From positions 182,435 through 246,434 of the forward strand of contig NZ_CP042809.1 in the NCBI RefSeq assembly GCF_004014775.2: a stretch of 64,000 bases of DNA, written 5' to 3'. Below the pieces are notes generated by a model. That model saw only the letters and a program-made list of their open reading frames with translations. It did no database searches and was not told the DNA's origin. The stretch comes from Acetobacter oryzoeni (GTDB lineage Bacteria; Pseudomonadota; Alphaproteobacteria; Acetobacterales; Acetobacteraceae). The translations under genes were made by a program, and so were the position numbers. This document shows positions 1 through 64,000 of the stretch, one piece after another. The number at the start of each line of letters is the position of its first letter. Within the stretch, counting starts at the first letter, position 1.

Positions 1-349
1 TGCCGTGCCGTTCAGGGCTGCACCAGACCTGGCCTTCAGACCAGATCGAGAGTTCCCGCAGTTCCCGCACCTTCGAATGACTTGCGGGCACGGAATCCGC
101 TACCGGCAGGCCGGTCGGGTCGAACACCCGTGTCTCGGCCCCCAGTACCTTCAGGATGCGTTCTGCCTCAAGCACCAGCAACCGGCTGAAGGATCGGGGA
201 CGCAAAGAGCCATAGAGCAGCAGGATACGCGGCGGATGGTCCACACGCGGTTGCGGTTCCAGCCGCGCGAGATCGACCCGTTCAAGATATTCGGGGTGGA
301 GGGCCGGCAAGTCAGGTTCGGTCATTGTGATATTGGTCCATTCGTGCAT
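1..349 (-). CDS. arsH: ArsH, NADPH-dependent FMN reductase (partial, cut by window edge)
   Basis: This is the N-terminal part of ArsH, a flavoprotein that oxidises trivalent organoarsenicals and is usually the last gene of ars operons. The visible protein contains the flavodoxin-like phosphate loop [15 protein letters not shown], then FDPTGLPV and the family stretch [14 protein letters not shown], where the window ends. The start chosen is the ATG at 347-349, which overlaps the arsB stop as TAATG and implies translational coupling. An in-frame ATG at 323-325 would shorten the protein by eight residues. The identification rests on the strongly conserved motifs. Only about 116 residues are visible, so completeness cannot be judged. 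Confidence 0.88.
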
Positions 350-1644
350 TACGAGTGGCTGATCCAGGGCAACCACAGGGACAGCGCCGCGAGTGTGACC
401 AGCAGGACGGGCGGGGTGATCGCCAGTCCAACTTTCATATACTGCCCCCATGTGACCCGATGGTTCCTGGATGCCAGCACATGCAGCCACAGCAGTGTTG
501 CGAGACTACCAATCGGCGTGAATTTTGGTCCGAGGTCGCAGCCGATGACGTTGGCATAGATCATCAGGTCGCGTGTCAGCGGCGTGATGTCGTGAGCCTG
601 CTGGATCGCCAGCGCCCCGACCAGCACACTCGGCATATTGTTCATGATGGACGACAGAACAGCCGCCAGAAAGCCGGTGCCGATGGTGGCCGTGAACGTC
701 CCTTGATGACCGAGCCAGACCAGTGCGGTCGCAAGATAGTTGGTCAGCCCGGCATTGCGCAGTCCATACACCACCAGATACATGCCCAGGGAGAAGATCA
801 CGATCTGCCACGGGGCGCCCCGCAGCACCTTGCGAACAGCGATCACCCGGCCATACCCGGCGACGAGTAACAGGGTTCCGGCGGCCAGGCAGGCTACGAC
901 ACAGACCGGGATATGAAACGGCGCTGTCAGGAAATAGGCCGCCAGAACGAGGGCCAGTAGCGGAAATGCCGCCCGGAATACATGAGGGTCACGAATGGCC
1001 GTGGCAGGTGCGGGCAGTTCGGCGACGGGATAGGTCGCAGGCACCTGCCGTCGATACCACAGCCACAGGACGGCAAGCGTTGCACCAAGGGCTACCAGAT
1101 CGACAGGGACCATGATCGCGGCATAGCGATCGAACGCAATGCCGAAGAAATTCGCGCTGACAATGTTCACCAGATTGGAAATCACCAGCGGCAGGCTGGT
1201 GGTATCGGCGACGAAGCCCGTGGCGACAATAAAGGCCAGGGCCGCAGCAGGACTGAGGCGGAGTTGAGTGAGGATGGCGATGACAATGGGCGTGAGCAGC
1301 AGGGCCGCGCCGTCATTGGCGAAAACCGCTGCAATGGCCGCTCCCAGCACCACGATCAGCGGGAATAGCGTCCGGCCTCGCCCTTTGCCCCAGCGCACGA
1401 CGTGCAGGGCGGCCCAATGGAAGAACCCGGCCTCATCCAGCAACAGCGAGATGACGATCAGCGCGATAAAGGTGAAGGTCGCGTCCCAGACGATGTGCCA
1501 GACGACGGGGATGTCGTGCCAGTGGATCACACCAGTTGCCAGAGCCACGGCGGCACCTGCCATTGCGCTCCAACCGATACCCAGCCCCCGAGGCTGCCAG
1601 ATGACAAAAACGAGCGTGACAACGAAAATCAGAAGAGCCAGCAT
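349..1644 (-). CDS. arsB: ArsB-type arsenite/antimonite efflux transporter
   Basis: A 431-residue integral inner-membrane protein made of about ten to twelve hydrophobic segments, the usual size and pattern of ArsB in the ArsB/NhaD ion-transporter superfamily. It exports arsenite, alone or with an ArsA ATPase; no arsA lies nearby. Recognisable stretches are [13 protein letters not shown] near residue 115 and [17 protein letters not shown] near residue 338, the two half-helix signatures of the family. The start ATG overlaps the arsC stop as ATGA and the stop overlaps arsH, so the gene is the third in a tightly coupled arsRCBH operon. The reading frame is intact. Confidence 0.9.
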
Positions 1645-2066
1645 CAGGAGATCCGCTTACCGGATTCATCGACGATCTTCTCGCCATCCTCTTTGACGAA
1701 AGCACCCCGCTGCGGGTTGGGCAGGATGTCCAGAACCGCCTCGGACGGACGACAGAGTGCCGCACCCAGCGGGGTGACGACGATCGGCCGGTTCATCAAG
1801 ATTGGGTGTGCGATCATGGCATCGATCAGCGCGTCATCGCTCAGGGCCGGATTATCGAGGCCGAGTTCGTGAAAGGGCGTGCCCTTTTCCCGCAGGACCG
1901 AGCGCACCGGAACGCCCATACGGGCAATCAGACTGACCAGTTCCTCACGACTGGGAGGCGTTTTCAGATACTCAATAATGCGAGGTTCCTCGCCGCTGTT
2001 GCGGATCAGTGCCAGCACGTTGCGCGACGTGCCGCAGGCTGGGTTGTGGTAGATCGTGATGGTCAT
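1644..2066 (-). CDS. arsC: ArsC arsenate reductase, glutaredoxin-coupled type
   Basis: A 140-residue cytoplasmic arsenate reductase of the E. coli plasmid R773 type, which reduces arsenate to arsenite with glutathione and glutaredoxin so that ArsB can export it. The catalytic cysteine is Cys11 in the N-terminal [11 protein letters not shown] motif. The downstream conserved NRPIVV and the RPSE segment supply the usual arginines. Length is standard for the family. It overlaps arsR upstream (ATGA at 2063-2066) and arsB downstream (ATGA at 1644), so all ars genes are probably translated from one message under ArsR control. Confidence 0.93.
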
Positions 2067-2416
2067 GAGCAGGATTCCCGGGATGGGCAGCAGGAGGACA
2101 GGGTCGCGATCAGGGGCGCGCAGAGCTCGGGGCTGCCCGCACAGCAGTCCCTGACGAGGAAAAGCATCAGGTCCCGCAGGCTCGGAAGACAGGCGCGATA
2201 GACGATCAGCCGGCTATGGCGTTGCGAGGTCAGCAGACCGGCACGGGCCAGGGTGGCGAGATGGGCCGAGATCGTGTTTTGCGGGACATCGAGGTGCCGC
2301 GCGACGTCTCCGGCGGGCAGGCCGTCCGGTTCGTGGCGCACCAGCAGGCGGAAGATCTCCAGCCGTGTGGACTGCGACAGGGCGCTCAGGGCAGCGAGGG
2401 CGGATTCTGTATCCAT
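2063..2416 (-). CDS. arsR: ArsR-family arsenic-responsive repressor
   Basis: A 117-residue winged-helix repressor of the ArsR/SmtB family and the first gene of the ars operon. The helix-turn-helix is around residues 35-60 (VARHLDVPQNTISAHL). It lacks the ELCVCDL helix-3 arsenic site of R773 ArsR. Instead it carries C-terminal cysteines Cys91, Cys92 and Cys99 (RDCCAGSPELC), resembling the C-terminal As(III) site described for Acidithiobacillus-type ArsR, though with one extra residue in the spacing. The ATG at 2414-2416 is preceded by an AAGGA ribosome site that lies inside an inverted repeat. It probably represses its own operon and releases DNA on As(III) or Sb(III). Confidence 0.92.
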   Translation of the reverse strand: MDTESALAALSALSQSTRLEIFRLLVRHEPDGLPAGDVARHLDVPQNTISAHLATLARAGLLTSQRHSRLIVYRACLPSLRDLMLFLVRDCCAGSPELCAPLIATLSSCCPSRESCS

Positions 2417-2438
2417 ATATCCTTGTTTGTGGATATAT
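2415..2438 (-). promoter_or_regulatory. ars operator / hairpin covering the arsR ribosome-binding site
   Basis: A perfect 8-bp inverted repeat, ATATATCC and GGATATAT, with an 8-base spacer overlaps the arsR start codon and contains its AAGGA ribosome-binding site. Its position and symmetry fit an ArsR operator. As RNA it could also form a stem hiding the ribosome site. Which of the two applies cannot be told from sequence. Confidence 0.5.
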
Positions 2439-2885
2439 TGTCGTAAGTCAAGCTATCCTATGTGAGGAAACGGAGATCACGACTGTCGGCTTCCTCAATT
2501 TTTCCGCTCAGACCAGACATTCCGCTTACTCCCTAAACTGTCTGTCGGCTCAGCAGAAACAGAGCAGACAGGCGGTAGTCGCCTACATGTCGGACATAAA
2601 AGTGGGTTGGCTCGCCTTTCGCATAGCGGACATAGTCCGCGCAGTCCCCCGCTATCACTTGGAGCCGAGAGTGGGGTGATCGTTATGGGAAATAACCAGC
2701 AAGAATACAGGCGCTTAGGTTGGCCGTAGCAAGACCGCCCAAAGCCACTGGGCAGGGAGCATAAATCATTTGGATCGGGCAACGATACTTTCGGTTTTCG
2801 GCCTTGACACGATGATGTTCGGTGCGGGCGGCAATCCAGATTTTCTGGACAGCGTCAAGATTCATGAAGGCAATTCCGAACCCAC
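2439..2885. other. Intergenic stretch with no convincing gene
   Basis: The right part (about 2760-2885) has a gene-like plus-strand frame reading INHLDRATILSVFGLDTM and onward. It has no clear start and is cut by the IS1111 left end, so it may be the stump of an interrupted gene. I do not recognise it. The left part should hold the ars promoter. Confidence 0.35.
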
Positions 2886-3337
2886 CCAGATGGGGTGGAC
2901 GGCCTCCCTGCGGCATCAATGTGCCATGATGGAGGTTCACTGACCATCAGGAGGAGACCGCCCGTATGAAAGCTAGCATAATTGGCCTTGATATTGCCAA
3001 ATCCGTTTTTCAGGCTCATGGGGCTGACGCAATTGGAAAGTGCGTTTTCAAGCGCAAGCTTGGTCGCAGTGAAGTTTCAGCATTTTTTGCAAAACTTGAC
3101 CCATGTGAAGTTGTTCTGGAAGCCTGCGGGTCAGCTCATTACTGGGCACGGGTGATCAGCAGGATTGGTCATGATGTCAGACTGGTTCCTCCTGATCGGG
3201 TCAAATCATTTGTCAAAAAAGGCAAGAAAAATGACGCTGTTGATGCGGCTGCGATCTGCATGGCGGCGACTCATCCTGATACGATGTGTGTTCCGATCAA
3301 GAGCGAAGAGCAGCAAGGTGTCTTGTCACTGCATTCT

Positions 3338-3375
3338 GGGGTCGTTTGCGGGAGGGGGCGAAATCCTACGCTAAG
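3338..3375 (+). repeat. Left 38-bp terminal inverted repeat of the Tn3-family transposon
   Basis: Perfect inverted match to 6988-7025. Its inner end contains the tnpR stop codon at 3366-3368. The GGGG start and the ACGCTAAG inner end match the Tn3/Tn21-type consensus. Confidence 0.92.
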
Positions 3376-3980
3376 CTGAGAACGCGCTTCCCATAATCCC
3401 TGAGCTCGCCCTTCGGTCCGACATATCTGTATAGAGTGACGCGCTCGATCCCGAGTTCCTTGCACAGATCGGAAACAGACGTGTCGCGCTGCGCCATGGC
3501 GGCCTGGGCGAGACGCACCTGTGCTTTGGTCAGGGCGAATTTTCGCCCTCCCTTTCGTCCGCGCGCTCTGGCTGCGGCAAGGCCAGCCATGGTGCGCTCG
3601 CGGATCAGATCCCGCTCGAACTCGGCCAGAGTGGCAAAGATACCGAACACCATGCGGCCGGATGCGGTCGTGGTGTCGATCTGAGCGCCTTTTCCGGTCA
3701 GCACACGCAGGCCGATCCTGCGGTCTGACAGATCCTTCACGGTGTTGACCAGGTGGGCGAGCGAGCGCCCGAGGCGATCGAGTTTCCAGACCACCAGCAC
3801 ATCGCCGTCGCGCAAGGATTTGAGGCATGCAGCTAAGCCGGGCCGATCATCGCGGCTACCGGATGCACGATCATCATAAATATTACCTGGCTCGATACCG
3901 GCGGCACGCAGGGCGTCGTGCTGGAGGTCGAGGGATTGGGAACCATCGGCTTTGGAGACGCGGGCATATCCGATCAGCAT
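3366..3980 (-). CDS. tnpR: TnpR serine resolvase of the Tn3-family transposon
   Basis: A 204-residue serine recombinase that resolves transposition cointegrates at the adjacent res site. The catalytic serine is Ser9 in MLIGYARVSKADGS. Further family blocks are KLDRLGRS, the dimer-region FATLAEFERDLIRERT, and a C-terminal helix-turn-helix DNA-binding region (CKELGIERVTLYRYV). I chose the ATG at 3978-3980 because family members begin just before the YARVS motif. The open frame runs 27 codons further upstream to 4061 but those residues are not resolvase-like. The last codons (Ser-Leu-Ala-stop) come from the left inverted repeat. It is transcribed divergently from tnpA. Confidence 0.9.
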   Translation of the reverse strand: MLIGYARVSKADGSQSLDLQHDALRAAGIEPGNIYDDRASGSRDDRPGLAACLKSLRDGDVLVVWKLDRLGRSLAHLVNTVKDLSDRRIGLRVLTGKGAQIDTTTASGRMVFGIFATLAEFERDLIRERTMAGLAAARARGRKGGRKFALTKAQVRLAQAAMAQRDTSVSDLCKELGIERVTLYRYVGPKGELRDYGKRVLSLA

Positions 3981-4105
3981 GTTTCTTAAACGTTGGTTTG
4001 AAGCGGTGACGAACATGAGCACATAAGCTTGCACTATTGTGTATCTTAACCAGCATCGCAATCAAACTATCTCAAACCTTACCTTGGAAAGAATAAGGAG
4101 CATGT
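3981..4105. other. Candidate res / divergent promoter region between tnpR and tnpA
   Basis: A 125-bp noncoding gap between divergent resolvase and transposase genes, the standard position of the res site where TnpR binds and represses both genes. I see AT-rich imperfect dyads but cannot delimit subsites I to III. An AAGGAG ribosome site for tnpA sits at its right end. Confidence 0.55.
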
Positions 4106-6997
4106 ATGCCGCGTCGCGTGACCCTGACCGATCGACAGCGCGAGGCGCTGTTTCACTTACCGGTCGATCAAGGTGATCTGCTGCGGCACTATACCCTTAG
4201 CGATGAGGATCTCGGGCATATCCGCCAGCGCCGGCGCGCCCACAACCGTTTCGGCTTCGCGCTGCAACTGTGCGTCCTGCGCTACCCGGGCCGGGTACTC
4301 ACCCCTGGCGAGCTGATCCCGGCACAGGTATCGGATTTCATCGCGGCCCAGCTCGGGCTGAGCCGTGACGATCTACTCCTCTATGCCGCGCGCGAGGAGA
4401 CCCGGCATGAGCATCTGGCGGACCTACGCCGGATCTACGGCTATCGCTCCTTTTCGGGGCGGGGCGCACGGGATTTGCGCGATTGGATCGCTCGGGAAGC
4501 CGAGGCGGCGACATCGAATGAGGATCTTGCCCGTCGCTTCGTTGCAGAGTGTCGCCGCACCCGCACAATCCTTCCCGGTTTCTCAACGATTGAGCGCCTT
4601 TGTGCCGATGCACTGGTCAAGGCCGAACGCAGGATCGAAGATCGTATCGCCCATCGCATAACACCAGCCCTGAGCGAGAATTTGGCTCATCTGTTAGAGA
4701 ATACGGTGGATGGTCGCATCACCCGCTTCGTATGGCTGCGACAGTTCGAAGTTGGCGCAAATTCGGCGGCGGCCAATCGGCTGATGGATCGACTGGAATA
4801 TCTCCACAAGTTCGATCTTCCGGCAGATTTGCTGGACGGCGTTCCCGCGCATCGTGTGACCCGCCTTCGCCGGCAGGGCGAGCGCTATTACGCCGACGGC
4901 ATGCGCGATCTGCCCGAAGGCAGGCGGCTTGCAATCCTCGCTGTCTGCACCATGGAATGGCGGTCATCTCTGGCTGATGTCATCGTGGAGACCCACGATC
5001 GCATCGTAGGCCGTCTCTATCGGGTCTCCGAACGCCTTTGCAGCACCAAGATCGCCGACGAAAAGGCGGCCGTTCGGGACACGCTGAAGTCTTTTGCTGA
5101 AATCGGTGGTGCTTTGCTTGGAGCGCAGGACGATGGCGCATCCCTGGACGGGATAATCACCACCGGTCCAGGCTGGGAACGGTTCAGAACCCTTGTCGCC
5201 ACGGCCTCTGCGTTGACCAATGTGCTCGCTGCCGACCCGCTCAGCCGTGTGCTGGACGGCTATCATCGCTTCCGCCTCTATGCGCCCAGGATGCTGCGCC
5301 TGCTCGACATGCAGGCGGCGCCGATTGCCAAGCCTCTTCTGACGGCTATCGCGCTGCTACAGAGCGGGATCAAATCCGATCCTCCTATGGATTTTCTACG
5401 TCCCAACTCCAAATGGCATCGCCATCTTCGCGCTGCGCCCGCCGGCGACTACCGACTTTGGGAAATCGCGGTGCTGTTCCATATCCGCGACGCTTTCCGG
5501 TCCGGCGATATATGGCTGGCAAAATCGCGCCGCTATGGCGACCTCAAGCAGATCCTGGTCCCGCCACAGGCGATAGAGCAGACCGCGCGGTTCGCTGTGC
5601 CGCTGCAACCCGGCGAATGGCTTGCCGAGCGCAGGGCTCGACTGGATACACAACTGAAGGCGCTTGGCCGCGCGGCGCGAACCGGTACGATCCCAGGCGG
5701 CATCATCGAGAACGGCAAGCTGCACATCGACAAGCTGAAGGCTGACACACCCGAAGGCACTGAGGATCTCGTACTCGATCTCTATCAACAGCTCCCGTCC
5801 ACGAGGATCACCGATTTGTTGCTGGAAGTCGATGAGCGAACCGGATTCTCCGAGGCTTTCACGCATCTGCGCACTGGCGTGCCTTGCCGCGACCATATCG
5901 GCCTGATGAACGTGTTGTTGGCGGAAGGCGTCAATCTTGGTCTACGCAAGATGGCAGCGGCGACCAATACGCACAGCTTCTGGGAATTGCTGCGGATCGC
6001 ACGCTGGCATGTCGAAGGCAGCGCCTATGATCGGGCGCTCGCCATGATCGTGGAAGCCCATGCCGCTCTGCCTATGTCCGCCTTCTGGGGACAAGGGAAA
6101 TCCGCATCCAGCGACGGGCAGTTCTTCCTTGCTACCGAGCAGGGCGAAGCGATGAATCTGATCAACGCGAAATATGGCAACGTCCCAGGCCTCAAGGGAT
6201 ACAGCCATGTGTCCGATCAATATGCACCCTTCGCTACCCAGGTCATCCCAGCAACGGTCAGCGAGGCACCTTATATACTCGATGGGCTGCTCATGAATGA
6301 CGCAGGCCGCCGCGTCCGCCAGCATTTTGCCGACACGGGTGGCTTTACCGATCATGTGTTCGCCGCCAGCTCCTTGCTCGGCTACAGGTTCGCACCGCGT
6401 ATCCGAGATCTCTCTCAGAAAAGACTCTATGCCTTCACGCCCAACGCGACGCCCGCCAATGTGCGAGCGCTGGTTGGCGGCAAAATCAATGAACCGCTCA
6501 TCGAGCGCAACTGGCCCGACATCCTGCGCGTCACGGCAACGATCGCAGCGGGCATCGTCGCCCCCAGCCAGATTCTTCGCAAGCTCGCTTCCTACCCGCG
6601 CCAGAATGAGCTGGCCCTCGCATTGCGGGAGATCGGTCGCATCGAGCGCACCCTGTTCATGATCGACTGGATTCTCGACGCCGGTCTCCAGCGCCAGGCT
6701 CAGATCGGTCTCAACAAGGGCGAGGCCCATCATGCCCTCAAGCGCGCCATCAGCTTCCATCGTCGAGGTGAGATACGCGACCGCTCAGGCGAAGGGCAGC
6801 ACTATCGTATTGCCGGCATGAACCTGCTCGCCGCCATCATCATCTTCTGGAACACCATGAAACTCGGGGAGGTCGTGGACAGACGCGCCGTGGACGGCAT
6901 CATCATCCCGCCTGATCTCCTCGCCCATGTCTCACCGCTGGGATGGGAACACATCAACCTCACCGGCGAATATCGCTGGCCTAAATCCTTAGCGTAG
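4106..6997 (+). CDS. tnpA: TnpA transposase, Tn3 family
   Basis: A 963-residue DDE transposase of normal Tn3-family length that carries out replicative transposition at the 38-bp repeats. The N-terminal part is the DNA-binding region (MPRRVTLTDRQREALFHLP). The catalytic core includes the SASSDGQFF and YSHVSDQYAPF blocks with acidic residues. The protein ends with the family tail SPLGWEHINLTGEYRWP. An AAGGAG ribosome site precedes the ATG. The final codons, Ser-Leu-Ala-stop, are provided by the right inverted repeat, mirroring tnpR. The frame is intact and there are no passenger genes, so this is a cryptic but apparently competent transposon. Confidence 0.93.
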   Translation: MPRRVTLTDRQREALFHLPVDQGDLLRHYTLSDEDLGHIRQRRRAHNRFGFALQLCVLRYPGRVLTPGELIPAQVSDFIAAQLGLSRDDLLLYAAREETRHEHLADLRRIYGYRSFSGRGARDLRDWIAREAEAATSNEDLARRFVAECRRTRTILPGFSTIERLCADALVKAERRIEDRIAHRITPALSENLAHLLENTVDGRITRFVWLRQFEVGANSAAANRLMDRLEYLHKFDLPADLLDGVPAHRVTRLRRQGERYYADGMRDLPEGRRLAILAVCTMEWRSSLADVIVETHDRIVGRLYRVSERLCSTKIADEKAAVRDTLKSFAEIGGALLGAQDDGASLDGIITTGPGWERFRTLVATASALTNVLAADPLSRVLDGYHRFRLYAPRMLRLLDMQAAPIAKPLLTAIALLQSGIKSDPPMDFLRPNSKWHRHLRAAPAGDYRLWEIAVLFHIRDAFRSGDIWLAKSRRYGDLKQILVPPQAIEQTARFAVPLQPGEWLAERRARLDTQLKALGRAARTGTIPGGIIENGKLHIDKLKADTPEGTEDLVLDLYQQLPSTRITDLLLEVDERTGFSEAFTHLRTGVPCRDHIGLMNVLLAEGVNLGLRKMAAATNTHSFWELLRIARWHVEGSAYDRALAMIVEAHAALPMSAFWGQGKSASSDGQFFLATEQGEAMNLINAKYGNVPGLKGYSHVSDQYAPFATQVIPATVSEAPYILDGLLMNDAGRRVRQHFADTGGFTDHVFAASSLLGYRFAPRIRDLSQKRLYAFTPNATPANVRALVGGKINEPLIERNWPDILRVTATIAAGIVAPSQILRKLASYPRQNELALALREIGRIERTLFMIDWILDAGLQRQAQIGLNKGEAHHALKRAISFHRRGEIRDRSGEGQHYRIAGMNLLAAIIIFWNTMKLGEVVDRRAVDGIIIPPDLLAHVSPLGWEHINLTGEYRWPKSLA

Positions 6998-7025
6998 GAT
7001 TTCGCCCCCTCCCGCAAACGACCCC
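6988..7025 (-). repeat. Right 38-bp terminal inverted repeat of the Tn3-family transposon
   Basis: Perfect inverted copy of 3338-3375. The tnpA stop (6995-6997) lies within it. It is followed by ATTCC, the right copy of the target duplication. Confidence 0.92.
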
Positions 7026-7690
7026 ATTCCACCCGTGCTCTTCTGGTCAAACAGCAGACCATGTTGAGTAATGCGTTACGGGCTCTTGCTTCCGAGTTCG
7101 GGCTGATTGCCCCTCTGGGCACACGCCGGCTGCCAGTGCTGATGGCAAAAATAGAGGCATCAGCAGACCTGCCTGCTGCCATGAAGCAGAGTGCCATGTT
7201 GTTATTTGAGCATTACGAAAAAGTCGCTCAGAGCATTGATGCTTTGGAAGGGCAGATCCGGGCTCGTGCAAAAAACGATGATGATGCGCGTCGGCTGATG
7301 ACCATTCCCGGGGTAGGTCCCATAACGGCTTCCATGATTGTCGCCTCGGTCGCGGATATTGGCTCCTTCGCCTCTGCGCGCCATTTTGCCGCATGGCTTG
7401 GGCTTGTGCCTCGTCAGCATTCTACAGGTGGTAAAACCCGTCTGGGAAGGATTACCAAAGCGGGCAACCGGCAGATAAGAACATTGCTGGTTCTTGGCGC
7501 CACGGCCATGCTTCATCGTGCCCAGAAGTGGGAGAGCGCTGCGGGTCAGTGGTTATGCGAACTCATGGCGCGTCGTCCAAGGCGTCTGGCAACAGTCGCA
7601 CTTGCCAATAAAATGGCTCGTATCATCTGGGTCCTGTTGTCACGCAAAGAGATCTATCGTCCGATTGGGCACAGTGTTGCCGCAGCCTGA

Positions 7691-8035
7691 TCTGCACCAG
7701 CAGGACGATGGACACTGGGGCTTGCTCCGGTAGATCCGGCAGTATGTATATGAACCGACGTGATGGGAAGACTGTCATTCAGAGACACAGTTCAGGCCAT
7801 ACCGTTCGACCGTCTGTGCCCTTGAGCACGCGATACCAGATTGGTGCCTGACACGTGAGCGCACACCCATGATGGCCAGCGCATAAAGTCGCACAAACAG
7901 GCCGGACATAAGAGCGCATCTGACCGGGTCTTCACGTTAAATCGGTATTCATCATCCAGCCGGTAGAATAATACGTTTTAGAAATGACATCGGGAGAACA
8001 ATGTGAGGTATTGCGCTTAAACGGCCGTCCACATA
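7691..8035 (+). ncRNA. 3' noncoding tail of IS1111 copy 1, possible guide (seek/bridge) RNA region
   Basis: About 345 bp without a gene between the transposase stop and the right end. IS1111-group elements are known to encode their target-recognising RNA here. Identity with copy 2 is nearly complete up to about 7950 and then drops over the last 85 bp. No RNA structure was computed, so this is positional inference. Confidence 0.35.
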
Positions 8036-8156
8036 AGAAGGTCGAGCCAGACCGAATGGTGGCCGAGCGTGATACGGAAGCAGTTTTCATTCTGGGTTCT
8101 ATTGGCATATCGGACATAATCTTCAGGTAGTTCGGTGCAGCAGTGGCCCATACCTG

Positions 8157-11100
8157 TCACTTGAACAAGGTTTCCGGAACTCCCGTTTCGTTTTCAGAAA
8201 AATTACCAAATTTGACAGCAAGAATAGGCAAAACAAACAGGTTAAGTATCATTGATGTCATGAGCCCTCCAAGAATGACAGCAGCCATAGGTCCTTCGAT
8301 TTCCCGCCCAGGCGCATTCATATCAACAGCCAGAGGCGCCAGTCCAAGCGCCGTAACGAGCGATGTCATGAGTACGGGGACGACGCGGTCTCTGGCCCCC
8401 CGGAGCGCTGTTGTTACTCCCCATGTGAGATCTTCCTGCTCGACCAAAGCCTCAAAATGCGAAATCATCATCACCGAATTCCGAAGCGTAATCCCGAATA
8501 GTGTAACGAAGCCGACTGTTGCCCCAAGAGTTAGCGTTGTGCCGGAAACAATGATTGTCAGAATGCCGCCCACAAATGCGAAGGGAAGATTGACGAGTAT
8601 CAGAGCGAGATTGCGCCATCCTTGTGTGATTATTGAGAGCAGAATCATGACCGCTATGGCAGCGAGCCCGGAATTTATAAACAGTTCCTTGCGTGATTGT
8701 GATTCAGCTTCCGCTGCGGATGTAAACTGAACGTAGGTTCCAAGAGGCAGTTTGATATTTTTTGCTATAGCCGTGCGTGCGTCCTGAACGAAAGATTGAG
8801 CTGATCGTCCTGTAACATTTGCGGTGACAGTCTGTGTTCTCTGTGCTCCCAGATGTGACACCTGATAGCGACCGTTCGTCTCATATATGTCTGCAACAGC
8901 GCGGAGTGGTACGTAGTTTCCGTGAACAGTATGCAGTGGCAGGGAACCGACAGACGCAACATCATTACGACTTGCGTCATCAAGACGAACCATAACATTA
9001 AAAGCCGCAGAACGCTCGTATATCTGCCCCACGGTTTCACCCTGCCAGGCTGTATGGATGGATCGGAGTACATCCGCCGACCGAAGCCCCCAGCGCTCCA
9101 GATCAGCAGGGCGTAGCCGAATAGCAAGTTCCGGAACACCAGGAGGTGCTTCTATCCGGACATCTGTTGCGCCATGTATCTGATGCAACATGCGGACAAT
9201 ATTATTTGCCTGGATATCCAATACATCCAGATCATCGCCAATAATATTGATTGCCACAGCCGAAGACGAACCAGAAAGGGTTTCGTTTACGCGCATCGTC
9301 AAAAAACTACTGACAGAAAAACTGGCCCCAACGAACCCGTCAAGCGCTTTGCGAACGCGGGCATCAATCTGTCGGGAAGCCTTCCCATCCACCTGATTCA
9401 AATCAACCTCAAACTCGCTGGTATGTGGTCCAGACGTGTCCTCATCCAGCGAGGCGCGTCCGACTCTCTGAGCAACCGAACGGATTTCGGGAAGCTGACG
9501 AAGTTTTTCTGTAACCTGTCTACCTAATTTCAGAGACTGTTCCAGGGAAGTCCCCGGAACTGCCGTCATATGAATGATAAGGTGACCTTCCTTGAAATCA
9601 GGAATGAAATCGCTTTCAAGGAATGGAAGGGCCGCAAACCCTATCAAGGTGGTCAGGATCATCCCGCCTATAACAAATCGGGGATGGCGCATTAATCTGG
9701 CCAGAAGACGTTCATAAGCTCTGGCGGTCCACCCTGCCAGGGGGGGCTCTCTCCGGGTTTCTCCAGGCGTCGCCAAGAGCCATGCGCAGAGTGCAGGTAC
9801 AACGGTTACAGCAGCGGCAAGAGAAGCCATGACCGCAAGAACATAAGCTGTTGCCAGTGGAGCAAACAGTCGTCCCGAAAGTCCGGGAAGGGCGATGACA
9901 GGCAAGAAAACGATAATGACAGCAAAGGTCGCGTAAACCACTGCACTGCGGACTTCAACGCATGCATCGAGTACGACGCGCGCTGTAGATGCGGGCTGGA
10001 CCAGAAGCCGGTTTTCACGCAATCGGCGTGTAACATTTTCGACCCCGATCACGGCGTCATCCACGACCTCGCCGATGGCGATAGCAAGCCCCCCCAGGGT
10101 CATGGCATTCAAAGTAACCCCGAGTGTCTCCAGCAACGACAGGGCTATCAGAATAGCCAAAGGTATGGTGGCGCAACAGATTGCAGCGGTTCGCAGGTCA
10201 AAAAGGAAAAGAAAGATTACGGCAACCACCAGAAAACCGCCCAGAAGCAATGCTTGTGTGGCATTCCCCAATGCGGTCGTAATGAAATTGGCGGGTCGGA
10301 ACAGGTCAGCATGCAATGTAATCCCCTGTCCCTGCAATTGCGGGCGGAAATCGGTAAGTGCCGCCTCGATTTCCCGGGTCACAGCCATCGTATTGGCACC
10401 GTACTGTTCCCATATATTAACCACAATGCCTGTCTTTCCCTCGATACTGGCCGCGCCGAAGGCGGGAATAGGGGCTTCAGTTACAGTGGCAATACTGCCC
10501 AGTGTGACAGCACCATTATCAGAGCGGACAATCACAGTGCGGGCCAGACTTTCTGGCGTCAGGGCCTGACCGTCAGACTGAAGAACGACTCTTTGGTTCG
10601 GGGTATCAATAAAGCCGGCCCCCTGTATGCCAGTTGCTTCCTGGGCAGCCGCAAGGACGTCATCAAGTCCGATATGATGCAAGATGAGTTGGTCTGGATG
10701 TACCTGTATCTGGAGTGACCGACGCTCCCCGCCAAACACACTGACTCCAGCCACACCAGGCAACGCCAGCAGACGCGGCCTTAATGACCAGTCAGCAAGC
10801 GTGCGCAACTGCATAAGGGACTGTTGTTCCGACGTCAGACCAATCACCAGTACCAGACCGGCGGATGAGGTCAGTGGCGTCATAGTCGGAGCATGAACAC
10901 CGGCTGGCAATTGCTGTGCAACAACATTCATTTGTTCCCCGACCAGTTGCCGGGCGCGATAAATATCGGTCGATGTCGCAAACAGGACGTTGACGACTGA
11001 CAGTCCCTGAATCGAAGTCGATTGCACGCGCTGAATACCCGGGAGGCCGCTCAGGGCAATTTCCATTGGGCGACTAACCAATGTTTCGACCTGTTCCGGC

Positions 11101-11291
11101 GTAAAACCAGCGGCTTCGGTCTGGATCGTGACCCGTGGCGGAATGAATTCCGGAAACACATCATAGCTGGCATGTCTCAAGCCATACAGGCCATAGAAGA
11201 ACAACAGACATGCGGTTGCGATAACCACGCCCCGGAAGCGGATCGAAAACCCGATAATAGCTGCCTGAAGGCTGAAAGAACGTCCCGTCAT
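8157..11291 (-). CDS. Heavy-metal-type RND efflux pump (CusA/CzcA-like)
   Basis: A 1,044-residue inner-membrane proton-driven pump of the HME-RND group, the motor of a tripartite efflux system. It has the RND layout: an N-terminal transmembrane helix, a long periplasmic loop, a helix bundle with the proton-relay motif GEVVDDAVIGVEN around residue 410, a second periplasmic loop, and a final helix bundle. It is the last gene of the operon. Its ATG overlaps the stop of the fusion-protein gene as TGATG. The neighbouring CDF carrier and MerR regulator suggest a divalent metal such as Cd, Zn, Co or Pb, but the substrate is not readable from the sequence. The frame is intact. Confidence 0.87.
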   Translation of the reverse strand: MTGRSFSLQAAIIGFSIRFRGVVIATACLLFFYGLYGLRHASYDVFPEFIPPRVTIQTEAAGFTPEQVETLVSRPMEIALSGLPGIQRVQSTSIQGLSVVNVLFATSTDIYRARQLVGEQMNVVAQQLPAGVHAPTMTPLTSSAGLVLVIGLTSEQQSLMQLRTLADWSLRPRLLALPGVAGVSVFGGERRSLQIQVHPDQLILHHIGLDDVLAAAQEATGIQGAGFIDTPNQRVVLQSDGQALTPESLARTVIVRSDNGAVTLGSIATVTEAPIPAFGAASIEGKTGIVVNIWEQYGANTMAVTREIEAALTDFRPQLQGQGITLHADLFRPANFITTALGNATQALLLGGFLVVAVIFLFLFDLRTAAICCATIPLAILIALSLLETLGVTLNAMTLGGLAIAIGEVVDDAVIGVENVTRRLRENRLLVQPASTARVVLDACVEVRSAVVYATFAVIIVFLPVIALPGLSGRLFAPLATAYVLAVMASLAAAVTVVPALCAWLLATPGETRREPPLAGWTARAYERLLARLMRHPRFVIGGMILTTLIGFAALPFLESDFIPDFKEGHLIIHMTAVPGTSLEQSLKLGRQVTEKLRQLPEIRSVAQRVGRASLDEDTSGPHTSEFEVDLNQVDGKASRQIDARVRKALDGFVGASFSVSSFLTMRVNETLSGSSSAVAINIIGDDLDVLDIQANNIVRMLHQIHGATDVRIEAPPGVPELAIRLRPADLERWGLRSADVLRSIHTAWQGETVGQIYERSAAFNVMVRLDDASRNDVASVGSLPLHTVHGNYVPLRAVADIYETNGRYQVSHLGAQRTQTVTANVTGRSAQSFVQDARTAIAKNIKLPLGTYVQFTSAAEAESQSRKELFINSGLAAIAVMILLSIITQGWRNLALILVNLPFAFVGGILTIIVSGTTLTLGATVGFVTLFGITLRNSVMMISHFEALVEQEDLTWGVTTALRGARDRVVPVLMTSLVTALGLAPLAVDMNAPGREIEGPMAAVILGGLMTSMILNLFVLPILAVKFGNFSENETGVPETLFK

Positions 11292-12325
11292 CAGTCGTCA
11301 TCGTCTCCTGATTCAAGCTGAGCTCGGAATTCTTCAGACAGAAGTAATTGCGTACCCTCTACGACGATTTGCGTTTCGTGTGTGATTTGTCCTGGAGTAT
11401 CTTGGATCAGGTAGCCACCTTCTCGGTCCGGCACGTCGGTCGTAAGGGGTAGGCGTGTAAATTTTCCGTGTCCGTTATCACGGTATATCCACGACTTACC
11501 TTGCAGCCAGATAATAGCTGATGCAGGTATCCGGATACCGGGACGTTCCTCTTCGGTAGGCAGGAGAACGGAAACATTCATGCCCGCGACAAGCTGACTT
11601 TCAGCCGACGCAAAATAGAAAAAGCTACGCCCCTGAATAGCAGGATCGGTCATGGTTACAGGAGACAAATAGTGGAGCATTGTCCCGTGTCCACCCGTGT
11701 TTCCATAATCGGTCACATACGCCTGACTTGGTGGGGTTGGTAGATCCGTATCTGGTGGAAGGGTCACCTTGACCAAGACCACTTGTTGTTGAAGTAACTG
11801 TGTAATGAAAATTGTATTTTTTTCGGTAGCGTCAGATATGACCGAACCAAATTGCTGTCTGATAATATTAAGTGCGTTATTCACCCGGACCTGTTCTGCT
11901 TTTACCATAGCTGAGTTGGACTGAAATCTGGCTGTTGTCTCCTGGAATTGTTCCTGAGAGATATTCTGCCGGTCGCGATACAGTCCTTTGTCACGATCGA
12001 GTTTCGCACGGGCAAGCGTCTGCTGTGCCTGCATGCTCTCCAGCCGCGCTTTCATGTCAGCATAATCACTAACAAGAGTGATAAGTTGTGTTGCGTTCAG
12101 AACGTAACCATAGGCGGGAACCAACTTTCTCCAAGGCACGATGCTGGGTCGTGCAGAAGCGATGCCACTCTTCGTAACTGCTTCCGGGGAGACCGTCACG
12201 GTCGCCTCTGCGCCAAGAACCGAAACTGGTGGATCATCATCATCTGCAATAGCAATGTCCGCCACGTTTAGAACTAGGAAGACAGAAAGACCTACAAGAG
12301 GCAGCCAGAAGGCCCTCGCTTTCAT
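11291..12325 (-). CDS. RND periplasmic membrane-fusion protein (HlyD/CusB-like)
   Basis: A 344-residue adaptor that links the inner-membrane RND pump to the outer-membrane factor. It has an N-terminal signal or anchor segment (WLPLVGLSVFLVLNV), a lipoyl/hairpin region with a short coiled-coil stretch around residues 80-150 (MKARLESMQAQQTLARAK), and a C-terminal beta-barrel part with GMNVSVLLPTEEE. Aspartate clusters flank the mature protein: ADDDDPP just after the signal region and a terminal DDDD. These could bind metal, but that is inference. It overlaps its neighbours on both sides (ATGA upstream, TGATG downstream). Confidence 0.83.
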   Translation of the reverse strand: MKARAFWLPLVGLSVFLVLNVADIAIADDDDPPVSVLGAEATVTVSPEAVTKSGIASARPSIVPWRKLVPAYGYVLNATQLITLVSDYADMKARLESMQAQQTLARAKLDRDKGLYRDRQNISQEQFQETTARFQSNSAMVKAEQVRVNNALNIIRQQFGSVISDATEKNTIFITQLLQQQVVLVKVTLPPDTDLPTPPSQAYVTDYGNTGGHGTMLHYLSPVTMTDPAIQGRSFFYFASAESQLVAGMNVSVLLPTEEERPGIRIPASAIIWLQGKSWIYRDNGHGKFTRLPLTTDVPDREGGYLIQDTPGQITHETQIVVEGTQLLLSEEFRAQLESGDDDD

Positions 12326-13764
12326 GGTGAGTTCCTTTGGTTATTTTCAAGCAGGCCGGAAACCTGCGCGGCACTGGTGTGATCAAAAATGGGCTGCTGC
12401 ATGCTATCTTCGATCTGACCTATGGCTTGCCGTTGCTGAATTTCTGCTTCAAGAAGAGCGGTCTCTGCTTGAATCTGCTCTATATGAGTCATAACCATCG
12501 TTGGTCGGTCGATTGCGCCTGACTGAAGGCGGTGCTGCATCTGGTTCAGCCTTACCCGTACGGTTTTGGCAAGTTCTTCCGCCTGTAGCAGAATTGATGT
12601 CGTGCCGCGGTAATTGGCCGTAGCCTGCGAGATGGACTTAAACACCGTGTTCTCTGCACGCCGGAGACGAGCCGCCGCCTCATGCTCCTGCCCAACAGCT
12701 TCAGCTATGGGGCCTTCGTTCTGATTGAAAATCGGAATTTGCAGAGAGGGATTTACCTCAAAGCGATTTGAAAAATCCCAGTTATAGGCGGGACTGATGG
12801 TGACATCGGGATAGCGTCGGGAAACTTCGACCCGTAGAGCCTGTCGGGCGGCGTCATAAGACGCAAGAAGTTCCCGCAGATCCGCGCGTTGCATTACGGC
12901 TTGGTATCTCATGTCCTGTGAATCGCGGTATTCCATGAGGTCGGGACAGACATCAAATGCTTTTGTATCAAGAGCAATGGAATCAAGTGCTTCGGCAGGA
13001 ACCCCGATTGCTCCTGCCAGAGCTGCCTTACGGACGGCATACTCGCGCCGCAGATCACTGACAGACAACTCGGCATGGATCATTTCCGTCCGTACCTGCG
13101 ATATTTCGAGAGCGGATGCTCGCCCCTGATCAAAACGTGCCTGTTCCAGGGTAAAGAGTTCGCGTTTAGCTGCCGCAGTCTCTTCCACAAGCTTGAGGCG
13201 CCCGGATACAGCCCAGACGCCGAGAAGAGCAGACCGCGTGTCGCTGCGTAGTTTCCATGCAGTATTGATGACTTCCCATTGCGCGACGGCAGCCCGATAT
13301 CTGGCTTCTTTGATACGGTGATAACGCCTGCCGAAAAATTCGATCAGTATTGACGCGCCGTAGCCGACGTAATGAGCCGATGGGCCACCCAGCACCGTGA
13401 AACTGGGATTGGGCAGTTGACCGGCTGTCTTGATTCCAGCGCGAGCCGTTTCCAGTTCAGCTTTAGCTACAAGGATATCGGGATGAAAATACAAGGTAGC
13501 AAGCGTCAGGCGAGTGATGTCCCATGCGTTTTCCTGACTCGATACGTTTGGTCCGAGAACTTTTGTAATGAATTCTTGCAATCCGGCATCCGTAAATTGA
13601 CGGCTGGAAAATTTCTGGACATCTGATTCCGGCGAAATATTTGAGTGATCACTATTTGTACAGCCACAGAGCAGGGGAAAAATCAGGAGAATGAATGCCG
13701 CATTATAGCGTGTGCGTCTCCTTACCTGCTTAATATATTCTAGAGTATTATATGATTTATACAT
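12322..13764 (-). CDS. Outer-membrane efflux factor (TolC/CzcC-like lipoprotein)
   Basis: A 480-residue outer-membrane channel component. The N-terminus has a hydrophobic segment ending in LLCGC, a plausible lipobox, after an unusually long basic leader. The rest shows two repeated OEP-type halves rich in Ala, Leu and Arg helices (ITRLTLATLYFHPDILVAKAELE; ALEISQVRTEMIHAE). No clear ribosome site precedes the ATG at 13762-13764, which overlaps the end of the CDF gene by 8 bp, so translation may be coupled. It overlaps the fusion-protein start as ATGA. Confidence 0.8.
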   Translation of the reverse strand: MYKSYNTLEYIKQVRRRTRYNAAFILLIFPLLCGCTNSDHSNISPESDVQKFSSRQFTDAGLQEFITKVLGPNVSSQENAWDITRLTLATLYFHPDILVAKAELETARAGIKTAGQLPNPSFTVLGGPSAHYVGYGASILIEFFGRRYHRIKEARYRAAVAQWEVINTAWKLRSDTRSALLGVWAVSGRLKLVEETAAAKRELFTLEQARFDQGRASALEISQVRTEMIHAELSVSDLRREYAVRKAALAGAIGVPAEALDSIALDTKAFDVCPDLMEYRDSQDMRYQAVMQRADLRELLASYDAARQALRVEVSRRYPDVTISPAYNWDFSNRFEVNPSLQIPIFNQNEGPIAEAVGQEHEAAARLRRAENTVFKSISQATANYRGTTSILLQAEELAKTVRVRLNQMQHRLQSGAIDRPTMVMTHIEQIQAETALLEAEIQQRQAIGQIEDSMQQPIFDHTSAAQVSGLLENNQRNSP

Positions 13765-14407
13765 TGATATGTCGTGATATATCTGATTTGTTATCTGTTA
13801 GTTCTACTCTCGATTGTCGCATAATCTGCACACCTCCACTAATACCAAGCATCGCAAGGATGGCAGCTACCGCAATATCCGGCCACGCAGAACGAGTGCC
13901 AAACACGCCCAGAGCTGCCAGCACAACGGCAACATTTCCGATCGCATCATTACGAGAGCAGATCCATACAGAACGGCGGTTGGCATCACCTTTCCGGTGT
14001 GTCCATAATATGAGGGCACAGGCCAGATTGACCGCGAGGGCAAGCAGACCAATGCCGCCCATTGCGTCTGGGTGAGGCGGATGGTTGCTGTTCATTACCA
14101 TCCACCCAGCATTGGCCATTACCCATATCCCAGCCACGAACAGGGTCAGGCCTTTCAGAAAGGCCGCGCCAGCTCGCCATCGCAATGCCATTCCGGCAAC
14201 ACTGAGGCTTATTGCGTAGTTGGCGCTGTCGCCAAGGAAATCAATCGCGTCCGCCTGTAAGGATGCAGATCCAACCGACACGCCAGCCCCAGCTTCAACG
14301 GCAAACATGCTGGCATTGAGAAAAAGCGCGATCAGGAGCGCTCTCCGCCATGATTTATTGATTGGTAGCGGCGTATCTGTGCATCCACCACAGCATCCTC
14401 CTGCCAT
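13757..14407 (-). CDS. CDF-like metal carrier, short form with Cys-rich N-terminus
   Basis: A 216-residue cation-diffusion-facilitator-like inner-membrane protein with about six hydrophobic helices and no C-terminal cytoplasmic domain, shorter than CzcD or YiiP (about 300). Helix 2 has the site pair DFLGD. In helix 5 the usual HxxxD is replaced by DAIGN. The N-terminus MAGGCCGGC could bind soft metals. I chose the ATG at 14405-14407 because it has a GGAGG ribosome site and lies downstream of the predicted transcription start. The longer open frame (to 14458) would begin inside the promoter. It is the first gene of the metal-efflux operon. Confidence 0.75.
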   Translation of the reverse strand: MAGGCCGGCTDTPLPINKSWRRALLIALFLNASMFAVEAGAGVSVGSASLQADAIDFLGDSANYAISLSVAGMALRWRAGAAFLKGLTLFVAGIWVMANAGWMVMNSNHPPHPDAMGGIGLLALAVNLACALILWTHRKGDANRRSVWICSRNDAIGNVAVVLAALGVFGTRSAWPDIAVAAILAMLGISGGVQIMRQSRVELTDNKSDISRHINV

Positions 14408-14439
14408 CCAGCGCCTCCCTGACGAATCATCTGTTTTAA

Positions 14440-14470
14440 TGTATGCTCCCTGTAGCAACTACAGGGTCAA
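14440..14470 (-). promoter_or_regulatory. MerR-type promoter/operator of the metal-efflux operon
   Basis: On the minus strand a -35 TTGACC (14465-14470) and a -10 CATACA (14440-14445) are separated by 19 bp, the over-long spacer typical of MerR-activated promoters. The spacer holds a perfect dyad, CCCTGTAG-CAA-CTACAGGG (14448-14466). It drives the CDF-RND operon, and the divergent regulator gene starts 11 bp beyond it. Confidence 0.85.
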
Positions 14471-14480
14471 GAGGCAGGGA

Positions 14481-14879
14481 ATGCGATCGATTGGCGCCTT
14501 GGGAAAGGCAACGAATACCAAAGTCGAGACGATCCGCTATTATGAACGGATCGGACTGCTGGCTCCGCCACAGCGGACCGATGGCAATTATCGCGTTTAT
14601 GATGATGCGGCGCTCGCGAGACTGTCTTTTATTCGTCGATCCCGTGATCTGGGTTTTTCATTAGATCAGGTAAGAGTTCTATTATCCCTAGCGGATCAGG
14701 GAACCCAGGATTGTAAGACAGTTGATAGAATTGCTCGTGACCATATGGCAGAGATTGAGCACAAAATTGCGGATCTCAAGGCATTGCGTCATGAACTTTC
14801 TACGATAATAAAATCATGCCGGGGAGGTAATATTTCAGAATGCCGAATTATTGAAGCACTTTCTCCGTTTGATAATTAG
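14481..14879 (+). CDS. MerR-family metal-responsive activator (CadR/PbrR/ZntR type)
   Basis: A 132-residue MerR-family regulator. The N-terminal winged helix has the classic TNTKVETIRYYERIGLL and GNYRVYDDAALARLSFI. A dimerisation helix follows, then a metal-binding loop with cysteines in TQDCKTVDRIARDH and CRGGNISECRI. That cysteine pattern fits the Cd/Pb/Zn group more than the Cu(I) CueR group. Upstream the open frame runs back to 14220 through the promoter, but the ATG at 14481 with a preceding GGCAGGGA is the sensible start. It should twist the adjacent 19-bp-spacer promoter to switch on metal efflux. Confidence 0.88.
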   Translation: MRSIGALGKATNTKVETIRYYERIGLLAPPQRTDGNYRVYDDAALARLSFIRRSRDLGFSLDQVRVLLSLADQGTQDCKTVDRIARDHMAEIEHKIADLKALRHELSTIIKSCRGGNISECRIIEALSPFDN

Positions 14880-15233
14880 TTCTCCTGACTTTTTTCGCAG
14901 CTAGTCGATTCTGCATTTGATGGGAAGATTACCCGAAATAATTATACGGCCTCATCCTCACGTGTCAGAATCTGAAAAATCCTCATCGAAAATTCAAGGA
15001 CTATACGTGCTCCCATGGTGGCAGTTTATGATCAGGCCAGTTCTGAAGCAGACATTCTGCTGCCCCCCCAAACCTGACAGCACATTAGGTCATACGACGT
15101 TATTATTTTGTCCTTCATATCCTGAATTTGAATTGTAATTTGATGAAAAAATTTACGCAAAATAGTGGTAATTGTGGTAGCAGTGTGTGGAAACTCCCGT
15201 ACATTGCTTGGCTTCTTTTCACACGAGAATGCG
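14880..15233. other. Noncoding gap before tniA; expected left transposon end not found
   Basis: A compact Tni element should have its left terminus here. I looked for TGTCGAAAAC-like ends and for CCTTAATTAGG motifs matching the right side and found none convincing. TGTCAGAATCTG at 14963 is the nearest candidate, without matching target duplications. The 3' part is AT-rich and should hold the tniA promoter. Confidence 0.4.
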
Positions 15234-16898
15234 ATGCGACAGACAAAACCGTCAATCACTTCTGTTAGTGAAGATGTTTGGTCAAGAGCATCCCATCGAC
15301 ATGCACTGCTGCGTGGATTGTTAGAGGAAAATCAAAGAAATCATCTTTCAGTCAAATTAGTCGCAAGCGACCTGGGTATCAGTGTGCAACACACTTACCG
15401 CCTTCTGAAAAAACTACGTGAGGAACAAACCACAGCGAGTTTGCTCCCATTACCTCGTGGCCCTCGTGTCGGGAACAGACGCTTAGCCGTAAATATAGAA
15501 AAAATAATCGAAGAAGTGATAAAGAAGATATATCTCAAGCGTGAAAAACCGACATTGAAACAGGTCCATCGATATATAGAGTGCGAATGCCAAAAATCAG
15601 GTTTCAATGTGCCGTCCATGAAAGCTGTTCGGTCACGTGTTGCAACTTGCAATTCAAAAACACTTATCAAGAAACGCGAAGGAAAAACGGCGACTGAAGC
15701 TGCGTTTCACCAGATTCAGGGAAGTCTCGAAGCAGATAGGCCGCTGGAGATCGTGCAGATTGACCACACGAAAGTTGACCTCATGCTGGTTGACGATATT
15801 ACTCGTGCGAGCATCGGTCGGCCTTGGCTGACGTTGGTGATGGATATTCACACGCGTATGGTTCTGGGCTTCCTTCTATCCCTCGAAGCTCCCTGCACCA
15901 CTTCAGTCGCACTTGCCCTCACGCAAGCGGTTCTCCCCAAAGATTCCTGGCGTGCGGAGCGTCTAATTGAAAACAGCTGGCCAACGAGTGGGATTCCTCG
16001 CTGTATTCATGTCGATAATGGAGCGGAGTTTCATGGTCGTTCTTTCGAGCGTGGTTGTGAGCAACACGGCATTCAGATTGCTTATCGACCGCCCGCCACT
16101 CCACGTTATGGTGGACACATAGAGCGTTTGATGGGCACGCTGATGCATCGCATTCAGGCATTGCCAGGCACCACATTTTCGAATGTTGTGGAAAGAGGGG
16201 ATTACCGCTCCGAAGAGCGTGCATGCCTGTCGTTTCGGGAGTTTGAACGCATATTGGCGCTGGAAGTGCTTGGTCCGTATCATAATGAAATTCATCGCGG
16301 TCTTGGTCAGCCTCCTATAGCAAAATGGACGTCGAGCATCGAAACAACTGCTTCCCGACATCCTTTGGATTCTCAGGCCTTTCTTCTTGATTTTCTTCCC
16401 TACGAAACACGGGTGATACGACGCGATGGTGTTCGGTTATTCAATGTCCAATACCAGGATGGAGGTCTTGCACATCTGCTTGGGCATCCCGATACGCGTT
16501 TGCGGGTGAAATACGACCCCCGTAATCTCTCGTCTGTTTATGTCGAACTGCCAGACGGCGACCATGTCAGGGTCCCTTACGCAGATTTGCGTCGGGAACC
16601 TATTACTCTGTGGGAACATCGTAATGCGGTCCGGTGTCTGAAAGATGAGGGACGTCGCAGTGTAGATGAAACCTCAATCTTCACCGCCATCCGGGAGCAA
16701 CGGGCAATCCTCGACGAAGCTCGTGGTCTGAGCCGCGAGGCACGCAGAAATGTTGTCCGTCGTGAAATCGCCCAGAACTGCGCTGATAGCCCGTCAGAAC
16801 CGAACCAAAGTCAATTTCCTGCTGGAAAACCAGAAGACGATGTCGACCGCATCCCGATGCCGCCTCCAGGCGCTCATAGCGGTGTGGAGATCTGGTAA
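15234..16898 (+). CDS. tniA: TniA/TnsB-like DDE transposase
   Basis: A transposase of about 554 residues from the ATG at 15234; the open frame continues 23 codons upstream but without a good ribosome site. It has an N-terminal helix-turn-helix (LVASDLGISVQHTYRLLKKL) and a retroviral-type integrase core. The catalytic acids are visible as D in VQIDHTKVD, D in HVDNGAEFHG and E in YGGHIERLMG. A Mu-type C-terminal beta-barrel follows (DTRLRVKYDPRNLSSVYVE), then a regulator-contact tail. Followed two bases later by tniB, it forms a tniABQ operon of the Tn5053/Tn402 or Tn7-like class. No Cas genes are present. Confidence 0.88.
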   Translation: MRQTKPSITSVSEDVWSRASHRHALLRGLLEENQRNHLSVKLVASDLGISVQHTYRLLKKLREEQTTASLLPLPRGPRVGNRRLAVNIEKIIEEVIKKIYLKREKPTLKQVHRYIECECQKSGFNVPSMKAVRSRVATCNSKTLIKKREGKTATEAAFHQIQGSLEADRPLEIVQIDHTKVDLMLVDDITRASIGRPWLTLVMDIHTRMVLGFLLSLEAPCTTSVALALTQAVLPKDSWRAERLIENSWPTSGIPRCIHVDNGAEFHGRSFERGCEQHGIQIAYRPPATPRYGGHIERLMGTLMHRIQALPGTTFSNVVERGDYRSEERACLSFREFERILALEVLGPYHNEIHRGLGQPPIAKWTSSIETTASRHPLDSQAFLLDFLPYETRVIRRDGVRLFNVQYQDGGLAHLLGHPDTRLRVKYDPRNLSSVYVELPDGDHVRVPYADLRREPITLWEHRNAVRCLKDEGRRSVDETSIFTAIREQRAILDEARGLSREARRNVVRREIAQNCADSPSEPNQSQFPAGKPEDDVDRIPMPPPGAHSGVEIW

Positions 16899-16900
16899 TC

Positions 16901-17824
16901 ATGTGCCGTGCAGAATGGTCGCATCTCCCAGAAGACGTGAGGCCACTTGCTGCATTGGGGAACGAAGAGAGGATCCGTCACATTCGCGCCAAGCGTTGGG
17001 TGGATTACCCACACGCTGATCGTGTAATGAGGCGCCTCAACGAGATTTATGTTCAGCCACGTTCAGAGCGTATGGAAAATATGCTTCTGATCGGTCAGAG
17101 CGGTATGGGGAAAACGACGCTCGTCAGAAAGTTTGAACGTACTCACACTGTCAGACTTGGGAACAACGGGACGTGCCGTTTACATCCCATCGTCGTCATG
17201 CTGATGCCACATGACCCAACAGGACCTCGCTTTTTTTCGCAGCTGCTCAAAGCAATCGGCGTTCCTGCAATCGACAATTTCGAGACAACGGCACCACGCG
17301 AGTCAACGGTTCTGCGCGTGTTGGCCGAGGTGCAGGTTAAAGTCATCGTTATTGACGAGTTGAATTCTGTTTTAGCGGGTACGGCCCGTCAGCAACGACT
17401 GTTTCTCCAATTGCTGCGCTGGCTGTCGAACGAATTGCGTGTCGCTCTGGTAGGGATCGGTGTGCCGGAAACACGGCATGCTCTGCTTTCTGATGATCAG
17501 TTACGAAACCGGTTTATGAATCTGGAGCTGCCCGTGTGGGAGAATGGCCAGGATTTTAGTCATTTTGTGACGAGATTGATCTGGAGTTTGCCACTGCGGG
17601 AGCCGTCTCCTGTCGACTCCCGGCGACTGATGCAAATGTTGGTTGGGCGCACGGGGGGCATTACTTTGGGCACCTGCAAGGCTATTGAACGCGCAGCGAT
17701 CAGGGCAATTCGTTCCGGTACCGAGCGTCTTGATTATCAGGCTTTTGAGCATGAAGAGGTATGGGATGGTATTGAAGCGCCTGTAATAATGGGAGGACAT
17801 CGACGGAAATCCCGTCGTGGGTAA
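16901..17824 (+). CDS. tniB: TniB/TnsC-like AAA+ ATPase
   Basis: A 307-residue AAA+ regulator that connects target selection to the TniA transposase. Walker A is GQSGMGKT at residues 65-72 and Walker B is VIVIDE at 148-153. The sensor region lies around residue 180 (LRVALVGIGVPETRHAL). The ATG lies two bases after the tniA stop, and the gene end overlaps tniQ by 8 bp, so all three are co-transcribed. In related systems TniB forms ATP-dependent filaments on DNA and interacts with TniQ. The reading frame is complete. Confidence 0.88.
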   Translation: MCRAEWSHLPEDVRPLAALGNEERIRHIRAKRWVDYPHADRVMRRLNEIYVQPRSERMENMLLIGQSGMGKTTLVRKFERTHTVRLGNNGTCRLHPIVVMLMPHDPTGPRFFSQLLKAIGVPAIDNFETTAPRESTVLRVLAEVQVKVIVIDELNSVLAGTARQQRLFLQLLRWLSNELRVALVGIGVPETRHALLSDDQLRNRFMNLELPVWENGQDFSHFVTRLIWSLPLREPSPVDSRRLMQMLVGRTGGITLGTCKAIERAAIRAIRSGTERLDYQAFEHEEVWDGIEAPVIMGGHRRKSRRG

Positions 17825-18818
17825 AGAGGGGACACCGTCATCCCTTCCGCTCGTCCCATTTCCACACAGGGCAGAGGCGTTTTCCTCATGGCTATCCAGA
17901 TTAGCCGCCCGCTACGATCTCCATGCTGACCATCTTGCTCTTCATGCCGGATACCCTCTCCGAGGAGCGCGAGAACTGGACTGCTACCTGTTGCCTCAGG
18001 CGGACTGTGCTCTTGCACTCATGACCGGCCTGTCACAACGTTCAATCAGGACAATGCGCTGTGGAATGCCACAAAGGCGTCTTTGGGTTCGAGATCATCA
18101 TGTCTGGTGTCGAGAGTGTGTACGGGAAGCTCTGCTAGAGGGAGATGAGCCTTGGGAGCGGCGGTCATGGCGAACGGGGGCTACAGTGATCTGCAGCCGT
18201 CATCGGCGAGTTCTGGAAGAAGCCTGTCCACGGTGCAATAAAATAGGCAAGGGGTGTCTTTTTCTCAGTGACAAAGGTCGGGTACAGCCGCTGTGCGCCG
18301 TCAAAGGTGATAAAATCAATTTGTGGGGGGATGCATCAGATGATCAGCTTCCCTGGGGTCTGACGATAGACAGAACAATCTCCCGGTGCGTGAACGCTCT
18401 AAGCATTGATCTCTGTCGCAGTCTTGTCGGGCAGACACTTCGCGCACAATGGCGTGGAGTCAGCAGGGAACGTCGTCTGACGACAATTATTGAAGAGCTT
18501 ACGCTGATTACCCTGATCACGATTGATTATCTCCCGAGGCCTCAACCGCCGCTTTACTGGATGCTGGAGCAGTCAGACTGGAAAGCCGCTTTCCATTATA
18601 CGCCGGCCATGCTGCCAACTTCGCTGGCAACCGGCATCATCATGCTGGCTTCGGTAGTATTGTCCGATCATCAGTTTTTTGAAGACAGGGTTTTCTGGGA
18701 TCCTTCAGAATGTCAGGTTGCCTGTGAACCACTCACGCCAGAGACTTATGTGATGTGGCTGCATCCGAAAGTAAGATCATGGGGACGACAGATCATCAGT
18801 GCACCATTTGGTGTGTAA
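17817..18818 (+). CDS. tniQ: TniQ/TnsD-like target-selection protein
   Basis: A 333-residue TniQ-family protein. Zinc-ribbon ligands are visible as WCREC (Cys98, Cys101), CSRH (Cys126, His129) and CPRC (Cys137, Cys140), in the family order. The N-terminal part (LPLVPFPHRAEAFSSWLSRLA) is the conserved TniQ start. It is intermediate in length between CRISPR-associated TniQ and full TnsD, so target recognition could be protein-based or depend on a partner. It overlaps tniB and is directly followed by the repeat array at the element end. Confidence 0.85.
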   Translation: MGKEGTPSSLPLVPFPHRAEAFSSWLSRLAARYDLHADHLALHAGYPLRGARELDCYLLPQADCALALMTGLSQRSIRTMRCGMPQRRLWVRDHHVWCRECVREALLEGDEPWERRSWRTGATVICSRHRRVLEEACPRCNKIGKGCLFLSDKGRVQPLCAVKGDKINLWGDASDDQLPWGLTIDRTISRCVNALSIDLCRSLVGQTLRAQWRGVSRERRLTTIIEELTLITLITIDYLPRPQPPLYWMLEQSDWKAAFHYTPAMLPTSLATGIIMLASVVLSDHQFFEDRVFWDPSECQVACEPLTPETYVMWLHPKVRSWGRQIISAPFGV

Positions 18819-18912
18819 CCTAATTAAGGAATTTTTTCACCTAATTAAGGTTGTTTTTTCGGTGCTCAACCGGCGCGGAAACGGGGATTCTCCTAATTAA
18901 GGGTTTTCGACA
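18819..18912. repeat. Three CCTAATTAAGG repeats and probable right terminus of the Tni element
   Basis: CCTAATTAAGG occurs exactly three times, at 18819-18829, 18840-18850 and 18892-18902. The first two are 21 bp apart, about two helical turns. Reading inward from 18912 on the minus strand the sequence starts TGTCGAAAACCC and runs straight into the outermost repeat. This layout fits a Tn402/Tn7-like end with TniA-binding sites. The opposite end was not found, so the boundary is tentative. Confidence 0.5.
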
Positions 18913-19119
18913 AACCTCCCTTTTTCCGTGCGCCCGCCTAGTTGCGATAAATGGTATTAACGCAAGTAGATATGGGGAAGGGGGCTGTTTTCCATAAAAA
19001 AACGTAGTTTGAATTTAAGTATGCGATAAAGTAAGTTGGACCACAACATGAGGGTTTGGTCGTGCTTCATTTGAAGCTGAATGATAGATATCAATGATAT
19101 CTACTCCAAGGAGTTGAAT

Positions 19120-19374
19120 ATGTCCGATACGGCCAAAATTTTTATGACCGGTCGCAGCCAGGCCGTTCGTCTCCCTGCTGCCTACCGATTTGATACTCCA
19201 GAGGTCACCATCCGCAGAGATCCACGCACCGGAGATGTCATTCTTTCGCCGCGCCCTGTAGGGTGGGGTGAGACACTCTCTGCCATTCGCCAGGCCAAAG
19301 GTGCTGAACTTTTCCCCGAAGGGCGGGGCCAAGCCCAACAAGATCGGGATCCTTTTGCTGGATCCGTGCCGTGA
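19120..19374 (+). CDS. vapB: VapB-type antitoxin (AbrB/SpoVT fold)
   Basis: An 84-residue antitoxin with an N-terminal AbrB-like DNA-binding domain (AKIFMTGRSQAVRLPAAYRF) and a C-terminal toxin-neutralising tail ending in DPFAGSVP. An AAGGAG ribosome site precedes the ATG at 19120. The earlier in-frame ATG at 19081 lacks one. The stop overlaps the vapC start as GTGA. The partner toxin is frameshifted, so this antitoxin may now be an orphan regulator of its own promoter. An imperfect dyad around TATCAATGATATC (19088-19100) is a candidate operator. Confidence 0.85.
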   Translation: MSDTAKIFMTGRSQAVRLPAAYRFDTPEVTIRRDPRTGDVILSPRPVGWGETLSAIRQAKGAELFPEGRGQAQQDRDPFAGSVP

Positions 19375-19771
19375 TTGCTTATATGTTCGATACCAATACA
19401 ATAAGTGATATCATACGCGCTGACGAGAGAGTGCTCTCTCACGTCGAAGCCCTTGATCCCGAACAGTGTTGTGTTTCAGCCGTAACAGCCGGAGAGGTTG
19501 CCTATGGACTAGCCAAGTGTCCATGGCGACCCGATTACAACGCTTGACACGCAGTGTCATGGATCGACTGATGACACTGCCTTGGGACACTGAGGTGGCA
19601 GAGCGCTATGGAAAATTACGCGCTGAGCAAGAGCGCCGCGGTGAAATCCTTGGTGCGTTGGATCTAATGATCGCGGCACATGCTTTGACGTGTCATTTGA
19701 CATTGATAACCAGCGATCAGGCATTCACCCACGTCCGTGGACTTGTCGTTCAGAACTTTCGATGTGTCTAA
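19371..19771 (+). pseudogene. vapC: VapC PIN-domain toxin, frameshifted
   Basis: VapC toxins are PIN-domain ribonucleases. The first half is in one frame (YMFDTNTISDIIRAD with the first catalytic Asp, then VTAGEVAYGLAK) and stops at about 19548. The second half continues in another frame (LTRSVMDRLMTLPWD, then ILGALDLMIAAHAL with the later catalytic Asp, and LITSDQAF). A single-base loss near 19520 explains this. The likely start is the GTG at 19371 overlapping the vapB stop. The toxin is probably dead unless the shift is a sequencing error. Confidence 0.82.
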
Positions 19772-19825
19772 TAGAGTAATATCTTTCGCATATCCTGCTT
19801 TTACGCTGATTGGTTGATTGCTCAC

Positions 19826-19912
19826 TCGATCCGAATGGTGGGTCACCTTGCCCTCGAGCAGGCTCTATGCCAGAGGCGGCCAAAGGGGAAAATGCCCCAC
19901 CACTCCGACAGT
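19826..19912. mobile_element. Scrambled remnant of an IS3 orfB segment
   Basis: Two short pieces of the same IS3 orfB region (the HHSDR block and the preceding QALCQRRP) lie head to head in opposite orientation. They match the IS3 orfB near 21290-21350. This is rearrangement debris with no coding capacity. Confidence 0.6.
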
Positions 19913-20193
19913 CAAAAGATGGTCGCTAGCTTCCGGACGGTTTGTCTCACACTCCGATCGACCACGGTAGACTGGCACTGTGAGGTGCCCGGAACGGTTT
20001 GACCCGTATTCCGATCGACCGTTGTGTCTTTCCCCGGACCTGTCGACTGTCCGGAAACACCTCGCGGAAAGACTATGCCTTGGCCATTGCCTGTGACCCG
20101 AGAAGGGCCTGACCTGATGAGGTCTCATGACTGTCCTGTCCATGCAGCGGACCTTGGCCTGGCCATCACGACAGAGAAGCGCGAGGAACCGTC

Positions 20194-20485
20194 ATGGACA
20201 AAAACGAAGAAAGACTGCGTCAGGTTGTTGGCGGTGTCGACACCCACAAGGATCTGCATGTTGCAGCCATTGTTGACGAGCAGGACCATGTGATTGGTAC
20301 ACAGAGTTTCCCCACGACAAGACAGGGTTATCGGCAGATGCTGGCCTGGATGCGAGCCGCAGGTGATCTCATGCGTGTGGGTGTTGAATCAACCGGCAGC
20401 TATGGTGCAGGCCTGTTGCGTTATCTTCAGGCTGCAGGGATCGAAGTTCTGGAAGTCACGGCACCTGATCGACATGATCGGCGTC
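20194..20485 (+). pseudogene. IS110-family transposase, 5' fragment
   Basis: The N-terminal 97 codons of an IS110-group transposase distinct from the IS1111 copies here: VGGVDTHKDLHVAAIVDE with the first catalytic Asp, then VGVESTGSYGAGLLRYL. It is cut at 20485/20486 by the end of another IS (TGGACGTGTCACGG). Most of the catalytic region and the C-terminal domain are missing, so it is non-functional. Confidence 0.8.
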
Positions 20486-20792
20486 TGGACGTGTCACGGT
20501 TTAGTTCCGGACCATGGGTTATCTGTTAAGCGGCGTTGCGCTCATAATCCAGAGGGCTTTTCCATTGAAGTGCGGAGTGCAGCCTTTGCGGATTATAGAA
20601 ATCATTAATGTAGGATGTGATGGCCTGCTCGACGTCCTGACGCGTCATCCATGCTTGCCGCCACAGGAGTTCCGCTTTTAAGGTCTTGAAGAAACTCTCT
20701 GTCACCGCATTATCCCAGCAGTTTCCCTTTCTGCTCATGGATACGAGAAAGCCATGGGCAGAAAGGAGTTCCGGTAAGCCTCTGAACAATAC
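20486..20792 (-). mobile_element. IS3-family fragment: one terminus plus orfB 3' end
   Basis: It starts at the terminal repeat TGGACGTGTCACGGTTTAGT and carries the last part of an orfB (SRKGNCWDNAVTESFFKTLK with the catalytic Glu, and PLDYERNAA at the end; 20526-20789). The rest is lost where an IS30-type end begins at 20793. The opposite end of the same IS type survives as a separate piece at 35749-35800. Confidence 0.75.
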
Positions 20793-20945
20793 TGGGCGGA
20801 TTCAACTGGTCGTCGCAACACCTTAACATTGGAGGCGTAGACGATGGCAGGGAAACGGAAATCGGAGCGGTCCACACGGCGCAAATTGTGCTCGCCAGGA
20901 CGGCGGCCTGTCTGGCAGCGTGAGACCCTTTGTCGGTTCTGGCAG
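20793..20945 (+). mobile_element. IS30-family fragment with left end and truncated transposase start
   Basis: The terminal sequence TGGGCGGATTCAACTGGTCG is followed by the beginning of an IS30-type transposase from the ATG at 20844 (MAGKRKSERSTRRKL). The gene is cut at 20945 by the IS3 element. The matching right end occurs at 45350-45380 next to another IS30 remnant. Confidence 0.7.
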
Positions 20946-20985
20946 TGAATTGCCCCGGGATTTGTGGAGACGTTTTTTATCTGAT

Positions 20986-21876
20986 TTAAGCGGCTAATGC
21001 ATGTGATTTCTGTTGCGCATAAAAGCGTGCTTCAGCTTCTGCTGGCGGGATGTTTCCAATGGAGGACAGGAGCCGCCGATTGTTGAACCAGTCGACCCAT
21101 TTAAGCGTTGCCAGCTCAACCGCGTCCCTGTTTTTCCATGGCCCCTGCCGATAGATGAGTTCGGTTTTGTAAAGTCCGTTAATGGTCTCCGCGAGGGCAT
21201 TATCATAGGAATCCCCAACACTGCCGACAGAAGCGACAAGGCCCGCTTCAGCCAATCTTTGCGTATAGCGAATGGACACATATTGACAGCCGCGATCTGA
21301 ATGGTGGGTCACTTTTCCCTCTGGCCGCCTCTGGCACAGAGCCTGCTCGAGGGCATCCAGCACGAAGTCGGTATGGGCCGTTGAGGAGACACGCCAGCCC
21401 ACAATGACCCGGGCAAACACATCAATGATGAAGGCCACATAAACAAAGCCCTGCCATGTAGAAACGTAAGTAAAATCCGAAACCCAGAGTCTGTTAGGGG
21501 TTGGTGCATGAAACTGGCGCTGCACCAGATCCTGTGGGCAGGGACGTTGTGGATCAGGACGTGTGGTTCTGATCCCCTTGCCACGAATGACGCCTTTCAG
21601 CCCCATCCGGCGCATCAGCCGCTCTACCGTGCAGCGGGCGACATCCAGACCTTCACGTTTGAGCTGATGCCAGACCTTGCGCGCTCCATAGACGCAGAAA
21701 TTATCGTTCCAGACCCTGCGGATTTCATGACACAGATCTTTGTCTTTCTGGTTGCGCACACAAGGATTTTTCTGCCTGGCAACGGTTGCATAATAGACAG
21801 ATGGTGCAATCGGCAGGATCTTGCAGATTGACCCGACACCATATGTCTGCCGGTGCTCCTCAATGAAGCGCGTCAT
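20986..21876 (-). CDS. IS3-family transposase OrfB (integrase core)
   Basis: A 296-residue DDE integrase-type transposase, taken from the ATG at 21874-21876. HTH_21 region: SICKILPIAPSVYYATVA. Catalytic residues: D in WVSDFTYV, D in HHSDRGCQYV, E in NALAETINGLYKTEL. In IS3 elements OrfB is normally made as an OrfAB fusion by -1 frameshifting. Here the IS1111 copy separates it from orfA, so only independent translation is possible. The frame actually stays open into the IS1111 left end (to 21939), where an ATG could serve as an accidental new start. Confidence 0.85.
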   Translation of the reverse strand: MTRFIEEHRQTYGVGSICKILPIAPSVYYATVARQKNPCVRNQKDKDLCHEIRRVWNDNFCVYGARKVWHQLKREGLDVARCTVERLMRRMGLKGVIRGKGIRTTRPDPQRPCPQDLVQRQFHAPTPNRLWVSDFTYVSTWQGFVYVAFIIDVFARVIVGWRVSSTAHTDFVLDALEQALCQRRPEGKVTHHSDRGCQYVSIRYTQRLAEAGLVASVGSVGDSYDNALAETINGLYKTELIYRQGPWKNRDAVELATLKWVDWFNNRRLLSSIGNIPPAEAEARFYAQQKSHALAA

Positions 21877-21964
21877 GGCCTGAACCAGATGGGGTGGACG
21901 GCCTCCCTGCGGCATCGATGTGCCATAATGGAGGTTCACTGACCATCAGAAGGAGACCGCCCGG

Positions 21965-22996
21965 ATGAAAGCTAGCATAGTCGGCCTTGATATTGCCAAA
22001 TCTGTTTTTCAGGCTCATGGAACTGATGCGAATGGAAAGAGCATTTTCAAATGCAAGCTTGGTCGCAGTGAAGTTTCGGCATTTTTTGCAAAGCTTGCCC
22101 CCTGTGAAGTTGTGCTGGAAGCCTGCGGGTCAGCGCATTACTGGGCACGGGTGATCGGCAGGATTGGTCATGATGTCAAACTGGTTCCTCCTGATCGGGT
22201 CAAACCATTTGTCAAAAAAGGCAAGAAAAATGACGCTGTTGATGCGGCTGCAATCTGCATGGCGGCAACTCATCCTGATACGATGTTTGTTCCGATCAAG
22301 AGCGAAGAGCAGCAAGGTGTGTTGTCGCTGCATTCCACCCGTGCTCTTCTGGTCAAACAGCAGACCATGTTGAGTAATGCGTTACGGGCTCTTGCTTCCG
22401 AGTTCGGGCTGATTGCCCCTCTGGGCACACGCCGGCTGCCAGTGCTGATGGCAAAAATAGAGGCATCAGCAGACCTGCCTGCTGCCATGAAGCAGAGTGC
22501 CATGTTGTTATTTGAGCATTACGAAAAAGTCGCTCAGAGCATTGATGCTTTGGAAGGGCAGATCCGGGCTCGTGCAAAAAACGATGATGATGCGCGTCGG
22601 CTGATGACCATTCCCGGGGTAGGTCCCATAACGGCTTCCATGATTGTCGCCTCGGTCGCGGATATTGGCTCCTTCGCCTCTGCGCGCCATTTTGCCGCAT
22701 GGCTTGGGCTTGTGCCTCGTCAGCATTCTACAGGTGGTAAAACCCGTCTGGGAAGGATTACCAAAGCGGGCAACCGGCAGATAAGAACATTGCTGGTTCT
22801 TGGCGCCACGGCCATGCTTCATCGTGCCCAGAAGTGGGAGAGCGCTGCGGGTCAGTGGTTATGCGAACTCATGGCGCGTCGTCCAAGGCGTCTGGCAACA
22901 GTCGCACTTGCCAATAAAATGGCTCGTATCATCTGGGTCCTGTTGTCACGCAAAGAGATCTATCGTCCGATTGGGCACAGTGTTGCCGCAGCCTGA
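21965..22996 (+). CDS. IS1111-group DEDD transposase
   Basis: A 343-residue IS110/IS1111-family recombinase. The N-terminal RuvC-like domain shows the acidic set: D in GLDIAKSV, E in VLEACGSAHYW, and D...D in KNDAVDAAAI. A coiled middle segment follows, then the C-terminal domain with IPGVGPITASMIV and the serine-containing HSTGGKTRLGRITKAGNR. Such enzymes work with an element-encoded guide RNA that reads donor and target. A ribosome site (AGAAGGAG) precedes the ATG. The frame is complete, so this copy could mobilise the split copy 1 in trans. Confidence 0.92.
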   Translation: MKASIVGLDIAKSVFQAHGTDANGKSIFKCKLGRSEVSAFFAKLAPCEVVLEACGSAHYWARVIGRIGHDVKLVPPDRVKPFVKKGKKNDAVDAAAICMAATHPDTMFVPIKSEEQQGVLSLHSTRALLVKQQTMLSNALRALASEFGLIAPLGTRRLPVLMAKIEASADLPAAMKQSAMLLFEHYEKVAQSIDALEGQIRARAKNDDDARRLMTIPGVGPITASMIVASVADIGSFASARHFAAWLGLVPRQHSTGGKTRLGRITKAGNRQIRTLLVLGATAMLHRAQKWESAAGQWLCELMARRPRRLATVALANKMARIIWVLLSRKEIYRPIGHSVAAA

Positions 22997-23341
22997 TCTG
23001 CACCAGCAGGACGATGGACACTGGGGCTTGCTCCGGTAGATCCGGCAGTATGTATATGAACCGACGTGATGGGAAGACTGTCATTCAGAGACACAGTTCA
23101 GGCCATACCATTCGACCGTCTGTGCCCTTGAGCACGCGATACCAGATTGGTGCCTGACACGTGAGCGCACACCCATGATGGCCAGCGCATAAAGTCGCAC
23201 AAACAGGCCGGACATAAGAGCGCATCTGACCGGGTCTTCACGTTAAATCGGTATTTGTCATCCAGCCGATAGAATAATCCGTTTTGGAAATTACATCGAA
23301 AGAACATTATGAAGTATTGCGCTTAAACGGCCGTCCACATA
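22997..23341 (+). ncRNA. 3' noncoding tail of IS1111 copy 2, possible guide (seek/bridge) RNA
   Basis: No gene is present. The location matches the guide-RNA region described for IS1111-group elements. The last 85 bp differ from copy 1 at several positions, and the flanking targets also differ, apart from a shared GGTCGAGC just outside the right end of both copies. RNA folding was not done. Confidence 0.4.
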
Positions 23342-23660
23342 GGCGGTCGAGCTCCGCCTGAGCAAAATAAGCCGAGGCCTTCTTGAGGATCTCATTGGCC
23401 TGACGCAGTTCACGAACTTCCCGCTCCAACGCCTTGATCCGTGCCGTCTCGGCCGTGGTCGGCCCCGGTTGCGCACCCGCGTCCCGCCGGGCCTGCTTCC
23501 ACCAGTCATGCAGGCTGTCGCCCGAGCAGCCCAGCTTGCCACCAATCTCGCGACAGGCCGCCGATAGGCTCGGGTAATCCGAGCGATGCTCGTCCAGAAG
23601 GCGCACAGCGCGCTCACGGAACTCAGGCGAATAACGCGATGTCTTCTTCTTCTCTACCAT
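23307..23660 (-). CDS. IS3-family transposase OrfA, 3' end altered by IS1111 insertion
   Basis: A 117-residue OrfA from the ATG at 23658-23660, which has a GGAGG ribosome site. The ATG nine bases upstream is too close to it. It has the HTH_Tnp_1 domain (TSRYSPEFRERAVRLLDEH, then GCSGDSLHDWWKQAR) and a leucine-zipper stretch (IKALEREVRELRQANEIL), ending with the usual ASAYFAQAELDR. After that the frame runs into the IS1111 end and acquires the foreign tail LCGRPFKRNTS. The normal frameshift window to orfB has been destroyed. Confidence 0.83.
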   Translation of the reverse strand: MVEKKKTSRYSPEFRERAVRLLDEHRSDYPSLSAACREIGGKLGCSGDSLHDWWKQARRDAGAQPGPTTAETARIKALEREVRELRQANEILKKASAYFAQAELDRLCGRPFKRNTS

Positions 23661-23710
23661 AGGGCTCATCCTCCGAGAGTTTTACTCTCCGGTAAACCCG
23701 GGGCAGTTCA

Positions 23711-24038
23711 CTTTCGATGATACCGCTTTTACACCAGCGGCCCAGACGCTGGTGCACGTTTTTCCAGTCCCCGAAACGGGCAAGAAGGTTGCGCCATGGA
23801 ATACCCGCGCGATAGCGACACAGCACCGCCTCCACGAACAGACGGTTGTCCACCGCAGTGCCGCCGACATAGCCTTCTCGACTAGGAAGAATATCCTTTA
23901 TCCGCTCCCATTGGTCATCGCGTAAACCATAGCGCCGCATCTGTCTGCCTCCTCCAAAAAACGGGAAAACAGTCAGCACACGCAGACACAAAGTACAACC
24001 CTTACCAGCCACACTCAGAGCTTAACTGACGACACGCC
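23711..24038 (-). mobile_element. IS5-type (IS427-like) fragment, 5' part
   Basis: It starts at the terminal repeat GGCGTGTCGTCAGTTAAG (24038 inward) and encodes the transposase N-terminus from the ATG at 23940: MRRYGLRDDQWERIKDIL, then FVEAVLCRYRAGIPWRNL. The IS3 element cuts it at 23710. A second, inverted fragment of the same IS lies at 35497-35748. The two face away from each other, with the catabolic block between their outer ends. Confidence 0.8.
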
Positions 24039-24069
24039 GTAGGCCTCCTGTATCTGAAACACGAACACC

Positions 24070-25566
24070 TTAGAACGACCATGTTGCATCGCAACTGAAC
24101 CAGAGCATGTTGTTTGTGCCGTTATTAACAGTTGGGTTTTGCACAGTGCCTGCCTGGTTGAATGGATGCGTGCCGTTAAGGGATTTGTCCAGCCGAATTT
24201 CAGGCCGGATAGTAAAGCCGCCCAACGCCAGCCTTTTGTTCACGAACTCGGGCCTGTAGGAGACGCCCACCGTCAGCTCCCCATAGGTTGTGGGCAAGGC
24301 ATTGTAATATGGGAAAGGCTGGTTGCTCAGAGCCTGCGTAAGAGAGTTAAAGCTGGAATATTCCGTAATCACCCCACCTGTATTGTCACGAAAGATTTCG
24401 CCGCGTGCATTAAATGTCAGCCAAGGGTGAATGTCGTAAGAAAAATAGGTTGTCACCCCATAAGCATCATCACGCAAAGAATCATCGTGCAGATAGGTAC
24501 CATCCACAGAAACAGTCATCTTATCATTGATATGATACGTGGCCATCACATCCGCATTATACTGCATAAGGCTGTTGGCCTGCTTGCCAATGCCTGCACT
24601 CACCCACCCTGTGGGTGAAACAATGGTGCGGCCATTGTTGCCCTGCGGCCCAAAATGCCCGATGGCATGCACATCCAGCTTGCCATCCATCAGCTTGTTC
24701 CACGCCAGACCAAAATAGCCCTTGGGCTTGTTGTTGTTGCCAGAGGCACCAAAGGTTGTGGAGTTCCCTGCATCCACCCCCAAAATCCAGTCCATATGAC
24801 GTGTCAGATGCATGGTGGCCAGAATGCCTACCGTCTGAAACGGTACGATATAATCTGAGGCGTAGTTATATGTGTAGAATGGCCGTGCAAGAGCGGGTGT
24901 GCCTTCTGCCCCCATAATGCCGTACATCTGGCCGATTTGCACATCAATGCCGCGCTTGAAGATCCACGGTAGATGTACATCCAGATGCGCCTGTGTGGGT
25001 GCCCATTGATACAGACCATGCAAAGACCCAGACCCCATACCGATTGTGGGGTCAAACCGTGCATCGGAACCATACATGGCCTCCAGCACAAAACCGATGC
25101 CGTATCCGCTGCCTACAGACGTGACAGGATGAGACAGAGAGCCAATGATCTGGTTCAGCGTGACCGTATTGGCACGATCTGAATAATACTGCGCAAAGTT
25201 GCGGCCAGAACGGGTCCAGGGGTTTCCTGAAATCCCTGCTTCAATGGAGACATGCCCTTCCAGACCTTCCCAGTATGTGGGTGTGTGTCCGGGTTTAACA
25301 TGGAACAGGTTGCCTGCCTTGGGCTTCATGGCCTCTTCCTCTTCAGAAAGAGAAGTGGCAGGCGGCTCTTCTCCATCTGTTGGGGTACCTGCCCCCTTTT
25401 CTGCCTCTTCGGGCTTAAGGGTTTTGGCGATGTCTCCCACCTGGACCTGTGCAGGCGCAGATGTTTGTGCGTGAGCTACGGATGTACCTGTTTCACACAA
25501 AAATGCAGCGCAACATGATAGCAATACAAATTTGAAGGCACTTCGATCGGTTTTGGTCTGTCGCAT
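24070..25566 (-). CDS. Outer-membrane beta-barrel porin (BBP2/OmpL-like)
   Basis: A 498-residue outer-membrane protein with a signal peptide ending AHAQ near residue 33 and an acidic, Pro/Glu-rich linker (residues 50-90). A long run of alternating beta strands closes with the terminal aromatic signature ATWSF. Strand motifs such as GSLHGLYQWAPTQAHLDVHL and VDIQIGQMYG-like blocks fit the putative beta-barrel porin-2 group. It lies 3' of the catabolic block and LysR gene on the same strand and probably admits the block's substrate. The substrate is unknown. Confidence 0.7.
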   Translation of the reverse strand: MRQTKTDRSAFKFVLLSCCAAFLCETGTSVAHAQTSAPAQVQVGDIAKTLKPEEAEKGAGTPTDGEEPPATSLSEEEEAMKPKAGNLFHVKPGHTPTYWEGLEGHVSIEAGISGNPWTRSGRNFAQYYSDRANTVTLNQIIGSLSHPVTSVGSGYGIGFVLEAMYGSDARFDPTIGMGSGSLHGLYQWAPTQAHLDVHLPWIFKRGIDVQIGQMYGIMGAEGTPALARPFYTYNYASDYIVPFQTVGILATMHLTRHMDWILGVDAGNSTTFGASGNNNKPKGYFGLAWNKLMDGKLDVHAIGHFGPQGNNGRTIVSPTGWVSAGIGKQANSLMQYNADVMATYHINDKMTVSVDGTYLHDDSLRDDAYGVTTYFSYDIHPWLTFNARGEIFRDNTGGVITEYSSFNSLTQALSNQPFPYYNALPTTYGELTVGVSYRPEFVNKRLALGGFTIRPEIRLDKSLNGTHPFNQAGTVQNPTVNNGTNNMLWFSCDATWSF

Positions 25567-25815
25567 GTATCACTTCTCTTGCGCAAAAGTATAATAACGA
25601 TTTCGAAACATTTAGAGCAAAAAAATCCATACTCAAAGAATACTTTGTATGATCTTCATGTCAGGAATATTTCACGATCAGGTAATAATATAAATTAAAA
25701 TCATATAGCGTAATCTTTCCTATTCTCCATTTCTGGAAAACTGAAGCATATCTTTAATTGGACAGCCCTCAATTTACGTTTCCTTCTGCACCAAAACTTA
25801 TAGGAAGAAAATCTC

Positions 25816-26736
25816 CTAATTCAGGGTTCCCGGCAGTGGCTTTCCAGAAAGATCTTGTTCGCACATATCCAAAAAAGCTGAAACACGAAAAGGAAATTTC
25901 TGGTCCACAATTGTAAAAAGTCCATACAAAAGTGGTGCGCATTCATCTTCTAATGTTAGATAGGCTAAAGATTTGCCATCCAGTGCCTGCTGATTTCGTG
26001 GGCGCGCATTTCCTAACCCAAACCCCACACCTCTTGCAGCCAAACTACGGATCACATCCATACTTGGATAATGACCTGCAATACATGGTGTGACTCCCAC
26101 TGAGGCAAACAACTGTAGAAAATATTCCTTCGAAAAAGGCAGATCAAGCAAAAGAAAAGGTTCATCTGCCAGATCTTGCAATCGCACACATTCTTTTGCA
26201 GCTAGTGGATGGTCACTTGAAGTAAATACATATGGCGGCAGTGCAGAAAGCGGCTGAAAACCTATCATGGGGGGCAATGTCATATTATAGCCGATCATGA
26301 CTGATATTTCGCCATTTCGGAGTTTATCGATCAGTTCTTCATGATGTCCGGCAATGACACGCAAGCGTGCTTCCGGGTAAGCGGCCGAAAAATTCTGAAT
26401 AAGATCGGGCGCAAGCAGAGGAAACAGCGTTGTCATGCAACCCACCGTCACTTCCCCTTGCACACGCTTGAGCATACCGTTCAGAGAGGTTCCTAATTCC
26501 TGAGCGTGCAATAAAAGTGTGCGCGCTTCCTGTAAAACCAGGCGTCCTTCTGCGGTGAGAGACAGACCTTGTGCATGATGACGTATAAAAAGTGACACCC
26601 CAAACACGCTTTCAAGATGCGCGATAGCGGCAGAAATTGCAGGCTGAGAGATCGGAATTTGGCGAGAAGCCTGCACAATGGAACCCAACTCTGCCGTGGC
26701 GACAAAATATTCAATCTGCCGCAAAGAAAACTTCAC
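25816..26736 (-). CDS. LysR-family transcriptional regulator
   Basis: A 306-residue LysR-type regulator. The N-terminal winged HTH is RQIEYFVATAELGSIVQASR and ISQPAISAAIAHLE, and a type-2 periplasmic-binding-fold effector domain follows (VTVGCMTTLFPLLAPDLIQ; AARGVGFGLGNARP). The start is a GTG at 26734-26736 with an upstream GGAGG. It lies immediately downstream of the deacylase gene on the same strand, so it may control the catabolic genes, but no divergent promoter arrangement helps define its target. Effector unknown. Confidence 0.87.
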   Translation of the reverse strand: MKFSLRQIEYFVATAELGSIVQASRQIPISQPAISAAIAHLESVFGVSLFIRHHAQGLSLTAEGRLVLQEARTLLLHAQELGTSLNGMLKRVQGEVTVGCMTTLFPLLAPDLIQNFSAAYPEARLRVIAGHHEELIDKLRNGEISVMIGYNMTLPPMIGFQPLSALPPYVFTSSDHPLAAKECVRLQDLADEPFLLLDLPFSKEYFLQLFASVGVTPCIAGHYPSMDVIRSLAARGVGFGLGNARPRNQQALDGKSLAYLTLEDECAPLLYGLFTIVDQKFPFRVSAFLDMCEQDLSGKPLPGTLN

Positions 26737-26835
26737 CTTTAACGCCTCCTTCTAGGTAGTGCTTGATAACCACCTATTTTCTCATCATGCCGTTCAAACC
26801 TTCTAATGTAAAAATCTTTCCATGTCGGGTTATTT

Positions 26836-27990
26836 TTATAGAAGTTTCTCTACTATTTTTTCTACAAACTGAACGCCCGCAGATAATTCATCCAAACGAA
26901 TAAACTCATCTGCCTTATGTGCACGATCAATAGATCCTGGTCCACAAACCACTACCGGAATATCAAGATATTCTTTGAATAACCCACCTTCTGTGCCAAA
27001 TCCAATATGTGAAGGCGCATTATCTCCTGTAATAGCCATAATCTCCTGCAAAAATGGCGTATCATCCAGCGTGTTTAATCCTGGATACGTATTAAGTGTT
27101 TCAATCTCTATACGTGCAGAGGGATACGTTGTGCAGAGACGAGATCCTTCCTGCTTTAATCGTTCAATATAGAGCGCAGGATCTACCCCGGGCAATAAAC
27201 GCATCTCGAAGTGCACTTCACACAAATCTGGCACAATATTCAGCGCAACACCGCCTCGGATGAGTCCAGCCTGTAAGGTGTTATATGGCACCTCAAAACT
27301 CTCATCTTGCGCACCATTGTTTTGCAATTCATCTTGCAGGAACTTAATGGCCTGCACCATATCTGATGCAAGCAGGATGGCGTTAGAACCACGTGCAGGA
27401 TTGGCCGAATGCGCAGCCAGACCGTGGCAGACAATGCATGCGGCCAGTTTACCTTTGTGGCCAGATACCACATGTAAATTGGTGGGTTCCCCAATAACAC
27501 ATCCACGCGCCTGAAATTTATGAGCAGCCAGAGAGCGTAAAAGTGAGTGCACTCCTACACAACCTATCTCCTCGTCATACGAAATAGCCAAATGCAACGG
27601 TGCTCGCAGGGTTGTTTTTTGGGCAGCATATCGCGCGGCCACCAACATACACGCGAGAAAACCCTTCATATCACTGGTGCCGCGCCCATACAGGTTTTCA
27701 TTACGCGTAGTCAGGGTAAAAGGGTCAGTTGTCCATGGCTGCCCTTCTACGGGCACAACATCACTATGGGCTGAAAGCACAATGCCATCTGGGGTGTCGG
27801 GCCCAATACTGGCCAGCAGATTAAAACGACCAGCCTGCTCACCAGGCACACGCAGGCAACGCGCCCCACATGCACGCAGAAATGCTTCAACCCACTCAAT
27901 AAGGTTCTGATTTTCTGTGCGGCAGATAGTGGGAAAAGCTACCAACTGTGCAAGAATGTCTTGCACAGATAGATCATACATCGAGGTCAT
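26836..27990 (-). CDS. M20 family deacylase (ArgE/acetylornithine deacetylase-like)
   Basis: A 384-residue zinc-dependent M20 peptidase/deacylase. Metal and catalytic motifs are SAHSDVVP near residue 76, GRGTSDMKG near 103, YDEEIGCVG near 138, GEPTNLHVVSGHKGK near 168, and the late His in DRAHKADEF. ArgE-type enzymes remove an acyl group from N-acyl amino acids. Its position at the end of a catabolic operon, rather than with arginine genes, suggests it hydrolyses an amide or N-acyl intermediate. It overlaps the GMC oxidoreductase gene as ATGA. An alternative start is Met4. Confidence 0.82.
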   Translation of the reverse strand: MTSMYDLSVQDILAQLVAFPTICRTENQNLIEWVEAFLRACGARCLRVPGEQAGRFNLLASIGPDTPDGIVLSAHSDVVPVEGQPWTTDPFTLTTRNENLYGRGTSDMKGFLACMLVAARYAAQKTTLRAPLHLAISYDEEIGCVGVHSLLRSLAAHKFQARGCVIGEPTNLHVVSGHKGKLAACIVCHGLAAHSANPARGSNAILLASDMVQAIKFLQDELQNNGAQDESFEVPYNTLQAGLIRGGVALNIVPDLCEVHFEMRLLPGVDPALYIERLKQEGSRLCTTYPSARIEIETLNTYPGLNTLDDTPFLQEIMAITGDNAPSHIGFGTEGGLFKEYLDIPVVVCGPGSIDRAHKADEFIRLDELSAGVQFVEKIVEKLL

Positions 27991-29603
27991 ACGGCCTCCG
28001 CCAAAATCATATCGGATGCTTTATCTCCAATCATCATCGTTGGTGCGTTGGTATTGCCACTTACCAACGTTGGCATGATGGATGTATCCGCTACGCGTAG
28101 GCCTTTTAGTCCACGCACCTTCAAATCAGGCGTCACAACACTCGTATCATCTGCCCCCATGCGGCAGGTGCCTGAGGGATGAAACACCGTGCTTGCCGAT
28201 GCACGCAAATACTCTATCAACTGATCATCTGTCTGAATATTGGCTGTGGGCGCCATTTCCTTGCCTCGTATCGCATCAAAAGGAGATGCACGAAGAATAG
28301 AACGCGCCAGTTTTACGCCTTCCAGCAGCACATGCGTATCTCTTTCATCGGAAAGGAAATTGAAATCAATGTCTGGGTTTCGGCTTCCATCACGTGCCAA
28401 GCGAATGCTCCCGCGGCTATAAGGCCGTAGCACACATGTATGGAGGGCAAATCCGTGGCCCCATTCAAACAACCGTCCACGATGGCTGCGGTAACCTGGC
28501 ACAAAATGAAACTGAATATCTGGTACATCCTTGGCGTAACGTGTGGATGCAAAACCTCCAGCTTCTACATAGTTTGTTGTCAGCCAGCCCTTACGCTTAA
28601 GCAGAAATTGCAAAGGTGATGGCACAACAGAGGAGAGCGAAGCTGTTGAAAAGCCAAGCGTTGAGGCTGAATCAGAGCGAATGGTAACCAACCCATCAAC
28701 ATGATCTTGCAGGTTGCGCCCCACTTCTGGCAGATCAGCCACCACGGGCACGCCAGCGGCCAAAAGTTCATGGGCGTTACCAATGCCTGATGACATAAGC
28801 AGATGTGGTGATCCGATAGCTCCTGCGGAAAGAATGGTTTCTTGCCGAGCGCGCAGAACATGGAACTGCCCATTCCGCTCTATGGTGACGCCCTGCACTT
28901 CCTTGCCATCGGTTACAAGGGAAACAACCTTGCAACCAGTAAGAACATGCAAATTTGGGCGGGAACGCACAGGCGCAACAAAAGCACGATAAGCACTTAA
29001 GCGTTTTCCGTCCTTTTGTGTCACATCATAAATACCTACACCATCAAGCTTTGCACCATTAAAATCAGTGTTCTCTTTCAGCCCTACCTCTTCGGCGGCT
29101 TTAATAAACAGGCGTGAAACCCCCAATGGATCACGCGGCTGATCTACAACCAATTCACCACCCGTGCCATGAAAATGCGGGTCTTGGTGCAGATGATTAT
29201 CTTCTTCCCGCATGAAGTATTTTAGTACTGCGTCATACCCCCAACCAGTACAGCCCATGGCCTCCCAAGCATCGTAATCCGAACGCGCACCACGAATGTA
29301 AATCATGCTGTTCATGGAGGACGATCCACCTAGCATACGGCCCCGTGGCACATGGATGCGTCTATTATTCAAATATTTCTGCGGTGTGGAATAATACTGA
29401 TAGGTATATTTACGGCTTTTATAAAGTGAGATCGTGCCTGCTGGAACATGAATACGCGGTGTATTGTCTGCTTGCCCTGCTTCCAGAAGCGCTACACGCA
29501 AATTGCTTCGCGCGCTCAAGCGGTTGGCAAGCACACAGCCAGCAGCGCCAGCACCCACGATAATGAAATCAAATTCTGTCGGAAAATCGTTCTGGCCACT
29601 CAT
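27987..29603 (-). CDS. GMC-family FAD-dependent alcohol/choline-type oxidoreductase
   Basis: A 538-residue GMC oxidoreductase. It has the FAD-binding Rossmann motif VGAGAAGCVLANRLS near residue 17, the GMC signature GRMLGGSSSMNSMIYIRG around 86, and the catalytic His in VFHPSGTCRMG around 470, ending with NTNAPTMMIGDKASDMIL. Such enzymes oxidise primary alcohols to aldehydes, e.g. choline dehydrogenase or pyridoxine 4-oxidase. The operon also encodes an aldehyde dehydrogenase, so an alcohol-to-acid route is likely. It overlaps the permease gene (TAATG) and the deacylase gene (ATGA). Confidence 0.85.
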   Translation of the reverse strand: MSGQNDFPTEFDFIIVGAGAAGCVLANRLSARSNLRVALLEAGQADNTPRIHVPAGTISLYKSRKYTYQYYSTPQKYLNNRRIHVPRGRMLGGSSSMNSMIYIRGARSDYDAWEAMGCTGWGYDAVLKYFMREEDNHLHQDPHFHGTGGELVVDQPRDPLGVSRLFIKAAEEVGLKENTDFNGAKLDGVGIYDVTQKDGKRLSAYRAFVAPVRSRPNLHVLTGCKVVSLVTDGKEVQGVTIERNGQFHVLRARQETILSAGAIGSPHLLMSSGIGNAHELLAAGVPVVADLPEVGRNLQDHVDGLVTIRSDSASTLGFSTASLSSVVPSPLQFLLKRKGWLTTNYVEAGGFASTRYAKDVPDIQFHFVPGYRSHRGRLFEWGHGFALHTCVLRPYSRGSIRLARDGSRNPDIDFNFLSDERDTHVLLEGVKLARSILRASPFDAIRGKEMAPTANIQTDDQLIEYLRASASTVFHPSGTCRMGADDTSVVTPDLKVRGLKGLRVADTSIMPTLVSGNTNAPTMMIGDKASDMILAEAV

Positions 29604-30997
29604 TATTCTGCACTCCCTGCAACAGGCTGCGTATGCCGCTCATGCCGCATCAGCCAGACGTAAAACACAGTCACAAAGATCAACCCTACAATCCACGAAA
29701 TGTCTGCCCCACCAAGCATGGTGGCTATCGGGCCGGTATAAAGACCGTTTGAAACAAAGGGGATCTGGATAAGGATGCCAAAAATATAGGCAATCAACGC
29801 TGGCCAGCAATAACGGCCATAAATGCCCCCATCAGCCCGAAAAAAAGAGGCAACATCATATTCGCCATGTCGGATCAAATAGAAATCAGCAAGGTTGATC
29901 GCAGTCCACGGTACCATGACGTAAAGCAGTAGAAGAATAAAGTTTGTGTATTCCTCCATAAAGTTTGCTTCTGTGCCAAGAGCGATAAGAAGAGAAAGGC
30001 CAGATAGAACAACAGCCGTGCCTGCGCGCCCTACATGCGTGGCTTTCCATAAAGGAAAGATGGTCTGAATAACTGTAATGGCCGACAACGCACCACAATA
30101 AAGGTTCATGGCGTTTGTAGAAGCAATGCCCAAGGACAGAACGGGAATAATAAAAAGTGCAAGTGGCCCAACTTCTTTTGTAAGTGTAGCGACCACATCT
30201 CCCCCACCCGCAATGACACCCAGAAGTGCGCCGAGGATCATAGGGAAGAGCGAGCCAAGCACACATCCCCAATAGCTTGCCATAAATGCCTGACGGTTAC
30301 CGGTGCCAGGAGGCAAGTAACGTGAATAGTCTGAAACATAAGGCGCGTAAGCAATTTGCCACAAAGCAGCGGTAGACAGGCCGCCAAGAAAGCCAGAGAT
30401 GGTAAATGTGCCGTGGGTCAGTGTGGCAGATGAAACACCGTTAATGCACAGTATCCATACGAAGCACAAAACCAATGCAATGCCGGATACAACCGTCATA
30501 AGCCGCGTATAGGCGTGGATTAGATCATGCCCATAAATAGTGGCAATCAAGCTGACGAGGCCAAGCAATATAACGCATGTTTTTTCAGGTAAAAATGTTG
30601 CAACAGTGTGCAGAGATTCTCCACCCAAAACGAGATTGGAAGCAAAGAAGCCAACATACATTATCACCACCAGGCAGATAACAGCCATAGCCCCTACTGA
30701 ACCAAACTGCCCGCGTGTTTGCACCATTTGCGGCACGCCAAGTTGTGGCCCCTGTGCTGCATGTAGCGCCATGAACAGACCGCCAATCATGTTACCCAAG
30801 ACAGCCGAAAGCATGGCGGGCCAGAAAGGCAGACCAAACACAGTTGTTGCAAGCGCACCTGTGATAATGGTCAGCATCATGATGTTTGAGCCAAACCACA
30901 CCGTAAACAAATCACGCGGACGACCATGCCGCTGATCAAGGGGGATTTGATAAATGGTATGAGCTTCTGGCCCTCGTGCCGTCGTGGTGTCAGTCAT
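29603..30997 (-). CDS. NCS1 family permease (cytosine/purine/allantoin-type)
   Basis: A 464-residue inner-membrane transporter with about twelve helices, of the nucleobase-cation-symport-1 family (FTVWFGSNIMMLTIITGAL near the start; WQIAYAPYVSDYSRYLP in the middle). Family substrates include cytosine, allantoin, hydantoins, thiamine and pyridoxine, so it probably imports the nitrogenous substrate of this operon. I chose the ATG at 30995-30997, which has a GGAAGG ribosome site. The open frame extends to a TTG at 31030. The RidA-side terminator lies 86 bp upstream, so this gene and the two after it may have their own promoter or depend on read-through. Confidence 0.85.
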   Translation of the reverse strand: MTDTTTARGPEAHTIYQIPLDQRHGRPRDLFTVWFGSNIMMLTIITGALATTVFGLPFWPAMLSAVLGNMIGGLFMALHAAQGPQLGVPQMVQTRGQFGSVGAMAVICLVVIMYVGFFASNLVLGGESLHTVATFLPEKTCVILLGLVSLIATIYGHDLIHAYTRLMTVVSGIALVLCFVWILCINGVSSATLTHGTFTISGFLGGLSTAALWQIAYAPYVSDYSRYLPPGTGNRQAFMASYWGCVLGSLFPMILGALLGVIAGGGDVVATLTKEVGPLALFIIPVLSLGIASTNAMNLYCGALSAITVIQTIFPLWKATHVGRAGTAVVLSGLSLLIALGTEANFMEEYTNFILLLLYVMVPWTAINLADFYLIRHGEYDVASFFRADGGIYGRYCWPALIAYIFGILIQIPFVSNGLYTGPIATMLGGADISWIVGLIFVTVFYVWLMRHERHTQPVAGSAE

Positions 30998-31082
30998 CGG
31001 ACGGTTCCTTCCTCTGGCATTCGGCAGCAATTGCTGTTTGTATGCAGGATATCATATTGGAATCGTAACATTAACAAGGCAT

Positions 31083-31110
31083 AAAAACCCCGCCAAAGCA
31101 TAGCGGGGTT
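31083..31110 (-). terminator. Rho-independent terminator between ridA-like and permease genes
   Basis: On the minus strand an 8-bp perfect stem, AACCCCGC and GCGGGGTT, with a 9-base loop is followed by five T residues. It lies 9 bp after the RidA-family gene stop and inside what otherwise looks like one operon, so it probably lowers or stops expression of the permease, GMC and deacylase genes. Confidence 0.8.
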
Positions 31111-31118
31111 GTTCGCAA

Positions 31119-31526
31119 TCATTCACGCTCAGCGATAACATCTACCTCAATCAGCCATTCTGGACGCGCAAGAGCCACAACAACCAACCCTGTAAATACA
31201 GGGAATACGCCCTTCATGCGGCGCCCCAATACACGATAAGTGGCTTCACGGTAGCGAATATCTGTGAGGTATACTGTAACTTTGCAGATATCTGTTAGCT
31301 TTGCGTCAGCTTCAGATAGCAAAAGTTCAATATTATCCATTACCTTTTCAGCTTGAGCTGCCGGGTCTCCAACCCCTACATTCTCACGTGTATCAAGATC
31401 CTGAGGCACCTGCCCGCGCAGATAGATTGTATTTTGCGTAATAACGGCCTGACAAAGATCGTTATCAAGTTCCTGCTCGGGATAGGTATCCTTCGTATTG
31501 AAGGGACGAAGACGAGTATGAGCCAT
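31119..31526 (-). CDS. RidA/YjgF family enamine-imine deaminase-like protein
   Basis: A 135-residue RidA-superfamily protein (cytoplasmic trimer in known members) with the blocks LCQAVITQNTIYLRGQVPQD, DICKVTVYLTDIRYREA and the closing ALARPEWLIEVDVIAE, where the Arg and Glu line the active site. RidA proteins hydrolyse reactive enamines or imines, and catabolic-operon versions often handle a pathway intermediate. An AGGAGA ribosome site precedes the ATG. It lies downstream of the aldehyde dehydrogenase with a 137-bp gap and is followed at once by a terminator. Confidence 0.85.
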   Translation of the reverse strand: MAHTRLRPFNTKDTYPEQELDNDLCQAVITQNTIYLRGQVPQDLDTRENVGVGDPAAQAEKVMDNIELLLSEADAKLTDICKVTVYLTDIRYREATYRVLGRRMKGVFPVFTGLVVVALARPEWLIEVDVIAERE

Positions 31527-31663
31527 AATCTATGTGTCTCCTGTATGAACTGTTTCGATCCGGCGACACGGCACGTATCAAACGATCATATTGCGATTGT
31601 GGAATGTTTTGAGGTATCAGAAAAAGAAATTATTTCTGACCCTCTACTTCCAAATTCCTGATG

Positions 31664-33145
31664 TTAGTACTGAATCCAAACTGTTTTCAACGCGGTGTAT
31701 TTATCAAAGCTATGCATTGATAAATCCCGCCCAAAACCCGATTGTTTAACGCCACCAAAAGGTGTCATGGGAGAAAGGGCATCTACGGTATTCACAGAAA
31801 CCGTGCCAACCTGCAGTCGTTCCGAAAGATCAAGCGCTCGTCCAATATCTCGTGTCCAGACAGAAGCAGCCAAACCGTAAGACGTATCATGCGCTAGCTG
31901 AAGAGCATCTTCTTCATCGCGAAACGTTTGGATAGCCAGAACCGGCCCAAAAATTTCTTCACGCGCGATCAAAGCATTCCGAGGTACATCTGCAAAAACT
32001 GTTGGCTGAATAAAGGCGTCTGACGCACCAACCGTAATACGATTTCCCCCCGCAACAAGGCGGCTACTTTCCCGACCAGAGTTTAAAAACTCTGCAACAC
32101 GTGCTGCATGGCGACTATCCACCATAGCGCCCATTTTTGTATCGGGGTTTAGCGGATTTCCTAGGATAATTGCTTCCGCCCGCAGCCGCATACGCTCAAT
32201 CATTTCATCTACAATAGACTCATGCACCAACAGGCGTGAGTTTGCAGAACAGACTTCCCCCTGATTGAAAAAAATTCCAAAGGCCGCTTTGTCTGCTGCA
32301 ACATCAAGATTTGCATCCGGGAAAATAATGTTGGGGCTTTTCCCGCCTGTTTCTAGCCACACCTGCTTCATGTTGCTCTCGCCTGCATAGCGCATGAACA
32401 ACTTACCCACCGTGGTGGAGCCCGTAAAAACCAGACAATCTACATCATCATGCAGGCCAAGTGCCTGCCCAGCTTCTTCCCCCAGCCCTGGCACCACATT
32501 CAGAACGCCATCGGGTAGACCGGCTTCGGCTGCAAGCTCCGCCAGACGCAAAGCAGAAAGTGGAGATTGTTCTGCTGGTTTAAGAACTACGGAATTGCCT
32601 GCTGCAAGGGCTGGAGCTAATTTCCAGATAGCAATGTCCAGCGGAAAATTCCAAGGTACCACAACCCCAACTACACCCAGAGGTATACGCCGGATCATCG
32701 CAACATCACGACCACCCGTTGGAGCCACCTCATCGTATAGCTTGTCTATAGCCTCTGCATGCCACTGTAGGCATTGCGCCGCCCCAGGCACATCCACATT
32801 CGTGGTCTCGGAAATTGGCTTCCCCATATCCAGCGTATCAAGAAGCGCAAATTCATCAAGATGTTCACGTATCAGCACAGCAAGGCGCAGGAGTGTTTCC
32901 TTACGAGCGCCCGGAGTAAGGCGAGACCACCGCCCATCTTCAAACGCCCGACGGGCTGATTTTACAGCCCTATCAATATCCTCCACACCTCCTCGTGCTA
33001 CCTGTGTCAGAATAGACGCAGTTGCTGGATTTATATCTTCAAAACACTTTCCCGATTTGGCGGGTACAAATTTCCCATCAATCCAGCAATTATTACGAAA
33101 TTTCAGAGCATCCGCGCGCTGTGTATAATAGGATAGGCTTTTCAT
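31664..33145 (-). CDS. NAD(P)-dependent aldehyde dehydrogenase (PuuC/BetB-like)
   Basis: A 493-residue aldehyde dehydrogenase of standard length. The catalytic Cys is in FFNQGEVCSANSRLL near residue 300, the general-base Glu in WLETGGKSPN near 267, and the cofactor loop is FTGSTTVGK near 240. It resembles gamma-glutamyl-aminobutyraldehyde and betaine aldehyde dehydrogenases, so an amino- or amido-aldehyde is plausible. Its ATG overlaps the monooxygenase stop (TAATG), and the GAGGAGGG at that gene's end acts as ribosome site, so the two are translationally coupled. Confidence 0.9.
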   Translation of the reverse strand: MKSLSYYTQRADALKFRNNCWIDGKFVPAKSGKCFEDINPATASILTQVARGGVEDIDRAVKSARRAFEDGRWSRLTPGARKETLLRLAVLIREHLDEFALLDTLDMGKPISETTNVDVPGAAQCLQWHAEAIDKLYDEVAPTGGRDVAMIRRIPLGVVGVVVPWNFPLDIAIWKLAPALAAGNSVVLKPAEQSPLSALRLAELAAEAGLPDGVLNVVPGLGEEAGQALGLHDDVDCLVFTGSTTVGKLFMRYAGESNMKQVWLETGGKSPNIIFPDANLDVAADKAAFGIFFNQGEVCSANSRLLVHESIVDEMIERMRLRAEAIILGNPLNPDTKMGAMVDSRHAARVAEFLNSGRESSRLVAGGNRITVGASDAFIQPTVFADVPRNALIAREEIFGPVLAIQTFRDEEDALQLAHDTSYGLAASVWTRDIGRALDLSERLQVGTVSVNTVDALSPMTPFGGVKQSGFGRDLSMHSFDKYTALKTVWIQY

Positions 33146-34404
33146 TATCCCTCCTCGCGCGATGGCTTGTAGGCCATATAACCACGCTGTTTAGCAATGT
33201 GATCTGCTACATATTTTGCATCATGCCACACGCCCCATATGAAGGACGAGCCACGGCGTGTCTGCCACGGCAGACCGAGAAAATAGATCCCGGGTTCAGC
33301 AGAAACGCCACGCTGGTGGTGTGGGCGCCCCTGCTCATCCAACGCTTCCACCTTTAACCAACTGTAATCTACTCCAAAACCGGTTGCCCATATAATGGTG
33401 TTAATACCAGCGTTTTGCAGATCCAGCTCCAAAACAGGATACTTCATGCATTCTGGATCTGGCAGCATATCACGAGCTGTAGGTTCTTCTGGCAGATCAA
33501 GACCATTACGCGTAACGTATGTATCTGCCTCCCCTAGCAAGGAAAGGTAGTTTGCATCCCCTTTGGCAATATTTTCGGCCAGATCTGGGGCAAACGTTAA
33601 CACGCCATCATGAAATGTCTCGGTACGCCCAAGAAGTGTCATGCCCTCAGATGCAAGGTGCCGGAAATCAAGCGTATGCCCACCATTTGCGCCACTTACG
33701 GCAATTGTTGTGTGTTCTACCCCCGGCGTTGCTTCTGCATCCCATTTATTGAGAACACCTAGCCACCATACGAAATCACGCCCACGATAATGCCGAGGGG
33801 GACGATCATGCGGGCCGACAGACAAATAAACCTTCCGTCCACTCCGCATCAGCTCCTCAGCTATTTGTGCACCAGAAGATCCTGCCCCTACAACCAAAAC
33901 AGCACCTTCAGGTAGTTGTTCTGGATTACGGTAAGACGCCGAATGAATTTGGGCAATACCGGAAGATTCTGGAACTACAGGAGGAATAACGGGTATTTGG
34001 AAAGGCCCTGTAGCAGCAACAACAGCCTTGGCCTCAATAACACCTTCCGATGTTTCCACAGTAAAGCCAAGGCGCCCGTCGTTACGCCGCACTTCTTTTA
34101 CCTCTACCCCACAACGAATGGGAGCATCGATTTTTTGGGCATATGCAGCAAGGTAATCAGCAACACGCTCTTTAGGAACAAAATCATCCGGGCCATCATG
34201 CTGAAATTCCAAATGCGGAAAGCGATCATGCCATGCTGGACCATTGGCCACGAGAGAGTCCCACCGGCAACTGCGCCACCGTTCTGCCACGCGGTTACGT
34301 TCAAGCACTACATGCTCAATGCCATAGCTGCGCAAATGTTCGCTCATGGCAATGCCAGCCTGACCGGCCCCGACTACAAGAACTTCTGTTTTCTCGATGG
34401 TCAT
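33145..34404 (-). CDS. Flavin-dependent monooxygenase (NAD(P)/FAD, MSMEG_0569-like)
   Basis: A 419-residue class B flavoprotein monooxygenase. It has the FAD site VVGAGQAGIAMSEHL at the N-terminus, the NADPH site VVGAGSSGAQIAEEL near residue 175, and the late signature GIYFLGLPWQ. It is clearly homologous to the Nit1C flavoprotein at 57281-58528 (shared RNGGH/ANGGH, FAPDLAEN and YFLGLPW blocks) but sits in a different operon. The ATG at 34402-34404 is preferred. The open frame starts at a TTG 18 bp upstream. It probably hydroxylates or N-oxygenates the pathway substrate. Confidence 0.83.
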   Translation of the reverse strand: MTIEKTEVLVVGAGQAGIAMSEHLRSYGIEHVVLERNRVAERWRSCRWDSLVANGPAWHDRFPHLEFQHDGPDDFVPKERVADYLAAYAQKIDAPIRCGVEVKEVRRNDGRLGFTVETSEGVIEAKAVVAATGPFQIPVIPPVVPESSGIAQIHSASYRNPEQLPEGAVLVVGAGSSGAQIAEELMRSGRKVYLSVGPHDRPPRHYRGRDFVWWLGVLNKWDAEATPGVEHTTIAVSGANGGHTLDFRHLASEGMTLLGRTETFHDGVLTFAPDLAENIAKGDANYLSLLGEADTYVTRNGLDLPEEPTARDMLPDPECMKYPVLELDLQNAGINTIIWATGFGVDYSWLKVEALDEQGRPHHQRGVSAEPGIYFLGLPWQTRRGSSFIWGVWHDAKYVADHIAKQRGYMAYKPSREEG

Positions 34405-34462
34405 ATTGGTGTCTTCTTCCAAAAATAATCGCTAATTTTTCAAGAAATCAAGAATCTATTTT

Positions 34463-35140
34463 TTACTCATCACCAGGAACGCCATAAGATGGCGCAGCTT
34501 CTGGGTTAAGGCAGCGTGTGACATAGTCATGCATTTGGGGCTGCCAAATGGTCCACAATTCTTCCAGCTTTGTTATCGGAGCTTCGTCCCAGTCCACACG
34601 CAGATCGGCTAAGGGCCAAGCTTCTTGATCCACCACTTGCAACCCGGCAGAACGAACGGGGCCAGCCTCTCCTCCTGCGGCAAGTCCGGCCTTCATGGCC
34701 GCAATAATGCGGGCTCCCAGTTCTTTGCTTTTTTCCGATTGTTCAAAGCTGCGAACAATGGCTTCCACTACACCTTTGGATGCGAGAAGATTTCCGGCAG
34801 ATGCAATATTCACGCCACACAGATCAGCGCTCAGACCCAGCGCTTTGCTTCCAGAATACACTGCTGCGCGACCATCACGGTCAATTAAGCTCATCTGTCG
34901 GTAATGAGGAAAATTACAGTTGCGCACGATGATATCGCGCGCTTCTGTAGCCGATGCTCCTGCCTCTAGTAGGTCCAGTGCCCATGGTCCAAGGCGTGGG
35001 TCCGTCACATTTTGTGTTGTAACAGCTCCCACTCCTGCCCGCGCAAACCCACAACGTGCAGCAACAGAAGGAGAGGATGAAGATACAGCCACTGCGAATT
35101 GTCCACTTTGTGGGCAGCGCGCCACGATTGAAAAGGTCAT
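34463..35140 (-). CDS. DUF1028 family protein (Ntn-hydrolase-like)
   Basis: A 225-residue DUF1028 protein starting MTFSIVARCPQSGQFAVAVS, with AARCGFARAGVGAVTTQN next. The family has an Ntn-hydrolase-like fold and no settled function. In this window it begins the catabolic operon, 58 bp before the monooxygenase gene. DUF1028 genes often accompany RidA, M20 and amide-degrading enzymes, consistent with a role in hydrolysing an amide or lactam, but that is inference. The start ATG is at 35138-35140. Confidence 0.85.
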   Translation of the reverse strand: MTFSIVARCPQSGQFAVAVSSSSPSVAARCGFARAGVGAVTTQNVTDPRLGPWALDLLEAGASATEARDIIVRNCNFPHYRQMSLIDRDGRAAVYSGSKALGLSADLCGVNIASAGNLLASKGVVEAIVRSFEQSEKSKELGARIIAAMKAGLAAGGEAGPVRSAGLQVVDQEAWPLADLRVDWDEAPITKLEELWTIWQPQMHDYVTRCLNPEAAPSYGVPGDE

Positions 35141-35496
35141 GAAAGAACGCCTTTCTTAAGAGACATAATCTGACCAGACAGCAGGCGTCGGGTATGTCCT
35201 TACGGTGCCACCATCATTTCCAAACCGAAACATTGACTTTTGGAGGTTATGCTTTTGTTTTTCTGATTCAGAAAATATCTAGCATCTGGAATGCCGTGGA
35301 TTTGCTTATCATTAAGAGGTTTATAAGCGGCGCAACGATGCAGGATTGCTAACATCCACACGGCACTGGAATCAGTCTGTTTGGCCAGCGCAAAACCATA
35401 AAAAACAGACTTTTTTGTAGAAAGAAGCCTACCCAAACATGTAGGATCACGAGGGATATTCATCCGTCCCGCTGCACCATCTTTGGTTATCCCTAC
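35141..35496. other. Upstream region of the catabolic operon
   Basis: A 356-bp gap that should contain the operon promoter. A minus-strand frame of 87 codons (35200-35463) matches no family I recognise and may be a truncated reading frame or chance. Its right end runs into the IS5-type terminus at 35497. Confidence 0.4.
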
Positions 35497-35748
35497 GGCG
35501 TGTCGTCAGTTAAGCTCTGAGTGTGGCTGGTAAAGGTTGTACTTTGTGTCTGCGTGTGCTGACTGTTTTCCCGTTTTTTGGAGGAGGCAGACAGATGCGG
35601 CGCTATGGTTTACGCGATGACCAATGGGAGCGGATAAAGGATATTCTTCCTAGTCGAGAAGACTATGTCGGCGGCACTGCGGTGGACAACCGTCTGTTCG
35701 TGGAGGCGGTGCTGTATCGCTACCGCACGGGTATTCCATGGCGCAACC
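35497..35748 (+). mobile_element. IS5-type (IS427-like) fragment, inverted relative to 23711-24038
   Basis: It has the same left terminus (GGCGTGTCGTCAG) and the same transposase N-terminus from the ATG at 35595 (MRRYGLRDDQWERIKDIL) as the other fragment, with a few substitutions. It is cut at 35748 where an IS3-type end begins. Only the 5' third of the gene remains. Confidence 0.8.
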
Positions 35749-35800
35749 TTCATGACCATCTTCGGTCTTAAAGGTCCGGAACTAAACCGTGACACGTCCA
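35749..35800 (-). mobile_element. Isolated IS3-type terminus
   Basis: It reads TGGACGTGTCACGGTTTAGT inward from 35800 and then GACCGAAGATGGTCATG, the start region of an orfA. The terminus is the same as that at 20486, the other end of this IS type. Only the terminus remains. Confidence 0.65.
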
Positions 35801-36162
35801 AGAGTGGCATAATCACTTCCTGACCGGCACAAAACCGTTACAAGTCCAGATAGGGATCGGTTGACGTTCGTGCCTATTCTGCACTTTCCCCCAGAGCGGC
35901 CAATGCTTAGGAGTGCAAGGCTGTGATGTCATTTAGATACACCCGACTTTCAGGTGGAGGTGGTGGGACAACACCATAATGGTTCTCATAAGGGGAAGGC
36001 AGGTGAACCAGACACTCTCTGACGCCTCCAGTTAAGTCCTGACGGTTCATGAGAAAAACCTTAAACATGGGACAAAATTGCGATCCATATTTAAATTTTT
36101 TGTAGCAAACCTAATTTAAAATCTACCGCCTGATGCTTTATTTAAGTTTATTGAAAAGAATT
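35801..36162. other. Noncoding stretch
   Basis: I see no gene with a convincing start or family match. It may contain decayed IS ends (GTAACGGTTTTGTGCCGGTC on the minus strand near 35835) but these could not be assigned. Confidence 0.3.
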
Positions 36163-36758
36163 TTATGCATCAAAAGACGGGTCGGATGGGAATTCTGTCA
36201 TCGGTTTGAGTGTATCAGAGGAGCGGGCAATTCTGGAGACAGCACTTTCACTGAGCCCATAGGTTGTTGCCAAAGACTTAAGTGTCGTTCTGTTTTTTCT
36301 TTTTGCTCTGATGTCCCGTTTTTGCGCAACGGTCAGTCTGGATGGACGTCCCATTTGCTTTCCCTGCTGGATAGCTCTTACGCGACCCTCGGAAGTTCTG
36401 GTTCTGATCAGATCGCGTTCCACATCAGCAAGGCCTCCGAGGACAGCAAGCATTAGCCGCCCAGTGCTGGTGCTGGTGTCAGTCCATGGTTCAGCTATTG
36501 AATGAAACTGTGCCTTTTGATTCGTAATTTCTTTCACTATAGAAAAGAGATCGAAAGTACTGCGGGCAAGTCTGTCAATACGGGTGACAACCACGATGTC
36601 ACCTTCAGTAACCGAAGCAATCAGCTTTTTGAGCTGTAAACGCTCGGCATTCGCACCGCTCGCTTTTTCGCGATAAATTTTCACGCACCCAAACTCTTTT
36701 AAAGTTTTTACTTGTATATCAAGGGTCTGACCCGCGCATATCCTATTTTTCGCCCCAT
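36163..36758 (-). pseudogene. Serine recombinase (resolvase/invertase) lacking its catalytic serine
   Basis: Closely related to the intact recombinase at 36884-37516. The original start is the ATG at 36756-36758 (MGRKIGYARV). A 13-base loss right after GGTCAG removes the codons that in the paralogue encode Ser-Thr-Val-Gly and shifts the frame. The rest continues as TLDIQVKTLKEFG, RIDRLARSTFDLF and LADVERDLIRTRTSEG with a C-terminal HTH. A GTG-started frame from 36765 bypasses the shift but still lacks the YARVS serine, so no recombinase activity is expected. It is divergent from its paralogue. Confidence 0.82.
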
Positions 36759-36883
36759 GACCCACCCATTTACCTTGTAGAAAAGGGACACCTTATCACA
36801 ATACTTGTTTGATTAATTCCTGATTTGCGCAAATCAGGATTTTTGCAAGGAACTTTTGAACATTCTCAGTCGTTTAAGCCCGA

Positions 36884-37516
36884 ATGCAACCAGAGATAAC
36901 ACGTCGTAAAGTTGGATATGCCCGTGTCAGCACAGTAGGGCAGACTCTTGAACTTCAACTGAAAACACTTAAGGAATTCGGATGCCGTCGTATCTATCGT
37001 GAGAAAGCAAGTGGTGCAGATGCTACGCGTCCTGAACTATGTAAATTGCTTGCCAACCTTAAGCCTGGTCAAACCGTAGTCGTTACCCGTCTGGATCGAC
37101 TGGCACGCAGTACATTTGATCTCTTCTCTATCGTAAAGACAATTACTGATCGTAAGGCTCAGTTTTACTCTTTAGCTGAACCCTGGACTGACACCAACAC
37201 AAGTACAGGTCGGCTTATGCTTGCAGTCCTTGGTGGCTTGGCCGATGTGGAGCGCGATCTTATCCGTACACGCACCTCAGAAGGACGTGCACGTGCCATT
37301 AAGCAAGGCAAACGCATGGGAAGACCATCTCAGATTACAGACTTACAAAAGCATAAAATCATTGAAAGACGAAAAGAGGGGGAGTCCCTGAAATCGATCG
37401 CTGCTGCATTTGGAATCAGTGAAAGCACTGTCTCTCGCCTAGCTCGTGGCAGAGACAGCCATCACCATTATGGTCGGAAAATCGAGAAAGCTCGTAAATC
37501 TTACGGCATATCATGA
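36884..37516 (+). CDS. Serine recombinase (resolvase/DNA-invertase family)
   Basis: A 210-residue serine recombinase, intact. The catalytic serine is in KVGYARVSTVGQ (Ser16). Arginine motifs are TRLDRLARSTFDL and GGLADVERDLIRTRTSEGR, and the C-terminal HTH is SIAAAFGISESTVSRLARG. Such proteins resolve plasmid dimers or cointegrates, or invert DNA. The 125-bp gap to the divergent pseudogene is a plausible crossover/regulatory site. A degraded Tn3-type transposase tail may follow near 37800-37910, so it could be the resolvase of a lost transposon. Confidence 0.88.
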   Translation: MQPEITRRKVGYARVSTVGQTLELQLKTLKEFGCRRIYREKASGADATRPELCKLLANLKPGQTVVVTRLDRLARSTFDLFSIVKTITDRKAQFYSLAEPWTDTNTSTGRLMLAVLGGLADVERDLIRTRTSEGRARAIKQGKRMGRPSQITDLQKHKIIERRKEGESLKSIAAAFGISESTVSRLARGRDSHHHYGRKIEKARKSYGIS

Positions 37517-38134
37517 GGTAGATAGCGCTTGGTGAACTCAAAGCTGTGATTTTGGCCATGTTGAGGAACGTACCGACAATGCGGGTTTTTGATTGATACC
37601 TGATGCATCTCATGCAGATCGTGCTTTTTCAGTCAGGAAGTAGCACAATGCAATCTGCATCTTCGGCAGCCGATATGGTAATGCCCTGGAACCTGAACTT
37701 TGCGGCCTATGGCTATTTCTCGTTGGATCACACGACAATTTCTTCTGAACGTCTGCTCCAAACCATTCTGGTTAAACAGCAATGAGCCCACCGGATGATG
37801 CCAGAAGATTATCGCAGACTCACGTTGCTGATTTATAACCACGTCAATTCTTAATGGGCATTTCGAGCTGGATCTGGACACGTGGATAGATTTTGACGTT
37901 CTAGCCGTATGAGAGGAAAAATTCTCATAACATTAGGGGGCTCTTTCTTTACACTGGGATTCAACGATCCCACGAATATTACCAGTAATATTCAACGCGG
38001 TAATAAGATATTATTTTGTATTATATGATAATTTTAAAAATTAAATAACAATAAAATTTCGAAATTTTGGCAAAATAAAATCATTATTATTGAGTTTTTT
38101 ACTTAAGTTATCAATGATTTGGAATAATGGAAAA
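37517..38134. other. Noncoding, partly transposase-like, then AT-rich leader
   Basis: Around 37797-37911 two overlapping frames read LTLLIYNHVNS and HFELDLDTWIDFDVLAV, resembling the extreme C-terminus of a Tn3-type transposase broken by one frameshift (low confidence). From about 37930 the sequence turns strongly AT-rich up to the next gene, a sign of foreign origin, and should contain that gene's promoter. Confidence 0.35.
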
Positions 38135-40195
38135 ATGTCGGATCTTTTCTCAAACATTTCCTCTTCGCATTCTGGACCACTTACTGTGTTTCAAGCACAG
38201 TTAAAAACTTATCGGCAGCAGAACTGGTCCGAGGTTTTCAAGGGGTATTCTGCTTTACGTGCGATTACCTTTTCAAGTTCTCTGGAATTTTTGCTCGATC
38301 TGACAGAACAGTTTAAAGATATCGAAATTGTTTTTGGCTCTGAGCATATTCTGACCAAAACCCATATTGCTTTGGCTCAAGCCAGTCAGCTTTTTGAAGA
38401 CTACGGGTTTAAGGACTGTCTCACAGATCAAAAATCGCTTGTAGAAAGCTTACGTCAACTTCTTGGGTTACGCAGCAGTCTCTTTCTTCCGCGTTTGCAA
38501 AATGGTACCTTGCGTTTCAGGCTTCTGACTGGCCGGCCAAGTCATGAAAAACTTTATTTGCTATCAGGTTCCAACGGTCAACGCGTTATCACAGGATCCG
38601 CTAATCTCAGTATAGCGGCTTTCCATGGGCATCAACATGAAGTCATCATCACTTTTGATGATTTAGCAGCGTGGGATGCTTTTGATGAATATTACCAACG
38701 TGACTACAAAAAAAGTGTTGCAATCGAAAGGGATATTTTGATCAGCGTGTCTTCTGACGGCAAGAATAAACAGCCTGATATCTCTACAACATCCCTTCCT
38801 TACGAGGATGTTCCCATCGTGCGTGCGATACGGGCCGGGCTGGTTCATGTCGAACAGGGTGGTATGTCGATTTCAGAGGGAATAACCATTGATACGTTAC
38901 GAAAGGCTCAACGCTTACGGCAGGAACTTGAAACAATTTCTCTGCCGATGAGCCGCAAGGGGGTAACGTTGGTCACTCCCACAATCGTTTCAACTTTTCT
39001 GCAGGCACGCAATAATCTGCCTGCTGTGGACTCTCCGAAAGATGAAATTCCACGGGCCTCCCTCTCTGTTCGGACAGGAGAGATTTTTCTCAATGATCAG
39101 TTATGGCTTTCTGAAAAAGATACCATTTCAGAACATGACGTTGCCCGAGATGTACATCTGCTTGTGAATTATATCAGCAGTTTTTCGGCATTTTATGGAA
39201 ATAGCCAAAGTGCCATCGCCTCCTACTGGGCATTTCTGGTCTGGCTTTACATGGCACCTTTTGCACCGTTTTTAAGACAAGGAGCCGTTAGTCATCATAT
39301 CGATCCGTGGCTTTATCCCCCGTACGCGGTTTTATATGGCCGCTCCAGTGGTGGGAAAACCCTGTTTACGCAGATTATTGCACAATCCATGTTCGGGGTT
39401 GTCAAAAGTATTCAGTCATCAATGTTTACGGCACAACGTGTTTTGGGCTTACGTCAGCAATTAGGGGCCATTCCTCTGTTGATTGATGACGTGACGCCAG
39501 ATCGAATGAGTAAATATGTGCCTGACATGGTGCGTACTGATCGGGATATGGCCGAATGCTACGCACCTATCGTCCTGACGACCAACAAGGACGTGACAAG
39601 CATTTCAGCTGATCTGACCAAACGGATGGTGACGTGTCACATTGATGCCTCTCTCCCGGATAGTCGAGCGCTTCAGACGGAAAGTCCCCGTCGTTTACAA
39701 AAAGAAATCGGGACAGCTTTATACCGGCGTTATCTGACTCTTATGTTCCCTCGCGTTCGAGATATGCGGATCGAGATGGATCAGAGTGATGGCAAGCAGA
39801 TTCCAGATGTTTTTACGGTGTCGTCTCATCTCTTGTTGTCGTTGATAGAACAACACCTTCCTGTAAAGCCAGACTGGGTTTGTCCTCTTTCTTATCGAAC
39901 CTATCAAGCTATGCGGGCTGTTCAGTTCCAACGTGTGCTTGTCGAAATGATTAGAAGTCATCCTGAAAACATCGCTCTGTCGCGAGACAAGCGCTTTATG
40001 CAAGTGCGCTTTGGTGGAGATATTCGCCAAGCCATGGCATTTGAAAAATCTGTACCAGAATTTGTTTCCAAAGGGCGCATTGCAGATACCGTCAAGCTGG
40101 ATATTCAAGCAATGGAAAATGAGCTGGGATTTTCTCCAATTCATCATAGTTCACTGGTTGAGAGGCTTATGAAAGTTTGGAGGAAGCGTAAGTAA
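38135..40195 (+). CDS. PLD-like nuclease motif fused to P-loop ATPase; uncharacterised
   Basis: A large orphan protein of 686 residues from the ATG at 38135. ATG 38114 and TTG 38090 are possible in-frame starts, and none has a strong ribosome site. Near residue 137 it has a single phospholipase-D-type HxK motif, SHEKLYLLSG, followed by GSANLS, as in single-HKD nucleases that work as dimers. Around residues 402-409 is a Walker A, GRSSGGKT; then Walker B PLLIDD (448-452) and a sensor-like VLTTNK. The rest is helical. I do not recognise a named family. The fusion of nuclease and ATPase, solitary placement, AT-rich leader and recombinase neighbours suggest an anti-phage or plasmid-competition function, but this is inference. 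An SF3-helicase-like replication role is an alternative. Confidence 0.6.
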   Translation: MSDLFSNISSSHSGPLTVFQAQLKTYRQQNWSEVFKGYSALRAITFSSSLEFLLDLTEQFKDIEIVFGSEHILTKTHIALAQASQLFEDYGFKDCLTDQKSLVESLRQLLGLRSSLFLPRLQNGTLRFRLLTGRPSHEKLYLLSGSNGQRVITGSANLSIAAFHGHQHEVIITFDDLAAWDAFDEYYQRDYKKSVAIERDILISVSSDGKNKQPDISTTSLPYEDVPIVRAIRAGLVHVEQGGMSISEGITIDTLRKAQRLRQELETISLPMSRKGVTLVTPTIVSTFLQARNNLPAVDSPKDEIPRASLSVRTGEIFLNDQLWLSEKDTISEHDVARDVHLLVNYISSFSAFYGNSQSAIASYWAFLVWLYMAPFAPFLRQGAVSHHIDPWLYPPYAVLYGRSSGGKTLFTQIIAQSMFGVVKSIQSSMFTAQRVLGLRQQLGAIPLLIDDVTPDRMSKYVPDMVRTDRDMAECYAPIVLTTNKDVTSISADLTKRMVTCHIDASLPDSRALQTESPRRLQKEIGTALYRRYLTLMFPRVRDMRIEMDQSDGKQIPDVFTVSSHLLLSLIEQHLPVKPDWVCPLSYRTYQAMRAVQFQRVLVEMIRSHPENIALSRDKRFMQVRFGGDIRQAMAFEKSVPEFVSKGRIADTVKLDIQAMENELGFSPIHHSSLVERLMKVWRKRK

Positions 40196-40883
40196 TTAAT
40201 GCATCAGAAGCTGGTGTTTGTTTCGTGACAAATTGGATTGTCCATGTCCTTGCGGCACAGTGACAAAGTAACTGAGGATTTCCCCATGACTGCCGATCTG
40301 AACTGGTATGTCTGGCTTTTGCCCTAAGTTCTTTGAAATCGCAATCAAGGCGGTTACCCTTGTCTTCCAGCGTTCCTGCTGGAAACCGTTGTCGTGCAGA
40401 CGTAGTAAAGCATATTCCGGTCAGAATAGAGAAAACCGGGCGACATAGATAAGTCCCATAGAACGATTGTTTCTCACGTGGTGATGCCTTGCCAAACAGA
40501 GCCGAACAAACTCCGATCTGCTGTTGTTGTCGAAGATAAATAGTTCCCACCTGAATGGTCAAACATCATGCTTATTCCTCTGACCGACGACGAGAATCTC
40601 GTTATTCCAGATCTGGCGGTTCGGATTGATCCGAGTGCTAATAATGGATGTTCAAAGCTATGTTGGGCAGTCAGCGTCTTATTGACAACTACATCCAAGC
40701 ATCGTCTCCGTGTAACCGGAAGCAAGGTGCGTCCTGACCAGTTACTCGCAATCAGACGTCAGATTGCTTTGTTGGTCGGAGCTGATGGCTAGATTGAATT
40801 GCCCCAAGTTTTGTGGTGACAGCAAGACCCGGAGCAACTCAGATAGAGCCAGCGGCAAAGCGGCAGTCAATGACGAGTGTCTT
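40196..40883. other. Region without a confident gene
   Basis: A 74-codon plus-strand frame at 40568-40792 starts MLIPLTDDENLVIPDLAVR; it may be a small real gene or a fragment, and I cannot assign it. The rest (40196-40567) shows only short frames with no family resemblance. Confidence 0.3.
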
Positions 40884-41396
40884 ATGATGCATGCCATCGC
40901 GACGTTATTTAAGTCTGGTCGAACAATGACGCCCGACCAGGCGCGTCGTGAAGCTCTGTCGCTCCGTGAACCAACACGCCAGGAACTGCAATCCGGGATT
41001 GATGCGGACAACAGAACACTGAACGCAGGCCAGGCAGATAGTGCCACGTTGAAAGAACTCAGGGGCTTACGGGGAGAACTGAAAGCTTTGGAAAGCGACA
41101 CGCAGGTTGGCGCCGTTCTGCGTCATATCGATCAAGCCCAAAAGGCGGGCATTGAAAAGCTGACCGTTCTCCCCGGCCGCGACGGTTCTGCGCGTGACGC
41201 CATTTATGCCATCGGGCGGGCTGCCGTGCGTAGTCTTGACTTGCAGGACGATCAACGAGCAGTGCAAGGTATGAGTGCCGAGCAGACACGATCACCTGCA
41301 TCGTGGTTCAATCGGGCCAGCCAGAAACTTTCTGGGTCGGAAGAAACACCTCCTCAGCCAAATAGCCCAAAATCACGTGGCCCGCAGTTTGGCTAG
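40884..41396 (+). CDS. Hypothetical protein, helical, plasmid-type
   Basis: About 170 residues from the ATG at 40884; the open frame extends to 40764. The protein is charged, Ala/Leu/Arg-rich and probably largely helical (QSGIDADNRTLNAGQADSA, then ELRGLRGELKALESDTQVG). It has a Pro/Ser-rich C-terminus and no signal peptide or membrane segment. I do not recognise the family. It could be the C-terminal part of a larger mobilisation or replication protein whose 5' end was lost. It converges on the RHE_PE00001-type gene with a 12-bp gap. Confidence 0.45.
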   Translation: MMHAIATLFKSGRTMTPDQARREALSLREPTRQELQSGIDADNRTLNAGQADSATLKELRGLRGELKALESDTQVGAVLRHIDQAQKAGIEKLTVLPGRDGSARDAIYAIGRAAVRSLDLQDDQRAVQGMSAEQTRSPASWFNRASQKLSGSEETPPQPNSPKSRGPQFG

Positions 41397-41408
41397 TTCT
41401 TGCTGAAT

Positions 41409-42494
41409 TTAATCAGGCCGATGGCGTCTGATCACACGTTCTGCGTGATCTATCGCACGCTCCAGTTCCTCATAATTAATGGGAGCAAACGTGGGCGCCG
41501 GCTCTACCGGCCGGATGTCCACGTTCTCATCTGGAGGACAGGTTTCCTGACTTTCTTTTTTTCTCGGTCGCCCACGTTTTCTGCCTGGTTGGGGTCTTTT
41601 AGGGGGCCTGACAATCTCGCGAAGAGGTTCCAGATCTTTCAGGGCGAACAGACGTCGCGCCGCGCGATGTGTGACTTCAACAATCAGCCCCATTTCCAGA
41701 AAACGTTCCAGATAGATGTAGGCAGCTTTGAGCGACAGGCCGAGCTCAGCTGAGAGGCGTGTTGCCGAGACCACTGGATAGGCTGCGAGAAGGTCTACCA
41801 CCTTGTCAGCGCGCGAGGTGCGACGTTGGCCACCCGATTTTGATCTGGCCTGACGCCAGCTTTGTTCCAGAGTCCGTGTGCGGTCCTCAACGGCCGCGAT
41901 TTCTTCATTCAGACAGTTCAGGAAAAAAGGGAGCCATGCAGTTGGGCTCCAAGGTGCTTCCGGTACGAAGGATCTGGCTCCAACAAGGGGAAGCGGAAAA
42001 TGAAGAACATTGGTCAGGCGCCAGTGACGGATCAAAGCGGCGCGCATCGGGGCACGAGCATGTCCTGCTTCTATCCAGGCATGAAAGGCTCGGGCGGAGC
42101 CAAGAAGAGGGCCTAATCTGACACTATGCTTGCTGAGCCAACCTGAAGCCTCTTCTATCGCGTTGCGTTGCGTATCTGTTGGCCTAACCAACCACTGATA
42201 TTGCTCAAACGCAGCGTGGAGAGCGTCCACAGACGTTCCGCGTTCATAAATATCACATCCGAGTGGTACTGATCTCAAACCTTCCAATTCCGCCGCCAAC
42301 CGCCACGGATCTATGAGATGGCCATCGACTGCTGCACAGGCTCTTGCAGCTTCCAGCTGCTCCCGAAACAGGATTGCAGGGAGGAGAGGATGATGACGCA
42401 GGCGCTGATCAAGTCTGCCTATGGCCAGCCCCGTCTGGCTGAGGCTTTCGTATAACTTTCCGTCAGGAGATTTAACTGAGGCTGTCCGGAACAT
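41409..42494 (-). CDS. RHE_PE00001 family (DUF1612-type) HTH protein
   Basis: A 361-residue protein resembling the RHE_PE00001 family found on rhizobial and other alphaproteobacterial plasmids. Typical features: PLLPAILFREQLEAARACAA with DGHLIDPWRLAAELEGL, then ARAPMRAALIRHWRLTNVL, a C-terminal winged helix (VVSATRLSAELGLSLKAAYIYLE) and a basic AT-hook-like tail (GRKRGRPRKK). Its function is unknown; DNA binding is likely. Its end abuts the hypothetical gene on the other strand. It starts 3 bp after the truncated relE gene, suggesting co-transcription with relB. Confidence 0.78.
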   Translation of the reverse strand: MFRTASVKSPDGKLYESLSQTGLAIGRLDQRLRHHPLLPAILFREQLEAARACAAVDGHLIDPWRLAAELEGLRSVPLGCDIYERGTSVDALHAAFEQYQWLVRPTDTQRNAIEEASGWLSKHSVRLGPLLGSARAFHAWIEAGHARAPMRAALIRHWRLTNVLHFPLPLVGARSFVPEAPWSPTAWLPFFLNCLNEEIAAVEDRTRTLEQSWRQARSKSGGQRRTSRADKVVDLLAAYPVVSATRLSAELGLSLKAAYIYLERFLEMGLIVEVTHRAARRLFALKDLEPLREIVRPPKRPQPGRKRGRPRKKESQETCPPDENVDIRPVEPAPTFAPINYEELERAIDHAERVIRRHRPD

Positions 42495-42496
42495 GC

Positions 42497-42640
42497 TCAG
42501 ACGCGGCGGGTTGCATCGTCGTAAACCTCATTGGCATCCCTGCGTCCAATCGCAACAACCAGCACTATGAGTTTCCCCTCATGAACCTGATACACCAGCC
42601 GATATCCGGAAGCTCGACGTTTGATTTTATAGCAGCTCAC
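42497..42640 (-). pseudogene. relE: RelE-type toxin, N-terminus missing
   Basis: Only the last 47 codons of a RelE/ParE-fold mRNA interferase remain: SCYKIKRRASGYRLVYQVHE, then VAIGRRDANEVYDDATRRV. The upstream half is deleted so that the relB stop abuts the conserved CYKIK strand. A GTG at 42638-42640 overlaps the relB stop as GTGA and could start a 47-residue peptide. Without the N-terminal helices it should not be an active toxin. Confidence 0.75.
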
Positions 42641-42879
42641 AGATCGTCCAATGAAACCGGAATAGACGGTTCAGGCGAGGCAAGACGCTCTCGAACGACG
42701 GGAAGAAGCTCCAGACCGTCATCCGATACAACAGTGCGCCGGACAGGGAGCTTGCCAGTAGCGACGACATATTCAACGGTCTGGCGGATAAGATCTGAGG
42801 ATGTCACGCCGAGTTCTGACAGACGATCGTATGCAGCTTTCTTCAGACTGTCATCGATGCACAGGTTAATTGAAGCCAT
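42637..42879 (-). CDS. relB: RelB/DinJ-type antitoxin
   Basis: An 80-residue antitoxin with an N-terminal ribbon-helix-helix (MASINLCIDDSLKKAAYDRL, SSDLIRQTVEYV) and a C-terminal toxin-wrapping segment ending PSIPVSLDDL. The ATG at 42877-42879 is preferred because a GGAGG ribosome site precedes it. The open frame starts 7 codons earlier. It normally pairs with relE to repress the operon. Here the toxin is truncated. Confidence 0.82.
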   Translation of the reverse strand: MASINLCIDDSLKKAAYDRLSELGVTSSDLIRQTVEYVVATGKLPVRRTVVSDDGLELLPVVRERLASPEPSIPVSLDDL

Positions 42880-42955
42880 GATGTGTCCTCCAACAAACAC
42901 ATCATCTGATTATGCCTTTACATTTGCAAAGACAAATTAATAAGGACTGTGACTA

Positions 42956-43424
42956 GGCTCAGGACTCATTCTTTAAGATAGAAGATGAAGCTTGCTGCAA
43001 TGTGGATTGCGGACATGAATGTATGAGCACAGCAGTCATATCGTGTTGCCACCCGTCGCCAGTCTTTCAGCTTTGCGAACATGTTTTCGATCAGATAGCG
43101 CTTTTTATACAGATGCCAATTGTAAGGTGGCTTTGATTTCCTGTTCTTCTTTGGTGGAATACAGGTGGTGATATTCCGGCATGCGAGAGACTGTCTGATC
43201 TTATTGCTGTCGTATCCTCGATCACCGATGACTTCCTCTGTCTCATCGGGGTGGTCTGCCAGAAGCACGTCTGCGCCCCTGAAGTCACTGACCTGTCCAG
43301 CAGGCGGACAGGTCGGCTCTGATCATCGCACACGGCATGAAGCTTTGAGTTCAAACCGCCTCTTGTGCGTCCAATATGGCGGGGAAAAGCCCCTTTTTAA
43401 GCAGGGACGCCGATGTCCGGTGTG
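42956..43424 (-). mobile_element. IS5-family fragment (same type as 47992-48838), decayed
   Basis: The terminus GGCTCAGGACTC at 42956 follows a TA. The transposase C-terminal part is readable (EEVIGDRGYDSNKIRQSL, NMFAKLKDWRRVATRY) but contains an internal deletion near 43305 and lacks the N-terminal half. The fragment ends at about 43424. Confidence 0.82.
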
Positions 43425-43550
43425 GACTTGTAACGGGTTTGTTCCATAAATGGTGTATGGGGATTCCGATTTTGTCTTCGGTTTGTTAGCCGGGTGGGAG
43501 GAGTAAACTGCAACCGATGGGTTACCCAGCTTTGGCGCTACAATCACCGT

Positions 43551-44057
43551 TCATCGATTCCATGGCATGACGCGCAGAAGAGTGGCCATGCCGCACCACC
43601 CTGTCACTCCGGCGAACATCAACCCTACACCGACGAACGCCGACAAGCCAAAAAAGCCAGGGGAAACAAACAGACCGAGCAGCACACCGGTCAATACCAT
43701 TGTACCAGCAGTAATCTGGACCTGTCGCATGATTTCAAGAGGTTGTGACCGATCCGTGATGGTGGGCAGTCCTGCCTGCCGCCATGCATCGATACCTCCT
43801 TGGAGAATATAGGCCGGAATTCCGTCTGTTACTGCTTCGAGACGCTTTGTATTGGCAGAGGTGCGCATTCCGGACTTGCAGTGGAATACGATCGGACGAC
43901 CGTCATGCGACAGATCGCCAATCCGGTCGAGCGGTACGTTCCTTGCACCGGGAATATGCTCGCGTGCATATTCATCCGCACTGCGGATGTCGACTAGGCT
44001 CGCACCCGCATCGATCGCTGCACGAGTGTCGGCGGGAGAAAGGGTCGCAAGCGTCAC
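43551..44057 (-). CDS. Rhodanese domain protein with DUF2892-type membrane segment
   Basis: A 168-residue protein. The N-terminal rhodanese domain has the active-site Cys in VFHCKSGMRTSANTK, preceded by LVDIRSADEYAREHIPGA. The C-terminal part has two hydrophobic helices (GTMVLTGVLLGLFVSPGFF; GVGLMFAGVTGWCGMATLL), DUF2892-like, so the sulfurtransferase is probably membrane-attached. I chose the GTG at 44055-44057, 5 bp after the upstream regulator stop with an AAGGA ribosome site. The open frame runs to 44174 inside that regulator. It probably handles sulfane sulfur under control of its upstream neighbour. Confidence 0.83.
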   Translation of the reverse strand: MTLATLSPADTRAAIDAGASLVDIRSADEYAREHIPGARNVPLDRIGDLSHDGRPIVFHCKSGMRTSANTKRLEAVTDGIPAYILQGGIDAWRQAGLPTITDRSQPLEIMRQVQITAGTMVLTGVLLGLFVSPGFFGLSAFVGVGLMFAGVTGWCGMATLLRVMPWNR

Positions 44058-44061
44058 AGAA

Positions 44062-44379
44062 TTAATCCTTGCAGTAAAGATGGCAGAGGGTGGAGAGCAG
44101 TGTTGCAACGCGGGTATCTGCAATGGCATACCAGAGCATCTGGCTTTCCCGCCGGTATACGACAAGGCCTTCATCGCGCATTTTGGCGAGGTGCTGCGAA
44201 CAGGCTGATTGCGACAGCCCGATATCGCGTGCCAGATCTCCGACCGTTACTTCGCCATGGTCGACCAGCTTGCACAGCAGCATTAACCGTCGTGGGTTGG
44301 CTATCGCCTTCAGCATATTGGCAACCTGCCCGGCTTTCGCCTCGAAGGTCGATAGGTTCATTGACGGCTTGAGCATCAC
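44062..44379 (-). CDS. ArsR-family sulfide-responsive repressor (BigR/SqrR-like)
   Basis: A 105-residue winged-helix repressor (VGDLARDIGLSQSACSQHLAKM). It carries Cys36 in LMLLCKLVD and Cys99/Cys103 in STLCHLYCKD. The pair Cys36-Cys103 corresponds to the two redox cysteines of BigR and SqrR, which form a polysulfide bridge on sulfide exposure and leave DNA. The adjacent rhodanese gene fits that role. No metal-site ELCVCDL motif is present. AT-rich repeats upstream are the likely operator. Family-level call is good; the inducer is inferred. Confidence 0.82.
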   Translation of the reverse strand: MMLKPSMNLSTFEAKAGQVANMLKAIANPRRLMLLCKLVDHGEVTVGDLARDIGLSQSACSQHLAKMRDEGLVVYRRESQMLWYAIADTRVATLLSTLCHLYCKD

Positions 44380-44395
44380 ACCATTCCATTAGCTA

Positions 44396-44424
44396 TATCT
44401 AATATATTATTATCTAATATATTT
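44396..44424 (-). promoter_or_regulatory. Tandem AT-rich repeats upstream of the BigR-like gene
   Basis: TATCTAATATATT occurs at 44396-44408 and again at 44411-44423, 15 bp apart, directly upstream of the repressor start. The position and AT-rich partial symmetry fit an operator. Binding is not shown by sequence alone. Confidence 0.5.
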
Positions 44425-44511
44425 AGCAATCCCTAATGGAATGATGCATGATTTAGCCCTTCACGAGGTTACGACACGAAAGCGCGTTTTACGTAAGAGC
44501 TTAAGGTGGCC

Positions 44512-44646
44512 ATGAGACACCTGCCAGATGTGCATCGGGATCCTTTTGACCGGATACTCGTGGCACAGGCCACGGTGAAAGGATTGCTTCTGCTGACCCA
44601 TGATCCGCTGGTAAAAGCTTATTCGGGCCCGATCGAAGCAGTCTGA
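44512..44646 (+). pseudogene. PIN-domain (VapC/PilT-like) toxin remnant
   Basis: The last 44 codons of a PIN-domain protein: HLPDVHRDPFDRILVAQA, then LLLLTHDPLVKAYSGP. This is the C-terminal half with the later acidic residue of the active site. The N-terminal half is missing. It is a relic of another toxin-antitoxin locus. Confidence 0.7.
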
Positions 44647-44779
44647 AGGAGATATGACATCTCTTACGGATGTTTTTCAGACTGCTTTTTCATCCTTTAC
44701 TTTCTCAATTCCTCTGAAGTGGAATGCCACCCACACATTTAACCCCTTCGGGCTCTCACCCACAGGGCCGTAGTCTTTC

Positions 44780-45380
44780 TTTTCCGAGCATGAAGAAATC
44801 GCCCTAGAATGCGCACGCAAGACCGGGGTGCGTGCTATTGCCCGCAAGCTGGGACGTTCGCCCAGCACGATCTCTCGTGAGATCAGACGCAATTCCGCGA
44901 CCCGCAACGGGGATTTCAATTACCGTGCCACCACCGCACAATGGCATGCGGATTGTGCGGCCCAAGGTCCCAAAGTGAGTAAGCTGGCACAAAAATCTAC
45001 CTTGCACGATTATGTCCACGATCGCCTTGCAGGCCTGATCGCCACGCCAGATGGCATCGCACTGAAAGGGCATGGAAAAACCAGAGTGATCAGGAATGGT
45101 CCAGCCCTTGCTGGTCATGGGGCCCAGACCGTTCGTAACGCGATTACAGGGACCATCATGGAGCTACCTGTTAGTCTGCGCAGATCCCTGACTTGGGATC
45201 AGGGAGCGGAGATGGCACAACACGCCCAACTCCAGATTGATACCGGTCTTGATATCTATTTCGGCGATCCACAAAGCCCCTGGCAACGTGGCAGCAACGA
45301 AAACACCAGCAGGGGCACTCGACCAACTGCTCAAACAACATATAATCGAAGGTGTTGCGACGACCGGTTGAATCCGCCCA
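44780..45380 (+). pseudogene. IS30-family transposase remnant with right IS end
   Basis: The frame reads ALECARKTGVRAIARKLGRS and ISREIRRNSATR (IS30 HTH), later GTIMELPVSLRRSLTWDQGA and PQSPWQRGSNENT, catalytic-domain pieces. An internal deletion near 45060-45130 has removed the central part, and the 5' end is missing. The right terminus, GGTGTTGCGACGACCGGTTG, ends at about 45380 and mirrors the left end at 20793. Confidence 0.8.
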
Positions 45381-45408
45381 TGATCGCTCAGTGCTATTAA
45401 ATTTTTAT

Positions 45409-46614
45409 TTAGAAATATACTTGGAACATAGATAGAATGCTATCAAAATCATTATATGTTCCTTTTCTATAAAATTTTGTGTGAGAATAATCTAACGAAA
45501 GTCTTAAAATATCTAGCGGATACCAATTTATATTTAAACTCCATATATTCTGTTTTCCGCCTGATATATCATTGCTTTCTAAATCCATTTGAGAGAATCT
45601 TGTCGCCAGTTCTATAACTCCAGTACCGTGGCAAAAAAAAGAATTTTTCTGATCGCATGATGGAGAAGTAAAACTAGCCGATGTTGCTTTCCAGCTACGC
45701 GCTTTTCCAACTAATGTGTAAGCTGCAGTCACGTACCATCCATAAAAATTTTGCCTAATTATCGTGGGGTTTGGCTTTGCATTAACAATTAAATTATAAT
45801 ATTCGCTCGTTATAAGTAATTTTTTCCAAGAAATAGCCCCTTCCAAACCAAAAGCACCCGCGCTTTTTGCGAGAATATTTCCCGTTTTTATGTATTTATC
45901 TTTCAGGCCGTCCCCATTTTCAGGTGTATCCGAAAACGATACCCCACCTTCCATCGAATTTTTGTGAGATGGTTGGAAAACCCATTCCCCTGAGATGCCT
46001 ATGTGCATGAGAAAAGATTGGCTACGGATAGGTAAAATAACAGATCTGAAAACGATTGCCCTTTGATTGCCGTCTTTCCCAGGGCCAGCGGTTCCTGCTG
46101 TGCCAGAAATAGCCACGTGGTAGTGATTTCCATAAAATAATGCCTGAATGGCTTGCCGATTAGCACCAGCGGCAAGGCCACGAGTAATTGTTGAAACACT
46201 TGCTCTTTCAGGAAAAATACTATCACCTCTGGGCTGCATAGATGACAACCCAAAACTAGGATTAAAAACCCCAACTGAAAATTGGAAATGTTTCAATCCC
46301 GTATAACTAGCCGCTCCTTCGAAAAGACGCATTTGTCCTCCAGGAGCTGCTCCAAAATCCCAAATAGCACCTATTCTGACCTGATTAGCTATATTGACCC
46401 TCACGCCATTACGAATATGCGGACCGCTGGCAGAAGGAGAAGACGAAGATGTGTTACCTTGTATATTACTACCAACCTCAAGTTGGTCTTGTGCAAAAGG
46501 ATGCACAATAACTTTTCCGATAAAAATATCTTTAACAGTTTCAGCAACGGCATCTGAATTTAAAAAACACAAACTTAATATAGTATGTAAAATATAATAT
46601 TTATCTTTCCTCAT
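45409..46614 (-). CDS. Phosphate-selective porin O/P-like outer-membrane protein
   Basis: A 401-residue outer-membrane beta barrel. It has a signal peptide (ILHTILSLCFLNSDAVAET) and a Ser-rich linker (GNTSSSSPSASGP). Strands resemble OprO/OprP-type porins (QMRLFEGAASYTGLKHFQFSVGVF-like block; FYGWYVTAAYTLVGKAR), and the C-terminal aromatic is Phe in SMFQVYF. The gene is markedly AT-rich compared with its neighbours, indicating transfer from a lower-G+C source. Its start overlaps the end of the small gene 46601-46900. Substrate unknown; phosphate selectivity cannot be claimed. Confidence 0.7.
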   Translation of the reverse strand: MRKDKYYILHTILSLCFLNSDAVAETVKDIFIGKVIVHPFAQDQLEVGSNIQGNTSSSSPSASGPHIRNGVRVNIANQVRIGAIWDFGAAPGGQMRLFEGAASYTGLKHFQFSVGVFNPSFGLSSMQPRGDSIFPERASVSTITRGLAAGANRQAIQALFYGNHYHVAISGTAGTAGPGKDGNQRAIVFRSVILPIRSQSFLMHIGISGEWVFQPSHKNSMEGGVSFSDTPENGDGLKDKYIKTGNILAKSAGAFGLEGAISWKKLLITSEYYNLIVNAKPNPTIIRQNFYGWYVTAAYTLVGKARSWKATSASFTSPSCDQKNSFFCHGTGVIELATRFSQMDLESNDISGGKQNIWSLNINWYPLDILRLSLDYSHTKFYRKGTYNDFDSILSMFQVYF

Positions 46615-46900
46615 GATTATTCATACGATTCATATCGTTTTCTTGCGGAACTGAATTTATCAGTATGTTTTTTTCTGTTAAATCAAGAAATTTTTTTGTC
46701 CCGGAGCGGACAATAGATAAGCCAATGCTAACAAAGTCTTTTTGTTTCCATGGTTTCTCTTTGCCCAAAGATAAGCACACAGCATAAGCCGCACCAGCTA
46801 GATATGAATCTAGTTCTTGCACTGTACGACTTTCTTCAAAGCATAACTGCCCGATTTGCTCTCCTATGAATTCAGGATCAAACCTAACTCGTAATGACAT
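46601..46900 (-). CDS. Small hypothetical protein upstream of the porin gene
   Basis: A 99-residue soluble-looking protein (MSLRVRFDPEFIGEQIGQLC, later VRSGTKKFLDLTEKN) with two Cys and no signal peptide or membrane helix. The gene overlaps the porin start by 14 bp and shares its AT-rich composition, so the two were probably acquired together. I do not recognise a family. The ATG at 46898-46900 is the only early start. Confidence 0.5.
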   Translation of the reverse strand: MSLRVRFDPEFIGEQIGQLCFEESRTVQELDSYLAGAAYAVCLSLGKEKPWKQKDFVSIGLSIVRSGTKKFLDLTEKNILINSVPQENDMNRMNNHEER

Positions 46901-47160
46901 GACCGAAGATACTCACTTTCCAAAGATAAGCGAACCTTTCCTATCGTGTTTTTTTGGTTAAAAAAAGACATATTAAACTACAAATGTTTTGTTTATATTG
47001 CCCTTTTTTAAAAAGGCATAATTTTAGTTATATGATATATAAAACTATTATTTTTTGTTATTTGAAATTGTATTTTTCACTTAATGCATGAGGTATTTAG
47101 AGCATAATCCGATCTAACGGGCTAATTTTAAGACTCCCATACCTGCCGTTCAGCGCGTCA
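46901..47160. other. AT-rich noncoding leader
   Basis: Very AT-rich, no gene seen. It probably holds the promoter of the small protein and porin pair at its left, and an IS junction at its right. Confidence 0.4.
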
Positions 47161-47403
47161 GGTGGGGCTTTTCTGTTCCATCTGCTCAGCCGTCTCTACG
47201 AGCGGACAAGTGTCATTATCACAACTAATCTGGGGTTCGGGGAATGGAACGATGTTTTCGGAGACCCCAAGATGACAACGGCGCTACTCGATCGACTTAC
47301 CCATCACTGTCATATCCTCGAAACAGGAAATGACAGCTACAGGTTCCGTGCCAGTAGCGCCAAACCAAAAATCAGAAAGAAAAAGGCAGAAAAACACGCT
47401 TGA
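47161..47403 (+). pseudogene. IS21-family IstB ATPase, 3' fragment
   Basis: The last 80 codons of Ist[20 protein letters not shown], then [15 protein letters not shown] and [20 protein letters not shown], ending in a Lys-rich tail. The Walker motifs and the partner istA are missing. About 55 bp after its stop lies a stray IS3-type terminus (AAACCCGGGGCAGTTC). Confidence 0.83.
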
Positions 47404-47488
47404 ATATCTCCTCAAAACAGGAGACATACACAATCAGGACGGGTCAATTGTTCATGAAAAACCCGGGGCAGTTCTCAACGAAAATCAA

Positions 47489-47663
47489 CAAATTGGCATC
47501 TGTATAAAAAGCGTCATCTGATCGAAAACATGTTCGCAAAGCTGAAAGACTGGCGACGTGTTGCGACCAGATACGACCGCAGCGCGCATACATTCATCTC
47601 CGTAATCCACGTCGCAGCAAGCTTCATCCTTCATCTTCTATCTTCAAGAATGTGTCCTGAACC
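47489..47663 (+). mobile_element. IS5-family 3' fragment (same type as 47992-48838)
   Basis: It encodes the transposase C-terminus (NWHLYKKRHLIENMFAKLKD) and ends with TCCTGAACC, the decayed terminus, followed by TA. It is directly abutted by the histidine-kinase fragment. Confidence 0.75.
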
Positions 47664-47991
47664 TAGTCGCCCTGTTCGCCAGTCTGGGTTTCCAGATCAG
47701 GAAAGCGGATGGAAATACCAAAACCACGTGTTGTTCCGGCAAGGGGGGAACGGAGCGAGAGCGTGGCATCCATTTGTTTGGCGATATTGCTGGCAATAGC
47801 CAGCCCCAGTCCGCTGCCATGCACTGTATGGCTTCCACGCACAAATGGATTTGTTAATCTGGCAAGAGTTTCAGGGGATAATGCGGCACAGTCGTTCGTA
47901 ATATCAATACAGCCGTCAGGCAGAATGGTTACCACAACGGGTGTTGCGATATTGCGGTGTAACAGGGCATTTTCCAGAAGGTTACGGATTA
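47663..47991 (-). pseudogene. Sensor histidine kinase, C-terminal ATPase fragment
   Basis: The catalytic domain of a two-component sensor kinase: N-box LIRNLLENALLH, then FVRGSHTVHGSGLGLAIASN (G2 box). The N-terminal sensor, HAMP and phospho-acceptor regions are absent. One IS5-family copy is inserted at the 5' side (47992) and another lies at the 3' side, whose junction supplies the TAG stop. No response regulator is nearby, so this is a stranded fragment. Confidence 0.78.
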
Positions 47992-48838
47992 GGCTCAGGA
48001 CTCATTCTTTAAGATAGAAGATGAAGCTTGCTGCAATGTGGATTGCGGACATGAATGTATGAGCCCAGCGGTCGTATCTGGTCGCAACACGTCGCCAGTC
48101 TTTCAGCTTTGCGAACATGTTTTCGATCAGATGGCGCTTTTTATACAGATGCCAATTGTAAGGTGGCTTTGATTTCCGGTTCTTCTTCGACGGAATACAG
48201 GCTGTGATATTGCGTTCTGCAAGCGATAACCTGATCTGGTTGCTGTCGTAGCCTCTGTCGCCGATGACTTCTTCTGTTTCATCGGGAAGGTCAGCCAGCA
48301 GAACATCAGCGCCTTTGAAGTCACTGACCTGCCCCGCAGTCAGATGTAGACGGACCGGTCGGCCATGATCATCGCACACGGCGTGAAGCTTTGAGTTCAG
48401 GCCGCCTTTTGTCCGTCCGATATGGCGGGGAAAAGCCCCTTTTTGAGCAGGGACGCCGATGTCCGGTGTGCCTTGAGGTGTGTTGCATCAATCATCAGAC
48501 GCTTCGAACGGCCAGCCTGTTCTGTCAGGGCGACAAAGATCCTGTCAAAAACACCGAGGCGGCTCCACCGGATAAAGCGATTATACAAAGTCTTGTGCGG
48601 ACCATACGCTTTCGGGGCATCCTTCCATTGAAGGCCGTTGCGGATGACATAAACGATCCCGCTCAGAACACGCCGGTCATCCACGCGTGGCACGCCGTGC
48701 GCCAGAAGAAAAAAAGGCTCAATCCGCTCCATCTGGCGCTCAGACAGCATAAACACATCACTCACAGGCTACCCTCCATCGGTAAACCTGTGAATCACAA
48801 CCTCTTGCTCAGTTCAATAAATTAATAGGTCCTGAGCC
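47992..48838 (-). mobile_element. IS5-family (IS427-like) element, complete
   Basis: An 847-bp element with termini GGCTCAGGACTC and GGCTCAGGACCT, flanked on both sides by TA, the target duplication of this group. It carries a two-frame transposase and is inserted in a sensor-kinase gene. Two degraded relatives lie at 42956-43424 and 47489-47663. Confidence 0.9.
48002..48765 (-). CDS. IS5-family transposase in two frames (programmed frameshift likely)
   Basis: The first frame, 48397-48765, starts MSDVFMLSERQMERIEPFFL and carries the N-terminal DDE part (RLMIDATHLKAHRTSAS). The second frame, 48002-48379, continues with NSKLHAVCDDHGRPVRLHLT, EEVIGDRGYDSNQIR (DRGYDS acid) and the terminal NMFAKLKDWRRVATRYDR. 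The frames join near an AAAAAGGGG run at about 48440, consistent with translational frameshifting in this IS group. Otherwise undamaged, so probably active. Confidence 0.82.
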
Positions 48839-48840
48839 TA

Positions 48841-49084
48841 GCTGCGGTTTGTCCAGGACACGGGTTGCGGCGGATATGGGGATTAGCAAATCAACGCTGA
48901 GCCACTGGATTTCGCAGTCCCGAAATCGGGCCACCGTCAACTGTTCGAAACAGTGAAGATAGGTGAGATACAGTGCTTAACACCCAATATCAGGTTGAGT
49001 CGGAACCAAGGCAGGACTGCCATAAAGACAGTTTCACTCTCTGCCTACGGGCTATTTCTCCACGCAGGCAGGAAAGGTAAGGCT
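48841..49084. other. Short remnant with IS3 OrfA-like HTH, otherwise noncoding
   Basis: A plus-strand frame at about 48846-48956 reads RVAADMGISKSTLSHWISQ, typical of an IS3-type OrfA helix-turn-helix, and stops at once. It is a tiny transposase relic. The remainder to 49084 shows nothing but the 3' region of the TonB receptor gene. Confidence 0.45.
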
Positions 49085-51307
49085 TCAGAACGTGGCGGAA
49101 AGGCTCACGTTGAATGAACGGCCCATGCCCGGCAAGGCGCGGGTGGTGCCGATATAACGTGTATCACCAAGAGAGAGACCACCCAGCGGCAAGTAGTAAG
49201 GCTGGTTGAGCACGTTATCAATTCCGGCATCCAGCGTCAGCATCTTCCAAGTGTAGCTGCCGCCAAGGTTCAGCAGGGCATAGCCTGCGGTGCGGGGTTC
49301 GCCGCGCAGCCAGTCCACGGTGTCCTTGGGTTTGACAAAGTTCATCTCCACCCGACCGGTCCAATGGCCCACTGTTTCATGTACAGCCACCGTGCCGTTA
49401 AGCGGCATCATGTGGTACAGGCCGGAATGTGTGACCTCATCCTGTCCACGCACCCAGTTGAGGACGCCGGTGACTTCACCCTTGCCATATTTTGCTGTGT
49501 CCCACAGCGTGTAATGGCCGGATGCGTTAATGCCGTAGGTCTGGGCATTGTGATTGGCAAATTGCAGCAAATGGTGCCCGTTGGAGAAAGTGCTCAACTG
49601 TACCACGTTGATGTAATTGTGCACGTAACTGTAATAGGGCTGGACCGTCAGACCCCAGCGGTTGGCGGCAGTGGGGTCATGCCAGTCCAGCGTCACGCTG
49701 GCCGTGTTGGCGATTTCTGACTTCAGATCCATGTTGCCCACATAGCCGTTGCCATCGCCAAACCAGCCGATCATGCTGGAAGACATGGTGCCACGGCCCC
49801 ACGCATAGCGTTCATACAGGTTGGGCGCGCGGGATTTACGGGCGTAGCCGCCTTCCAGCGTAAAGCTGTCTGTTACCTTCCAGCGAGCCATGGCGGTGAC
49901 ATCAAAATTCACATCCGTCCGCCCCCGGTTGTGGGCGTTGAAGGCGCGGGCAGCCATGGCATCCTTGATGTTCATCATGCCTGTCCATGAATAGGGAGCC
50001 ACGGCTCCCGTGTTCATCATGATCAGATCATTGCGGAACCCCAGCAGGGTAGAAACGCGCGGCGTCCAGTGGGCTTCCCACTCGGCATAGTGGCCCAGCC
50101 GGTCGCGGTGGCCGTTATTGATGTTGTGGTAGGTGTCCGGCCCCATCATCATGCTGCCTTGCAGCGGTGGCCACCAGTCATTCAGTCCCACATGGTCAAA
50201 CCCGCTGCCCAGCTTGAGGGTATGAAAATGCCCTAGCGGAATGGTGGCCTTGAGCGAATAACCCGCCAGACGGGAGTCATTGTTCATGGGCATGCCGGTG
50301 GTGGCTGAATGGCCGCCCTTGTCCGCCAGCATGTTCATGGCGTGGGTAATGCGCTGCCAGTAGCCGCGGGCTTCAAACGTGCCCCAGTCAAACGAGCCAG
50401 TATATTTGCCGTTTACAAAAGTGGAGCGGTTGTTGGTCATGTCCATATACTGGTTGGCAAAGCCCTCACGCGGGGTGTCCTGCTGCCCCACGGTAATGGC
50501 CACCAGATGGTTGTCCTTGTGCAAGCCCACCGTTACGGCGTGATTATAGGTCAGGTAATTGGTGGAGTGCACGGTGCCCATGCCCGCCCCCCCCCGATAA
50601 TTGCCGGACTGATCATAAGAACCCGTATAGCTGATGCTGAGCAGATGATTGGCAACTGTGACAGAACCAGAAGCCCCGTAGGCCCCGCCATTGCTGCGGT
50701 AGGTGCCGCGCACCCGGCCTGTCACAAGAATTTTGCCCTTGCGGGCAAAGCGTGGGTCTGCCCGTTCCACATCAATGGTGCCGCCCAGACTGTCGCCCCC
50801 GCTGCTGACAGGGGTCAGGCCCGCAATGCTGGTGGCAGTCTGCACGCTGTCTGGATCAATGTAAGAGAGGGTGGGGTTCATGTGGTTGGGGCAGGCGGGA
50901 GAGATGCGCACGCCATCCACAATAGTGGCGACGCGATCATCCGCCATGCCGTTCAGCACGGGCAGGTTGGCCAGCCGCCCGCCGCCATAGGAACTGAACC
51001 CCGGCTGGTTACGGAACAGCGAGGACACATCCGGGCTGGAAAGCCGGGACATGCGCTGTGAGCTGGCATCGGGCGAGGACGCTGTCAGTGGGGCATCGGA
51101 GAGGGAGGTTTCCTCTTCCTCATCCGTTGAGATATCCAGCCGGGGCAGTGTGACAACGGCACTGCCAGAGGCCGTGTTGCTCTTGCTGGCGCTGACCTGC
51201 GCAGCCGCTGTTTGCGCCAGCGCAGCGGAGATGGTGGAGGCCGCGCACACCGCAGCAATGCCCCACGCCCACGTCGGCACGCGGCATCGGTTGATAAGCG
51301 TGATCAT
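49085..51307 (-). CDS. TonB-dependent outer-membrane receptor, OprC-like (copper)
   Basis: A 740-residue TonB-dependent receptor from the ATG at 51305-51307. The open frame extends to 51631 but the added residues are not signal-like. It has a signal peptide ending ALAQ, a plug domain (PVLNGMADDRVATIVDGVRI) and a 22-strand-type barrel ending SLSATF. After the plug strand comes ACPNHMNP: a CxxxM-type pair as in the copper site of OprC. The barrel is rich in Met and His. Copper import is therefore the likely role. A DUF2946 gene precedes it, and a tonB lies divergently, which fits. Confidence 0.82.
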   Translation of the reverse strand: MITLINRCRVPTWAWGIAAVCAASTISAALAQTAAAQVSASKSNTASGSAVVTLPRLDISTDEEEETSLSDAPLTASSPDASSQRMSRLSSPDVSSLFRNQPGFSSYGGGRLANLPVLNGMADDRVATIVDGVRISPACPNHMNPTLSYIDPDSVQTATSIAGLTPVSSGGDSLGGTIDVERADPRFARKGKILVTGRVRGTYRSNGGAYGASGSVTVANHLLSISYTGSYDQSGNYRGGAGMGTVHSTNYLTYNHAVTVGLHKDNHLVAITVGQQDTPREGFANQYMDMTNNRSTFVNGKYTGSFDWGTFEARGYWQRITHAMNMLADKGGHSATTGMPMNNDSRLAGYSLKATIPLGHFHTLKLGSGFDHVGLNDWWPPLQGSMMMGPDTYHNINNGHRDRLGHYAEWEAHWTPRVSTLLGFRNDLIMMNTGAVAPYSWTGMMNIKDAMAARAFNAHNRGRTDVNFDVTAMARWKVTDSFTLEGGYARKSRAPNLYERYAWGRGTMSSSMIGWFGDGNGYVGNMDLKSEIANTASVTLDWHDPTAANRWGLTVQPYYSYVHNYINVVQLSTFSNGHHLLQFANHNAQTYGINASGHYTLWDTAKYGKGEVTGVLNWVRGQDEVTHSGLYHMMPLNGTVAVHETVGHWTGRVEMNFVKPKDTVDWLRGEPRTAGYALLNLGGSYTWKMLTLDAGIDNVLNQPYYLPLGGLSLGDTRYIGTTRALPGMGRSFNVSLSATF

Positions 51308-51386
51308 AAAAACAATCCTGAAAACAAAGCGTGCAGAACCCTTTTTTCTTCGGTCATGAGGCCAAAAGGGCACGAAGAAGCTTTGT

Positions 51387-51935
51387 TCAGGCAGGAGGCC
51401 CACGTGAGGGCGGCAAGCCAAGCTGAACGCTGGGCGGTGCGCGTGGGGTGGAGGCGCTGCTGCCGCGCCGCATCCACCGCAGAATGGGCGGGGGCACCAG
51501 TAATAAGGCCACGGGGAGCGCCGCTGGGAGCGAAAGAAGCGGGCAAAGCGGGCACTGCTCCACCCCATGATGGTGGCCGGAATGCGGCTGCGTGGATTTA
51601 CCCGCAATGGCCGCTGCCATGTGATGGGCATGTGCGGCCATCATATGATGGTGCTGGGTCGGGCCCACTCTGGTGGGCAGGCCCACCGCGCCTTCTGGCG
51701 AGGCAAGGCCAGAACCCTTCTGCCCTGCGCCAGCGGACGTTGCATCCAAGACTTCATCGGGCGCGGAGAGGGAAGCTGCAATATCCACGCCCAGAAGGCG
51801 GGCTATGGTGGCGCGGGGCAGTTCATCCGGTTGCGCAAAGCTCTGAAGGGCGAGCAGGCTGAGAAAGCCCACCAGTGTCACCACCACCAGCGACAATTTC
51901 AGCAGCGTATGCAACGGGTGGGTGGTGCGGGCCAT
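51387..51935 (-). CDS. DUF2946-type His/Met-rich protein
   Basis: A 182-residue protein with an N-terminal hydrophobic helix (LSLVVVTLVGFLSLLAL), a His/Met cluster (HHHMMAAHAHHMAAA), a CPLCP motif, and a second hydrophobic segment (PAALPVALLLVPPPI). DUF2946 proteins are small predicted membrane proteins often found next to copper-type TonB receptors. The His, Met and Cys content suggests copper binding at the membrane. It lies 79 bp upstream of the receptor gene on the same strand, probably in one operon. Confidence 0.75.
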   Translation of the reverse strand: MARTTHPLHTLLKLSLVVVTLVGFLSLLALQSFAQPDELPRATIARLLGVDIAASLSAPDEVLDATSAGAGQKGSGLASPEGAVGLPTRVGPTQHHHMMAAHAHHMAAAIAGKSTQPHSGHHHGVEQCPLCPLLSLPAALPVALLLVPPPILRWMRRGSSASTPRAPPSVQLGLPPSRGPPA

Positions 51936-52235
51936 CAGAGCAGCCGGAACTCCTGTCTGTGCGGGCCATGGTGGGTTGGACCAAAGGTGGGACGTGGCTT
52001 TGCTTTATTTATCTATGTGAGGATTTGTGTCAAACGTATGACTGCCGCAAAAGTGATCTTTCTGATTGAAGGCGGCGGCGAGAGGTATAAAATCACGGGA
52101 AAAAGCCCACACAGACCACGCAGAAAACAGGCAGGCACGCGTGCAGGTCGGCATAAGTGGCAAGGCGTCGCAGCTGTTTGGGTGCTTGGGTGTATCTGCC
52201 TTGTGTTGTGGGTATGGGCCGTTCAGGACCAAAGG

Positions 52236-53246
52236 ATGAAGGAACGCGGACGGGTGAAACCGCACGGCAGACTAGGGCAGGATGACGATGCACTAACGCC
52301 AGACGTGCGTGCACGGTTAGAGGGGGGCGTATTTTCTGCTCGACAGAGCCGGACTAGCCGGGTGTGGCATCTGGCTCTTCTGGCAGCAGTAGTCGGGCAC
52401 GGGGTAATTACAGCCTGCCTGCTAGTGACATTTCATCCATGGCATCCGTCGAAAGCACCGGGGCAGAAAGCTGTAGAGATGGTGTTTGAATCTCCTGTCA
52501 GCAAGCCCGTCAGCGCTGCGAACCTCACTTCTGTAACCCCGCCTCAGGAACTGGTTCCTACTCCTGAGCAGGTAGAACCACTCAGTGTGCCTCCTACGGC
52601 TAATCTCTTTTATGCCACTCAGTCCTCTGAGATAACACCGCCAGACGAGGCGCTTGCTTCCTCGCTGGGAGCGCCTCCCATGCCAGCGGATACACCACCC
52701 GTGCCGCGCATGACAAATATCTTTCCGCCTGTTGCCACACAGCGGGCCGCTCCAGCACATGAGCATCGGCCTTCAGCTCACTCTTCTCAAATATCCATGC
52801 CTCGCAAGGCGGCAGTACCATCTACACCCAAGACGAGTTTGACTTCGCATTCTCCGAAGGTGGCGACACCTCCTGTTTCCACTTCTGCTCGTACTGCGGC
52901 CAGTCAAATTCAGTTGGCTCCTGCAGCACAGAACTCTGCTGCTGCGCAACCAGCGGCGGCATCGGTGGCTCATGTAGCCAACGGGAGCGGGGCACGCACG
53001 CTTACTTGCTCCCCACCGCAGACGCATTATCCTCCCATGGCCCGGCATCTGCACGAAGAAGGAGAAGGCGTGGTAGAGATCACTTTGGCAGCAGACGGAG
53101 CCATTACTACAACCCGACTGGTGCAGAGTACTGGCTATGATGATCTGGATGCACAGGCACTGGCTGCTGCTCGTGGGTTGCACTGTGCCGCACCGGCTTC
53201 AACACCTATGGTAGGGCGAATTCCGGTCGGATTTCATATTCGTTAG
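52236..53246 (+). CDS. tonB: TonB energy transducer
   Basis: A TonB family protein of 336 residues from the ATG at 52236, preceded by AGGA. An upstream in-frame ATG at 52038 would add a second hydrophobic stretch. It has a short cytoplasmic N-terminus, one transmembrane helix containing a His (LALLAAVVGHGVITACLL), a long Pro/Ser/Ala-rich periplasmic spacer, and a C-terminal domain with THYPPMARHLHEEGEGVVEI and STGYDDLDAQALAAARG, the classic TonB fold. No exbB or exbD is nearby. It is divergent from the DUF2946/receptor pair and probably energises that receptor. Confidence 0.85.
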   Translation: MKERGRVKPHGRLGQDDDALTPDVRARLEGGVFSARQSRTSRVWHLALLAAVVGHGVITACLLVTFHPWHPSKAPGQKAVEMVFESPVSKPVSAANLTSVTPPQELVPTPEQVEPLSVPPTANLFYATQSSEITPPDEALASSLGAPPMPADTPPVPRMTNIFPPVATQRAAPAHEHRPSAHSSQISMPRKAAVPSTPKTSLTSHSPKVATPPVSTSARTAASQIQLAPAAQNSAAAQPAAASVAHVANGSGARTLTCSPPQTHYPPMARHLHEEGEGVVEITLAADGAITTTRLVQSTGYDDLDAQALAAARGLHCAAPASTPMVGRIPVGFHIR

Positions 53247-53325
53247 GTGGAGGGTTCGAAAAACCCCCTAGTTTTGAGTTCTACTCTGTGATTCCATTTT
53301 CCTTGCGTTGATTGGAGTATGGATC

Positions 53326-54332
53326 ATGAAGCAGTCTGGTTTCTTTGATGTTGAAGAGCGGCTTGCCCGGTTGAGCGGGCTTGGCGATCAGCTCGAAGCA
53401 TTTTCCCGGACTGTGGATTTTGAAGTGTTCCGCTCTGATCTGGACAAGGCTTTGGCCTATTCAGACGGGAGTAAAGGCGGGCATCCGCCATTTGATCCAG
53501 TGCTGATGTTCAAAATCCTGGTGATCCAGACGCTCAACAATTTGTCTGATGAACGGACAGAGTATCTGATCAACGACCGCCTGTCGTTCATGCGTTTCCT
53601 TGGCCTGGGGCTGTCGGACCGTGTGCCTGATGCCAAAACAGTCTGGCTGTTCCGTGAACGCCTGACCCAGGCGGGGGGCATTGAAAAACTGTTTGACCGG
53701 TTTGATGCAACTCTGCGGAACGCAGGCTATCTGCCGATCTCCGGGCAGGCCGTATCCCCGAAGACTGGCAGGACAAGCCGGCAAAGCTGTCGCACAAGGA
53801 TCGTCATGCGCGATGGACGCTGAAGTTCACGAAGGCGAAGCGGCAGGATGATGGAACTATGCCCTCCAGCGATCTCGTCATTCCATTCTTTGGCTATAAA
53901 TCGCATGTTTCCATCGACCGGAAGTATCGGTTCATCCGGAAATGGAAGACAACAGACGCCACTGCCAGCGATGGCACCAGACTACGCGAGGGCCTGCTGG
54001 ATAAAACCAATACGGCCTCAAGCGTCTGGGCTGATACAGCGTATCGCTCAAAAGCCAATGAAGACTTCATGGAAAAGCAGGGCTTTGTCTCCAAGGTTCA
54101 CAGGAAGAAGCCGCATCTCAAACCCATGCCACTCCATATCCAGCGGTCCAATGCAGGAAAGTCCGTGATCCGATCCCGCGTCGAGCATGTCTTTGCTGAC
54201 CAGAAATCGCAAATGGGTCTGTTCGTCCGAACTGTCGGTATCACCCGGGCCACCATGAGGATCGGGCTCGCCAATATCATCTACAATATGCGCCGCTTCA
54301 TCTTCCTGGAGCGGATCAGCGCGAATGCATAG
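53326..54332 (+). pseudogene. IS5-family (IS5 subgroup) transposase with internal deletion
   Basis: The N-terminal part, MKQSGFFDVEERLARLSGL through VPDAKTVWLFRERLTQAGG, is followed at about 53750 by a deletion and frame change. The C-terminal part then resumes (DLVIPFFGYKSHVSIDRKYR, DTAYRSKANEDFM, SRVEHVFADQKSQMGLF). The missing segment normally contains the VDATIV catalytic strand, so the enzyme is dead. The IS termini were not delimited with confidence; the left one may be near 53255. Confidence 0.82.
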
Positions 54333-54428
54333 CAATCCAGCGGGGGGCAGCCCCCGATCTGCTCAAAACGCAGAGCGAAAGCGACCCAAGAAACTGTCAA
54401 TCAAATCGCCAAAAGCCAGAAATTACTA

Positions 54429-55271
54429 GGGCCTGTTAGGTCTTGATATAGTCTGCTGTAGCAGCGATGAGGATGACGGAGAAAAAAGATGCAGCGGTCT
54501 TCTCATATCGGGTCGCAACAGCCCGCCACTCCTTGAGTCTTGCCCACAGGTTTTTGACCAGATGCCGGTGTCTGTAAGCCCATTTGGGACAGGCGACTTC
54601 CGGATCATTCTTCCTTGGCGGAATGACAGGACGAACTCCCCGGTCCCAGAGATATTCACGGAATTTATGCGAGGCATATCCACGATCACAGACGACATAG
54701 GTCGGTGGGTACGGCAGATCGTCGAGCAAGGAATAAGCGGATGGCAGTTCATGTGCCTGTCCGGGTGAAAGCGTGAAAGACAGTGCCCTGCCATGTCCAT
54801 CCGCAGCTACGCAAACCTTGGTGCCAAAGCCTCCACGTGAGCGGCCAAGCGCCTCACGATCTCTGCGGCGTCCACTGTATCCTCTTTTTTGGCGGCCCCG
54901 GCCGCCTTGTGATGGGCACGGATCGTCGTGCCATCGAGAAAAACCATGCCGAGGGCCTGATCCCGGTCTTTGACCTTTTCAAATAGGCGCTGCCACACAC
55001 CGAGCTTCGACCAGCGAATGAACAACTGTGCGGCAATCCACCAGGGACCAAACTCATCTGGTATGGCGCGCCATTTCGCGCCGTTCTGATGGCGCCAGAA
55101 AATCGCGGATATCGTCCGTCGAAGGTTCTTCGGCGGGGTCTTGCCCTTCGGGCGGACTGCCTCGATCAAAGGCTCCCAGACGGACCATGCGGTATCGGAA
55201 AAGACAGACTGCATCATGCTCATCATAAACAGCTATGCAGTCCGTTCTGTCATTCAAGGTCTAACAGGCCC
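54429..55271 (-). mobile_element. IS5-family (IS427-like) element, complete
   Basis: An 843-bp element with termini GGGCCTGTTAGGTCTTGA and GGGCCTGTTAGACCTTGA, flanked by TA on both sides. It has a two-frame transposase. It is inserted next to the previous IS5 element and close to the 3' end of the acyl-CoA synthetase gene. Confidence 0.9.
54436..55226 (-). CDS. IS427-like transposase in two frames with AAAAAAG slip site
   Basis: The N-terminal frame, 54807-55226 (MQSVFSDTAWSVWEPLIEAV, then VFLDGTTIRAHHKAAGAAKK with the first catalytic Asp), is joined to the C-terminal frame ending at 54436 (TYVVCDRGYASHKFREYL, NLWARLKEWRAVATRYEKT). The overlap contains a run AAAAAAG at 54884-54890 on the minus strand just after the GAAKK codons, a classic -1 slippery site for this group. 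Both parts are otherwise intact, so the element is probably functional. Confidence 0.85.
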
Positions 55272-55493
55272 TAGAAGTGTATATTTCATGATAAATATAT
55301 ATATAGAAATTTATATAATTTTATTAAGTATTAGTGAGTGACCATTCCTTCCATATGGAAGAATATTTTGAACTTTCGTCTCAGATTTTCAAAAATAATA
55401 TAACCATGATTTGTTCTATAAGAGCTGAGTCTACAAATGATCGGTGTGTGTCTCCATTATTCAGTACTGACGATCCGAATAAATTTAATAACG

Positions 55494-57265
55494 TCAGGAT
55501 ATCAGAAGACGTTTCCGTGTAATCTTGCCAGATACAGTGGTCGGCAGATGCCTGACGAAGCGGACTTCTTTTAGACCAATCCAGCGCCCAAGGATTTCGT
55601 TGACCTGTGCAACGATTTCCTCGGCAGACTGAACATATTTCATGCCGGGATCAGTCACCACATAGGCGACAGGCCGCTGCCCTCTCAGTTCATCGGGGAT
55701 CGCCACCACGGCGCAGGCATGAACGGCCGGATATGCTGCAATGATCTTTTCGATCTGCACGCCGGAAATCCTCCGGCCTGCGACCTTGATGACATCATCG
55801 GACCGTCCGAGCATATGCACCGCGCGATTATCCTCGATTACGCCTTCATCGAAGGTGCGGTAATACCTGCCCGTTTCATCAAGATAGGCCGCAGGAACAT
55901 GGATTTCTCTGTCTCTCCAGACACCCGCCAGGCAACCGGGCGGCAACGGCAGGGGCAGGACGATCTCGCCGCACCGTTCACCCGGCATGGACGACACTAT
56001 GGTCGGACGGAATCCTGGCGCAGGCCGTCCGATATCATTCATGAGCGAGACCGGCTCACGCTCGGGCAGGCCGAAGAAATGGGCGGTAATGCTCCAGCCG
56101 GTTTCGGTCTGCCACCAGTGATTGACGACGGGTTTACGAAAATATGCCCGCGCCCAGTCCAGCAAAGTTGGGTCCGCATATTCCCCGGCGACAAAGATGC
56201 GGCTCAGCGCGGGCACTATCGCTCCTGACAGATGGCGGCTCTCCTGTCGCATGAGTCGCATCTGTGTTGGCGTCGTGAACAGACATTTCACCTCGTGCTC
56301 ATGACTGAGCGTGTGAATGGCGGAAGCAGATGCGCCACCTTCCACGATTACGCTGGTGCAGCCGCTGATCAGAGGGGCGTAGACGCCGTAGGAGTGACCG
56401 ACAACCCAGCCCAGATCTGATGTCGTAAAGAAGGTGTCACCGGGTTTGCAGCCGTAGATCAAATCCATGGATAAGGCGAGGGCCACAGCATGACCGCCAT
56501 TGTCACGCACAATGCCTTTCGCATGACCCGTCGTTCCGGATGTATGAAGAATATACAGGGGATCTTCGGAGCGCAGTATGACCGGCTCTGCTGGCGCGGA
56601 CTGCTCCAGCATGTGGAAATCATGATCGCACACCGGCAGAAGTGAGGCCGGACAGGCTTTGCGCTGCACGATCACGCAGGCCTGTGGTCTATGCGTCGCT
56701 TTGTCCAGCGCCTCATTCAGGACAGGTGCAGATGGGATTGCCGTCTGCCCCTGAAAGCTACAACTGGCGGTGATGATGACTTTGGGGCCACATCATCAAT
56801 CCGGCGCGCCAGTTCCGGCCCCGCATAACCGGCAAAAACCACCACATGCACCGCCCCGATCCGCGCACAGGCAAGCATTGCGATGGCTGTTTCGATCATG
56901 GTGGGCATAACGATCAGGACACGGTCGCCTTTTTCCACGCCGAGCGAGCGTAGGCCGCCAGCAAAACCGGCCACCCTGCCCTGTAGTTCCCGGTAAGTCA
57001 CCACCTGCCGTTCCCTGGTGGCGCAGGAATGCCAGATTAATGCTGCCTGCCCGCCGCGACCATTTTCAACATGCCGATCCACGGCATTGTGGCAGGTGTT
57101 GAGCGTAGCGTCAGGAAACCAGTCATGCCAGCCATCCGCCCGTGTCCTGCATGCGGCCACTGGCGGCTGCTTCCATGTCACGCGCTGTGCCGCAGCCAGC
57201 CAGAACTGCTCTGGCCGATTTAGCGCCGCATCATACATCGCCTCGTATGTCGTCCATGGAAGCAT
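55494..57265 (-). pseudogene. PrpE-like propionyl/acyl-CoA synthetase with one frameshift
   Basis: About 590 codons of an AMP-forming acyl-CoA synthetase most like PrpE. The N-terminal frame from 57265 has AALNRPEQFWLAAAQRVTW and GDRVLIVMPTMIETAIAML. The C-terminal frame has the ATP loop LHTSGTTGHAKGIVRDNGGH, TTSDLGWVVGHSYGVYAPL, and the adenylation hinge and Lys (VSGKITRKRLL). A one-base loss near 56790 (GTGGCCCCAAAG) separates them. It lies 15 bp after the flavoprotein gene, so it belongs to the Nit1C operon and may activate an organic acid released by that pathway. Real or artefactual shift undecided. Confidence 0.8.
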
Positions 57266-57280
57266 GGTATTTTACTCCGT

Positions 57281-58528
57281 TCAGGCTACGGGCACGTCTT
57301 TGCCGGTGATCTGGCTGGCCAGCCACGCGGCGTCACGCGAGACACCGGAAAACCGTCCCGATCCCCATGTGTGCAGCCACGGCAGGCCGAGGAAGTAGAA
57401 TCCTGGCGCGTCGGTTACGCCGCGATGCCAGACCGGTTTGTTGGCCCCGTTGAAGACCGGAACGTCGATCCAGCGATAGTTCGGGCGGAAGCCAATGCAC
57501 CAGACGATCGAGGTGATGCCTGCGGCTTTCAGGTCCAGCGGGGTGTTGCTGCCATCAGGCTCCCACACAGGTGCATAAGGGGCTTCGGTTGGGGCCGTGA
57601 TCCCTTCGCGGGCGATGTAGGCGTCAATGGATTTCTTGATGTCGGCATTGGTTTTGTCAGCATCATCAAGGTTTTCCGCAAGATCCGGTGCGAAGTGCGC
57701 CACTTCATCGCGGATTGTCTCCAGCGTGCCATGCAGGCCCACGCCCTCCTTGGCAAAGAGCCGCAGATCAAGATCATGGCCTCCATTTCGGCCGGTGACA
57801 TAATGATTGGTTTTGTCGCGTGCGCCGTCACGTAAGGGGTGATTGTCCACAGTAAGATCGTAGAAGTGCATGTCCGCAAGCCAGTCCACGACATCGCGGC
57901 CACGGTAGAAGCGCGAGACACGCGGGGCGGAACCGACACAGAGATGAACCTTGCGTTTTTCAAGAAACAGGTCCTCGACGATCTGCGCACCGGACTGACC
58001 GCTGCCCACGACCAGAACCGCGCCGTTCGGAAGCTGGGCGGCATTGCGGTAATCCTGCGAGTGGACCTGATGGATGGTGGGATCGATGGCACTCGCATAG
58101 CCGGGGATAACCGCGTCCTGATACGCTCCCGATGCAATGACCACATGCTTTGCATGCCATGTCTCTCCAGCCGCCACCACGCGGTACCCGCCGCCTTCAT
58201 GGCGCGTGATGGAGGTGACAGCCGTGTGTTCGTGCAGCGGTGGGTTGAACGAGTTAACAAAGCCCTTCACGTATTCGATAATTTCCTGTTTCACCATGAA
58301 TCCGTGAGGATCGTTCCCTTTGTAGGGATGACCTGGGAGTTCGCACTGCCAGTTCGGTGTGACCAGGCAAAAATTGTCCCAGCGTTCATCCTCCCACGAA
58401 TGGCAGGCCGTCTTTGCCTCAAAGACAATGTGCTCCACCTTCTCGCGGCAGAGATACCAGCTCATGGAGAGCCCGGCCTGTCCGCCACCCACGATAATGA
58501 CGGGAATGCTTTTTTCGTTCTGTGTCAT
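57281..58528 (-). CDS. MSMEG_0569 family flavin-dependent oxidoreductase (Nit1C cluster)
   Basis: A 415-residue flavoprotein monooxygenase of the conserved nitrilase (Nit1C) cluster. The FAD motif is IIVGGGQAGLSMSWYL. The family stretch is ERWDNFCLVTPNWQCELPGH, and the NADPH motif is VVGSGQSGAQIVEDLF near residue 175. It ends with FYFLGLPWLHTWGSGRFSGV. The ATG at 58526-58528 is chosen; the open frame runs to 58678 inside the preceding gene. Intact. It follows MSMEG_0570 by 16 bp. The exact reaction is not established for the family. Confidence 0.9.
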   Translation of the reverse strand: MTQNEKSIPVIIVGGGQAGLSMSWYLCREKVEHIVFEAKTACHSWEDERWDNFCLVTPNWQCELPGHPYKGNDPHGFMVKQEIIEYVKGFVNSFNPPLHEHTAVTSITRHEGGGYRVVAAGETWHAKHVVIASGAYQDAVIPGYASAIDPTIHQVHSQDYRNAAQLPNGAVLVVGSGQSGAQIVEDLFLEKRKVHLCVGSAPRVSRFYRGRDVVDWLADMHFYDLTVDNHPLRDGARDKTNHYVTGRNGGHDLDLRLFAKEGVGLHGTLETIRDEVAHFAPDLAENLDDADKTNADIKKSIDAYIAREGITAPTEAPYAPVWEPDGSNTPLDLKAAGITSIVWCIGFRPNYRWIDVPVFNGANKPVWHRGVTDAPGFYFLGLPWLHTWGSGRFSGVSRDAAWLASQITGKDVPVA

Positions 58529-58544
58529 GGTCGTTCTTTTCGTC

Positions 58545-58832
58545 TCAACAACTGAAAGACAGGACGCGCACCTGCGCATCGGGTCGATTAAGGAAGGGCG
58601 CACCGGCCTGTCGAATGGCGTGCAGCTGGCCAAGGGCGCGGCTGCACGGGAAGCCGTAGCGGGCGCGAACCCGCTCACTGGCCTCTGTCAGGGCAGTATC
58701 CGCCTTTTCAAGAAACTCCCTGACCGGATAATCCTGACCAGGCGTGAAATGGTCCCTTATGACCAGTGATGGGGAGTAGCAGTCGGTCTCCTTCCCATCG
58801 GGCCAGCGCACACGAAAAGTCATTTCGGGCAT
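58545..58832 (-). CDS. MSMEG_0570 family nitrogen-starvation-response protein
   Basis: A 95-residue soluble protein starting MPEMTFRVRWPDGKETDCYS and containing YPVREFLEKADTALTEASER, the signature of the MSMEG_0570 family that always accompanies this nitrilase cluster. The function is unknown; expression of homologues rises on nitrogen starvation. The ATG at 58830-58832 lies 2 bp after the glycosyltransferase stop, and the frame is intact. Confidence 0.88.
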   Translation of the reverse strand: MPEMTFRVRWPDGKETDCYSPSLVIRDHFTPGQDYPVREFLEKADTALTEASERVRARYGFPCSRALGQLHAIRQAGAPFLNRPDAQVRVLSFSC

Positions 58833-58834
58833 GG

Positions 58835-59998
58835 TTATAAAACTCCGGAAACAGGGGCATCGGCATGCCATAGGACTGCCAGACGCCGGTACGCAGGGAG
58901 GTGCCGACTGGCCACGCGGCTCCAGTCGAAACGGCGGGCCGTTGCGGGGCCGCTGACCCGGAAATGATCGCAGTTTTTGACGCTTAGCGCGTCCCGCAAG
59001 GCCATAAGCAGGGTGTCGGGGCGCGTCAGGTCGCACCACAGCGCATCTGCCCGCGAAAGGTGCCCGGTAAAGGGCGCGACTTCTGGCACAATGGCGGGCG
59101 TGCCGCAGGCCAGCGCTTCCAGCGGGCACAGGCCGAACCCTTCTGTTATGGACGGATAGGCCAGCACGGCAGCCTGCCGGTAAAAGGCTGGCATATCGTC
59201 ATCCGCAACCGGTCCGGTTATGGTCACGTGATCCGCTGCACCGCTTTCATGCAGACGTGCCGCGAACAGCGTGCGGTAGGCAGAATGATCCAGCAATGAA
59301 GCCCCGCCCGCCACGACCAGATGCACATCAGGCTGTTCGCGGCGAAGGGCCAGAAACGCGTCGAGCAGTTGCAGGGTATTCTTGCGGCGCTCAATGCCGC
59401 CTACGGTCAGGATCAGGCGATGGCCAGCCGGCAGACGATACCGTGCCCGCAGCGAGGCATCATACGTGTTTGGTGCGGGCGAAAAGCGCACGGGATCGAC
59501 CCCGTTGCCGACGACGGGGGCCTCGCGACCATGTTCGTCACGCAGGATGCCTGCCCACAGGGTACTGACGGTAAAGAGTTCGGTCGCCGCCATGAAGCCC
59601 CGCCCCTGCCGCGTGGCAAGGACGGGGTGGGAGAAACGGTCGAGATGGTGGACCGTGCGGGCAAAGCCCGGTATCCGCCCCTCCATCACCAGATCGGCCA
59701 GCGCATTGGCGCTGATGGGGTCCTGCGCGTGCAGCACGTCAAAATACTGCCCAAGCAGTGCGTCCCTGATTTCACCAATGCGGCGCTCCAACAGCGTTGG
59801 TAGATCGCTCTCTGGCACAGCCGGAATACAGTATGTGGCGCAGCGGGGCGTGCGGAAAAAACCAGTCCCGGTCACATCCGGCGCGATGAGCGTTGCGTCA
59901 TGGCCCGCGTCACACAGGGCTTCCGCCAGAGCCATGCCGTGCACCACACCGCCGCGCGGATTGGTCGAATGGGTCAGGATGCCGATGGACAGACTCAT
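58835..59998 (-). CDS. MSMEG_0565 family glycosyltransferase
   Basis: A 387-residue GT-B glycosyltransferase (GT4-like) of the Nit1C cluster. N-terminal domain: LSIGILTHSTNPRGGVVHGM. Nucleotide-sugar domain: GHRLILTVGGIERRKNTLQL and the closing YPSITEGFGLCPLEALACGT with the conserved EGFGLxxLE acid pair. The ATG at 59996-59998 overlaps the upstream AIR-synthase stop as ATGA. The intact frame contrasts with its damaged upstream neighbours. Sugar donor and acceptor are unknown. Confidence 0.9.
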   Translation of the reverse strand: MSLSIGILTHSTNPRGGVVHGMALAEALCDAGHDATLIAPDVTGTGFFRTPRCATYCIPAVPESDLPTLLERRIGEIRDALLGQYFDVLHAQDPISANALADLVMEGRIPGFARTVHHLDRFSHPVLATRQGRGFMAATELFTVSTLWAGILRDEHGREAPVVGNGVDPVRFSPAPNTYDASLRARYRLPAGHRLILTVGGIERRKNTLQLLDAFLALRREQPDVHLVVAGGASLLDHSAYRTLFAARLHESGAADHVTITGPVADDDMPAFYRQAAVLAYPSITEGFGLCPLEALACGTPAIVPEVAPFTGHLSRADALWCDLTRPDTLLMALRDALSVKNCDHFRVSGPATARRFDWSRVASRHLPAYRRLAVLWHADAPVSGVL

Positions 59999-60966
59999 GG
60001 CGTAAACCCCATGAGTGGCGTCCGGTCCAGATCCCAAAAGGTTTCCTTCTCATCCGTCCATGTGACATCCACACGCCGCGTCTCATTGCACTGGCCGATG
60101 GCAGAAGCTGCAATGCCCCGCCCATGAAAGCGGGCGATGACCGCATCCGCATCTTCGGGACGCGCCGTGAGCAGATAGCCATAGCTGGGGAATGCGGACA
60201 GCCAGCGTTCCATAGGCGCGACATCGGGGCGTGGAATATCATCAAGCGTGATCGTCATGCCCACGCCTGAACATTCGGCCAGCATGAGGGCGGTACCCAG
60301 CAGCCCCGCCATACTGATGTCCTTGGCGGCACGGCATAGCCCATCCTCGGCTATGCACGGAAGAAGTTCGAGATCCCCCCGCAGCCGGGCCGCCCCTTCG
60401 GTGCCGCACAGGGCGGAGCTTGCATCCCAGAACGGGTGCGGATCGTGCCAGCGGCCACGCAGGTCGATGGCGGCGATCAGGACTTCGCCCGGTCGGGCAT
60501 CGAAGCTGCTCAGCAGATGACGGGCACGGCCAAGGATCGCCACCGACAGCGAGTTGTGAGTGCTGCGCATGTTGGTATGGCCGCCGACAACAGGCACGCC
60601 ATAGGTGCGTGCCCCGTCATGCAGACCCGTCAGGATGGACGCGGCCACCTCGGACGTATCGCTCCACAACGCATCCACCACGGCCACGGGACGGCCTCCC
60701 ATGGCCACGATATCGCTGACATTGACCATCACGCCGCAATACCCGGCAAACCACGGCATTGAGCGGACAAAGCTGTCCTGAAATCCCTCGCTGGCCAGCA
60801 GGAGATAGCCGTCACCGTCTGGAAGCGCGGCACAGTCATCGCCAAGACGGATGGCATCGGGATCTGCCGGTTTCAGGATCGCTGCAGCTTCAGCAATATC
60901 CTGTTTGCCCGCAAGGGCGCGACCATGGCGGAGCGTGCGCAGCAGTGTGGCAAGTTGATGTGCCAT
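59995..60966 (-). CDS. AIR-synthase-like domain of the MSMEG_0567/Sll0787 family
   Basis: A 323-residue PurM/AIR-synthase-related protein. It has the ATP-binding pattern IRLGDDCAALPDGDGYLLLA, then GYCGVMVNVSDIVAMGGRPV and VVGGHTNMRSTHNSLSVAIL. In several bacteria this is the C-terminal half of a fusion with a GNAT acetyltransferase. Here the GNAT frame overlaps it by 77 bp, and the AIR-synthase frame continues upstream of its ATG with sensible residues (DLAATSAAPDTAGGV). A frameshifted fusion is therefore likely. Catalytic role in the pathway is unknown. Confidence 0.82.
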   Translation of the reverse strand: MAHQLATLLRTLRHGRALAGKQDIAEAAAILKPADPDAIRLGDDCAALPDGDGYLLLASEGFQDSFVRSMPWFAGYCGVMVNVSDIVAMGGRPVAVVDALWSDTSEVAASILTGLHDGARTYGVPVVGGHTNMRSTHNSLSVAILGRARHLLSSFDARPGEVLIAAIDLRGRWHDPHPFWDASSALCGTEGAARLRGDLELLPCIAEDGLCRAAKDISMAGLLGTALMLAECSGVGMTITLDDIPRPDVAPMERWLSAFPSYGYLLTARPEDADAVIARFHGRGIAASAIGQCNETRRVDVTWTDEKETFWDLDRTPLMGFTP

Positions 60967-61528
60967 CACGCCACCTGCCGTATCCGGGGCTGCGGACGTA
61001 GCAGCCAAGTCTGATCCTGACGTGTGCCGGATAGCGCGAAAGATCGGCCTCCATGTCATGATGTGGCAGGCCATGCAGCGTGATAACGCCGAGACTCCTC
61101 CAGTGCAGGCGGCGGAAAAACAGTACATTCTGTTCCTGCACCTGGGCCAGAAACCGGGTGGCCCCAAGTTCATGCGCCGTGCTGACTGCCATACGGATGA
61201 GTTCCGCTCCGATCCGCCCCAGCTTGCGGTAATCAGCATGCACAGCCAGGCGGGAACCGCGCCAGATGCCGGGTTCAGCTTCATGAATGCGCACCGCTCC
61301 CACAACCCGATCCGGCATCCCCGCCAGGCAGCAGGCCGCGATGATGGGAATGGCAACTGCGTCAGTTGCATCCCGGTCGTCGTCCGCGAATACCTGCTGT
61401 TCGGTGCAGAACACTTCGCGGCGCAGAGCATGATAACCGGCGCGTTCCCACGGCGTGCGGGCAAGACGCACAACATATTCCGTGGGGATGAACGGCCGGT
61501 CTTCCATGCCTTCGAGGATCGTGCTCAT
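60890..61528 (-). CDS. GNAT acetyltransferase domain of the MSMEG_0567/Sll0787 family
   Basis: It starts at the ATG at 61526-61528 (MSTILEGMEDRPFIPTEYVV), overlapping the radical-SAM stop as ATGA. Acetyl-CoA-binding region: IWRGSRLAVHADYRKLGRIG; later TRFLAQVQEQNVLFFRRLHW. After about residue 175 (SRYPAHVRIRL) the frame leaves recognisable family sequence and runs on as GCYVRSPGYGRWRDG to a stop at 60890. One base missing near 61010-61018 would fuse it to the AIR-synthase domain downstream, as in homologues. Confidence 0.8.
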   Translation of the reverse strand: MSTILEGMEDRPFIPTEYVVRLARTPWERAGYHALRREVFCTEQQVFADDDRDATDAVAIPIIAACCLAGMPDRVVGAVRIHEAEPGIWRGSRLAVHADYRKLGRIGAELIRMAVSTAHELGATRFLAQVQEQNVLFFRRLHWRSLGVITLHGLPHHDMEADLSRYPAHVRIRLGCYVRSPGYGRWRDGTSTCHTAAHAPPWSRPCGQTGYC

Positions 61529-62632
61529 TGTTCGTATGCCGAGAGCGAGGAACAGGCGCCACACCGGCCACATCCAGCACGGATATCGGTAGATTTCATG
61601 TTCGCTTCGCGCAGCATCCGGCCCAGTGGCGCCAGCACGGATTTCATGAACTCGGCTGAAGGCGGCGCGTGATTTTCCAGCGGTGTGCCGGAAATGGGCA
61701 CGAACGGCACTACGAAGGGATAGACCCGAACGCAATCAGGCGTTCGGCCAAAGCCAGAATGTCTTTGGCACTGTCGCCAAGACCCGCGAGAATGTAGGTA
61801 TTGACCTGTCCACGCCCGAAGATCGGCACGGCACTGGCGAAAGCGTCGATATAGCGATCAACGCTGACCGTGGCCTTGCCAGGCATGATCTTCTCCCGCA
61901 CCGCCTGTGTTGCGGCTTCAAGATGCATGCCCAGACTGTCAGCCCCTGCATCCCGTAAGCGCTGGAACCAGCCGTGATCGCGCGGAGGCTCGCACTGGAC
62001 CTGAAGTGGCAGGTCTACTGCGGCCCGGATGGCACGGGCTGATTCCGCCAGCACGGCAGCTCCCCGATCAATTACGTTGGGTGTGCCGGTGGTCAGTACC
62101 ATGTCGCGCACGCCGTCCAGTTCCACGGCGGCCTTGGCAACTTCGGCAAGCTGCGCGGGTGTCTTGTAGGCAATGGTGCGGTCGGCCTCCAGCGACTGGC
62201 CGATAGCGCAGAACTGGCAGGAGGTGCGCCGGTCGCATAGCGGATGCAGGTCTGGTGCACCGTGGTCGCCAGCGTGTCACGGCCATGCAGAAGGGCGATC
62301 TTCCAGTAAGGAATGCCGTCCGCCGTGCTCAGGCCATAAAAGCGCGGAGCCCTCGGAAAATGGATTGTGCCCAGCGTCTGGCCATCACGCAGCAGCGTGC
62401 TTGTCCCACTCTGGTCAGGCGGACTGGCCTGAAACGGAGACCGTCGGGCACCAGATGTATAAACCGGGACCATGACGGTCTGACCCGCGATGGTGATCGT
62501 CTTGTGATCTGAAGGCCCGGCGCCCCCTTTGCGGGCGATACCCCCGGTCTGCTCACCGATCTGAAGCCCGAAGGATTGCAGGTCAGTGACGAGCTTGCGG
62601 CCGGAAAGCGTGCCGAGTATCGGAATAGTCAT
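61525..62632 (-). pseudogene. MSMEG_0568 family radical SAM protein, two frameshifts
   Basis: A radical SAM enzyme of the Nit1C cluster. The N-terminal frame from 62632 runs [20 protein letters not shown] to TTVHQTCIRYA. One base is missing near 62236, after which the next frame reads DRRTSCQFCAIGQSL. This completes the iron-sulfur cysteines Cys-x(n)-Cys-x2-Cys. It continues with DMVLTTGTPNVIDRG to AERLIAFG. A second one-base loss near 61715 leads into YPFVVPFVPISGTPLENH and the terminal CGRCGACSS. All domains survive, so a restored frame would give a normal enzyme of about 369 residues. Confidence 0.85.
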
Positions 62633-62635
62633 GAC

Positions 62636-63592
62636 GCAGCCTCGTCATTGAGGAACCAACCGGCCCAGTTGCTCCGTGCTCACCAACATAATGCACCGTG
62701 CGTGCGGGCCGCCGGTCCTGCAGTAGGCTGAGCAATTCCGGGCGTGCGTAATGCCCTACGGAATCCATCATCCGCTTGCGCTTGGTGATCAGTGCAAAGT
62801 CGAGATCGGCAATCACCATCCCCTCGCCTTCCGTCAGCGGCGTGCCCAGCAGCTTGCCTTCAGTGAGACGATGGCCGTGAAGCATCCACCCCGCAGCGGT
62901 CCTTCCAGCGCGGGATCGCGCGCTATATCCCTGATCTGATCTTCCGTGAGCCAGCCTGTGCGTTCACGACAAAGCAGCCGGATTCAAGCGCATGATGCCG
63001 GATGTGACTTCCATCTGTCGGCGAAGATCTGGCCTACCAGCGACCGGAATTGGCGCAATGGATTTCCTCGTGCTGGTCATCAGCGCGTAGCGGGCGAGCG
63101 GATTGTAATGCTCCCAGCAGGCCAGCGCCCGATGCGCCAGCAGCACTCTCAACAACTTTCAGCCCGCACCATCGCCTGCCCCAGACCATACGCTCATGGT
63201 AGGTGGGCGTGATCTTGCGGCGCTTGAGCAGGATCTCGCCTGTCGCATCAAAGATGATCTGCGTGTTGTAGAGCGTGCCGAAATCGCGCTCGTTCACGCC
63301 CAGCACCACGACCATGCCGTGTCGCGGGCGGCTTCAGCCACCATGTCGGTTACCGGGCCAGGATAATGACGCGCGCTCGTAGAGCTCCAGATGCTCTCCG
63401 CCGAAGCGGAAAGCAGGCTGGATAAATGAGAAATAAGGATAATAGGGCACGAAGGTTTCGGGAAAGACCACAACGTCACGCCTTTTTCGCGCGCATCGCG
63501 GATGGCCTGACAGACTTTCCGGGCAGTCCCCAGACCATCGTCACCAAGACGGGGCTGATCTGGATGGCTGCGGCGCGAACGATACGGGACAT
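62636..63592 (-). pseudogene. Nit6803-type nitrilase, several frameshifts
   Basis: The central enzyme of the cluster, a nitrilase-superfamily amidase converting nitriles to acids and ammonia. It starts at the ATG at 63590-63592 ([15 protein letters not shown]) after a GGAGG site. Reading across frames gives the whole protein and the full Glu-Lys-Cys triad: [15 protein letters not shown], then LLKRRKITPTYHERMVWG, then LACWEHYNPLARYAL. It ends with [20 protein letters not shown] and [15 protein letters not shown] count at least five frame changes between 63560 and 62640. As written it cannot be translated. Confidence 0.85.
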
Positions 63593-63615
63593 GGCTTGCG
63601 GTCCTCCCTTGGCCT

Positions 63616-64000
63616 TCAGAGAGTCCAGGTATTGAGGATAAAGGCGTTGTCGCGGCGGCCAGCAGGATGATGTCGAGCACGTCCTGCGGATTGATCGGCG
63701 TAATGCCGGGATCAGATTCTGCTCGCCGTAGCCATAGAGAGCTTGAAGCGCAAGCGGCAGGCATAAACCTTTCCCCTTCTTCAAGGATTTTCGCGATCTG
63801 CTTGTTGCAGTTCATGTGCCCCGGAAAGGCCTCGTCACCCAGACGGGGAAAGCCACGCTGCACGCCAAGCGTCACACCCGGACCGTACAGCAGCACCGAC
63901 GTCTCGAAGCCTTTGCGGATCAGACGTGTGGCCTGCAGAAGATTTACGAACCCAACCGATCCTTCATTGGCGACAGTATGGAAGGTGATGAGGGCTTTTT
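63616..64000 (-). pseudogene. MSMEG_0572/Sll0783 family protein, partial and frameshifted
   Basis: The C-terminal part of the first gene of Nit1C clusters, cut by the window edge. It reads [60 protein letters not shown], then through two frame changes near 63735-63780 ([32 protein letters not shown]) and another near 63650 to [11 protein letters not shown] and the stop at 63616-63618. Family members are induced by nitrogen starvation and have no established activity. Confidence 0.83.

Follow-up and report, generated by a model that had tools for sequence, protein, structure and literature searches.

An Argonaute-free bacterial homologue of haloarchaeal AgaP: a predicted PLD nuclease joined to an MCM/SF3-type ATPase in Acetobacter oryzoeni

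The locus and the two halves of its product

The window (the whole 64,000-nucleotide stretch of Acetobacter oryzoeni DNA analysed here) lies on contig C2 of a four-contig, 3.15 Mb genome, and it carries a gene whose product is very probably a PLD nuclease joined to an AAA+ motor (Table 1). The forward-strand frame that ends at 40195 reads without interruption. A mechanically called ORF begins 15 codons earlier, at a TTG at 38090 (701 aa), and we consider the ATG at 38135 (686 aa) the likelier start because many relatives likewise begin near an xDLF stretch. The leader upstream is AT-rich relative to both the ORF (45.6% GC) and the whole window (53.2%), and a scan for promoters and terminators gave no clear excess (8 vs 5.2, sd 2.2, and 3 vs 2.6, sd 1.4). 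Two similar serine resolvase genes lie back to back upstream (36163-36765 on the reverse strand, 36884-37516 on the forward), and the downstream stretch 40477-42900 contains PemK/MazF-like toxin DNA, a stretch annotated as Fic family on other Acetobacter plasmids, and a RelB antitoxin frame. The sequence-only reading of this DNA had described a single PLD motif and a P-loop ATPase in one intact frame of about 690 residues, with an AT-rich leader and a position between a serine recombinase and plasmid-type genes, and each of these points held.

Table 1. Coordinates of the gene, its predicted domains and motifs, and its upstream neighbour.
Feature	Coordinates	Strand	Remarks
Serine recombinase (resolvase), neighbour	36884..37516	+	Pfam Resolvase E=7.2e-41
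AT-rich leader	37517..38134		38.7% GC; no direct repeats
PLD nuclease-AAA+ ATPase fusion gene (very probable)	38135..40195	+	686 aa; coordinates include stop
PLD fold, residues 28-197	38216..38725	+	Structure model
H137-E-K139, first half of PLD catalytic motif	38543..38551	+	H, K in 43/43; aligns with P0142 H105/K107
G154-S-A-N157, second half of PLD motif	38594..38605	+	G, S, N in 43/43; aligns with P0142 GSxN
MCM/SF3-type AAA+ ATPase fold, residues 306-601	39050..39937	+	Structure model
Walker A GRSSGGKT, residues 402-409	39338..39361	+	G402, G407, K408, T409 in 43/43
Walker B LLIDD, residues 448-452	39476..39490	+	D451, D452 in 43/43
N484, putative sensor-1-type Asn	39584..39586	+	43/43; aligns with P0142 N530 (64/64)
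R497, putative arginine-finger-type Arg	39623..39625	+	43/43; aligns with P0142 R541 (64/64)

The PLD part of the window protein matched Pfam RE_NgoFVII (PF09565) above its cut-off (E=1.9e-6, 27.7 bits vs 23.8) and PLDc_2 below its cut-off (E=7.8e-5). A newer Pfam entry, PF27394, is present as a precomputed domain on all 120 of the best 120 listed relatives, so the family is already catalogued; the earlier statement that no named family could be matched therefore falls, as RE_NgoFVII, PF27394 and AgaP all match. The Pfam scan called no ATPase family in the window protein, despite its plain P-loop, acidic pair (within PLLIDD, residues 447-452), Asn (N484, in a TTN stretch) and, after it, Arg (R497). 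In an alignment of 43 rows, chosen from the best 120 listed relatives together with the query, all 13 residues checked across both halves were identical in 43/43 rows, and because of this invariance and the Pfam PLD matches we do not regard the motifs as chance occurrences.

A structure model of the window protein showed a PLD fold around the HxK motif. The C-terminal half, like that of a close homologue of AgaP, modelled as an MCM/SF3-type AAA+ helicase; the window protein has the fold together with both Walker motifs and the Asn and Arg, and in the monomer models the best fold matches of residues 306-601 were SCCmec Cch and SaPI Rep. These two are replication helicases not known to carry a PLD nuclease. 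R497 would act as an arginine finger, by analogy with AAA+ and SF3 proteins, and the ATPase half may form a hexameric ring and unwind DNA. Alignment and models together show an N-terminal PLD nuclease and a C-terminal ATPase of ring-helicase type with their predicted active sites intact, and this enzyme type, a nuclease with a helicase-like motor, is well supported.

Searches of other collections gave no further assignment. The NCBIfam BriC model was rejected, as its score lay far below cut-off (E=0.0015). No confident PADLOC match was obtained, the best being ZacB (E=0.0015, PLD part only) and the next DolB (E=0.012, P-loop part only); PHROGs gave no match; and sequence searches against solved structures, whether made with the single sequence or with either of the profiles used below (A1, A4), returned chance-level matches alone. 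Weak PADLOC matches of two relatives pointed to PbeA, which is not this family, because the accessible part of its paper describes a PLD with type III Res/helicase domains.

Homology to AgaP and the spread of the family

According to the portions of the literature available to us, AgaP is the PLD partner of long-A Argonautes in the APAP system of haloarchaea (PMC11442185), and PLD proteins in pAgo operons had been observed earlier (PMC6299218). When the A1 profile was compared by hhalign with 64 AgaP-type proteins (A4; headed by P0142, which is 86% identical to N. pellirubrum AgaP), the two aligned over residues 29-683 with a probability of 99.35 (E 6e-21). The halves, compared separately, each matched the AgaP-type profile (probability 98.9 and E 2e-17 for the PLD half; 97.8 and E 1e-12 for the ATPase half); the stretch 520-686 by itself reached 11%, which is not significant, and all three controls (two reversed, one mismatched) gave less than 1%. 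Eleven of the 12 residues checked in A4 (H105, K107, G157, S158, N160, G445, G450, K451, D497, N530 and R541) are invariant in 64/64 proteins, and the twelfth, D496, is kept in 43/64.

On N. pellirubrum pNATPE02, AgaP is a frame of 717 aa (L041:4816-6969) that starts 64 bp past the Piwi frame, an identity confirmed by the match of all nine residues numbered in PMC11442185. Its Walker A lysine is K453, the counterpart of K451 in P0142. The pNATPE02 gene table lists at this place merely a 375-aa hypothetical and two antisense frames, though the 717-aa frame is intact, and it likewise lists the Piwi gene short. The window protein resembles AgaP in full-length homology, in the order of PLD and P-loop AAA+ parts, in its catalytic residues, in its length of about 700 aa and in its plasmid location. 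It differs in its remote identity (17% to the Ago-adjacent protein L038) and in the gap between HxK and GSxN, which is 14 residues in the window protein (K139 to G154) and about 50 in AgaP. This wider spacing is not universal among AgaP types, since the Ago-adjacent L038, L044 and L049 also show a short one.

In the main text of PMC11442185, as accessible to us, the terms ATPase, P-loop, Walker, AAA, NTPase and ATP-binding are absent, and the mentions of helicase, in the six places shown, all concern other proteins. Our literature search, with subscription papers and some preprints outside its scope, found no publication on a motor in AgaP. The comparison with the Argonaute-free bacterial relative suggests that AgaP-type proteins are helicase-like nucleases.

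A protein search returned 303 matches at E<=1e-3 among 8000 candidates scored, and the best 120 of these were whole-length relatives, with 47-96% identity across 95-100% of the query; the broad alignment A3, used as query, gave 230 hits, with PF27394 on 115 of the 120 listed. The protein occurs at 100% identity on an A. pomorum contig and at 99.4-99.6% on three Acetobacter plasmid records, and these near-identical plasmid copies indicate that the window contig is plasmid-like. A tblastn search of plasmids limited to E<=1e-5 gave three Acetobacter and three Komagataeibacter hits and, in Thermus, a match to the ATPase part (E 3e-13); relaxing the limit to E 10 brought in plasmids of Athalassotoga, Ligilactobacillus and haloarchaea, which singly are weak matches (E 2e-4 to 1). 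Five added records (L034-L038) have the PLD-then-P-loop order in 664-715 aa, and their profile matched A1 with a probability of 99.6 (E 2e-24). Among 19 proteins examined with simple patterns, all 19 had HxK-type and GSxN-type motifs and 17 a Walker A, the other two (L048 and L051) aligning there with GKD; in L053 the patterns found HxK (160) after GSMN (125), and the alignment instead places an HSK ahead of GSMN. Relatives span Acetobacteraceae, Acidobacteriota and alphaproteobacterial MAGs, Lactobacillaceae, Arcobacter, Athalassotoga, Thermus and haloarchaea. Homologues thus belong to more than a single plasmid family and, with a PLD fold modelled around the HxK motif, neither of the outcomes that the sequence-only reading had named as refuting it came about. 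Copies occur both on plasmids of acetic-acid bacteria and in contigs from environmental samples.

A DNA-pattern search of the GTDB collection gave twelve loci. In the Acetobacteraceae sample, 12/397 genomes had any match (7 long open frames, 5 fragments or contig-edge pieces), and the phylum sample had 1/398, this being the window's own copy. Genus by genus, the counts were 3/49 for Acetobacter, 9/19 for Komagataeibacter (6 full-length) and 1/5 for the genus of genome G271. Phage records contained no relative at E<=1e-5, and none of 8 stretches matched by the pattern in viral contigs was confirmed. Some copies are damaged: a transposase lies under the match in K. xylinus E25, the L. salivarius plasmids have a full-length copy in one piece in 2/9 records and an IS3 transposase under the match in 4/9, and in Thermus a hypothetical and a transposase gene separate the PLD frame from the ATPase frame. 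Against four Komagataeibacter copies, the window gene had a pN of 0.13-0.14 and a pS of 0.77-0.80, proportions being used because dS was saturated and gave no estimate. The gene is under purifying selection, and nuclease-type and motor-type active sites are kept by selection in one AgaP homologue.

Argonaute and the genomic neighbourhoods

No Piwi domain (PF02171) was found in any of the 10 carrier genomes with a long A1-type frame, the window's own included, although the search found its positive controls in 6/6 cases; drafts among these genomes are weaker evidence. Nor did any Piwi match exceed the cut-off in 17 more genomes or records, made up of eight plasmids from haloarchaea, five from bacteria and the four MAGs to which L010-L013 belong, single plasmid records and drafts again weighing less. 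A sub-cut-off Piwi match (E 1.6e-6) occurs at 130370-131167 of the Halapricum plasmid pHSR-Est01 (L058), far from the PLD-ATPase. Bacterial records L034, L037, L052, L053 and Thermus L015 had no annotated Piwi in the stretch read. Among the haloarchaeal neighbourhoods, covered for 14 of 19 listed records, Piwi adjoins the plasmid copy or lies one gene away in 6/14 (L035, L038, L041, L042, L044 and L049) and is not nearby in 8/14 (L036, L043, L045-L048, L050 and L051).

The window protein has the full-length AgaP homology and the HxK/GSxN residues of APAP, and lacks the spacing of about 50 residues. Because it also lacks an operon with a long-A Argonaute, we do not class it as an APAP member. 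A 28-row tree placed the bacterial rows on one side of a branch and needed at least 3 changes in the Argonaute label; as it shows long branches and odd composition, we draw no history of Argonaute gain or loss.

Five closely related Piwi-less haloarchaeal copies (L043, L045, L046, L036 and L047) share a gene block of a PD-(D/E)XK nuclease, an ATP-dependent helicase, an opposite-strand 375-aa hypothetical, the PLD-ATPase and a DEAD helicase. Three of the five loci also have a ThiF adenylyltransferase, and this block may be a separate multi-gene system. The Athalassotoga copy (L037:7920-9914) has two helicases and a DNA methyltransferase in its vicinity, surroundings that we take to resemble a restriction or DISARM-like locus. 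The Arcobacter plasmid copy (L052:7758-9851) is transcribed away from parA/parB, near replication genes. Two Acidobacteriota MAGs have similar frames of 444-465 aa (L010:528-1925 and L011:1651-2985) immediately preceding the PLD-ATPase gene. The clustering in defence islands that the sequence-only reading had led us to look for was not seen at the loci covered: the neighbours at five other loci (MAG contigs L010-L013 and Acetobacteraceae L054), judged visually on the N-terminal 50 residues of each frame, look ordinary, and no defence genes were noticed among them. PADLOC, too, gave no confident match to the protein.

Proposed function and alternatives

Several known enzymes share parts of this design. 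SauUSI, an ATP-dependent restriction enzyme, likewise has an N-terminal PLD nuclease and then an ATPase motor in one polypeptide, but its motor is an SF2 helicase-like ATPase and it carries an SRA target domain, as described in the accessible part of PMC7913695; the window motor instead best matches MCM/SF3 AAA+, and no SRA domain was found in the window protein by Pfam at E <= 1. In NgoAVII, the B3 target domain sits on the PLD subunit and a distinct subunit provides the SF2 ATPase, and SauUSI and BfiI are dimers (PMC7913695, same part). Unlike NgoAVII, NgoFVII and BfiI, the window protein has an AAA+ motor after the PLD in one polypeptide. An MCM-type AAA+ is likewise present in BrxL of the BREX system (PMC12839542), and such motors therefore do occur in defence.

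Because the distant haloarchaeal relative works with an Argonaute against plasmids, we propose that the window protein is probably a stand-alone version of the AgaP defence enzyme. We give about even weight to the proposal that this one protein, as an ATP-driven nuclease-helicase, serves to limit invading or competing DNA (other plasmids, perhaps phages). The ATPase half would form a ring, load on DNA (ssDNA, forks or origins) and travel along it, and PLD domains of different protomers would pair for cutting. The nuclease, which in AgaP is poisonous without the Argonaute partner, may be gated by ATP or DNA structure; in the Argonaute-free Acetobacter clade, control and targeting would fall to the ATPase half alone. 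The sequence-only reading had favoured defence on grounds that stand (a PLD joined to an ATPase, in a single gene on plasmids), and it gains from the demonstrated role of the AgaP system against plasmid and virus, in which plasmid restriction by pAgo and AgaP requires the AgaP PLD residues (PMC11442185, accessible text); the step from there to the window protein itself stays conditional, and the case for a defence or competition role is evenly poised.

Alternatively, the protein could be an abortive-infection or addiction toxin, its nuclease restrained by its own ATPase or a host factor until triggered DNA destruction kills the cell or plasmid-free daughters. AgaP by itself is toxic through its PLD site, and its Argonaute partner suppresses this, but the available text reports no noticeable abortive infection for pAgo and AgaP (PMC11442185). 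Several toxin-antitoxin genes lie near the acetic-acid-bacterial copies, yet over the ~255 bp upstream the window and six Komagataeibacter loci have little sequence in common, an argument against a partner encoded upstream, and we think a toxin unlikely. Quite unlikely, too, is an enzyme of plasmid or chromosomal DNA maintenance (DNA-protein link repair, fork rescue or dimer resolution) rather than defence. Tyrosyl-DNA phosphodiesterases are among the enzymes with a PLD fold, several haloarchaeal copies are annotated as such, and the MCM-like motor and the solitary copies in environmental bacterial contigs would suit such a task; against it stand the very patchy occurrence across the family and phylum samples, the disrupted copies and the single HKD motif of the window protein. 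Tdp1 has two such motifs, and Nuc, BfiI and NgoAVII have one.

Rolling-circle Reps join a nickase to an SF3-like helicase, and the window architecture resembles theirs, so that a plasmid replication initiator with PLD replacing HUH as the nicking domain comes to mind, the more so as the best fold matches are mobile-element helicases. We nevertheless find an initiator highly improbable, given that pKOB3 and pKNA08, two of the plasmids carrying the gene, encode RepA and ParA themselves, that the Ligilactobacillus and Arcobacter plasmids have their own replication genes, that stand-alone copies occur in environmental contigs, and that no direct repeats (iterons) were found in 37500-38200 or 40150-40900, where diverged repeats, like those farther away, could escape the search. 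AgaP, moreover, restricts plasmids together with pAgo (PMC11442185, accessible text).

To return to the proposed stand-alone AgaP enzyme, we tentatively extend it to the family: AgaP types might be cross-domain ring-helicase nucleases (PLD with MCM/SF3 AAA+) that destroy plasmid or phage DNA, with the Argonaute an optional aiming module in some haloarchaea and the bacterial clades, the window protein among them, acting alone. If so, pAgo with AgaP would be an analogue of DdmDE made of unrelated parts, and the DdmDE helicase-nuclease is not known to be related to the window protein. The comparison is one of working only, in that an Argonaute with a plasmid-destroying helicase-nuclease resembles pAgo with AgaP, and DdmDE has an Argonaute where the window protein has none (PMC12904381, in the part available, whose text and table give the two protein names in opposite order).

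The window family is already known, and its Argonaute-free bacterial AgaP relative is an informative variant. If our reading is right, a motor of its own would explain how double-stranded plasmid DNA could serve as a substrate of AgaP, and Argonaute immunity would be linked to plasmid-plasmid conflict in food bacteria. As soluble, stable haloarchaeal AgaP was not obtained from E. coli (PMC11442185, accessible text), the window protein would also offer a mesophilic, easily cultured bacterial model, and the question whether an AgaP-type protein clears DNA without an Argonaute would become directly approachable.
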